IMG/VR virus record: IMGVR_UViG_3300038825_001143
Span: 1-30,380 of that record
Reading direction: 5' to 3' (one strand)
Origin: a virus
Length of the DNA stretch: 30,380 nucleotides
The notes beneath the pieces were generated by a model. It did not search any database. It was not told the DNA's origin and was given only the letters and a program-made list of their open reading frames with translations. The translations under genes were made by a program, and so were the position numbers. Shown in pieces: positions 1-30,380 of the stretch. The stretch's first letter is position 1, and each line of letters opens with the position of its first letter.

Positions 1-228
1 GAACAACTAGCACAGGACTACACGGCTATGGGCCACAGTGTAGACCTCATTAACGCTATCATCGCTGGTGACGATATGGCTGACAATGATGCCGAAGAGC
101 GTCAAGATCGTGTTGATCGCAACGTAGCTCACCTTGAAATTATGGTTGCTAAAGATGACTGGGGTGATGAAGACATGACTGCTGCTAACGCCGCTATTAC
201 CGCCGGTAAGGGTTATACGGCCAGTTAA
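1..228 (+). CDS. Partial phage protein, C-terminal 75 residues
   Basis: The reading frame is open from the first base of the window, so the gene begins upstream and only the last 75 codons are seen. The visible part is acidic and probably helical, with a central DMADNDAEERQDRVDRNVAH stretch and an ending ITAGKGYTAS. The internal ATG at 28 has no good ribosome binding site, so I read it as an internal methionine. The pattern (a helical pair followed by a DDWGDEDMTAANAAI-type end) resembles small conserved proteins beside the lysis genes of marine phages, but I cannot name a function. It sits 18 bases before a small membrane protein and is probably co-transcribed with it. Confidence 0.7.
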   Translation, partial: EQLAQDYTAMGHSVDLINAIIAGDDMADNDAEERQDRVDRNVAHLEIMVAKDDWGDEDMTAANAAITAGKGYTAS

Positions 229-246
229 TGAAGGCAAGTCGAAGCT

Positions 247-399
247 ATGGACGCACTTGACGCAATTGGAACTATATGGCCCATAGCTTTTGGTTTTGTC
301 ACTTTGGTCATTGTCTTAGCTAAGATGCACAGCGATATTGAGCAGATCAAAGAAAAGGTTCGCACCTTGTTCGAATTGTTCAATAACAGAGATAAATAA
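247..399 (+). CDS. Small single-span membrane protein (50 aa)
   Basis: A 50-codon gene starts at ATG 247 and ends at TAA 397-399. The N-terminus MDALDAIGT is followed by a hydrophobic segment of about 18 residues (WPIAFGFVTLVIVLA, roughly residues 11-26). A charged, probably amphipathic tail follows (KMHSDIEQIKEKVRTLFELFNNRDK). This is one membrane span with a cytoplasmic helix, typical of small phage lysis or superinfection-type membrane proteins. It opens a run of membrane proteins leading to the holin and lysozyme, so an accessory role in lysis is likely but unproven. The AAGGCAAG about 10 bases upstream is a weak ribosome binding site. Confidence 0.65.
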   Translation: MDALDAIGTIWPIAFGFVTLVIVLAKMHSDIEQIKEKVRTLFELFNNRDK

Positions 400-430
400 A
401 GTAACGCTTAAACCAAAACTAGGAGAAGAT

Positions 431-694
431 ATGAGCGAACAACAGGAACAACAACCAATTATTCTGACCATTGACGATCAAGAATATGACGTTAACGAGT
501 TAGGTAATGATTCCAAAGTTCACTACGTTGAAGTGGTTAACTTGCGTAAGCAGATCGCTGAATTGCAGAATCAGATTGCCGCTGCCCAACAGCAAAGTAT
601 TAATCTACAGGTTGCATTAGGCTTTCGTGAAAACGCGTTACGTGAATCAATCGAAGTGGTTGAAGAAGTAGAACCGGAAGCGGATGCAGGATAA
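431..694 (+). CDS. DUF6447-like small coiled-coil protein
   Basis: The start is placed at ATG 431 because AGGAGAAG lies just upstream at 421-428. An in-frame ATG at 338 would overlap the preceding gene and lacks such a site. The 87-residue protein has an N-terminal strand-like part (IILTIDDQEYDVNELGNDSK), then a helix with heptad-like leucines (VVNLRKQIAELQNQIAAAQQQ), and an acidic end. An 'I-T-I-D-D-x-E-Y-D-V-x-x-L' opening followed by a coiled coil is what I remember of DUF6447, a small family frequent in aquatic phages with no known function. The stop codon overlaps the next start (TAATG at 692-696), so the two are translationally coupled. Confidence 0.7.
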   Translation: MSEQQEQQPIILTIDDQEYDVNELGNDSKVHYVEVVNLRKQIAELQNQIAAAQQQSINLQVALGFRENALRESIEVVEEVEPEADAG

Positions 695-894
695 TGGCTC
701 AGACTCATGCAAGTAAGGCGTTACAAAAGATCGAAACACACGAACGGGAGTGCGCCTTGCGGTATGAGTCTATTAAAGAACGGCTAGACTCTGGGTCACA
801 ACGCTTCGATAAGCTAGAGCGTATGATCTGGGGTATCTACCCCGTTATGATTACCTCGTTAATAGCTATTGTTGGATTGGTTCTGACACAATGA
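694..894 (+). CDS. Small coiled-coil protein with C-terminal membrane anchor
   Basis: This 66-residue protein has a charged helical N-terminal part (KIETHERECALRYESIKERL, then a second helix to residue 44). One hydrophobic segment near the C-terminus follows (IYPVMITSLIAIVGLVLTQ, residues 48-66). This is the arrangement of XhlA-like or spanin-like accessory lysis proteins: a tail anchor plus a coiled coil. The sequence alone does not place it in a named family. It overlaps the preceding stop by one base and lies three genes before the holin, so a role in lysis control or membrane anchoring is the natural inference. Confidence 0.7.
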   Translation: MAQTHASKALQKIETHERECALRYESIKERLDSGSQRFDKLERMIWGIYPVMITSLIAIVGLVLTQ

Positions 895-905
895 AATTAT
901 GATAA

Positions 906-1385
906 ATGTTTGGGTTTGGCGTAGGCGAAATTGCTGCTATTTTGACAGCCCTCAAGGGGCTGAACGAGATGTTAGCTACGGTAAAGGAGACAGGGTCTAA
1001 CGCCAGTTCGTTTGCTGGATTGATTAGCAAATACTCTGATCTCGATGAAAAGATTAGGGATGTAGACTCAAAAGCGGCAACTAAGCCGCTTACTTTAGAC
1101 GAGTCAATGAAGCTCCAAGTGGCTAAAAGACAAGCCGCTTCTTTTCATCAGGCTTTAAAAGATTCGCTGCTAATGCAGCAAGGTGGAGCGCAACAATACA
1201 AAGAGATCATGCAGCGTATCGAAGATTCAAAAATCGCTCATGATAAAAAGATAAATGCACTAAAGAGAAAACAAAGACAGCGAGAGAAGTTATTTAAAGA
1301 GGTGATGTTCTTTGGGTTTATTGGGCTTTCATGTGTAGGAGTAACAATAGGCGCTTTATATTTTTGGGTTAATGTTTTTAAATGA
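906..1385 (+). CDS. Helical membrane-anchored protein near lysis genes
   Basis: This protein of 159 residues starts at ATG 906, 11 bases after the preceding stop, with no strong ribosome binding site. The N-terminal part (GFGVGEIAAILTALKGLNEMLATVKE) is an amphipathic helix. The middle is a long charged helical region ending in a very basic stretch (KINALKRKQRQREKLFK). A single membrane span follows (VMFFGFIGLSCVGVTIGALYFWV, about residues 133-155). The basic stretch before the span suggests the bulk of the protein stays in the cytoplasm. Its 3' end runs into the start region of the holin gene. It may regulate or support the holin; no family is recognised. Confidence 0.75.
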   Translation: MFGFGVGEIAAILTALKGLNEMLATVKETGSNASSFAGLISKYSDLDEKIRDVDSKAATKPLTLDESMKLQVAKRQAASFHQALKDSLLMQQGGAQQYKEIMQRIEDSKIAHDKKINALKRKQRQREKLFKEVMFFGFIGLSCVGVTIGALYFWVNVFK

Positions 1386-1398
1386 ACGAGGGCAGGCT

Positions 1399-1872
1399 GT
1401 GAAATTTGAAGCAATTAAAGGATTAATCGGTGCGGTAGCTCCTACCCTTGGTCAGGCTCTTGGTGGGCCTTTAGGGGGTGCTGCGGCACAAACTATCGCT
1501 AGTGTGTTGGGTTGTAAGCCTGACGAGAAGAGTATTGCTAATGCAGTACAAGCGGCTACCCCAGAGCAGTTGGCAGAGATTAAAAAAGCTGAACTCGACT
1601 TTCAGGTTCAGATGAAGAAGTTAGACGTAGACGTATTCGCGCTTGAGGTAGAAGATGTACAACACGCTAGGTCAGCGTTTAAAGGCGATTGGACACCGAA
1701 GTTTATCGCGGTTGCGTGTGTGTTTTTCTTTGGTGGATACATCGCATTGGTCACGCTTCAAGACCCTGCTGCGAATGATGACGGGATTGTTAATCTTGTC
1801 CTTGGGTATTTAGGCGGAATCGTCTCATCTATTATCAGTTTCTACTACGGCGCATCACATAAGCATGACTAA
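1399..1872 (+). CDS. Holin, three-transmembrane GTA-type
   Basis: This protein of 157 residues resembles the three-span holin family known from gene transfer agents and marine phages (GTA_holin_3TM). I place the start at GTG 1399 because GAGGG lies at 1388-1392, and the resulting VKFEAIKGLIGAVAPTLGQ is a typical family N-terminus. An ATG at 1372 in the same frame would add nine residues. The glycine/alanine-rich segment LGQALGGPLGGAAAQTIASVLG (about 17-38) and a charged helical middle are followed by two clear membrane spans: FIAVACVFFFGGYIALVTL and IVNLVLGYLGGIVSSIISFYY. Holins form membrane lesions that time lysis and release the endolysin. The stop overlaps the lysozyme start by one base. 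Confidence 0.75.
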   Translation: MKFEAIKGLIGAVAPTLGQALGGPLGGAAAQTIASVLGCKPDEKSIANAVQAATPEQLAEIKKAELDFQVQMKKLDVDVFALEVEDVQHARSAFKGDWTPKFIAVACVFFFGGYIALVTLQDPAANDDGIVNLVLGYLGGIVSSIISFYYGASHKHD

Positions 1873-2297
1873 TGAATAGACTAATACAGATGTTAAAAAG
1901 GCATGAAGGCGTTAGAGATAAGGTCTATATGTGCTCTGCTGGTTACGAAACCATTGGTGTTGGCAGAAATATATCAGAATCTGGACTTGGTCTTTCTGAA
2001 GACGAGATAGACTATTTGTTAAGTAACGACATAAAACGGTGTCGCGAAGAGTTAATGGTCGAGTACGAATGGTTTTCAAAGCTAGATAGCGTGCGCCAAG
2101 AAGCCTTGATAGACCTGTCGTTTAATATTGGTCAGACCAAATTGCGTAAGTTTGTTAAAGCCTTGGGGCACATGGCTGCTGGTAACTACGAAGAAGCTGG
2201 TCAGGAGTTCTATCGTAGCCGATGGGCAGAGCAAGTGGGCGACCGATCATTAGAAATTTGCCAGATGATTAGTTCTGGAGAATATCAGGTACGATAA
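1872..2297 (+). CDS. Endolysin, T4-type lysozyme (GH24)
   Basis: This is a phage endolysin of 141 residues that hydrolyses the glycan chain of peptidoglycan. The catalytic region LKRHEGVRDKVYMCSAGYETIG matches the T4 lysozyme layout: Glu12 is in the T4 Glu11 position, Cys21 falls where T4 has Asp20, and Thr27 matches Thr26. Further family features are the GVGRNISE loop, the central RQEALIDLSFNIGQTKLRKF helix and the closing RSRWAEQVGDRS segment, which matches the family's RW..Q...R motif. There is no signal peptide, so release depends on the holin encoded directly upstream (TAATG overlap). The length is slightly below that of T4 lysozyme. Confidence 0.93.
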   Translation: MNRLIQMLKRHEGVRDKVYMCSAGYETIGVGRNISESGLGLSEDEIDYLLSNDIKRCREELMVEYEWFSKLDSVRQEALIDLSFNIGQTKLRKFVKALGHMAAGNYEEAGQEFYRSRWAEQVGDRSLEICQMISSGEYQVR

Positions 2298-2298
2298 A

Positions 2299-4179
2299 AT
2301 GCCATTACAAAAGTTTTTATTTAACCCAGGTATAAACAAGCAAGGTACTAGCTATACCGCAGAGGGTGGCTGGTTTGATGGCAATCTTGTACGTTTTAGA
2401 AAAGGCTTTGCAGAAAAGATAGGTGGTTGGGAAAAGTATATATCTGTTTCTTATGAAGGAACTGGTAGAAAGCTTCATGCTTGGGTTGACCTAGACGGTA
2501 CAAAGCTTCTTGGATTAGGAACTCGATACAAGCTGTACATCCAGGAAGGCTCGTCATACAACGATGTAACACCCATAAGACGCACCAGTGCAGCCGGTGC
2601 CGCTACTTTTGCCGCAACCAACGGATCTTCAACGCTAACTGTTACAGACTCTAGTAATGGTTCTAACGTAGGCGATTTTGTTACATATACTGATGCAGTT
2701 TCTTTAGGCGGAAACATTACTGCGGCAGTGTTAAATCAAGAGTATCAAATACAATCTGTACCAACGTCCAACACTTATACCATTATTGCAAAAGATACAG
2801 ATGGTAATGCGGTTACAGCTAACTCTAGCGATACTGGCAACGGAGGTTCTTCAACCGTAGCCGCTTATCAAATAACAAGCGGCCTTGATGTCTTTGTAGA
2901 CGGAACAGGTTGGGGCGTTGGCGGCTGGGGAACTGGCACCTGGGGCTCAACAAGCTCTCTTACTGACGCTAATCAGCTTAGACTTTGGTCGATGGATAAC
3001 TTCGGTGAAGACTTGATATCAAACCCTCGAGCCGGTGGTGTTTATTATTGGGACAAATCAGACGGTCTTAACACTAGAGCAGTGGCTTTAAGTTCTCTAA
3101 CTGGGTCAAACTTAGCTCCAACCAAAGGGCTCCAAGTAATAGTATCTGACATTGACCGGCATGCCATAGTATTAGGTGCAGATCCCATTGAGAATGGCGT
3201 TAGGTCCGGCCAAATAGACCCACTACTTGTTGCCTTTTCTGATCAAGAAAACATATTTGATTGGGAACCAACGTCTACTAATACGGCTGGTTCTCTTCGG
3301 TGCTCTGCTGGATCTGAGATTATTGGCGCGGTACGGGCTCGACAAGAAACATTGATATGGACCGATGTTGCGCTGTATAGCCTTCAGTTTATAGGACCGC
3401 CTTTGACCTTTGGTCTGAATCTAGTTAACGAAGGTGTTAGCTTGATTGGTCCTAACGCTATTGTTAACTCACCATCTGGCATATTCTGGATGGATAGAAA
3501 GGGCTTCTACACTTATAACGGGTCTGTCGCTCCTGTCCCATGCACAGTTCATGCTTATGTGTTTGATGACTTTGAAGAAGGTCAAGCATTCCAAGTGTTT
3601 GGCATACTCAATAAGCAGTTTGACGAGGTTGGTTGGTTCTACTGTAGCTCTGGTCAAACAGTCATTGATCGATACGTCTTCTTTAACTACGTTGAAAATA
3701 CATGGTCAATTGGCCAGCTTTCTAGAACAGCTTGGCTTGACGAGGGTATATTCTCTCAGCCTATTGCTGCCGGTAAGTATAGTGATACACCTTATCTGTA
3801 CAGCCATGAGGTTGGATATAACAACGATGGTCAGCCGATGGACAATGTATATGTGCAAAGCGCAGACTTTGACATAGGCGATGGAGAAGACTTCCAGTTT
3901 ATAAAACGATTTATTCCTGACGTTAAGTTTCAGGGATCTGGTTCCGATCAGACAATAAACGTTCAAATTAAAACTAGAAACTATCCAGGGAATAGCTTTA
4001 CCACAGATCAAACAACATCTTTTACAAGCACAACAAGCAAAATAGATATGCGTGCAAGAGCGCGACAAGCTGCTATTCGCTTTGAATCTGATGATGATGG
4101 TACAAGTGTGGAAAGAATAGATGTAGGGTTTAGGATTGGAGGCACACGGCTAGATATACAACCTAATGGGCGTAGATAA
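2299..4179 (+). CDS. Virion structural protein, hub/stabilisation-like
   Basis: This protein of 626 residues opens with MPLQKFLFNPGINKQGTSYT and then GGWFDGNLVRFRKGFAEKIGGW. I recognise that opening from large structural proteins of marine podovirus-like phages. The rest is rich in short beta-strand segments and aromatic residues, with repeated tryptophan turns (GWGVGGWGTGTWG near residue 203; ENIFDWEPTS near 319; GIFWMDRKGFYTYNG). This suggests a beta-propeller such as the P22 gp10 stabilisation/hub protein, but that comparison is an inference. There is a low-complexity Ser/Thr/Gly region at about residues 100-190. The gene follows the endolysin by one base and precedes a small protein by a TAATG overlap. 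Confidence 0.75.
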   Translation: MPLQKFLFNPGINKQGTSYTAEGGWFDGNLVRFRKGFAEKIGGWEKYISVSYEGTGRKLHAWVDLDGTKLLGLGTRYKLYIQEGSSYNDVTPIRRTSAAGAATFAATNGSSTLTVTDSSNGSNVGDFVTYTDAVSLGGNITAAVLNQEYQIQSVPTSNTYTIIAKDTDGNAVTANSSDTGNGGSSTVAAYQITSGLDVFVDGTGWGVGGWGTGTWGSTSSLTDANQLRLWSMDNFGEDLISNPRAGGVYYWDKSDGLNTRAVALSSLTGSNLAPTKGLQVIVSDIDRHAIVLGADPIENGVRSGQIDPLLVAFSDQENIFDWEPTSTNTAGSLRCSAGSEIIGAVRARQETLIWTDVALYSLQFIGPPLTFGLNLVNEGVSLIGPNAIVNSPSGIFWMDRKGFYTYNGSVAPVPCTVHAYVFDDFEEGQAFQVFGILNKQFDEVGWFYCSSGQTVIDRYVFFNYVENTWSIGQLSRTAWLDEGIFSQPIAAGKYSDTPYLYSHEVGYNNDGQPMDNVYVQSADFDIGDGEDFQFIKRFIPDVKFQGSGSDQTINVQIKTRNYPGNSFTTDQTTSFTSTTSKIDMRARARQAAIRFESDDDGTSVERIDVGFRIGGTRLDIQPNGRR

Positions 4180-4508
4180 TGGCCAAGATACTTAATACTT
4201 CGCTTCCAATGTCAGGACCCCAAGGGGTTACGCCTGATATATTTAACAAAACAGTCAGGCTTATAGAGCTAAACTTAAATGCTTTTGACCCTAGTTCAAC
4301 GCCACAATTTACCAACGACAGGCTATCTGAGCTTCAGTTTAATGCTGGAGACATTATATGGAATCTAAGTATAGAGGCACTTCAAGTCTATACTGGCAAT
4401 GAGTTTGTAAATATATCGACACCATCGACCGCTGGATTGCAGGGATCAACAGGTGTTGGATCGGTACAGGTTATAACCAATGGTTCTATAACCGTGGAGA
4501 TTGATTAA
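4179..4508 (+). CDS. Small virion-associated protein, unknown
   Basis: This 109-residue protein is coupled to the structural gene before it by a TAATG overlap (4177-4181). The N-terminus (MAKILNTSLPMSGPQGVTPDIFNKTVRLIELNLNAFD) looks helical. The middle carries a strand-turn-strand pattern (LQFNAGDIIWNLSIEALQVYTGNEFVNIS), and the Gly/Ser/Thr-rich end closes with VQVITNGSITVEID. The middle resembles short beta-modules in phage tail fibre or tail accessory proteins, in which the text of a label or 'what the sample shows' is built from hydrophobic strands. Position between structural genes supports a virion role. I do not recognise a family. Confidence 0.65.
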   Translation: MAKILNTSLPMSGPQGVTPDIFNKTVRLIELNLNAFDPSSTPQFTNDRLSELQFNAGDIIWNLSIEALQVYTGNEFVNISTPSTAGLQGSTGVGSVQVITNGSITVEID

Positions 4509-4615
4509 TGAATGGTATAAAGACAAAAAGAACAAAGCCTACAGTAAGATATGTCAAGCCAAGAGGCTTCTCTAACATGTTGCCTAACAAAAGACCAGTG
4601 ACTAAGATAAGCTAA
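4508..4615 (+). CDS. Very small basic peptide (35 aa)
   Basis: A 35-codon gene is placed exactly between two longer genes. Its ATG at 4508 overlaps the preceding TAA, and its TAA at 4613-4615 overlaps the next ATG. The peptide MNGIKTKRTKPTVRYVKPRG continues to VTKIS, with nine lysines or arginines in the first 30 residues and no acidic residue. The double one-base overlap argues that it is translated. It is the first of three consecutive basic proteins, so nucleic-acid binding or association with packaged DNA is plausible, but nothing identifies a function. Confidence 0.6.
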   Translation: MNGIKTKRTKPTVRYVKPRGFSNMLPNKRPVTKIS

Positions 4616-5100
4616 TGGCAGCTACAGCAACCAAAAGAGACCCTGCAAAGTGGGCGGCAGCTAAGTCTAGAGCCAAGGCTAAGATGGGTGGTAAACACTC
4701 TGCTCGGGCGATGCAACTTGCTGTAAAATATTATAAAGACTCTGGTGGAACTTACTCAGGCCCAAAGAAAAAGTCTAGTAATAAGCTTTCTCAATGGAGC
4801 AAGCAGGACTGGGGAACCAAGTCCGGTAAGCCGTCTACTCAAGGACCTAAAGCTACGGGTGAGCGGTACTTGCCCAAGAAGGCAAGAGAGGCGCTGTCAA
4901 GCCAGGAGTATGCCGCAACAACTAGAGCAAAAAGAAAAGATACAAAAGCTGGCAAACAGTTTTCCGCACAGCCTAAAAGCATTGCAGATAAGACTAAGCA
5001 GTACAGGACAGCAAAAGATGGCGGGTTTTTTACTAAAAGAAACCATCGAGGTTGTGGATCTGTGATGCCAGATAGAAGAAAAAAGACAAGGTATTCTTGA
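4615..5100 (+). CDS. DUF5872-like basic protein
   Basis: This protein of 161 residues is strongly basic. The opening KRDPAKWAAAKSRAKAKMGG and the following KHSARAMQLAVKYYKDSGG, then SQWSKQDWGTKSGKPS and GERYLPKKAREALSSQEYAA, match what I remember of DUF5872, a short family found in phages, giant viruses and bacteria. The repeated 'Lys-Trp/Ala-Lys' surface and the lack of hydrophobic core stretches suggest a small nucleic-acid-associated or scaffolding-like protein. The function is unknown. The C-terminal half (SIADKTKQYRTAKDG, then RRKKTRYS) is also basic. It is coupled to neighbours on both sides: TAATG at its start and TGATG at its end. Confidence 0.75.
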   Translation: MAATATKRDPAKWAAAKSRAKAKMGGKHSARAMQLAVKYYKDSGGTYSGPKKKSSNKLSQWSKQDWGTKSGKPSTQGPKATGERYLPKKAREALSSQEYAATTRAKRKDTKAGKQFSAQPKSIADKTKQYRTAKDGGFFTKRNHRGCGSVMPDRRKKTRYS

Positions 5101-5435
5101 TGTTTAAACGTCATGTACAAAACTTTAGGGTAGGCGGTGCTGCTAAAAAGAATAGAGGCAGGCCGATTAGGCGCACTACTTCTGGTAGTAAACCTAACTA
5201 TCGTAAGACGGAAGAAGGCGCTGGCATGACAGAAGCTGGGGTTAAGGCGCATAGACGCGCTAATCCTGGTAGTAAATTGCAGACCGCTGTTACAGAGAGC
5301 AAGCCTACAGGCAAGAGAGCAGCTAGAAGAAAGTCATATTGCGCGAGGTCCGCAGGACAAATGAAACAGTTTCCGAAAGCAGCGAGAAACCCAAACTCTA
5401 GACTGCGTCAAGCTCGACGCCGATGGAAGTGTTAG
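5100..5435 (+). CDS. DUF6321-like basic protein
   Basis: This protein of 111 residues starts at ATG 5100, overlapping the previous TGA; a TTG one codon earlier is the only in-frame alternative. The segment GAGMTEAGVKAHRRANPGSK, followed by LQTAVTESKPTGKRAARRKS and YCARSAGQMKQF, and the closing LRQARRRWKC fit DUF6321 as I remember it. The hallmarks are a 'GAGlT..Gv...RR.NPGSkLqTAVT' block, an 'RRKSyCARS' block and a terminal 'ARRRWkC'. It is extremely basic. Two cysteines (in SYCARS and the final WKC) could bind a metal or form a disulfide. The function is unknown; it follows DUF5872 directly, and the two may act together. Confidence 0.78.
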   Translation: MFKRHVQNFRVGGAAKKNRGRPIRRTTSGSKPNYRKTEEGAGMTEAGVKAHRRANPGSKLQTAVTESKPTGKRAARRKSYCARSAGQMKQFPKAARNPNSRLRQARRRWKC

Positions 5436-7514
5436 ATGAGTATTCGTAAGTTGCCCATAAAGATGATGGCTGGAGGAGGGGTATTCTCTGACCAAAAAAG
5501 CTCTAACTCTACTGGGATTGGAAATTGGAGCAATAGTTTTGGTGGCTTACCAGGTGGGACTTTCGGTGACATTGGCGGGGTTTTAGGTGTACCAAAAGGC
5601 TCTCAGTTTTCTGGAGGAGGCGCTGGTTCCGCTGTGTTTCCTCAGGGACCTGCTTTTGCAGATGTTGACTTCAGCCAAGGCCCTCAAATTGATGACTTTG
5701 ATGAAGATGGAGATGGCGAAATAAGCGACGAGGAGCGTGCTTTATTTCAGCAAGCTATGGGCGCTTTTATGCGTCAGAACAAAGACCAGTCTGTTGTTGA
5801 AGATACTCCTGAACCTACACCAGAAGAAGATCCTAAGCCGGAGAAAGAGCCCGACGAGGATGAGCCAAGCTTTCTTCAAAGACTAAGAGAATGGTACGAA
5901 AGAAACTTTGGTGGTAGAGATATTCAAATAGGTGGGTATCCTGGAGGATTAGGCGGCATAAAGATCCCACTACCAGGTGGGGGTAGAGACGGAGGCTTTC
6001 CTTTTCCTATACCACTTCCTCCTATTTTTGGTGGCGGTGGCGGAAGTGGTGGCGGTGGCGGTCGGCAAGAGCCAGAGCCAACTCCGCCCGTAACACCTAC
6101 GCCTACGCCTACGCCTACGCCTACGCCTACACCTACGCCTACACCTACGCCTACGCCTACGCCTACGCCTACGCCAGAGCCCACACCTACACCAGATCCG
6201 ACTCCTGGTCCAGGGCCTGGTCCGGGTCCGGGTCCAAGCCCTAGTCCGGGTCCAGGTCCAGGTCCATCGCCAGGGCCAGGAGGTCCTGTAATTAATGATT
6301 CAAAAGAAACAGATCCAATATATATACCGCCACTTCCAAGAAGACCGCCAGCGCAACCAGATACCGGAGGCAACAACGTGAGCATTCCAGCAAACCCTAA
6401 AGCAGAAGACGTTCAAAGATCTTCAAGACGCGCAACCGCGAATGTTTTTGCAGATCCTGCAAACTTTGATCGATTCGCTTCAAGTCCTTTGCAAACCATG
6501 GACACTAGATATAGAAACATATCTAGCTTCTTGCCATCCGGCGAGATCACGCCATATGCAATGAACTATCAGAGAACTCCAGGCGCTCAGTACGCAAACT
6601 ATCCTGATGCACCACCTATGCAGGGTGGTCCACTCACAACGTATCAAAGACCCCCCGTTGGAGGAGGTGATACTGGTGGAGGTGATACTGGTGGAGGTGA
6701 TACTGGCGGACAAGATAGAGGAACCCCTCCTCCCGATACTGACCAATTTGAAAGTGATTACGAAGATATAGTTCCTAAACCGCAAAGATCTGACTTTCCT
6801 CCATTCAGTGGTCGAGGACAAATGGCTTCTAAAAAAAGATACGAGACTGCTTTAGAAGAATGGGAAAAACAAAAAGAAGATTTTGATAAGTCGATTGAAC
6901 AGATAAAAAGCGGTGGTCTTGGACCTTTAGGTCTTGGCGGCATAGGTAGCTTGGGTGGTGCCTTCAATCAAGGTGGCATTGTATCTCTTAATGAGGGCGG
7001 GGACCCAGGCTTTATGCAAAATCTAGGCTCTACAATGAGAAGAGTTGGAGGCTCGATGCTTGGAGATATAAATGCATTTGAGTCAAATCAAGATGTTTTT
7101 TCTCCTAATGCTTCTGGGAAAGAGTTAGAACTGCAAAGTCTTTCTAAGCAGCAATTAATTGATATTATACTTGGAAAAAAAGATAACCCTTTAAGTTCTG
7201 AAAGTTCAAGTAAAGGGATTAAGTCTTTAGATGAACTTTCAAATCTCCCTGTTATGACACAGCAACTATCTGAGGGAGGATCACCACAAAACTTTCCAAG
7301 AAAGAATGGGCAGATATCTGGTCCAGGAACAGAAACATCAGATGATATTCCCGCCATGTTAAGTGACGGGGAATTTGTTGTTAACGCTAAAGCGGTTCGC
7401 GGTATTGGTGATATGATGGGTGCTAATGATAGTAAAGATGATCAAAGAAAAGAAGGCGCAAGGGCTATGTACGCATTGCAAAAGATGGGTGAAAAAGCCG
7501 TGGGGATGTCGTAA
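5436..7514 (+). CDS. Low-complexity virion protein with EF-hand loop
   Basis: This protein of 692 residues starts directly after the preceding stop. It has a Gly-rich N-terminus, then a perfect 12-residue EF-hand calcium loop (DEDGDGEISDEE, residues 89-100: Asp89, Asp91, Asp93, Gly94, Ile96, Glu100). An acidic Pro/Glu region, a Gly-rich stretch, about 13 Thr-Pro units (residues 221-246), a Gly-Pro tract and a GGGDT triple repeat follow. A charged helix (RYETALEEWEKQKEDFDKSI) leads to GGIVSLNEGG. The C-terminus (SDDIPAMLSDGEFVVNAKAV, then RGIGDMMG) is a motif I know from tape-measure-like and other marine phage virion proteins. It may be a tail or fibre-like component; the exact role is unknown. 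Confidence 0.75.
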   Translation: MSIRKLPIKMMAGGGVFSDQKSSNSTGIGNWSNSFGGLPGGTFGDIGGVLGVPKGSQFSGGGAGSAVFPQGPAFADVDFSQGPQIDDFDEDGDGEISDEERALFQQAMGAFMRQNKDQSVVEDTPEPTPEEDPKPEKEPDEDEPSFLQRLREWYERNFGGRDIQIGGYPGGLGGIKIPLPGGGRDGGFPFPIPLPPIFGGGGGSGGGGGRQEPEPTPPVTPTPTPTPTPTPTPTPTPTPTPTPTPTPEPTPTPDPTPGPGPGPGPGPSPSPGPGPGPSPGPGGPVINDSKETDPIYIPPLPRRPPAQPDTGGNNVSIPANPKAEDVQRSSRRATANVFADPANFDRFASSPLQTMDTRYRNISSFLPSGEITPYAMNYQRTPGAQYANYPDAPPMQGGPLTTYQRPPVGGGDTGGGDTGGGDTGGQDRGTPPPDTDQFESDYEDIVPKPQRSDFPPFSGRGQMASKKRYETALEEWEKQKEDFDKSIEQIKSGGLGPLGLGGIGSLGGAFNQGGIVSLNEGGDPGFMQNLGSTMRRVGGSMLGDINAFESNQDVFSPNASGKELELQSLSKQQLIDIILGKKDNPLSSESSSKGIKSLDELSNLPVMTQQLSEGGSPQNFPRKNGQISGPGTETSDDIPAMLSDGEFVVNAKAVRGIGDMMGANDSKDDQRKEGARAMYALQKMGEKAVGMS
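6096..6173 (+). repeat. Hexanucleotide tandem repeat CCTAC(G/A) x13
   Basis: Thirteen consecutive 6-base units CCTACG or CCTACA encode the Thr-Pro tract of the surrounding virion gene. The unit is a multiple of three, so length changes by slippage would keep the frame. A Gly-Pro-coding tract (about 6205-6285) follows immediately. This is a likely variable-length region within the population. Confidence 0.9.
6663..6707 (+). repeat. 15-base tandem repeat x3
   Basis: Three consecutive copies of GGAGGTGATACTGGT (the last differing in its final base) encode the repeated Gly-Gly-Asp-Thr-Gly of the virion protein. The unit is in frame. Confidence 0.9.
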
Positions 7515-9496
7515 TGGGTATATTTGATAGCGAAACAGAAATAGTTGATGACAATTTACCAGTTGTATTGCCAAGAGCTAGTCAAACTTATTCTGATCCA
7601 GCAGTTGAACTTACAGCTAGAAATCTTTTAGCGACTTACTTTGGCACGCCAGATCAAGCTGGTTTAATTAGCCAGCAGATTCCTGTACCTATTCAGCAAG
7701 TAGCTGGGCTGTCTCCCCTTGAGATACAAGCTCGCAATCTTGCTCAAGGGTTAGGCGGATTTGGTGGACAGCTTGCTGAAGCAGAAGGTCTGTATCGACA
7801 GGCTGCTCAAGGATTTGATCCCGCAAGTGCTGGTGTATTTGGTGATCCACAGGCTCGAGCTTTATACATGCAAAGCATTGGCCAATATGACCCAAGAATG
7901 GCTGAACAATTCATGGATCAAGAAGGCCGAGCGTTGATGCGTGGCGCGGCTTATGATACCAATCGTGCCGATCAAGATACACGAAGAGAAGTATCTGAAG
8001 CGCAACGCGGAATGCGTGGTGCTGAATCCATGATAAGGCAAGGTGCTAGAAGCTCTGCCGATGAGGCTGCTGCCGCGCAAAGAATGGCTCTTCAGGCTAG
8101 AAGTCAAGTAGGTAGAGAGACAGACATAGGACAGGAAGCTATTAGAGAAGCTTCTGCTGGAATTGGAGGTCAGGTAGGGACCGCGCAACAACAAGCTTTA
8201 GAAGCGACCAGAAGAGCTAGAGCGCAGACAGGCCAAGCTGGCAGAGAACTATCCAGTGCTGGAGCAGCGGCTAGAAAGTATGCTCAAAAGGGCATAAGAG
8301 CTTTAGAAGGAACAGGATCTCAGTTTGATCCTTCTTCTATTGAAAGATTTATGGATCCGTTCACTCAGCAAGTGATTGATGCTGAGCAAGAGGAAATTGC
8401 TAGACTTGGCAAAAAGCAAAGACAGGAAGCGAAAGCGAGTGCAATCCAGTCTGGTGCTTTTGGTGGATCCAGAGAAGGAGTTCAACAAGCAGAGATTGGA
8501 AGAAACATACTTGAGCAACAAGCTAGAACAGGTGCTCAGTTAAGGTCACAAGGCTATCAACAGGCAGCACAAGCGGCTCAGCAAGCATTTGAGCAAGCTC
8601 AAGGCAGACAGCAAAACCTTGGCCAGTTAACTTCTTCTATGGGACAAGCAGGCGCTGGGACACAGCTTCAAGCTGCACAAGCAAAAGGCAACCTTGGTCT
8701 TAGCGCAGAACAAATGGCTCAGTCTGGCGCATTCCAAGGTGGTCAACTTGGTATGACTGGACAAATGAATCAGGCTCAGTTAGCGGAAAGAGCTGCTCAA
8801 ATGGGTATAAGCACTGAGCAACTTAGGGCGCAGTTGGGCCAGCAAGCATTTGATACCGCTCGACAGCAAGGCCAGCTAGGTATGCAAGCCGGACAAAACA
8901 TAGGAGCAATGGCCGGTCAAAGAGGGCAGCTTGGACTGAGCGGCGCTCAAGCAAGGCTTGGTTCTGCTGGACAAAGAGCGGACATCGGGCAAGGCATGTC
9001 ATCTCAGTATGGTCAAGCCCAGCAGATGGGCATGGGTAGCTACCAAGATCAGATGCGTAGAATGCAAGGCGCAGCAGGCGGATTGGGTGGGCTCACACAA
9101 GATCAATTCGGTACAGCACTTCAAGCCTATGGAGCGGGTACAGCCGCTCAACGTGCTGGTGCAGCCGGTATTGCAGGACTTGGTCAGCAAGGTTACAACA
9201 TGCTTACAGGCCAGATCGGAACTATGGCAGGGCTTGGACAGACTGGCAGAGGTATACAGGATCGTGCTTATGGCGCTCAATATACCGCCGCTACTCAAAT
9301 GGCAGACGAGCCATACATGAGACTACAGCGTGGCCAACAGATGCTGGGTGGCTTGTCAGGCTACTTGCCACAGTATCAAAGCGGCTATCAAACTGGAGCC
9401 GCTAACGTTCAAGGCGTACAACAACCAAGTGACTGGGCTAAAGCAGGACAAGTCATAGGAACGGTCGGAAGTCTTTTTGGCGGCTTCGGCGGTTAG
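7514..9496 (+). CDS. Gln/Ala-rich helical virion protein (internal/tail candidate)
   Basis: This protein of 660 residues has its start overlapping the previous TAA (TAATG). After an N-terminal part (SDPAVELTARNLLATYFGTP), most of the chain is Ala/Gln/Gly-rich helix, with a landmark FMDPFTQQVIDAEQEEIARL near residue 280 and IQSGAFGGSREGVQQAEIGR near residue 310. Later parts repeat 'QLG.....AQ' units. I have seen this combination repeatedly in virion genes of uncultured marine phages, next to large internal proteins. A role as an internal virion, ejection or tail-core protein is inferred from composition and position. No enzyme motif is visible. Confidence 0.75.
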   Translation: MGIFDSETEIVDDNLPVVLPRASQTYSDPAVELTARNLLATYFGTPDQAGLISQQIPVPIQQVAGLSPLEIQARNLAQGLGGFGGQLAEAEGLYRQAAQGFDPASAGVFGDPQARALYMQSIGQYDPRMAEQFMDQEGRALMRGAAYDTNRADQDTRREVSEAQRGMRGAESMIRQGARSSADEAAAAQRMALQARSQVGRETDIGQEAIREASAGIGGQVGTAQQQALEATRRARAQTGQAGRELSSAGAAARKYAQKGIRALEGTGSQFDPSSIERFMDPFTQQVIDAEQEEIARLGKKQRQEAKASAIQSGAFGGSREGVQQAEIGRNILEQQARTGAQLRSQGYQQAAQAAQQAFEQAQGRQQNLGQLTSSMGQAGAGTQLQAAQAKGNLGLSAEQMAQSGAFQGGQLGMTGQMNQAQLAERAAQMGISTEQLRAQLGQQAFDTARQQGQLGMQAGQNIGAMAGQRGQLGLSGAQARLGSAGQRADIGQGMSSQYGQAQQMGMGSYQDQMRRMQGAAGGLGGLTQDQFGTALQAYGAGTAAQRAGAAGIAGLGQQGYNMLTGQIGTMAGLGQTGRGIQDRAYGAQYTAATQMADEPYMRLQRGQQMLGGLSGYLPQYQSGYQTGAANVQGVQQPSDWAKAGQVIGTVGSLFGGFGG

Positions 9497-9501
9497 TTTT
9501 C

Positions 9502-11385
9502 ATGAACAAGCGCAATAAAAAAATAAGCAAAGTGATGAGAGAGTACAAAGCAGGTACTCTCAAGTCTGGTGGATCTGGAAAGAAAGTAACGAACCCGAAG
9601 CAGGCTATGGCCATTGCTTTGTCGGAGGCTAGGAACATGAATCAAGGCGGAATGCTAGACAACATATATCAACGGCCTATGTTTCAGACGCCGCAGACAA
9701 GACAAGGTAGCGGTATCATGGCAGGTGTTGCACCTGTCCGTGGTTTTGAGAATGGCGGTTATGCTGGCTACATGCCTGATACAGGTGGTTATGAAGGATA
9801 TTTAGAAGACATTACTGCCGATGATGTTTCTGACTTTTTTACCACAGACAAAGGTTCTTTTATAGGTCAAAACGAGCAAGGTCCTACTGTTACTGCAAGA
9901 GATATCACCGATCTATTTATCGTAGATCCTGAAGATCCAATAGACGTTGCACTGGCAACAGCTACTGCTGGTTTACTTGCTGCGGGTATCACTGCACCTG
10001 CCGCTATGATCGCTCAACTTGCGAGGATGGGATACAAAGGCAGTAAGGTTATCGATAAGGTAAGCAAAGCTGTAGAGGTTGGGAAAAGCGGAACACTAAA
10101 AGGTCTTGAAAAAACAAGACAAGCTTCAAGAGTCGTTGCAGAAATTCCAGATCTTATTGAAGATGAAGCTATTGCAGAAGAGTTGCCACAAGAAAGCCGA
10201 TCAAGCGGAATTGCAAGTCTTTTAGATGAACGATCAGAAGAGATGCCGGAGCGATCAGAAGAGATGCCAGAGCAATCAGGCTCTGTCTCTGACATAGACA
10301 TTGATTACGATAGGGTTCGAGCCTTATCGGGTATGAAATATGCTGATGGCGGTATCGTTTCATTAAAGAAAGGCGCTCTTGTTTCTAAGTTTGCACAAGA
10401 AATTATTGATGTTGCTAAAGACATCTACAGGGGAGAGGGTGTTGCGAAAAAAATGCTTGAAGATGCTGTCAAAAAAGGCGATGTTCTTGTTGACGAGGTT
10501 CCTAAAGTCTTAAGATCTATAAAAGCGGCCAGCAAAAAAACCCAAAAACCCAAAAACCCAAAAACCAAAAAAGCTGAAAAGCCAAAAGAAGAAAAGCCAA
10601 AAGAAGAAATGACTCTTCCGCCTGAGCCACCCGAACGTCCTGAAGGCAGAGCATTCTTAGATGATCTAGCTCTTAGAGGTTTATCCTCAGTTGGAAAGGC
10701 TGGTTGGAGAGGTGCGAAAAAAGCTGGGGTCATAGGGTCAGGATTAATTACTGGCGCGGGCCTGTATGCAACTGATGCTATAATGGACTTTTTTGGATCG
10801 GGAGAAGAGCAAGACGTTAAAGCTCAAGAAATAGCCAAGGCAAAAGAGATGAAGGCTGCTGAAGAAGCTAAGCTTGCCGAAGCTGAAGAGCTTAGACGTA
10901 TTGCTGATGAAGAATATAACAATAGATCATTACTCACAAAAACTTCTGACTTTATAGGATCAGCAGTTAAGAAGCTTCAGGATCCACGAGTTCAAGCCGG
11001 ACTCGCTAAAGCTGCACAACCTTCAGAAGGTTTTGTGCCTAGAAACATGTTTAGTGATATTAATGAAGGCATGAGAGAGTATGATCTAGAGCAAGCAACT
11101 ATAGCTTCTTCTAAACCTACTATCATTCAAACACAAGAAGCTTTAGTTGAAATGATAGAAAGCAATACTGGTCAAAAGCTAGATGGCAATTCAAGAATGC
11201 TGTTACTTCAAAGCTTGTTTAACGATGAAGTCGCTGCTGATAAAGCTGCAACTTTATTTAAAGCTTCTTCTAAAGATCCAACTCTTTTAAGCAATCCTGC
11301 TTATCAAGCTCAGCTACAAGAGATATTGACTAACAGTGATATTGCCAGTGCAATTAACGCAATAATAACACCTGAAAGCCAATAA
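9502..11385 (+). CDS. DUF6496-containing virion protein
   Basis: This is a protein of 627 residues. Its N-terminus (ISKVMREYKAGTLKSGGSGK, then KVTNPKQAMAIALSEA, residues 8-43) matches DUF6496, a short basic domain that occurs alone in many bacteria and is fused to larger chains in phages. The rest contains a hydrophobic segment (IDVALATATAGLLAAGITAPAAM, about residues 150-172), a GGIVSLKKGA motif near residue 283, and a Lys/Pro/Glu-rich linker (about 345-375). A second hydrophobic segment (AGVIGSGLITGAGLY, about 410) and a charged coiled coil (KEMKAAEEAKLAEAEELRRI, about 450-470) follow. It lies between two helical virion proteins and is probably a further internal or ejection protein. Confidence 0.75.
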   Translation: MNKRNKKISKVMREYKAGTLKSGGSGKKVTNPKQAMAIALSEARNMNQGGMLDNIYQRPMFQTPQTRQGSGIMAGVAPVRGFENGGYAGYMPDTGGYEGYLEDITADDVSDFFTTDKGSFIGQNEQGPTVTARDITDLFIVDPEDPIDVALATATAGLLAAGITAPAAMIAQLARMGYKGSKVIDKVSKAVEVGKSGTLKGLEKTRQASRVVAEIPDLIEDEAIAEELPQESRSSGIASLLDERSEEMPERSEEMPEQSGSVSDIDIDYDRVRALSGMKYADGGIVSLKKGALVSKFAQEIIDVAKDIYRGEGVAKKMLEDAVKKGDVLVDEVPKVLRSIKAASKKTQKPKNPKTKKAEKPKEEKPKEEMTLPPEPPERPEGRAFLDDLALRGLSSVGKAGWRGAKKAGVIGSGLITGAGLYATDAIMDFFGSGEEQDVKAQEIAKAKEMKAAEEAKLAEAEELRRIADEEYNNRSLLTKTSDFIGSAVKKLQDPRVQAGLAKAAQPSEGFVPRNMFSDINEGMREYDLEQATIASSKPTIIQTQEALVEMIESNTGQKLDGNSRMLLLQSLFNDEVAADKAATLFKASSKDPTLLSNPAYQAQLQEILTNSDIASAINAIITPESQ

Positions 11386-11386
11386 A

Positions 11387-14300
11387 ATGCCGATCCTTAG
11401 AAAGTTAAATGATGGTTCTGTTATCTCTTTTGATAATGATGAAGATCCTAACTTTATATCTAGAAGAGTTCATGAAAAGAACTTAGAGATTAGGCAGAAT
11501 CTTAAGCAGAATATATTCAGATCATCTTCAGACTATCAGCCTGGAGTTGTGTTGAATCAAGAAGACATAGGCACATTTGGTGCAGTTGGTCGAGGCGCTT
11601 TAAGCGGTTTAGTTACGCTTGCAACAGAACCAGTTGGGACCGCAGGATTGCTCTTGCAAGCTGCTGGAGCAGAACAAGCGGGAGATGAGCTTGTAAAGAG
11701 AGCGGAATCAGTTAAAGAAAGATTTTCTCCAGATATAGAAGGTCTTGGCCTTGCTGCTGAGTTACCAAAAGCTTTGGTTCAGTTTGGCATTCCAGGTGGT
11801 TTAGTTTTAAAAGCAACAAAAGGAATGAACAAAGCGGCTCAGCTTGCCGCTCTTGGCGCTGCCGAAGGTTTAGTGGCAGAAGCAGACATGCAAACCTTTG
11901 GAGATACATGGATAGATGGGGGTCCTACAAAAACAAGAGAGCTTGAAAACTTAGAAGGTCAAGAGAAAGCTTTTGCTTCTTTGTATAACAAAGGAAAGGT
12001 TGGTCTAGAAGCTTCTGCTTTAGCGGCAGGTTTACCCATAGCTCTGGGCGCTGGAGGTAAAGTTCTTTCTGGAAGTGCCACTGTTCTGGCTAACACCCCT
12101 GGATTAAAAGAAACCTTTAAAGGCGCTCAAGATCTTGCAGAATATATGGGCAAAGGCGTTGATGAAGTTTTAAAAAACAACCCGATGCTAGACAAAGGGG
12201 CTAGTTTCTTCAGATATAGAAGCGCTTTGCCAACCAAGGAAGCGGCTGAGATAAGAGACGCAAGAGCCTTAGAGTTTGGAGCCTATGCACAAGCTAACAA
12301 AGTTGCATTGGAAGAGCTTCAGCTAACCATGGACACCGTCTTTAAACAAGGTGATGCCAATGGTGTAACTTCAAAGTCAATTATAGATGCAATTGACGGG
12401 TACTTATATCCTACCGACGAAATACTGACCGACCCATCTATGAAAGCTGGGTATCTTGCTAAACAAAACGAAGCTGCCAAGGCTCTGATAGAGGCTGATC
12501 AAACATTAGGTTTAAATACTAATAAGATGGTTAATCCAAACACAGAAAGCTCAAAGATAGATTCTAATCTAAGTCTTTTTAGGGCAGCAAAAAGGGTAAG
12601 AGAAACTATAGATGAGTATAGTAAAAGAATAATGCAGAACCCAGAGTTTCTTCCTGAAGGCGTAGAGGACACTATAGGTGGACAGCTTGGATTATACGCA
12701 ACAAGACAATACAGGGCCTTTATCAGTGATAACTTCGCTCCTGATGAAGAAAAAACTAGGAGGGCTGTAGATTACTTGATGAGGTCAGGCGGAAGAGACT
12801 CAGAAGCAATCACAGAACAACAAGCCAGAGAGTTTCTATTTGATCTTGTAAATAAAAATGGATTCGCTAATGCTTCTTTAAGTCCAAAGAACTTAATTGA
12901 AGAAAAGGTTTTAAAGAAAGTAAACGATGGAATCCTTAAAGGAAGAAGTCTTAACGATGAATCTATAAGAGACTTCCTTGGAGAGTACGTCACCAAGCCT
13001 AAGTTTGCAGGTAGAGATATTGGCGTAGATGAAAGGAGAGTAAACCTTTTAGCTAAAAGCAAAGAGACTTTAACCAGACAGGCCGCCATTATATCCAAAG
13101 GTAACTTCATAAAATATCTTGAAGAATATGATGCTTCAATGCCTTTGGATAAAAAAATATTCTTAGACTTTCTGCCTGCTGATGCGTTTTCAGGCGCACA
13201 AAAATACATGAAGGTCCCAGAAACTATGGGCTATGGCAATCTTCAAGGGAAATATGTTAGAGAAGATTATTTTAAAGCTTTAGAAAAACAAAACGATAGC
13301 TGGTATCAAAACGTTCCTGTTATAGGATCTGCTTACTCTGCCCTACTTGGTCTTAAAGGATTGAGCCAATTAGCAAAGACGGTTTACAACCCAAGTGGTC
13401 AGGTCAGGAACGTATCAGGTGCTTTCGGATTCACGCTTGCAAATGGCAACTTGCCGACCGGAAAAACTTTTGCTGAATCATTTAGTGTCATCGCTGCAAA
13501 CATAAACAACAAGTTTAAGTCTGATGCTGCTAAGAAAGAATACTTTGAAAAGCTTACGAAAAAAGGGCTGGTTGGTAAGCAAGCTCAGTTAGGAGAACTA
13601 AACAGTCTGATCGATGAGGCGGCTGGGGCTTCTGGATTGACAGGAAAGATCTTTGGATCTGGGTATGTGCAGAAGGCTCAAAACAATATCATGACCAAGC
13701 TTTATCAAAGTGGTGATGACCTTTTCAGAATCATAAATTACGAGTCAGAATACGGCAAGCTTCTCTCTATGGTTCAAAAAAGCCAAGTTAATAACCAGCC
13801 TTTCATGATGAAAGCTACAACAATAGAGCAGCGTCAAATTGCAAAATCAAAAGGTCTTGACCCTGAAAACTTTAATGTTCTTGATCTTGATGATAAGAAG
13901 TTAATCAAAGAGTTTCTTGATGAAGAAGCGGCCATGATTACAAGGGACGTTGTCCCGAACTATGAGCGCGTTCCTAGAGTCGTAGACATGCTTCGTAAAC
14001 TTCCTTTAGGTAACTTCATTGCTTATCCTGCGGAATTAATTCGTACCAGTGGAAACATTTTAGAAAGGGCTATTAAAGAATCGGCTAGTGATAATGTAGA
14101 GTTAAGACAGAGAGGAATGGAAAGGCTGTTAGGATTTGGAGCGATTACCACTATTATTCCTCAAGGAGTAACAGCGTTAGGTCTTAACGCAACAGGAGCC
14201 ACAGAGGAACAGATTGCAGCTTACAAGCGATCAGCAGCTTATGAGTGGGATAAGGAAGCAACCTTAGTTTCTGTTAAGACAGATGATGATGGAAACCTCC

Positions 14301-15370
14301 GTGAGTTAGTTAACCTTTCTTACACAATGCCATACGATTACTTAACCGCTCCATTTGCCGCTGTACAAAATGCTATTATGAATGGCATTAGGTCAGAAAA
14401 AGAGCTAAGCGATATAGCGGTTGACGCTATGGGTGGTGTCATATCTAATTTGTTTTCCCCTTTTTTCGGAGAGTCAATAATAACGGAACGTCTTGTTGAC
14501 GTTAGTCCTATTATGGGCAGAGGTGGTGTAACAGGATTTGGAAGAAGAGTTTATGAAGAGACTGATTCAGTTGGAGAAAAAGTAGACGCTTCTTTTGCCC
14601 ATATATTAAATGGTCTTATTCCAGTTATGTCGCCAGTTACTTTTGATAAAAGTATAACTTCTTTAAGGCTTGCCGATCTTCCCAAGTCTGCATTAGTAGA
14701 GGGAGGTTTGATTGATCCCAGGTATAGGGTATCCAGAGGAAAGCAATTAGATTTTGCTGCTGAGATAACCGAAGCAATGACGGGTGTCAAGTCTATAAGA
14801 GTAGATATGAAAAGATCTTTAGGATACAAGGCCGAAGAAGCTAAATCAGAAATAAGAAGGGCGAACGCAGACCTTAGAGCTTTTGCAAAAGAATATGGAC
14901 CAAAGCCTCCAGAAGAAGCCTTAGAAGCCTACAAGAAAACTAATGAAATTAGATACAAAGCTTTAAGAGATTTGTCTGTTACGATAGATGATGCTAGACA
15001 TCTGGGAATGTCAGACGGAGAGATAGCTTCCGTCCTGAAGGATAAAGAAGTTAGTAATTGGCAATCAGTTATGAATCACAAGTTCATTCCATATGCCCCA
15101 TCTGCTGATCTTTACAGAAAGGCTTATGATGCCTCTGAGACCAAGATAAGAAACATTATGCCATTCGATGAAATGAACAGAGAATATGGTAGGCAGTTGC
15201 AAGAAAGACCGAATCTTCCAGCACCTGTACCAATCGCGCCAAGACAGCCGAAGCCAGATTTGTCTTTGTTCCCAAGTAAATCTGCCGGAACTCAAAATCC
15301 ATTCGCAAGCGAAGAAGCTTCACAAGTTTTAAGAGATGAAGAAATTAAAAAGCTAATGGGTGTCACTTAG
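11387..15370 (+). CDS. Large internal virion / DNA-ejection protein candidate
   Basis: At 1327 residues this is the longest gene of the window. It starts one base after the preceding stop. The N-terminus (MPILRKLNDGSVISFDND, then EDPNFISRRVHEKN) resembles short domains at the start of T7 gp16-like and marine podovirus internal proteins. Several glycine/alanine-rich hydrophobic helices follow (FGAVGRGALSGLVTLATEPV; LAALGAAEGLVAEA; ASALAAGLPIALGAGGKV, about residues 65-230). The remainder is mostly charged helix, ending in a Pro-rich tail (PNLPAPVPIAPRQPKPDL). No lysozyme or peptidase motif was found. Size, composition and position at the end of the virion cluster suggest a tape-measure-like or ejected protein. 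Confidence 0.75.
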   Translation: MPILRKLNDGSVISFDNDEDPNFISRRVHEKNLEIRQNLKQNIFRSSSDYQPGVVLNQEDIGTFGAVGRGALSGLVTLATEPVGTAGLLLQAAGAEQAGDELVKRAESVKERFSPDIEGLGLAAELPKALVQFGIPGGLVLKATKGMNKAAQLAALGAAEGLVAEADMQTFGDTWIDGGPTKTRELENLEGQEKAFASLYNKGKVGLEASALAAGLPIALGAGGKVLSGSATVLANTPGLKETFKGAQDLAEYMGKGVDEVLKNNPMLDKGASFFRYRSALPTKEAAEIRDARALEFGAYAQANKVALEELQLTMDTVFKQGDANGVTSKSIIDAIDGYLYPTDEILTDPSMKAGYLAKQNEAAKALIEADQTLGLNTNKMVNPNTESSKIDSNLSLFRAAKRVRETIDEYSKRIMQNPEFLPEGVEDTIGGQLGLYATRQYRAFISDNFAPDEEKTRRAVDYLMRSGGRDSEAITEQQAREFLFDLVNKNGFANASLSPKNLIEEKVLKKVNDGILKGRSLNDESIRDFLGEYVTKPKFAGRDIGVDERRVNLLAKSKETLTRQAAIISKGNFIKYLEEYDASMPLDKKIFLDFLPADAFSGAQKYMKVPETMGYGNLQGKYVREDYFKALEKQNDSWYQNVPVIGSAYSALLGLKGLSQLAKTVYNPSGQVRNVSGAFGFTLANGNLPTGKTFAESFSVIAANINNKFKSDAAKKEYFEKLTKKGLVGKQAQLGELNSLIDEAAGASGLTGKIFGSGYVQKAQNNIMTKLYQSGDDLFRIINYESEYGKLLSMVQKSQVNNQPFMMKATTIEQRQIAKSKGLDPENFNVLDLDDKKLIKEFLDEEAAMITRDVVPNYERVPRVVDMLRKLPLGNFIAYPAELIRTSGNILERAIKESASDNVELRQRGMERLLGFGAITTIIPQGVTALGLNATGATEEQIAAYKRSAAYEWDKEATLVSVKTDDDGNLRELVNLSYTMPYDYLTAPFAAVQNAIMNGIRSEKELSDIAVDAMGGVISNLFSPFFGESIITERLVDVSPIMGRGGVTGFGRRVYEETDSVGEKVDASFAHILNGLIPVMSPVTFDKSITSLRLADLPKSALVEGGLIDPRYRVSRGKQLDFAAEITEAMTGVKSIRVDMKRSLGYKAEEAKSEIRRANADLRAFAKEYGPKPPEEALEAYKKTNEIRYKALRDLSVTIDDARHLGMSDGEIASVLKDKEVSNWQSVMNHKFIPYAPSADLYRKAYDASETKIRNIMPFDEMNREYGRQLQERPNLPAPVPIAPRQPKPDLSLFPSKSAGTQNPFASEEASQVLRDEEIKKLMGVT

Positions 15371-15839
15371 TTTGCTACCACAACGCAAAAAGAAAACCGG
15401 AAAGTACTTTGCCCAGAAGGTTGAGTACGATGGTATTAAGTTTGATTCAAAGCTTGAAGCTGCTCGATACAAGATTCTCAAAGCAAAAGAAGAGAATGGC
15501 GAGATTGAGAACGTTGAAGTTCAGGTTCCCTATGAATGCGTGGTAGAAGGTAAGAAGATCTGCAAGTACATCGCAGACTTTAGATACTGGTGCAAAGATC
15601 AGTATGTGGTAGAGGACACCAAGGGTGTGCTGACTCAAGTCTTTTCCCTGAAGAAGAAACTCGTTGAAGCTTTACACCCTGGCGTCATCGTCCAGATCAT
15701 CAAGGACCCGAGAGAGTGGCCCCCTAGAACGGTACTTGATCCTCATCCATCACATGTACTTTTACGAACTCAGCATCAAACGTGTTCCGAATATTCTGAG
15801 CCCCACCAATCATTAGATCAGGATCAAAGTTGGTCTTAG
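15360..15839 (+). CDS. DUF1064 PD-(D/E)XK nuclease-like protein
   Basis: This protein of 159 residues begins with GTG 15360, overlapping the previous gene by 11 bases (TTG 15372 is an alternative). KYFAQKVEYDGIKFDSKLEA, then KYIADFRYW and QYVVEDTKGVLTQVFSLKKK, match DUF1064. That family has a restriction-endonuclease-like fold, related to T7 endonuclease I-type junction resolvases. Putative active-site residues are Glu33, Asp73, Asp86 and Lys88. It could cut branched DNA before packaging. The family normally ends near residue 120. Here about 38 extra residues (after EWPPRTVL) are read from DNA that also encodes the C-terminus of the convergent exonuclease gene, giving a 116-base overlap. Confidence 0.8.
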   Translation: MSLSLLPQRKKKTGKYFAQKVEYDGIKFDSKLEAARYKILKAKEENGEIENVEVQVPYECVVEGKKICKYIADFRYWCKDQYVVEDTKGVLTQVFSLKKKLVEALHPGVIVQIIKDPREWPPRTVLDPHPSHVLLRTQHQTCSEYSEPHQSLDQDQSWS

Positions 15840-16812
15840 ATAACTCCCGTAACTCGGGACTACTAAATGACTGTTTGTCAAGTCCTTTAGATACCGCATT
15901 AAAGAACACAACTATTCCCGATCGATAAGCGATCTTGTCGTCAGTGCTGTCCTCTGGGATATGCTCAGCAGGAACCAGCGTAGGCATCCACAGATGCTCG
16001 CTACAGCCAGCCTTCTGTTCTTCAATGGTAAGACTCTTGCTGAATCTATCGCACCACCAGACGGCTCCATTTGAGTCTGTGATTGGCTTTGACTTGATGC
16101 AGTTTCTACAGTTCACAGATGAGGGCAAGCGCCGCCCAAGATAAACCTCACGATACACATGCGATTCATTCTTTAGACGCCAGTCTTTTTCACTCATGCC
16201 GTCAGGTACTTTATCGCTGGTGATTAAACGCTCAGCTTTTTCTTGTGCCTGTTCCCATATCGATGGGTTGTAGTCAATCAGCTCAGAATAGATCTCACTG
16301 TTGTTCTTGTTAACGACAACCGCCAAGGTGCGCTTGACACCAAAGATCCCCATGTAAGAGTGGATCTGCCACTGGTAAGTCTTGCTCCAACCTTGGTAAT
16401 CCTGAAGCTTTACAAGCTCTTTGAATCGTTTGTCGTTTGCGCTCTTGATCTCAAGCAAGACTATCTCTTCCAGTTTAGGTGGTATCTTTCTGACAAAGCC
16501 ATCGCATGCTCCAGAAAAATGTCCGCCAAGAGCGGAGGCCCTGTATTGTTTACCATCCTTATCGACTGGCGATACACCTATCACCTTGGTCGAAGTGAGA
16601 TAGTCAACCACTTGATCCTCAATGCGCTGCCCTAGATCAAACAACCTCAGCATTCTGCCACTGAAATCTGGGCTAAGGCACCAGTGAAAGTTCATCCAGA
16701 TCTTACGCTCATCATCATCACCGATGATACTGAACCCCATGTGGCCCCTGTTACGATCGTTCTGTTCGACGATGGCCTCGTCGATCTGTTCAAAAATTGA
16801 CTCCAATGACAT
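15724..16812 (-). CDS. PD-(D/E)XK exonuclease, Cas4/RecB/YqaJ-like
   Basis: This protein of 362 residues has nuclease motifs in order: LGQRIEDQVVDYL (Gly61, Glu65), GACDGFV (Asp104), LLEIKSAN (Glu121, Lys123) and TYQWQIHSYM (Gln147, Tyr153). A cysteine cluster follows (Cys235, Cys238, Cys254, Cys270, plus His273), as in phage RecB/Cas4-like nucleases that hold an Fe-S or zinc centre. Such enzymes resect double-stranded ends for single-strand annealing recombination. It is the last gene of the leftward operon, overlaps the helicase gene by 23 bases, and shares an operon with a Sak4-like ATPase and an SSB, which fits. The acidic C-terminus ends in MDEDQVPF, reminiscent of SSB tails. Confidence 0.85.
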   Translation of the reverse strand: MSLESIFEQIDEAIVEQNDRNRGHMGFSIIGDDDERKIWMNFHWCLSPDFSGRMLRLFDLGQRIEDQVVDYLTSTKVIGVSPVDKDGKQYRASALGGHFSGACDGFVRKIPPKLEEIVLLEIKSANDKRFKELVKLQDYQGWSKTYQWQIHSYMGIFGVKRTLAVVVNKNNSEIYSELIDYNPSIWEQAQEKAERLITSDKVPDGMSEKDWRLKNESHVYREVYLGRRLPSSVNCRNCIKSKPITDSNGAVWWCDRFSKSLTIEEQKAGCSEHLWMPTLVPAEHIPEDSTDDKIAYRSGIVVFFNAVSKGLDKQSFSSPELRELSKTNFDPDLMIGGAQNIRNTFDAEFVKVHVMDEDQVPF

Positions 16813-18457
16813 TCCAGTACTTACCCTCCTTCTTCAAGTTAACCTGTTTGATCTTGTCAAATACCCCAACCTCATTGATTAGCTTCACCGCTAGGTCAAT
16901 GCTGTAAGGATACTTGTTTGAACCCGTCATCTTGTTCCACTTGATCCGAGCCATATCTCCGGCCTTACCCTTCATGCCGATCATGAGTGCAGTGCTTTGA
17001 GGCCAGTAAACCCCACGGCATTGAAACTCTACGCTGAGATAATCGTTTCCATTCTTCGATGTCTTTCTCTTTCCTCTGACCGCAATCACATCCTCTGACC
17101 TGTAGATGGGCTCGTTCTTCTCTGGCATCTCATCAGATAGGACGTAACCTTCTGCGGCAATGTCGCTGGCGGAGACCTGGCCATCGCTATTATTGCCTGG
17201 TTTAAAATAGTCTAGTGCATGAGGAGCACTAACAGGTCTAGGTTCCTCGCACTCGACACAAGATTTGTCTTCATAGTCATTAACCGCAAAACATTCCCCG
17301 CAAACCCAAGTCAAAGAACCGTCATAGTCTGGTGGTCTTGATGGCCTAGCCTTATCAATACAACCATGGCGCTTCATGTTCTCACCGTAGTCAAGAAGCA
17401 AACAATCTTCTTTTCCAGGCCATGGGCGCATGCCTCTACCGCAGATCTGGACGTACAAGCCAAGTGATTGCGTGGGTCTAAGTATCGCAATGCAGTCTGT
17501 TCTCGGAGCATCCCATCCCTCTGTGAGTACAGCTACGTTACACAAGGCGTTGATCTTGCCCTGTTCAAACTGTTTTAGGATGGCGTCTCTTTCATCCTTG
17601 GGAGTTTCAGCCGTGATAAATGCAGCAGTGATACCGGATCGGATAAGCAACATGCACATCTTCTCTGCATGAAGCACACTGACACAGAAGAACACAGTGC
17701 TGGTCCTACCCTTTGAGTATGCTTTTTCAACCCAATCATCGATGATGTTTAGGATTGTTAAATCATCCATGGCAAGGACCTCAAGATCTGACTCTCGATA
17801 GTCACCACCTTTGAACTTCAGTCTTGCTTTACTGGCGTCGATGACCGCTTCCTTGGCCACGGCGAATGCAGTTAACCTGCACAAGTAACCTTCTTCCATA
17901 AGCTCTGGGATGGTCACTGAGTGAGCTACACCATCGAAGAAATCACCATCATTACCGTAGATAAAACCTTGGTTCATGCGATAGGGCGTAGCCGTAACAC
18001 CGAGGATCTTTGGACAACCTATCTCTTCGAAGTGATTGATGATCTTTCTGTACCGGCTTTTCTTTTCTTTGCCTACATGGTGGGCCTCATCAATGATGAT
18101 GTAGTCTACCGGCAATGACTTATCCAACCTGGTTTGCGAGGCGAGCGTATCTCTACTCGCGATAATAATCGGCGCGGTGTTATTAAACTTCTTAAGACTA
18201 GCAGCGAGTACACCATACGGTGCGCTGGGCCAGACGTTTAGCAGTTTCTCTTCTGCCTGAGAGATTAACTCTTGGCGGTGGGCGAGGATAAGAAATCTCC
18301 TCGAGGGATCTTGCTTGTAAAGCGTCTGGATTAGTGTCGCGAATACAACTGTCTTACCCGCACCAGTCGGCAGGACTATAAGAGGGTTTGTAATCTTGTT
18401 ATCTAACCAACAGGTAGCTTTATCTAAAGCTTTTTTCTGGTAGTTTCTAAGTTCCAT
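16790..18457 (-). CDS. SF2 DEAH-box helicase, RadD-like
   Basis: This protein of 555 residues carries all the expected SF2 motifs: Walker A LPTGAGKT (29-36), DEAH (122-125), VTATPYR (153-159), TEGWDAP (311-317) and QICGRGMRPWPG (336-347). A zinc ribbon follows (Cys385-x2-Cys388 ... Cys399-x2-Cys402). The C-terminal 150 residues look like a separate small beta-rich domain. Helicase core plus zinc ribbon is the layout of bacterial RadD/YejH, which processes recombination intermediates; phage homologues often sit beside recombinases. AAGGAGAAGGA lies upstream of the start, and the start overlaps the preceding stop (TGATG). The role is inferred as branch migration or unwinding in recombination-dependent replication. 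Confidence 0.92.
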   Translation of the reverse strand: MELRNYQKKALDKATCWLDNKITNPLIVLPTGAGKTVVFATLIQTLYKQDPSRRFLILAHRQELISQAEEKLLNVWPSAPYGVLAASLKKFNNTAPIIIASRDTLASQTRLDKSLPVDYIIIDEAHHVGKEKKSRYRKIINHFEEIGCPKILGVTATPYRMNQGFIYGNDGDFFDGVAHSVTIPELMEEGYLCRLTAFAVAKEAVIDASKARLKFKGGDYRESDLEVLAMDDLTILNIIDDWVEKAYSKGRTSTVFFCVSVLHAEKMCMLLIRSGITAAFITAETPKDERDAILKQFEQGKINALCNVAVLTEGWDAPRTDCIAILRPTQSLGLYVQICGRGMRPWPGKEDCLLLDYGENMKRHGCIDKARPSRPPDYDGSLTWVCGECFAVNDYEDKSCVECEEPRPVSAPHALDYFKPGNNSDGQVSASDIAAEGYVLSDEMPEKNEPIYRSEDVIAVRGKRKTSKNGNDYLSVEFQCRGVYWPQSTALMIGMKGKAGDMARIKWNKMTGSNKYPYSIDLAVKLINEVGVFDKIKQVNLKKEGKYWNVIGVNF

Positions 18458-18720
18458 CAGTGGACTATTCCTTCTCCTTGAACTTCATTGAGTGTATTAA
18501 TTGCAACCTTTTCTTTGATTGACTGTATCGATGCATCTACGCTTTCAGGATCAGCAAAGGTATAGGCATGTATGAGAGAGAACGTGCTCATGACTTCTGC
18601 CACGGCCTCAAGACTGTAGCCGCTATCTCTCATGATCTTTAACCATTCCTTTAAATGCTCGTAAGCATCGGACATTTCTTCGTTGTTGAATTGAATCTCA
18701 ATCTGATCTACTTCATCCAT
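18457..18720 (-). CDS. Small acidic protein, unknown
   Basis: This protein of 87 residues is acidic and probably all-helical (EMSDAYEHLKEWLKIMRDSG, then SLEAVAEVMSTFSLIHAYTF). The start at 18720 is supported by AGGAG ten bases upstream, and its TGA overlaps the helicase start. No family is recognised. It lies between the SSB and the helicase in the recombination operon. The ribosome binding site is flanked by a CTTTTCACC element that can pair with upstream copies, so its translation, and that of the helicase and nuclease after it, may be controlled. Confidence 0.7.
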   Translation of the reverse strand: MDEVDQIEIQFNNEEMSDAYEHLKEWLKIMRDSGYSLEAVAEVMSTFSLIHAYTFADPESVDASIQSIKEKVAINTLNEVQGEGIVH

Positions 18721-18863
18721 GTATATCTCCTGGTGAAAAGTTTTTTCGGGTCAAGCCTTTTCAAATACTTTTCACCCTTTTCACCCTTTTCAGGGTTCAT
18801 TAATAAATAAACGCGCCCACTTTTGGTCGTCTGGTAGGGCGGCACCAGGTGCTTGCGATCGAC
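18721..18863 (-). promoter_or_regulatory. Intergenic region with tandem 9-mers and possible RBS hairpin
   Basis: This 143-base gap inside the leftward operon holds two perfect tandem copies of CTTTTCACC (18768-18776, 18777-18785) and a near copy CTTTTCAGG (18786-18794). The exact inverse, GGTGAAAAG, lies at 18732-18740. On the minus-strand transcript the last element abuts the AGGAG of the next gene, so a 9-base-pair hairpin would form next to the ribosome binding site. The repeats could instead be protein operators. I found no convincing sigma-70 promoter here. Confidence 0.5.
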
Positions 18864-19373
18864 CTATGCGGACCAGTTATTGGTCTGCACTTGTTGGGTT
18901 GGCGCAGGTTGAGCGGCGGGAGCGGCTTGCTGCTGCTGTTGCGCTACGTTCTGCGGTGGCTTGAACGAAGTGATCTTCGCTTTGTCCTTGTACATCCCAC
19001 CGTTGGGGTTAGGTCTGCCAGCTTCGATCTCAGTGACCACATTGACCGGCTTCTGCATAGCAGAGTTGACCAGCGCAGTGCCGAGCGGCTGATTTGTATC
19101 AACGCCAGTGGCACCAATAAAGCTCTTCAATCGAGCCATACCTACCTGTGAGTTGCCGGTAATGGTGAAGTTTTCCCATACATGCATGTTGGCATGCGTA
19201 GGTCCAAGCACTTTGAAATCAAACGCGAGGTATGTGTTGCCAGCATTTGAAGTCTTTTCTTCAAAGCTAACTGCCTCGACAGTCCACTCACCCGCAGGAA
19301 GCGGACCGCTCTCCATGTTGGACCCACCTGCCTCGACTGCACTCCAGTCGATACCTTGATCTAATATACCCAT
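18864..19373 (-). CDS. Single-stranded DNA-binding protein, DUF669-like
   Basis: This protein of 169 residues has an OB-fold-like core. LPAGEWTVEAVSFEEKTSNA, then NTYLAFDFKVLGP, HVWENFTITG and GMARLKSFIGATGV, match the DUF669 family of phage single-strand-binding proteins that accompany recombinases. The C-terminal 30 residues are Gln/Ala/Pro-rich (QQQQQAAPAAQPAPTQQVQ), a flexible tail as in SSBs, but it ends in NNWSA rather than the acidic DDIPF-type tip. The start is supported by AAGGAAT upstream. It presumably coats single-stranded DNA and hands it to the Sak4-like protein encoded just upstream. Confidence 0.8.
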   Translation of the reverse strand: MGILDQGIDWSAVEAGGSNMESGPLPAGEWTVEAVSFEEKTSNAGNTYLAFDFKVLGPTHANMHVWENFTITGNSQVGMARLKSFIGATGVDTNQPLGTALVNSAMQKPVNVVTEIEAGRPNPNGGMYKDKAKITSFKPPQNVAQQQQQAAPAAQPAPTQQVQTNNWSA

Positions 19374-19382
19374 AATAATTCC

Positions 19383-20144
19383 TTACTGTTGGGGTGCCAG
19401 AGCGGCACCGTAGTGTTGTTCAAAAGACTTCCAGTCAAATTCAATTTGATCAGGAAGAGCTACCCGTGACTTGGCGTCATGGCTGGCGGCAAATTTAGTG
19501 AACAAAGCGCGGTTGCCATAGCTGACAGCGCGAGCCTTACTACCATCCTTCACTACCTCTACCTTGTAGTTCGCAAAGAAGTTGAAATCCACCCAATCTT
19601 TGATGAGCGCATTCACATTCTTGTGACACTTCATCTCCCATCGGTCATAGGATTCGTTCTTTGCATCGTTAAAAGGCTTGATGCCTACATGGCTGAGCAG
19701 AATGATGTTCATTCTTTTCTGCCGGTGCAGGAAGTTCAAACCATCTAACAGTTTGACCCACAGTTCTCGAACCACGGTGTAACCTTTGCCGAATCCTGGA
19801 GCATCAATGCTGTCCCAACCATTGGTCTGACATGCATGAGCCTCAGCCTTCAATGCAGCGGCATCCGTGGTATCCAGTACCAAGGTCTGGAATTGATGAT
19901 CCTCATTGGCCAGTGACATCAACTGGTCGAGGATATCTTTCCATTCATTAGCCAAGGGGAATCGAGCAACACCTTCGATGAAGTTCAATCCATCCTCCGC
20001 CTGTATGAAGATTGCGTTGGGCGCACCTGCACCGAACGTAGACTTACCAATACCATCGGTGCCTTGGATATTCATCCTGACCGGCGGTAATGCTTCGTTG
20101 GGAATGACTTCCCGAGCCGTGGTTACTTGAGCTAGTAACGACAT
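19383..20144 (-). CDS. Sak4-like recombination ATPase (AAA_24)
   Basis: This protein of 253 residues has a RecA-like P-loop: GTDGIGKST (28-36), then PNAIFIQAEDGLN, the Walker B-like QTLVLDTTDA (Asp91), and IILLSHVGIKPF. This is the pattern of phage AAA_24 nucleotide-binding proteins, the Sak4 group of single-strand annealing recombinases. Sak4 proteins anneal or pair single strands with the help of a phage SSB, which is the next gene here. An AAGGAGG site precedes the start at 20144. The operon also has a nuclease and helicase, giving a complete recombination module. A role as an ATPase in another process is possible but less likely. Confidence 0.85.
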   Translation of the reverse strand: MSLLAQVTTAREVIPNEALPPVRMNIQGTDGIGKSTFGAGAPNAIFIQAEDGLNFIEGVARFPLANEWKDILDQLMSLANEDHQFQTLVLDTTDAAALKAEAHACQTNGWDSIDAPGFGKGYTVVRELWVKLLDGLNFLHRQKRMNIILLSHVGIKPFNDAKNESYDRWEMKCHKNVNALIKDWVDFNFFANYKVEVVKDGSKARAVSYGNRALFTKFAASHDAKSRVALPDQIEFDWKSFEQHYGAALAPQQ

Positions 20145-20145
20145 G

Positions 20146-20556
20146 CTATACCTCCTTTATTGCTTTGATTTTAGGGTCCCCGAGCTTGGTCGAAAGCGCA
20201 GCATGAATGCCGTCAAGAAGCGGATGCTTTGGATTCTCCAAGGCAAACGTCTTGAACTTGTTCAAGTTAACTTTGATTTCAGAAGGGGGGGTTACAAAGG
20301 AAGGCCAATCTTCAGTTGACGGATACATACTTAATGCATCTACCAATAGATCTTGATCCCAAACGTAGGTACGTTTGATCTCAAAAGTCACACCGTTCTC
20401 AGTGCGCTCTCCTCCCTGATTACGAAGTGGCGCTACAGCATCACTCGCAATTTTTGTGTCAAGCACTTCTCTTTCAAGACGCTTTATCTTACTATCGATC
20501 TCCGACTTAATTTTCTTAGCAGCGACCAACTCTTTTACGATACTCTCGTATTCCAT
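20146..20556 (-). CDS. Conserved phage protein upstream of recombinase, unknown
   Basis: This protein of 136 residues has an N-terminal coiled coil (VKELVAAKKIKSEIDSKIKR, residues 8-27) followed by a small folded part with GVTFEIKRTYVWDQDLLVDA and LLDGIHAALSTKLGDPKIKA. A preceding AAGGAGATG supports ATG 20556. I have seen proteins of this shape just before Sak4-type genes in other phages, but I cannot give a function. It is the first gene of the leftward operon, with its promoter presumably in the divergent gap to the right, and ends one base before the recombinase start. Confidence 0.7.
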   Translation of the reverse strand: MEYESIVKELVAAKKIKSEIDSKIKRLEREVLDTKIASDAVAPLRNQGGERTENGVTFEIKRTYVWDQDLLVDALSMYPSTEDWPSFVTPPSEIKVNLNKFKTFALENPKHPLLDGIHAALSTKLGDPKIKAIKEV

Positions 20557-20675
20557 CTACATCTCCTTTCTCTACTCTCCACGGACATCGTATTATTATC
20601 CTCACATAATATCAAGTCTTTTTATGTGGGAATTTATCATGTATGCTGTGGAGGCAAATACATAGGAGACCCAAC
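20557..20675. promoter_or_regulatory. Divergent intergenic region between recombination and replication operons
   Basis: The 119-base gap separates two divergent operons and must hold promoters for both unless they are read from further away. On the minus strand TTGATA (near 20608-20613) precedes TACGAT by 17 bases, which is only a fair sigma-70 match. On the plus strand a TATGCT (20642-20647) has no good -35 hexamer. The region is AT-rich with ATTATTAT runs. AGGAG at 20664-20668 is the ribosome binding site of the GTG-started gene. The promoter calls are weak. Confidence 0.35.
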
Positions 20676-20906
20676 GTGGATATCACAATCGAGAAAGGCG
20701 TGAGCGCCGGACCACCTAAGCGTGGCCCAGGTAGGTGGCAACGCATACTACTTAAGTTAGACATCGGAGATTCGTTTGTCATTGACGAGAGTAAAGATCC
20801 AAAGCAATCGCAGGTTAGAGCTATCAGACAATCGGCCAAGTCACTTGGCTATCAAGTGGTCACTGCATTGGAAGGAACATCGAGGCGCATTGAAAGGATA
20901 GGCTAA
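20676..20906 (+). CDS. Small basic protein, possible regulator
   Basis: This protein of 76 residues starts at GTG 20676, eight bases after AGGAG (20664-20668). An upstream ATG at 20643 in the same frame has no ribosome binding site. The sequence contains KRGPGRWQRILLKLDIGDSF and VRAIRQSAKSLGYQVVTALEGTSRRIERIG. The 'L.IGDSF.v......q..vr.....a...G......' arrangement is common in small phage proteins encoded near replication genes (possibly DUF7303) and could be a DNA-binding fold. The function is unproven. Its TAA overlaps the primase-helicase start. Confidence 0.7.
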   Translation: MDITIEKGVSAGPPKRGPGRWQRILLKLDIGDSFVIDESKDPKQSQVRAIRQSAKSLGYQVVTALEGTSRRIERIG

Positions 20907-22966
20907 TGCATTTTTTCCAACAGAAGTTCTGTGGAGAAAACATAGAGCCTGATATCAAGGGCGACTGGCTACATGAAATGTGGGAGCTTGGCTTCCATAT
21001 CATTCCGTGTGGCTCTCCAGCAGAGATAATACCTCAGTACTTTCGCAGCCGTCATCCGTTCGATCCAGACGATGCACTGAAAGCGAAGTGGGCAAAGACC
21101 CCGCGTGTGAAATGGACACACTATCAAACCATACAGCCGAGTCAGGCAGAGGTGGATAAGTGGCATGCCGATTACCCTCAAGCTAACTGGGCAGTCATTA
21201 CCGGCATAAACTTCGCCGTTGTTGACGCAGACAGCGACGAAGCCGTGGAATGGATAGAGTCTGGTGGCATAACGCGAACGCCATTGAAGCAAGTCACGCC
21301 TCGAGGTGGGACGCATTACTTCTATGCGCTTGGACCAAACGACATACGCAATAGCGTAGGAAAAAACAAGATTGACATTCGTGGCGATGGCGGGTATGTG
21401 ATGATCGCACCATCGGTCGGGTATCGTCTTGAATGTGAGCAGTCGTATGGCGTCACGGCGATGGATGAACTGCCATTGCTGTCTGGTGATGACCTGGGAA
21501 AGATAAGCGGGTTCAACTCTGTCGATCCCAATACCGGCGAGATCCCATCGATCAGAGAAAAGCTGACAGAAGAACCGCAGATCGAAGGCAGTCGCAACGA
21601 CACCCTCGCACGCTTGGTCGGCAAGTGGATCAAAGAAGGTTGGGGTTTGCGTGAGGTGCTGATCAAAGCACAGGACTGGAATCAAACCTGTCAACCTCCG
21701 ATGGATCTAGTCGAGACAACGAAGACAGTGATGTCTATCTGTCAAGGTCACATCAAGCGCAACCCAGACCTCGCGCAGAGCGGGATCAACGACTGGCATA
21801 CCTCAACGTGGCAGACAGGATTGACCGAAGACCTGAAAGAAATACAGGAACAGGAAGACCCAATTGATACCCCCGAAAAACCGGACAAAGGACCCCTTGG
21901 TTTAGTACCTTTCAATGCCCAAGAATGGCAGGAGATAGAGGACGATACCATTGAGCAGTACTGGGGTGATCGGTTTATCTTTGAGAACAGTCGGGTGCTG
22001 TTACTTGGTAAGCCCAAGATCGGTAAGTCCAACTGGCTTGGCGCCTTCGCTGCGGGAGCAACGACCGGCACAGACTTCATGGGGGTCCCGTTCAATAAAC
22101 CATTGAAGGTGATGTGGTTCCAGGCTGAGATCATTGCAGAGTTCTTGAAGCAACGGGTAGAGATGTACTACCAGCGGTTCTCAACGAACGATGACCTCCG
22201 GCAGATGGGGTTCAGCAACCTCATCATCAGCGGCAGACTACGTAAAAACTTAATGAAGGATAGCGACATCCAAGCGTTCAGTGATGAGGTGGCGTTCCAC
22301 AACCCAGACATTGTGATGATCGACCCGATCATTAACTTTTTTGACGGGGAAGAGAACAGCAACACCGAGATCAGAAAGCTTCTTGATCGGGTTGATATGC
22401 TCATGGAGCTTAACAACGTGGCAACAATCATCGCGCATCATACCGGAAAGGAACGAGCGGATGACAAATCATTCTTATCAGCAAGGGGTGGGTCCGTGTT
22501 TGCGGGATGGTTTGACAGCGGGATCAAACTCATGGGTGAGAAGCCGAACATCAACGTGTTCTATGAAGCGCGTAATGCGGCGGACCCACAAGAACATATC
22601 GCGTTCTTTGATTTCGATGATGGCATCTGGCAGGTGAGTGACTTCACCCGCATGCCGAACGCAAAGAGCGAAGAAGAAGTACATGAGGATGAGGTAGAGA
22701 TAGCGGGAATCGTCATGAAGGCGATGAAAGAGAATCAATTTTATAAGCGATCGGAGCTGGAGTTCGAAGCTAAGACCGCACTTAAACGTCACAAGAAAGC
22801 GAATGGTGTACAGGCATGCAAGAAAGCGGTTGGCTATGTACAGAAACACTTGGGGCATATCGTACATACACACGCGGAACCTGGGCTGGCAATGTGGCAC
22901 TATCTCGGTAGCAGTACAGCAGCGAAGCCTTGGGAAGTCGAGGCAGAACATGAATCGCAAAAATAA
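20906..22966 (+). CDS. Primase-polymerase/AAA helicase replication protein
   Basis: This protein of 686 residues has two enzymes in one chain. Residues 20-180 form a bifunctional primase-polymerase: VVDADSDEA (Asp107, Asp109), TPRGGTHYFY (His137) and DIRGDGGYVMIAPSV. Residues 228-282 look like the helical PriCT domain. Residues 355-560 are a RecA-like helicase (AAA_25/RepA-like), with Walker A GKPKIGKS (368-375), Walker B PDIVMIDP (Asp473) and a TIIAHHTGK motif (508-515). The last 90 residues look like a winged helix. It would prime and unwind DNA at the phage origin. No family A or B DNA polymerase is seen in the window, so this is the only replicase-type enzyme here. Confidence 0.9.
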   Translation: MHFFQQKFCGENIEPDIKGDWLHEMWELGFHIIPCGSPAEIIPQYFRSRHPFDPDDALKAKWAKTPRVKWTHYQTIQPSQAEVDKWHADYPQANWAVITGINFAVVDADSDEAVEWIESGGITRTPLKQVTPRGGTHYFYALGPNDIRNSVGKNKIDIRGDGGYVMIAPSVGYRLECEQSYGVTAMDELPLLSGDDLGKISGFNSVDPNTGEIPSIREKLTEEPQIEGSRNDTLARLVGKWIKEGWGLREVLIKAQDWNQTCQPPMDLVETTKTVMSICQGHIKRNPDLAQSGINDWHTSTWQTGLTEDLKEIQEQEDPIDTPEKPDKGPLGLVPFNAQEWQEIEDDTIEQYWGDRFIFENSRVLLLGKPKIGKSNWLGAFAAGATTGTDFMGVPFNKPLKVMWFQAEIIAEFLKQRVEMYYQRFSTNDDLRQMGFSNLIISGRLRKNLMKDSDIQAFSDEVAFHNPDIVMIDPIINFFDGEENSNTEIRKLLDRVDMLMELNNVATIIAHHTGKERADDKSFLSARGGSVFAGWFDSGIKLMGEKPNINVFYEARNAADPQEHIAFFDFDDGIWQVSDFTRMPNAKSEEEVHEDEVEIAGIVMKAMKENQFYKRSELEFEAKTALKRHKKANGVQACKKAVGYVQKHLGHIVHTHAEPGLAMWHYLGSSTAAKPWEVEAEHESQK

Positions 22967-22977
22967 GGAGGTAGGTT

Positions 22978-23313
22978 ATGGGGTATAGAGTAAAGGAGAT
23001 AGTTTTTTTTGTTAAGGCTTGGGGTGATCGCAGTTTAAAGCACTCTGTTCTTTGTCGTTTCTGCGGGGATGACGAGGGGAGACTGTACAAAACGCCGATT
23101 GAACTTATTGAGGATGGCGTAAATCCACTTTTGCAGCATTGTGTGCCTGATATTGTCGAAGGCGGGGCTAAGTATATGAGCGAGAAGACGCGTATTGATA
23201 ATGAGGTAATGGTTGTATTTGAAGAAAGCGTTTCTAGCCCTCAAGTAGATCAAAAGCTTATAGATAGATTTTTTGCAGAGGGGTACATGGTAATGAACGG
23301 TGAGTCAAGTTGA
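22978..23313 (+). CDS. Unknown protein with strong ribosome binding site
   Basis: This protein of 111 residues is preceded by a near-perfect AAGGAGGTAGGTT, so it should be well translated. The chain contains CRFCGDDEGRLYKTPIELIE (one CxxC) and HCVPDIVEGGAKYMSEKTR, and ends MVMNGESS. The single CxxC plus the later HC could bind a metal, but this is not a complete zinc-finger pattern. No family is recognised. It follows the primase-helicase by 11 bases and overlaps a TTG-started small gene at its stop. Confidence 0.65.
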   Translation: MGYRVKEIVFFVKAWGDRSLKHSVLCRFCGDDEGRLYKTPIELIEDGVNPLLQHCVPDIVEGGAKYMSEKTRIDNEVMVVFEESVSSPQVDQKLIDRFFAEGYMVMNGESS

Positions 23314-23447
23314 AAGTTAGTCTGGATCTGAACGATCGTGAGGTGGAGGAGGTCATGGAGAAGTACGATGACCTGGTCGAGAAGGTGGACAAGATGATGG
23401 CGCTGCTCGAGCGTATCAGTGATCACATTGAGGGGGAGGTGGCGTGA
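23310..23447 (+). CDS. Small coiled-coil protein with TTG start (45 aa)
   Basis: A 45-codon frame starts at TTG 23310 inside the preceding stop (TTGA) and stops at TGA 23445-23447 inside the next start (GTGA). Both joints are 4-base overlaps, the usual sign of translational coupling. The peptide MKVSLDLNDREVEEVMEKYD continues DLVEKVDKMMALLERISDHI, a nearly continuous acidic helix with heptad leucines/valines. It fills an otherwise empty 130-base gap exactly. The function is unknown; it may form a homo- or hetero-oligomer with a neighbour. Confidence 0.6.
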   Translation: MKVSLDLNDREVEEVMEKYDDLVEKVDKMMALLERISDHIEGEVA

Positions 23448-24250
23448 ACCCGTACTTGATTGATGAGCCAGCAGTGATTAGCTTCAGTGGTGGGCGTACA
23501 TCAGCGTACATGCTTTACAAAGTTCTTGAGGCTCATGGTGGGAGGTTGCCTGACTATGTTGTAGTCGCGTTCTCCAACACCGGCAAAGAGATGCCTCAGA
23601 CACTTGACTTCGTTGATCGGTGCTCAAAGGAATGGGATGTGCCGATTGTTTGGCTTGAGTTCATCAAGGAAAAGAAAGCTGGAATCGTTGTAGATTATGA
23701 GACAGCATCGAGAAAGGGCGAGCCTTTTCACAACCTAATCTCTCAGAAGAAGTTCATTCCTAACGATAGGATTCGTGCATGCACTGAGCAGTTAAAGGTG
23801 GTGCCGATCAATAAGTACATGGAATCATTAGGTCATGACCCGTTCTTAACCGTGGTCGGGATAAGGGCGGACGAGCAAAGGCGCGTGGCAAAGCAACGAG
23901 CAAAAGAAAACTACGCGTTGCCCCTAGCCGATGCCGGTGTAACGCTCCAGGACATCGATGCTTTTTGGGCACAGCAGCCGTTTAAGTTGGACCTGCCTAT
24001 GTCTCAGAATGGTGAGAGCCCGTTGTCTAACTGTGACTTGTGTTTCTTTAAGAGCGTATCAAGGAAGCTGTCTATCATCAGGGAGCAGCCGGACATGGCA
24101 GACTGGTGGATCGAGCAAGAGGAAAGGATCGGTAACGTATTCCGGCGTCAGCATCCGTCTTACAAGGAACTCAAGATCATTGCGTCTGATCAAGGTCAGT
24201 TGTTTGATTTTGAAAATGAGGAGTCGATGTCTTGCTTTTGTGGTGATTAG
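23444..24250 (+). CDS. PAPS-reductase-like PP-loop protein
   Basis: This protein of 268 residues starts at GTG 23444 after GGGGGAGG. The PP-loop ISFSGGRTSAYML (Ser15-Gly-Gly, residues 15-20) is that of the adenine nucleotide alpha-hydrolase superfamily, close to the phosphoadenosine phosphosulfate reductase branch. Cys113 (ACTEQLKVVP), Cys197-x2-Cys200 (CDLCFFK) and Cys264-x-Cys266 near the end could hold an Fe-S cluster. Phage homologues are common, but their substrate is not known. The same fold occurs in DndC phosphorothioation and tRNA-modifying enzymes, so nucleic-acid sulfur modification is possible as well as sulfate reduction. No Dnd partner genes are present here. Confidence 0.82.
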   Translation: MNPYLIDEPAVISFSGGRTSAYMLYKVLEAHGGRLPDYVVVAFSNTGKEMPQTLDFVDRCSKEWDVPIVWLEFIKEKKAGIVVDYETASRKGEPFHNLISQKKFIPNDRIRACTEQLKVVPINKYMESLGHDPFLTVVGIRADEQRRVAKQRAKENYALPLADAGVTLQDIDAFWAQQPFKLDLPMSQNGESPLSNCDLCFFKSVSRKLSIIREQPDMADWWIEQEERIGNVFRRQHPSYKELKIIASDQGQLFDFENEESMSCFCGD

Positions 24251-24256
24251 GGGGGA

Positions 24257-24292
24257 GCTACACTGAAGGAAAGGTATAACCTCCAGTGTAGC
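24257..24292 (+). promoter_or_regulatory. Perfect 9-bp inverted repeat (hairpin)
   Basis: GCTACACTG at 24257-24265 is the exact reverse complement of CAGTGTAGC at 24284-24292, with an 18-base loop. There is no T-run after it, so an intrinsic terminator is unlikely. It lies just after the PAPS-like gene stop and could protect the mRNA end or act as a processing site. Confidence 0.55.
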
Positions 24293-24315
24293 AATACCCA
24301 AAGCAATTAAGGTAT

Positions 24316-24339
24316 GTTGGACGTAAGGGGGCATCCAAC
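24316..24339 (+). promoter_or_regulatory. Short hairpin upstream of membrane-protein gene
   Basis: GTTGGA (24316-24321) pairs with TCCAAC (24334-24339) around a G-rich loop of 12 bases. It lies 29 bases before the start of the next gene, whose AGAAGGAG site (24356-24363) is outside the stem. Confidence 0.35.
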
Positions 24340-24368
24340 GGAAACAATCCTATCAGAAGGAGCGTGGA

Positions 24369-24551
24369 ATGAGCAATAACTTAATGCTGTTTGGGGCAAA
24401 CTATTACATCTATCAGTATTACGGAATCGAGGCGGCAATCGTGGTTTATGTGGCAACAATCGTTGTGATGTGGGTAGGGGTCAAAAAATACTTAGGGAGG
24501 AAAGTTAAAGTAAATTCTAGCCCCAGTATGGCTAAGTTAGTGGTCACTTAG
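24369..24551 (+). CDS. Small single-span membrane protein (60 aa)
   Basis: This 60-residue protein is preceded by AGAAGGAG at good spacing. One hydrophobic segment (IEAAIVVYVATIVVMWVGV, about residues 20-38) is followed by a basic stretch KKYLGRKVKV. That places the C-terminus in the cytoplasm if the positive-inside rule holds. No family is recognised. It stands alone between two non-coding stretches, just before the repeat-rich region. Confidence 0.65.
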   Translation: MSNNLMLFGANYYIYQYYGIEAAIVVYVATIVVMWVGVKKYLGRKVKVNSSPSMAKLVVT

Positions 24552-24722
24552 GTCGGTACAGTGCGATTGTACCTACCCCCTGTGGATAAGTCTGTAAGTG
24601 CTTGATATCCCTGGAAAAGATAGGTCGGTATAGTCGGTATGGTCTGTACCTACGCTGTACTGGGTATACCTACTTCGTAAGTCATTGATTTATAAAGGTG
24701 GTACATAGGTACAGTAGGTACA
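24551..24722. repeat. Iteron-like cluster of GGTACA-type repeats
   Basis: About nine copies of a decamer close to GGTMGGTAYA occur in both orientations. Clear ones are at 24551-24560 (+), 24568-24577 (-), 24623-24632 (+), 24632-24641 (+), 24645-24654 (-), 24665-24674 (-), and three in a row ending at 24722 with GGTACA cores. The first two form an imperfect 10-base inverted repeat. Such clustered, oriented repeats in a non-coding region are typical of replication-initiator or terminase binding sites. Confidence 0.6.
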
Positions 24723-24844
24723 CTCTCTAAAGAGAGGGAGAGATATATTAAAATATCTCCCTATCGGAACACTCTCTCTTGTATGTTAGAGTCGGCTTTG
24801 AAAATAAAAAAAATGCGAAGGGTTTTTTTTAAGGAGTAAATTTT
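24552..24844. other. Candidate replication origin or packaging site region
   Basis: This is the longest plus-block intergenic stretch (293 bases). It holds the repeat cluster and the DnaA box. CTCTCT/AGAGAG (24723-24736) forms a small hairpin. An AT-rich hairpin GAGATAT/ATATCTC (24740-24759) can extend by GGG/CCC past a bulged A. An A8 run (24806-24813) pairs with a T8 run (24823-24830) immediately before AAGGAG (24831-24836), the ribosome binding site of the small terminase. Repeats, a DnaA box and AT-rich DNA fit an origin; the position upstream of the small terminase also fits a pac or cos site. Confidence 0.45.
24581..24589 (-). promoter_or_regulatory. Perfect consensus DnaA box
   Basis: TGTGGATAA on the plus strand is TTATCCACA on the minus strand, the exact strong DnaA-box consensus. 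It lies inside the repeat cluster and in non-coding DNA. A 9-base match can occur by chance about once in a few tens of kilobases to a few hundred, so context rather than the match alone supports it. Confidence 0.5.
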
Positions 24845-25483
24845 GTGAGTGAGTTGATTGAAAAGTTGGATCCGAATCAGGACATTCTGAGGAACCCAGA
24901 TCAGTACAAGCCAAAGCGTAGACAGATGAAGTTCACGCCGAAGCAGGAAAAGTTTATTCAGTTGTTTGTCTATCATGATCTGACAAATACAGAGTGCGCC
25001 CATCGTGCAGGCTATGCGTTCCCGTCAGTCGCAGCGACTAAGATGCTGAACGATCCAAGGTACACGCACATTCAGACGAAGATCCAGGAGCTGAAAGAAC
25101 TCGAGCAGAAGAAGTATGAGATTACTTTTGAGAAGGTTGCGCGTGATCTTCAGAAGATTCGGGATGCCGCCATGGAGGACGGGACCTATGGTGCAGCAGT
25201 ACAAGCAGAGTTGGGAAGAGCAAAGCTTGCAGGCTTGATGATCGATAAGAAGGAGATCAAGACAGGAAGGATCGATCAGATGGATCGGTCTGAGGTTGAG
25301 GCGCGTCTCATGGCGTTGCTTGAGAAGAATGACCTTGCGCCCAAGGCAGTTGATGATGTAGCTGAGGAGGACTTTGAGGATCTCGAGGAGGACTTTGAGG
25401 ATGCAGAGTGGGATGTGATTGAGGATGAGGTTGAAGATGAGGATGATGAGGATGAGGAGATAGACGATGAAGACGGTTGCTGA
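24845..25483 (+). CDS. Terminase small subunit
   Basis: This protein of 212 residues starts at GTG 24845, eight bases after AAGGAG. Residues 30-75 (FTPKQEKFIQLFVYHDLTN, TECAHRAGYAFPSVAATKML, NDPRY) form the DNA-binding helix-turn-helix of the Terminase_2 family, followed by a long helix (IQTKIQELKELEQKKYEITF) that drives oligomerisation. The last 45 residues are almost wholly acidic. Small terminases bind the packaging site and load the large subunit. The large subunit gene is not adjacent and not in the window, so packaging genes are split. The gene upstream of it is non-coding repeat DNA that could be its target. Confidence 0.88.
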   Translation: MSELIEKLDPNQDILRNPDQYKPKRRQMKFTPKQEKFIQLFVYHDLTNTECAHRAGYAFPSVAATKMLNDPRYTHIQTKIQELKELEQKKYEITFEKVARDLQKIRDAAMEDGTYGAAVQAELGRAKLAGLMIDKKEIKTGRIDQMDRSEVEARLMALLEKNDLAPKAVDDVAEEDFEDLEEDFEDAEWDVIEDEVEDEDDEDEEIDDEDGC

Positions 25484-25778
25484 TAGATGTCAAGATTACT
25501 ATGACGTTATTCTTGTAGGTACTGGGTTCAAAGATGGGCATTACACACGCAAGGAATCTGCGGAAGAAGTCGCTGAATATTTTCGAAATGTTAGGTTCCC
25601 GAACATAGAAGCCAAGGTCCAGAACGTGGGAACTTGGCACCCTCTGCTTGATGAATATTTTTGGGCAACGCCTGGTAATCACGAGAAGTTAATATTAATT
25701 AATGAGCGGATGGGAAGTATGGCGGATTCAAAGGTTATCCACCTCCGGCCTCAAGATGAGACCGAAGGGGAGGGTTAG
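25467..25778 (+). CDS. Unknown protein overlapping small terminase end
   Basis: This protein of 103 residues begins 17 bases before the terminase stop, with GAGGAG at a good distance inside the acidic-tail codons. The sequence contains a helix with Lys/Glu (TRKESAEEVAEYFRNVRFPN), an aromatic segment NVGTWHPLLDEYFWATPGNH and an ending LRPQDETEGEG. No family is recognised. It ends one base before the convergent minus-strand gene; no terminator separates the two. Confidence 0.65.
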   Translation: MKTVADRCQDYYDVILVGTGFKDGHYTRKESAEEVAEYFRNVRFPNIEAKVQNVGTWHPLLDEYFWATPGNHEKLILINERMGSMADSKVIHLRPQDETEGEG

Positions 25779-25779
25779 G

Positions 25780-26160
25780 TTAGTAACGATTGATGCTCAT
25801 GTTGATGCGAACTTCACATTCAAGGGCGCTGTAGAACGCAGATAAAGCTTCGGAAAGTTTGTCCATCTCTTTGAGGAGATCGGTCTTCATTTCTCCGCCA
25901 ACTTCATCGTCAAAGAGTTCTTCAAAAACTTGAACGCTGGCTAGAACTGTCGCTGGCGTGTCCGGCATGTAGGTGTCTTCGCATACGGTGATCGATGCTT
26001 CAGCGCCAATAACGTCCGAAAACTTTCTGGCTTCATACTTAAGCCTACTTTTGAATGATTCCTCTCGGAATCCCGCAAATCTTATTTTGTCTTCAAGATC
26101 TTTGATCTTCTCATTCTGCTCATCGATTACGGTTTGCTTTGTCCTGTATTTCTTTGTCAT
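25780..26160 (-). CDS. Helical acidic protein, unknown
   Basis: This protein of 126 residues is read from ATG 26160, which has AAAAGGAAAAT directly upstream; an in-frame ATG 12 codons earlier lies inside the previous gene. The N-terminal part is a coiled coil (TVIDEQNEKIKDLEDKIRFA). The second half is acidic with ASVQVFEELFDDEVGGEMKT and LSEALSAFYSALECEVRINM. No family is recognised. It is the last gene of the leftward accessory block. Confidence 0.65.
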   Translation of the reverse strand: MTKKYRTKQTVIDEQNEKIKDLEDKIRFAGFREESFKSRLKYEARKFSDVIGAEASITVCEDTYMPDTPATVLASVQVFEELFDDEVGGEMKTDLLKEMDKLSEALSAFYSALECEVRINMSINRY

Positions 26161-26161
26161 C

Positions 26162-26497
26162 TTATTTTCCTTTTCTTGCTTTGAGTAGTAAGGCACTTGC
26201 GGACCTTGATGGAGGTCGAAAGCATCGGCTCTTGCGAGCTTTGTCTGTCAACCTTTTCTTCGCTCTGAAACAACGGTCGAAGGTGTAAGCTTTTCTTCGA
26301 TGCGGAACAGAACAAAACTTTGCACCAACATGGGTGCTTGCGAACTCCACGCGACACCATTGGCAGGTGAAGTTGCGGGTTTTCTTTTGACGATGCATGA
26401 AGCTTGAGTTCTTCCTGAAGCCTCCTCGCCTTTCAGTTGGATTATTTTCCTCGATTTCCAGGCTCTCAATCTCGGGCGCTGCGGTGATGCTCGGCAT
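26162..26497 (-). CDS. Small zinc-finger protein
   Basis: This protein of 111 residues has a preceding AGGAGAG. The central CQWCRVEFASTHVGAKFCSV, followed by PHRRKAYTFDR, is a treble-clef-type zinc site (Cys45, Cys48, Cys62, His66). It is like the short CxxC...FCS..CR fingers of phage HNH and DUF2116-type proteins, with His in the last position. The rest is basic (KKRLTDKARKSRCFRPPSRS), so nucleic-acid binding is likely. Its start overlaps the methyltransferase end by 32 bases. Confidence 0.72.
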   Translation of the reverse strand: MPSITAAPEIESLEIEENNPTERRGGFRKNSSFMHRQKKTRNFTCQWCRVEFASTHVGAKFCSVPHRRKAYTFDRCFRAKKRLTDKARKSRCFRPPSRSASALLLKARKGK

Positions 26498-27488
26498 AGA
26501 CTAACTCTCCTATTCTTTGTACCAGTTGGGGGACTACGGCGTTTCCGAGGGATCTAATTCGGTCCACCCGATTGGGAAGCCCATCAACCACTCGGTCCAC
26601 ATCGGGCTCAGCTTCCCAGTAGGACGATCCGAGTCCTTCGCCTTCGCACAGAGGTACGAGCGCTGGTCCATATGCGTATGGCTTTTGCTCCCGACCGGAC
26701 CACAGTCTTTGTATTCGCTCGCTCTCGGAGTCGGCCACATCTTCACGGCTGTCTCCAGACCATCGCCGGACTTCTTGCTCAGACCCTTGCGGTTGTAGTT
26801 CCCGTGAAGGGTGGGTGTCGGCCAGACTCTCACTTCCTTGGCGAGCGTTCTCTGATTCGCGGTGTCCATGTTCTTCCAGTCGGAGTTCATTGGCGTGGGC
26901 CATACCCTCAGTGGATCCTTTGAGAGGCTGTCCTTGACCGCCGCTCCGATGTTCCATCCGTGTGTGCCGTTCTTGTGAGATGGCGCTACTTCTTCGCCGC
27001 CGGTCATTCTCGTCGGAGTAGGCCACAATCCAGCATCGGTCTCTTTTGTGGTGGGCTTCGACGGCACAAGCCGGAATAACAAACGATTGGACTTCGTAAC
27101 CTTCGGCTTCCAAGTCAAGGCAAACATCGTCGAGTGCCATGCTGACGAACCCAGAAACGTTTTCACCAATGACCCAAGTCGGAGCTGACTCTTTGATGAC
27201 TCGTAACATTTCAGGCCAGAGGTGACGGTCATCTTCCTTGCCAAGTTGCTTGCCTGCAACGGAGAATGGTTGACAAGGGAATCCTCCGCAAACAACGTCA
27301 ACTGCGTTTTTATATTCTCGTCCATCTAATTTCCTTATGTCTTCGTAAATGGTGATGTCCGGCCAGTGCTTGGCCAAAACCTGCCTACAGAATTTATCCT
27401 TCTCGCACATCGCGATGGTCTCCATCCCAGCCCATTCAAGGCCAAGAGAGAAACCACCGATGCCGGAGAAGAGGTCAAGGACTTTCAT
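26466..27488 (-). CDS. dcm: DNA cytosine-5 methyltransferase
   Basis: This protein of 340 residues has motif I DLFSGIGGFSLGLEWAG (5-21), motif IV GGFPCQPFSVAG with catalytic Cys72, motif VI ENV (109-111), motif VIII AHHKRDRCWIVA (145-156) and motif X RSLGNAVVPQ (312-321). It methylates cytosine in a sequence set by the region between motifs VIII and X. Here that region is low-complexity, with four ADS/AHAN-like units (VAYSDE, MAHANE, LADTHP, VADSES). No restriction gene is next to it, so it is probably an orphan phage enzyme protecting DNA from host restriction. A second long frame lies within it. The symbol is a family name, not a claim of orthology to E. coli Dcm. Confidence 0.9.
   Translation of the reverse strand: MKVLDLFSGIGGFSLGLEWAGMETIAMCEKDKFCRQVLAKHWPDITIYEDIRKLDGREYKNAVDVVCGGFPCQPFSVAGKQLGKEDDRHLWPEMLRVIKESAPTWVIGENVSGFVSMALDDVCLDLEAEGYEVQSFVIPACAVEAHHKRDRCWIVAYSDENDRRRRSSAISQERHTRMEHRSGGQGQPLKGSTEGMAHANELRLEEHGHRESENARQGSESLADTHPSRELQPQGSEQEVRRWSGDSREDVADSESERIQRLWSGREQKPYAYGPALVPLCEGEGLGSSYWEAEPDVDRVVDGLPNRVDRIRSLGNAVVPQLVQRIGELVYAEHHRSARD
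26534..27325 (-). CDS. Overlapping frame inside dcm, WPTP-repeat protein
   Basis: A 263-codon frame lies entirely within the methyltransferase gene, on the same strand, one base shifted. ATG 27325 has AAGGA six bases upstream (ATAAGGAAATTAG), a good ribosome binding site. The protein opens with QLTLFAEDSLVNHSPLQASN and ARKMTVTSGLKCYESS, then WHSTMFALTWKPKVTKSNRL and LFRLVPS. Four WPTP units follow (residues 101-104, 142-145, 168-171, 197-200). It ends GKLSPMWTEWLMGFPIGWTE. From memory I recognise this pattern from standalone or dcm-adjacent phage proteins of unknown function. The WPTP codons coincide with the ADS/AHAN repeats of the methyltransferase. Translation is not proven. Confidence 0.55.
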   Translation of the reverse strand: MDENIKTQLTLFAEDSLVNHSPLQASNLARKMTVTSGLKCYESSKSQLRLGSLVKTFLGSSAWHSTMFALTWKPKVTKSNRLLFRLVPSKPTTKETDAGLWPTPTRMTGGEEVAPSHKNGTHGWNIGAAVKDSLSKDPLRVWPTPMNSDWKNMDTANQRTLAKEVRVWPTPTLHGNYNRKGLSKKSGDGLETAVKMWPTPRASEYKDCGPVGSKSHTHMDQRSYLCAKAKDSDRPTGKLSPMWTEWLMGFPIGWTELDPSETP

Positions 27489-27883
27489 AGGTAATCCTCG
27501 AAGTCCTCGTCTTCTTCCCTTGGATGAAGGCTAAAGAATCCTTGATTGGGACAATGCAAGGGTGCCTCGTTGACCCATTTCCAGTTGCTTGATTCAACGA
27601 TGTTGGGAAAGATGAGTTCCTTCGCACCTTCGGGCGATGCGGACATGTACTCGAAGAAGTCACATTCAAGGTCGATGCCCTCGTTGCGAGTGTTAAGACC
27701 GTTCATCTTGGCGAGGAGTTCGTAATAGTCTACGCCACCGAACTCACCATAGCCTTCGTAGTCGGGCTCATGCCACACGTTACCCTCGTTGTCATGAAGA
27801 TAGACCGGCAACGCGCCTTCTTTTGTGTATCTGTTGGTCACGGATTCACCCGTGTCGTTTGTTAACCATGAAAACATACCCAT
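27485..27883 (-). CDS. Conserved phage protein, MGMFSW type
   Basis: This protein of 132 residues opens with MGMFSWLTNDTGESV and has VYLHDNEGNVWHEPDYEGYG, then EFGGVDYYELLAKMNGL and IVESSNWKWVNEAPLHCPNQ. I recognise this sequence type from many phages and some plasmids; no function is established. AAGGGGAAATAAG precedes the start, and its stop overlaps the methyltransferase start. The conserved acidic and aromatic surface suggests a folded cytosolic protein. The C-terminus (REEDEDFEDYL) is acidic. Confidence 0.78.
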   Translation of the reverse strand: MGMFSWLTNDTGESVTNRYTKEGALPVYLHDNEGNVWHEPDYEGYGEFGGVDYYELLAKMNGLNTRNEGIDLECDFFEYMSASPEGAKELIFPNIVESSNWKWVNEAPLHCPNQGFFSLHPREEDEDFEDYL

Positions 27884-27884
27884 C

Positions 27885-28073
27885 TTATTTCCCCTTACAG
27901 TTTGGATTGGTTTGCCAGTAGTCTGGCCAGTGACCCGCGCATACCATCTCGCGGTATTGCTTTTCCATCTCGACTTCGTGCTTGTAGTCTTCGTTGGATA
28001 CCCAGATGAAGATGATCGCTATGATCGCAACCATAGCGAGACCCATCAGTGATTTGCGTTCTTGTTCGAACAT
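27885..28073 (-). CDS. Small membrane protein
   Basis: This protein of 62 residues starts at ATG 28073, overlapping the previous stop (TAATG) with GGGAG upstream; an in-frame ATG five codons earlier would overlap that gene. The basic N-terminus MFEQERKS precedes one membrane span (LMGLAMVAIIAIIFIWVS, about residues 9-26). A charged tail then ends in MVCAGHWPDYWQTNPNCKGK with two cysteines. Orientation by the positive-inside rule puts the tail outside, where the cysteines could form a disulfide. The function is unknown. Confidence 0.68.
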   Translation of the reverse strand: MFEQERKSLMGLAMVAIIAIIFIWVSNEDYKHEVEMEKQYREMVCAGHWPDYWQTNPNCKGK

Positions 28074-28333
28074 TATGATTGCTCCCATCCCATGGTCCCC
28101 TCGGCGATGTCTTCGTTGGGATCAAGGTCATCTTCGCGACCGATGCCTATCTTGCGAAGGATTGCCTCGGCTTCTTCGGAGTAATCCTCGTAGTCGCTTT
28201 GGCTCTCTGCGGTTAGGTGATAGCTTCTGAACTCAGACTCGTATTGATACTTGAGTTCAAGGTCATCACGTTCGATCAAGATCTCAGCAAGATCATCGAT
28301 CATTTCGATAAATTCAAATACGGCTACTTTCAT
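28073..28333 (-). CDS. Small acidic protein, unknown
   Basis: This protein of 86 residues starts at ATG 28333, which overlaps the preceding TAA (TAATG) and has GAGG upstream. An in-frame ATG seven codons earlier is less likely. The chain is very acidic (VFEFIEMIDDLAEILIERDD, then SQSDYEDYSEEAEAILRKIG) and mostly helical. Highly acidic small phage proteins sometimes mimic DNA to block host nucleases or restriction systems. That possibility fits an accessory block but is speculation here. Confidence 0.65.
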   Translation of the reverse strand: MKVAVFEFIEMIDDLAEILIERDDLELKYQYESEFRSYHLTAESQSDYEDYSEEAEAILRKIGIGREDDLDPNEDIAEGTMGWEQS

Positions 28334-28854
28334 TAGTCTGTCACCCTCGTCCAATGGTTGAACTGCACATCTTCAGGAAGATCATTGAGCACAAGATAAT
28401 CGGGTGCGTTCTGATCCTTGGCGTAAGCGATGGCCTCATCGGTCGGCTTCTGTTTGATCTCGTAGATCTCATTGGTGCCTACCTTGAGGAGGTGGATCTT
28501 TCTTTTCATTGAAGCTTTCATTTCTTTGAGCATGAGATGACGGTTCAATGATCCGGTTACGACGATGTCAACGAGCGTGTCACCATGACCGTTGCCAAAC
28601 TGAGCGTAACAATCGGGATCGTTTTCTTTGATATCATCCGCGCAGATCTGGCGAAGGTCGGACAGCATCTGTCTGAAGCTTTCCTCTGACTGACCGCTGT
28701 ATGGGTAGTAGGTGTTCGCACCTCCACGACCATCGTTCTCGTACTTGCAGACTCGTTTGCCATCAATGCAGACAGTCGCGTCAACGCAATGCGTCTCATG
28801 ACTTGCCCATGATGACCACTTGATGTTCTTGAGAGAGATTCTTGATTCGCTCAT
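28333..28854 (-). CDS. Conserved phage protein, unknown
   Basis: This protein of 173 residues has an N-terminal beta-rich part (ISLKNIKWSSWASHETHCVD, then ATVCIDGKRVCKYENDGRGG, a strand-turn-strand with an NDGRGG loop). A helical middle follows (SEESFRQMLSDLRQICADDI), and the C-terminal region has EIYEIKQKPTDEAIAYAKDQ. The 'g.....V...ND GRGG.n.Y' pattern is common in small phage proteins of unknown function. Its start shares an ATGA overlap with the previous gene. Confidence 0.7.
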   Translation of the reverse strand: MSESRISLKNIKWSSWASHETHCVDATVCIDGKRVCKYENDGRGGANTYYPYSGQSEESFRQMLSDLRQICADDIKENDPDCYAQFGNGHGDTLVDIVVTGSLNRHLMLKEMKASMKRKIHLLKVGTNEIYEIKQKPTDEAIAYAKDQNAPDYLVLNDLPEDVQFNHWTRVTD

Positions 28855-29174
28855 GACTGACCTCCCGATACAACTTTGATTCCTTCGTAGACGTAGTCTT
28901 TAACCTTGCGAAACACAAGGGAGACCGCCGATTGATTGTGACCGCCGATGTGCCAATCACGGATGCGTTCGACTTCGATGCTGTCATCACCCGTGTATGC
29001 GGGGCCGTCTTTCCAGTTGTAGATGGTTGCGACCACGCCATCGATTTCGATCGCCCATTGAACATCGGACTTACCCGTTGATGAGATATCCTCGGGCTGA
29101 CCAAAGATATCGACGAGGTCCTGAAAGCTGAGATGAATCTCACCTTGAAGGCAGGTTAGGTTAGTGTTGACCAT
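28851..29174 (-). CDS. Conserved phage protein with YNWKDG motif
   Basis: This protein of 107 residues contains LSFQDLVDIFGQPEDISSTG, then SDVQWAIEIDGVVATIYNWK, DGPAYTG and RIRDWHIGGHNQSAVSLV. I recognise the 'FG.P......k.d..W........vaTIYNWKDG...G.....dWHIGG' pattern as a conserved phage family without assigned function. It is the first gene after a good sigma-70 promoter (29206-29235) and has AAGGAAAAA before its start. It is therefore expected to be among the first genes of this leftward operon to be expressed. Confidence 0.78.
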   Translation of the reverse strand: MVNTNLTCLQGEIHLSFQDLVDIFGQPEDISSTGKSDVQWAIEIDGVVATIYNWKDGPAYTGDDSIEVERIRDWHIGGHNQSAVSLVFRKVKDYVYEGIKVVSGGQS

Positions 29175-29205
29175 TGTTTTTCCTTAGTTTTGCTTTGGGT
29201 TTACG

Positions 29206-29235
29206 ATTTTAAGGTTTGCTTGATGTGATTGTCAA
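29206..29235 (-). promoter_or_regulatory. Sigma-70 promoter for leftward accessory operon
   Basis: On the minus strand a perfect TTGACA (29230-29235) is followed after 18 bases by TAAAAT (29206-29211, five of six matches to TATAAT). Transcription would start near 29199, about 25 bases before the first gene. The leader begins ACCCAAAGC and is shared with another promoter at 30227. This is the strongest promoter I see in the window. Confidence 0.72.
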
Positions 29236-29337
29236 GCGGGTATTTAGTTACAGCTTAGGAAAGTGTGCTGATTTCGCTGAATATGTTGGGTGGAATAGCG
29301 CCTCCCCCGCCCCACAGAGCCCTCTGCCCCCCGTTTA

Positions 29338-29364
29338 GGGGGTGGGGAAGGGGTAGGGTAGGGG
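29338..29364 (+). other. G-quadruplex-type motif
   Basis: Five G-tracts of 5, 4, 4, 3 and 4 bases are separated by only one or two bases (T, AA, TA, TA). This meets the usual G3+ with loops 1-7 pattern. The C6 run at 29327-29332 just before can alternatively pair with the first G-tract as a hairpin. Confidence 0.6.
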
Positions 29365-29514
29365 TCCTGCTTGCGGCCTGCGTGCGGCCTGTGCGTGCGT
29401 CTGGTTGCGTGCGGCCTTGCGGCCTATATGTGGGTGATTCGGACTTCAAAGTGAAGGTCGAGTGATAGCGTGCGGACTTGCGAATAGCAGTGGTCATGCG
29501 TGCCGGTGATCTCT

Positions 29515-29542
29515 GAATCAAACCAACCGCTCTCGCGGTCGG
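29515..29542 (-). terminator. Intrinsic terminator after GP88 gene
   Basis: Reading the minus strand, CCGACCGC and GCGGTTGG form an 8-base-pair stem (one G-T pair) closed by a GAGA tetraloop of the GNRA type (29523-29542), followed by TTTGATT. It lies 36 bases after the GP88 stop codon. The stem is also followed by CTCGGTCTTTT on the plus strand, so it may work in both directions. Confidence 0.6.
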
Positions 29543-29578
29543 CTCGGTCTTTTAGTTCTACTTGGTACACTGGTCCTC

Positions 29579-30193
29579 CTAGTGCTGGTGGTAGCTAATG
29601 TTCGCAACGTCTTTATCCCAACATGCGCGACAGTCTCGGCATTCGTTGTTCTGTTGAGGTGCTGGGCATATGTGCGAATTGGTGGGAATGGTTCGAGCGT
29701 GAACCGTTGAAGTATTGCGGAATCGCTTTGGTGCTGGGCCGTCAACCATGGCAGCGGACACTCGGACAATGAGATTGTCAGGCAGATCACCGTCATATGA
29801 TGCGACCGTTTGCGCTTCGCGTGTTGGCAACCAGTGCAAAGTGTTGGGCGTTGCGCGTGCGACTTCTACAATCTTGGCGAAGTGATCCGCGTCTTGAATG
29901 TCGCCGCTGTCATGCCATCGAAAGTATTTATCCTTGTTGATTGCTCGCGCCATGCTTGGCGCCCAATCTTCACGCGTGATTTTTTCCAGGCGCCGCGCTT
30001 GCGCTTTCTTAACTACTGGCATTACATACATGCCGCGATCATACGCGTAGCAATTCTCGCAAGTCGATCCTTTAACATTTCGCAATTGTCCGCCAACCTT
30101 GCACGCTTGCGCGGGTAATCCATAAGACTTACTCGGCATCTTTGACGGGTTGGATAACCCGCCTACATTCTCTCGCGCTTCTGATACTTTCAT
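29579..30193 (-). CDS. GP88-like phage protein
   Basis: This protein of 204 residues matches the phage GP88 family as I remember it: NPSKMPSKSYGLPAQACKVG, then GSTCENCYAYDRGMYVMPVV and KYFRWHDSGDIQDADHFAKI. Cysteines at 31, 45 and 48, and a second set at 176, 185, 188 and 191 (CPAPQQNNECRDCRACW), suggest a bound metal or Fe-S cluster. The WHDSGD block is invariant-looking. The family is widespread in phages and has no established biochemical function; a redox or radical-type enzyme has to be considered. AAGGATAT precedes the start. The gene is flanked on both sides by GC-rich octamer repeats. Confidence 0.85.
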   Translation of the reverse strand: MKVSEARENVGGLSNPSKMPSKSYGLPAQACKVGGQLRNVKGSTCENCYAYDRGMYVMPVVKKAQARRLEKITREDWAPSMARAINKDKYFRWHDSGDIQDADHFAKIVEVARATPNTLHWLPTREAQTVASYDGDLPDNLIVRVSAAMVDGPAPKRFRNTSTVHARTIPTNSHICPAPQQNNECRDCRACWDKDVANISYHQH

Positions 30194-30226
30194 TTTATAT
30201 CCTTATATTTTGCTTTAGGTGTCTTA

Positions 30227-30235
30227 ATTCTAGCA
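30227..30235 (-). promoter_or_regulatory. Extended -10 promoter for GP88 gene
   Basis: On the minus strand TGCTAGAAT is an extended -10 element (TGn plus TAGAAT, five of six). No good -35 hexamer is found at 16-18 bases, which is tolerated for extended -10 promoters. The predicted transcript starts near 30220 with ACCTAAAGC, as in the leader of the other leftward promoter. Confidence 0.45.
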
Positions 30236-30277
30236 TAAAATGCCAGGGAATGGAGTAGTTTTTTTGATCGGTTTCAA

Positions 30278-30344
30278 GCGTGCGAGCTTGCGACCTCGAG
30301 GTTTTTTTATAGTGTGAGCATGCGAGCGTGCGAGCTTGCGACCT
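30278..30344. repeat. 19-base direct repeat of GCNTGCGA octamers
   Basis: GCGTGCGAGCTTGCGACCT occurs at 30278-30296 and again at 30326-30344. Each is built of octamers GCGTGCGA and GCTTGCGA, and the second is preceded by GCATGCGA (30318-30325), so three octamers run in tandem there. Related units lie on the other side of the GP88 gene (29365-29424 and 29469-29484). Confidence 0.75.
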
Positions 30345-30380
30345 TATTATTTTATTATTATATGATGGTTGCAGCGGGCA

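Follow-up and report, generated by a model that had tools for sequence, protein, structure and literature searches.

Does a second open reading frame inside a phage cytosine methyltransferase gene (dcm) encode a protein in its own right and, if so, what does that protein do? The question is raised by the window analysed here, the whole stretch of 30,380 nucleotides of viral DNA, for which the initial annotation had pointed to a 263-codon frame lying wholly within dcm on the minus strand. This frame (26534-27325) is indeed contained in the ORF at 26466-27488 (340 aa) as its +1 frame, AAGGA stands at 27336-27332, six bases ahead of the ATG at 27325, and the product has the four WPTP units ascribed to it; TATGGCCCACGCCAATGA reads MAHANE in one frame and VWPTPM in the other, as had been claimed. 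The chain read from the outer frame is called alpha and the nested one beta. It is highly likely that the locus encodes one C5-methyltransferase, made of two chains in two frames which assemble into a single enzyme that protects phage DNA, with the WPTP-headed blocks of beta, here called cassettes, as its specificity units. The features are listed below together with the evidence for each; loci gathered for comparison carry the prefix L.

26466..27488, minus strand: alpha, predicted large chain of the cytosine-C5 methyltransferase, motifs I-VIII and X (340 aa; PF00145, E 3.6e-48)
27021..27488, minus strand: alpha motifs I-VIII, residues 1-156, predicted catalytic domain with PCQ (phmmer)
26553..27020, minus strand: alpha residues 157-312, other-frame reading of the beta cassettes and putative motif IX, variable and open (codon shuffles)
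26505..26552, minus strand: alpha motif X, SLGNAVVPQLVQRIGE (alignments; changes back on alpha position 3)
26534..27325, minus strand: beta, nested second chain in the +1 frame of alpha, 263 aa from ATG (phrog_1008, E 4.6e-34)
27332..27336, minus strand: AAGGA, putative ribosome-binding site of beta, 6 bases upstream of ATG 27325 (sequence)
27029..27325, minus strand: N-terminal part of beta, residues 1-99, over alpha motifs IV-VIII (profile bN, 105 bits versus 43 shuffled)
26906..27028, minus strand: beta cassette 1, LWPTPTRMTGGEEVAPSHKNGTHGWNIGAAVKDSLSKDPLR (missing in L009; found in L006, L007, L010, L012 and L014)
26828..26905, minus strand: beta cassette 2, VWPTPMNSDWKNMDTANQRTLAKEVR (missing in L007, L010 and L014; same type in L021)
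26741..26827, minus strand: beta cassette 3, VWPTPTLHGNYNRKGLSKKSGDGLETAVK (missing in L014 and L127; similar unit in L020, L021 and L135)
26618..26740, minus strand: beta cassette 4, the last, MWPTPRASEYKDCGPVGSKSHTHMDQRSYLCAKAKDSDRPT (another cassette in L012; kept in L006-L010, L014, L127, L020, L027 and L028)
26555..26617, minus strand: putative motif IX in the beta frame, GKLSPMWTEWLMGFPIGWTEL (chimera profile against M.HhaI; single-chain relatives)

The PF00145 match is confined to alpha residues 1-239 and the match to M.HhaI to residues 2-159, residue 159 being the end of motif VIII; with phmmer, the part with motifs I-VIII matches M.HhaI at E 1.2e-18 and M.HaeIII at 4e-14. Motifs I, IV (PCQ), VI (ENV), VIII and X are present in order in alpha, the C-terminal end of which is motif X (SLGNAVVPQ), with G-x-G, PCQ, ENV, RxR and GNAVVPQ invariant or nearly so. 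Within the variable residues 157-312, the final ~25 (WEAEPDVDRVVDGLPNRVDR) are conserved.

Coding capacity of the two frames

The phrog_1008 family matches beta over nearly its full length, and a tblastn search with beta returned 78 phage records, 58 of which cover at least 80% of it. Beta found no match in Pfam, NCBIfam or PADLOC, and nothing meaningful among the PDB sequences, whether searched singly or as a profile. The AlphaFold model of beta alone has a pLDDT of 58 and gave no fold match in Foldseek; a hairpin is predicted at residues 69-89 (pLDDT 76-79), and cassette 4 is the best-predicted stretch of the model.

Such a frame might be nothing but an accident of codon use in dcm, with alpha alone acting as the enzyme. 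When alpha codons were shuffled synonymously in 226 loci outside the profile training, with 20 shuffles per locus, the longest +1 frame shrank from 266 to 113 codons on average and the beta C-terminal profile fell from 81 to 6 bits, the real sequence scoring above all 20 of its own shuffles in 226 of 226 loci, which refutes the accident for the C-terminal part. The N-terminal profile fell from 105 to 43 bits, with the real sequence ahead of all its own shuffles in 220 of the 226 loci. The 43 bits that survive speak for the accident, and they mean that the resemblance in the first ~100 residues of beta is partly imposed by the alpha motifs but mostly not. Given also that no canonical motif IX is seen in alpha in the alignment and that most changes between the cassette parts of the window and of its nearest relative are silent in beta while altering alpha (see below), a codon accident is hardly credible.

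The converse was examined by shuffling beta codons after motif VIII, which left the alpha frame open in 2.1% of cases versus 209 of 224 real loci, and alpha residues 289-313, which lie over beta motif IX, score 34.6 bits as they stand versus 13.9 with shuffled beta codons. At the start of beta, an ATG combined with a Shine-Dalgarno match of at least 4 occurs in 62% of the loci, compared with 0-16% at control places. The shuffles thus show that the conservation of neither frame is a by-product of the other and that the dual coding is real. The expectation that both frames would prove conserved and non-random was borne out by the shuffles in both directions and by the phrog_1008 match. Since homologues exist in 78 phage records, the frame is intact in nearly all loci and the frames are selected independently, none of the signs named beforehand as speaking against a second gene (lack of homologues, frequent stop codons, no depression of synonymous variation) was seen.

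Selection along the gene

The frame under selection changes along the gene. Among near relatives, differences per site at alpha positions 1, 2 and 3 are 0.057, 0.016 and 0.194 in the alpha-only codons 1-54, 0.098, 0.059 and 0.144 in motifs IV-VIII, 0.255, 0.110 and 0.123 in the cassettes and motif IX, and 0.129, 0.032 and 0.282 in motif X. The alpha-only parts show the usual excess at position 3; the third position of beta corresponds to alpha position 1. As these differences switch by region, the selected frame runs from alpha to beta and back to alpha. Between the window and L006, its nearest relative, there are 20 changes in the cassettes and motif IX, distributed 15, 3 and 2 over alpha positions 1, 2 and 3 (p 1.7e-4), and 16 of them change the alpha protein but leave beta unaltered, against 23% expected by chance; the position bias recurs in two further pairs (p 1.3e-5 and 2e-6).

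Over the variable region, selection acts strongly on the beta frame, and the alpha frame varies. The proposal that this region arose by overprinting therefore holds for the middle of alpha, which reads the beta cassettes in the wrong frame. The switch from alpha to beta to alpha, as read from codon positions, is the pattern of one collinear methyltransferase cut by two frame changes.

Distribution of the nested arrangement

Loci were gathered with beta as query from viral contigs and bacterial genomes, and separately with alpha, and four profiles (alpha motifs I-VIII, alpha motif X, beta N-terminal and beta C-terminal) were placed on every locus. The alpha-anchored set consists of the best 80 loci by similarity and partly shares its contigs with the beta-anchored set. 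The full arrangement, with both beta parts in the +1 frame and motif X in alpha, is found in 185 of the 199 loci anchored on beta and in 77 of the 79 anchored on alpha, and beta is present in 79/79 of the latter, drawn from those best 80. In only three beta-anchored loci was the N-terminal part of alpha not found, and at least two of these lie at a contig edge. Carriers, to judge by record titles, include Bacillota, Pseudomonadota, Bacteroidota, Planctomycetota and Nitrospirota.

Departures from the common form are few. In L047, L102, L143 and L196, alpha stops after motif VIII and motif X is read in the frame of beta, while in L118, L122, L025 and L229 a single indel shifts both frames together, as expected of sequencing error or of a dying gene. 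A Klebsiella aerogenes plasmid (L315) was set aside as uninformative, its frames being broken. One viral contig (L030, 133-1952) carries two distinct nested alpha/beta pairs arranged head to tail. In a Roseovarius MAG (contig OX638333.1), five equal-scoring places (L065-L069) are spread over one chromosome; they are several copies of the same nested methyltransferase locus, perhaps of a multiplied prophage.

Division of the methyltransferase motifs

Beta ends in a conserved segment, GxLNPxWVEWLMGFPxGWT (also given as LxPxWxEWLMGFPxGWT). When a chimera profile, consisting of alpha 1-155 joined to beta 102-263, was searched against the PDB, this end aligned to M.HhaI 269-289 (GKTRKLHPRECARVMGYPDSY), which is motif IX, in the collinear place, although the alignment is short and the piece alone scores about -2 bits. 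The identification as motif IX comes from single-chain relatives, which carry the same piece in frame between the cassettes and motif X. A single ORF with motifs I-VIII, a cassette region, EWMMxLP and GNGV is found in Gordonia, Streptomyces and Propionibacterium phages and in the mycobacteriophage Quico; the cassettes of these enzymes are mostly headed by LPTP, and the Streptomyces phage reads its cassette region in the other frame. The model of one single-chain enzyme (L304) has the C5-methyltransferase fold (Foldseek E 7.8e-13 to M.HhaI), with its cassette region modelled at very low confidence. The alignments thus place motif IX in beta and motifs I-VIII and X in alpha. The initial annotation was right that the end segment gives both EPDVDRVVDGLPNRVDRIRS and PMWTEWLMGFPIGWTELDPS, but it had sought motif IX in the alpha frame near 26553-26617, whereas this motif appears to be encoded in the beta frame.

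Beta-type proteins also occur as separate genes beside dcm, as the initial annotation had stated. Such tandem split genes are gp77/gp76 of Commander, gp6/gp5 of Firecracker and gp78/gp77 of OKCentral2016, mycobacteriophages in which the two genes overlap by 23 to 209 bases. In a tree of the catalytic part, single-chain and tandem forms make up one well-supported group, and the form with motif X in beta falls on three separate branches of the nested group; canonical enzymes sit with weak support on a long branch among the nested ones, and the ancestral architecture is not settled by this tree. The mycobacteriophages ByChance (L308, split) and Quico (L312, single chain) are sisters with close catalytic domains, so that changes between the split and the joined form seem to take place within short times. 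Quico (CDS 1447-3192) has its first cassettes apparently in a "VAD" frame and the later ones in the LPTP frame of one ORF, while in Darolandstone (L293) the entire cassette region is in the VAD frame; this may reflect silent cassettes or frame switching.

These relatives bear on two further explanations. Beta could be a separate accessory protein overprinted de novo, for example with an anti-defence function, and no part of the enzyme; this would suit the want of a recognisable fold in beta alone, and overprinted genes are described as common in viruses (PMC8227390). Against it, beta carries the collinear motif IX that alpha is without, the same cassettes and motif IX stand in frame in single-chain methyltransferases, and beta without alpha was not met among beta-anchored loci save in the three cases noted above. 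An accessory protein is therefore improbable. By its sequence, beta is the missing part of the same methyltransferase, with motif IX and the target-recognition region, and not an unrelated overprinted gene; acting together with the methyltransferase was among the options that the initial annotation had named.

The other explanation is programmed ribosomal frameshifting, by which the frames would be joined and the active enzyme would be a single alpha-beta-alpha polypeptide. It draws on the existence of single-chain relatives, on the order in which the selected frame changes and on the presence of motif X in the beta frame in L047, L102, L143 and L196. Yet beta possesses a start signal of its own, an ATG with a ribosome-binding site, which is enriched across the loci; its N-terminal ~100 residues, which precede the switch point, are conserved beyond the constraint imposed by alpha, and the alpha frame is kept open in its middle and conserved at its end. 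Frameshifting is thus given slightly less weight than even the accessory protein, and two separately started chains are the preferred reading.

WPTP cassettes and their proposed role in target recognition

Each WPTP of the window heads a block of 26-41 residues, and among 256 beta proteins 725 such blocks were counted, 0-6 per protein with a median length of 40. Compared with the window, whole blocks are absent from relatives (block 1 from L009, block 2 from L007 and L010, blocks 2 and 3 from L014), and L012 has a different last block. The resulting length differences in L009, L010, L014 and L127 amount to 90-180 bases and are always a multiple of three, so that both frames survive. Blocks are also common to distant loci: the type of cassette 2 occurs in 15 loci, and 643 block pairs from different loci reach at least 75% identity where the catalytic parts of the two loci stay below 60%. 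The heads leave their mark on the other frame, since WPTP in beta (TGG CCN ACN CCN) forces [LMV]-A-[DHNY]-[ATSP] in alpha and thereby produces the VADx repeats of the alpha frame.

The sequences thus show that cassettes are lost, swapped and held in common by distant loci, a behaviour resembling that of the tandem target-recognition domains in multispecific phage methyltransferases. By analogy with these, the cassettes may read DNA and act as specificity units, and recognition of the DNA target is very probably the task of beta, with its exchangeable blocks. A wider reading is conceivable but falls somewhat short of an even chance, namely that beta consists of interchangeable target-recognition cassettes, with recombination at the sequences that encode their WPTP heads, and that these cassettes are at the same time read in the other frame as part of a second protein, forming a widespread overprinted multispecific phage modification system. 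If this were true, one DNA array would have to stay open in two frames at every gain, loss or swap of a cassette.

Comparison with known methyltransferases

Two-polypeptide enzymes of this kind are already known. M.EcoHK31I, which recognises YGGCCR (Lee, Kam and Shaw 1995, cited in PMC3404938), is composed of a large polypeptide with motifs I-VIII and X and a small one with only motif IX (PMC3404938), and other work has employed it as a naturally split enzyme (PMC3439449). The window shows the same division, with motifs I-VIII and X assigned to its large chain and motif IX to its small chain. The small subunit of M.EcoHK31I is reportedly encoded in another frame within the gene for the large subunit, a feature that the window would share, beta being coded in another frame inside alpha. 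Compared by description only, the two differ in that the window enzyme is a phage enzyme with no restriction enzyme recognised among the scanned window genes, and in that beta contains WPTP cassettes, the number of which ranges from one to several in relatives. A further difference is that a target-recognition domain is predicted in the large subunit of M.EcoHK31I (PMC3404938), whereas the evidence from the window points to beta.

M.AquI is a two-polypeptide C5-methyltransferase for CYCGRG (PMC3404938). Here too motifs I-VIII are in one chain and motif IX is in the other, but motif X of the window is assigned to alpha and the overlap is nearly total; a better match to M.AquI is offered by L047, L102, L143 and L196 and by the mycobacteriophage tandem pairs, which have motif X in the second chain. 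Plasmid pAQ5 of Picosynechococcus PCC 7002 was tried as an M.AquI control and rejected, as its gene sizes do not fit those of M.AquI. The cytosine methyltransferase on this plasmid (L314, 2322-3533) has a +1 frame that stays open over 404 codons, spanning the gene and extending past it, and is possibly a distant case of the same nesting.

The Bacillus phages SPR, SP-beta, phi3T, rho11 and H2 have multispecific C5-methyltransferases with several tandem target-recognition domains (PMC8936443). The nested loci resemble them in having tandem exchangeable units in the variable region, up to 6 with a median of 40 residues. The Bacillus phage enzymes are known as single chains read in one frame, whereas the tandem units of the window are in a nested frame and have a common WPTP head. 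Beta itself is the same protein as phrog_1008 and as the second "DNA cytosine methyltransferase" of Paenibacillus larvae phages, and a beta-type protein is annotated in phage Jacopo as the overlapping gene JACOPO_57. The phrog_1008-type records examined are named "DNA methyltransferase" and make no mention of motif IX, nesting, cassettes or a subunit role. A description of nested dcm genes with cassettes was not found in the literature searched, which is weak evidence of novelty; what looks new is the breadth of the arrangement, the presence of cassettes in the overlap, the frame switch that can be followed base by base, and the series of single-chain, tandem and nested forms.

A model of the enzyme

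The sequence evidence (two coding and conserved frames, divided motifs, collinearity with single-chain relatives, the frame switch, and the gain, loss and sharing of cassettes) suggests a model in which complex formation, activity, a specificity role of the cassettes and a protective purpose are proposed. Alpha and beta would be translated from one message with separate starts, the ribosome-binding site of beta lying inside alpha. Alpha would contribute AdoMet binding and catalysis through motifs I-VIII, together with motif X, and beta the target-recognition region and motif IX; the two would assemble into one enzyme, as those of M.EcoHK31I do. This enzyme would methylate the phage's own DNA and so confer protection from restriction, and cassettes swapped as blocks would change its targets with the catalytic part left untouched. 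The window genes scanned against PHROGs include tail, recombination, primase and terminase functions of a phage, and because no restriction enzyme was recognised among them, the methyltransferase is probably an orphan that protects the phage DNA from host restriction.

Annotation and neighbouring genes

The model would give a function to phrog_1008, a large and poorly described family of phage proteins. Under it, the apparent lack of sense in the second half of many "dcm" genes, as annotated, would be explained, as would the tendency of pipelines to overlook the true target-recognition chain or to report a broken gene. The locus is also one of the rare near-complete gene overlaps for which the direction of selection is readable at each base and a name can be given to both products. 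Should the cassettes prove to be target-recognition units, sequence could be used to predict methylation specificity in hundreds of phages.

For E. coli E21, RefSeq lists alpha only. In a prophage of E. coli ECCTRSRTH03 (L316, 2863-4032), RefSeq gives two incomplete cytosine methyltransferase pseudogene pieces; neither the alpha frame (2818-4029) nor the beta frame (2930-3958) is interrupted, and the pseudogene calls are probably an annotation error caused by the nested arrangement. On the 3' side of alpha in the window, a small ORF (26162-26497, minus strand; 111 aa with several Cys and His), which has no family match at a useful level, overlaps the end of alpha as if co-translated. The same phage also carries a phosphoadenosine phosphosulfate reductase gene (23444-24250, plus strand; phrog_424, E 1.2e-57).
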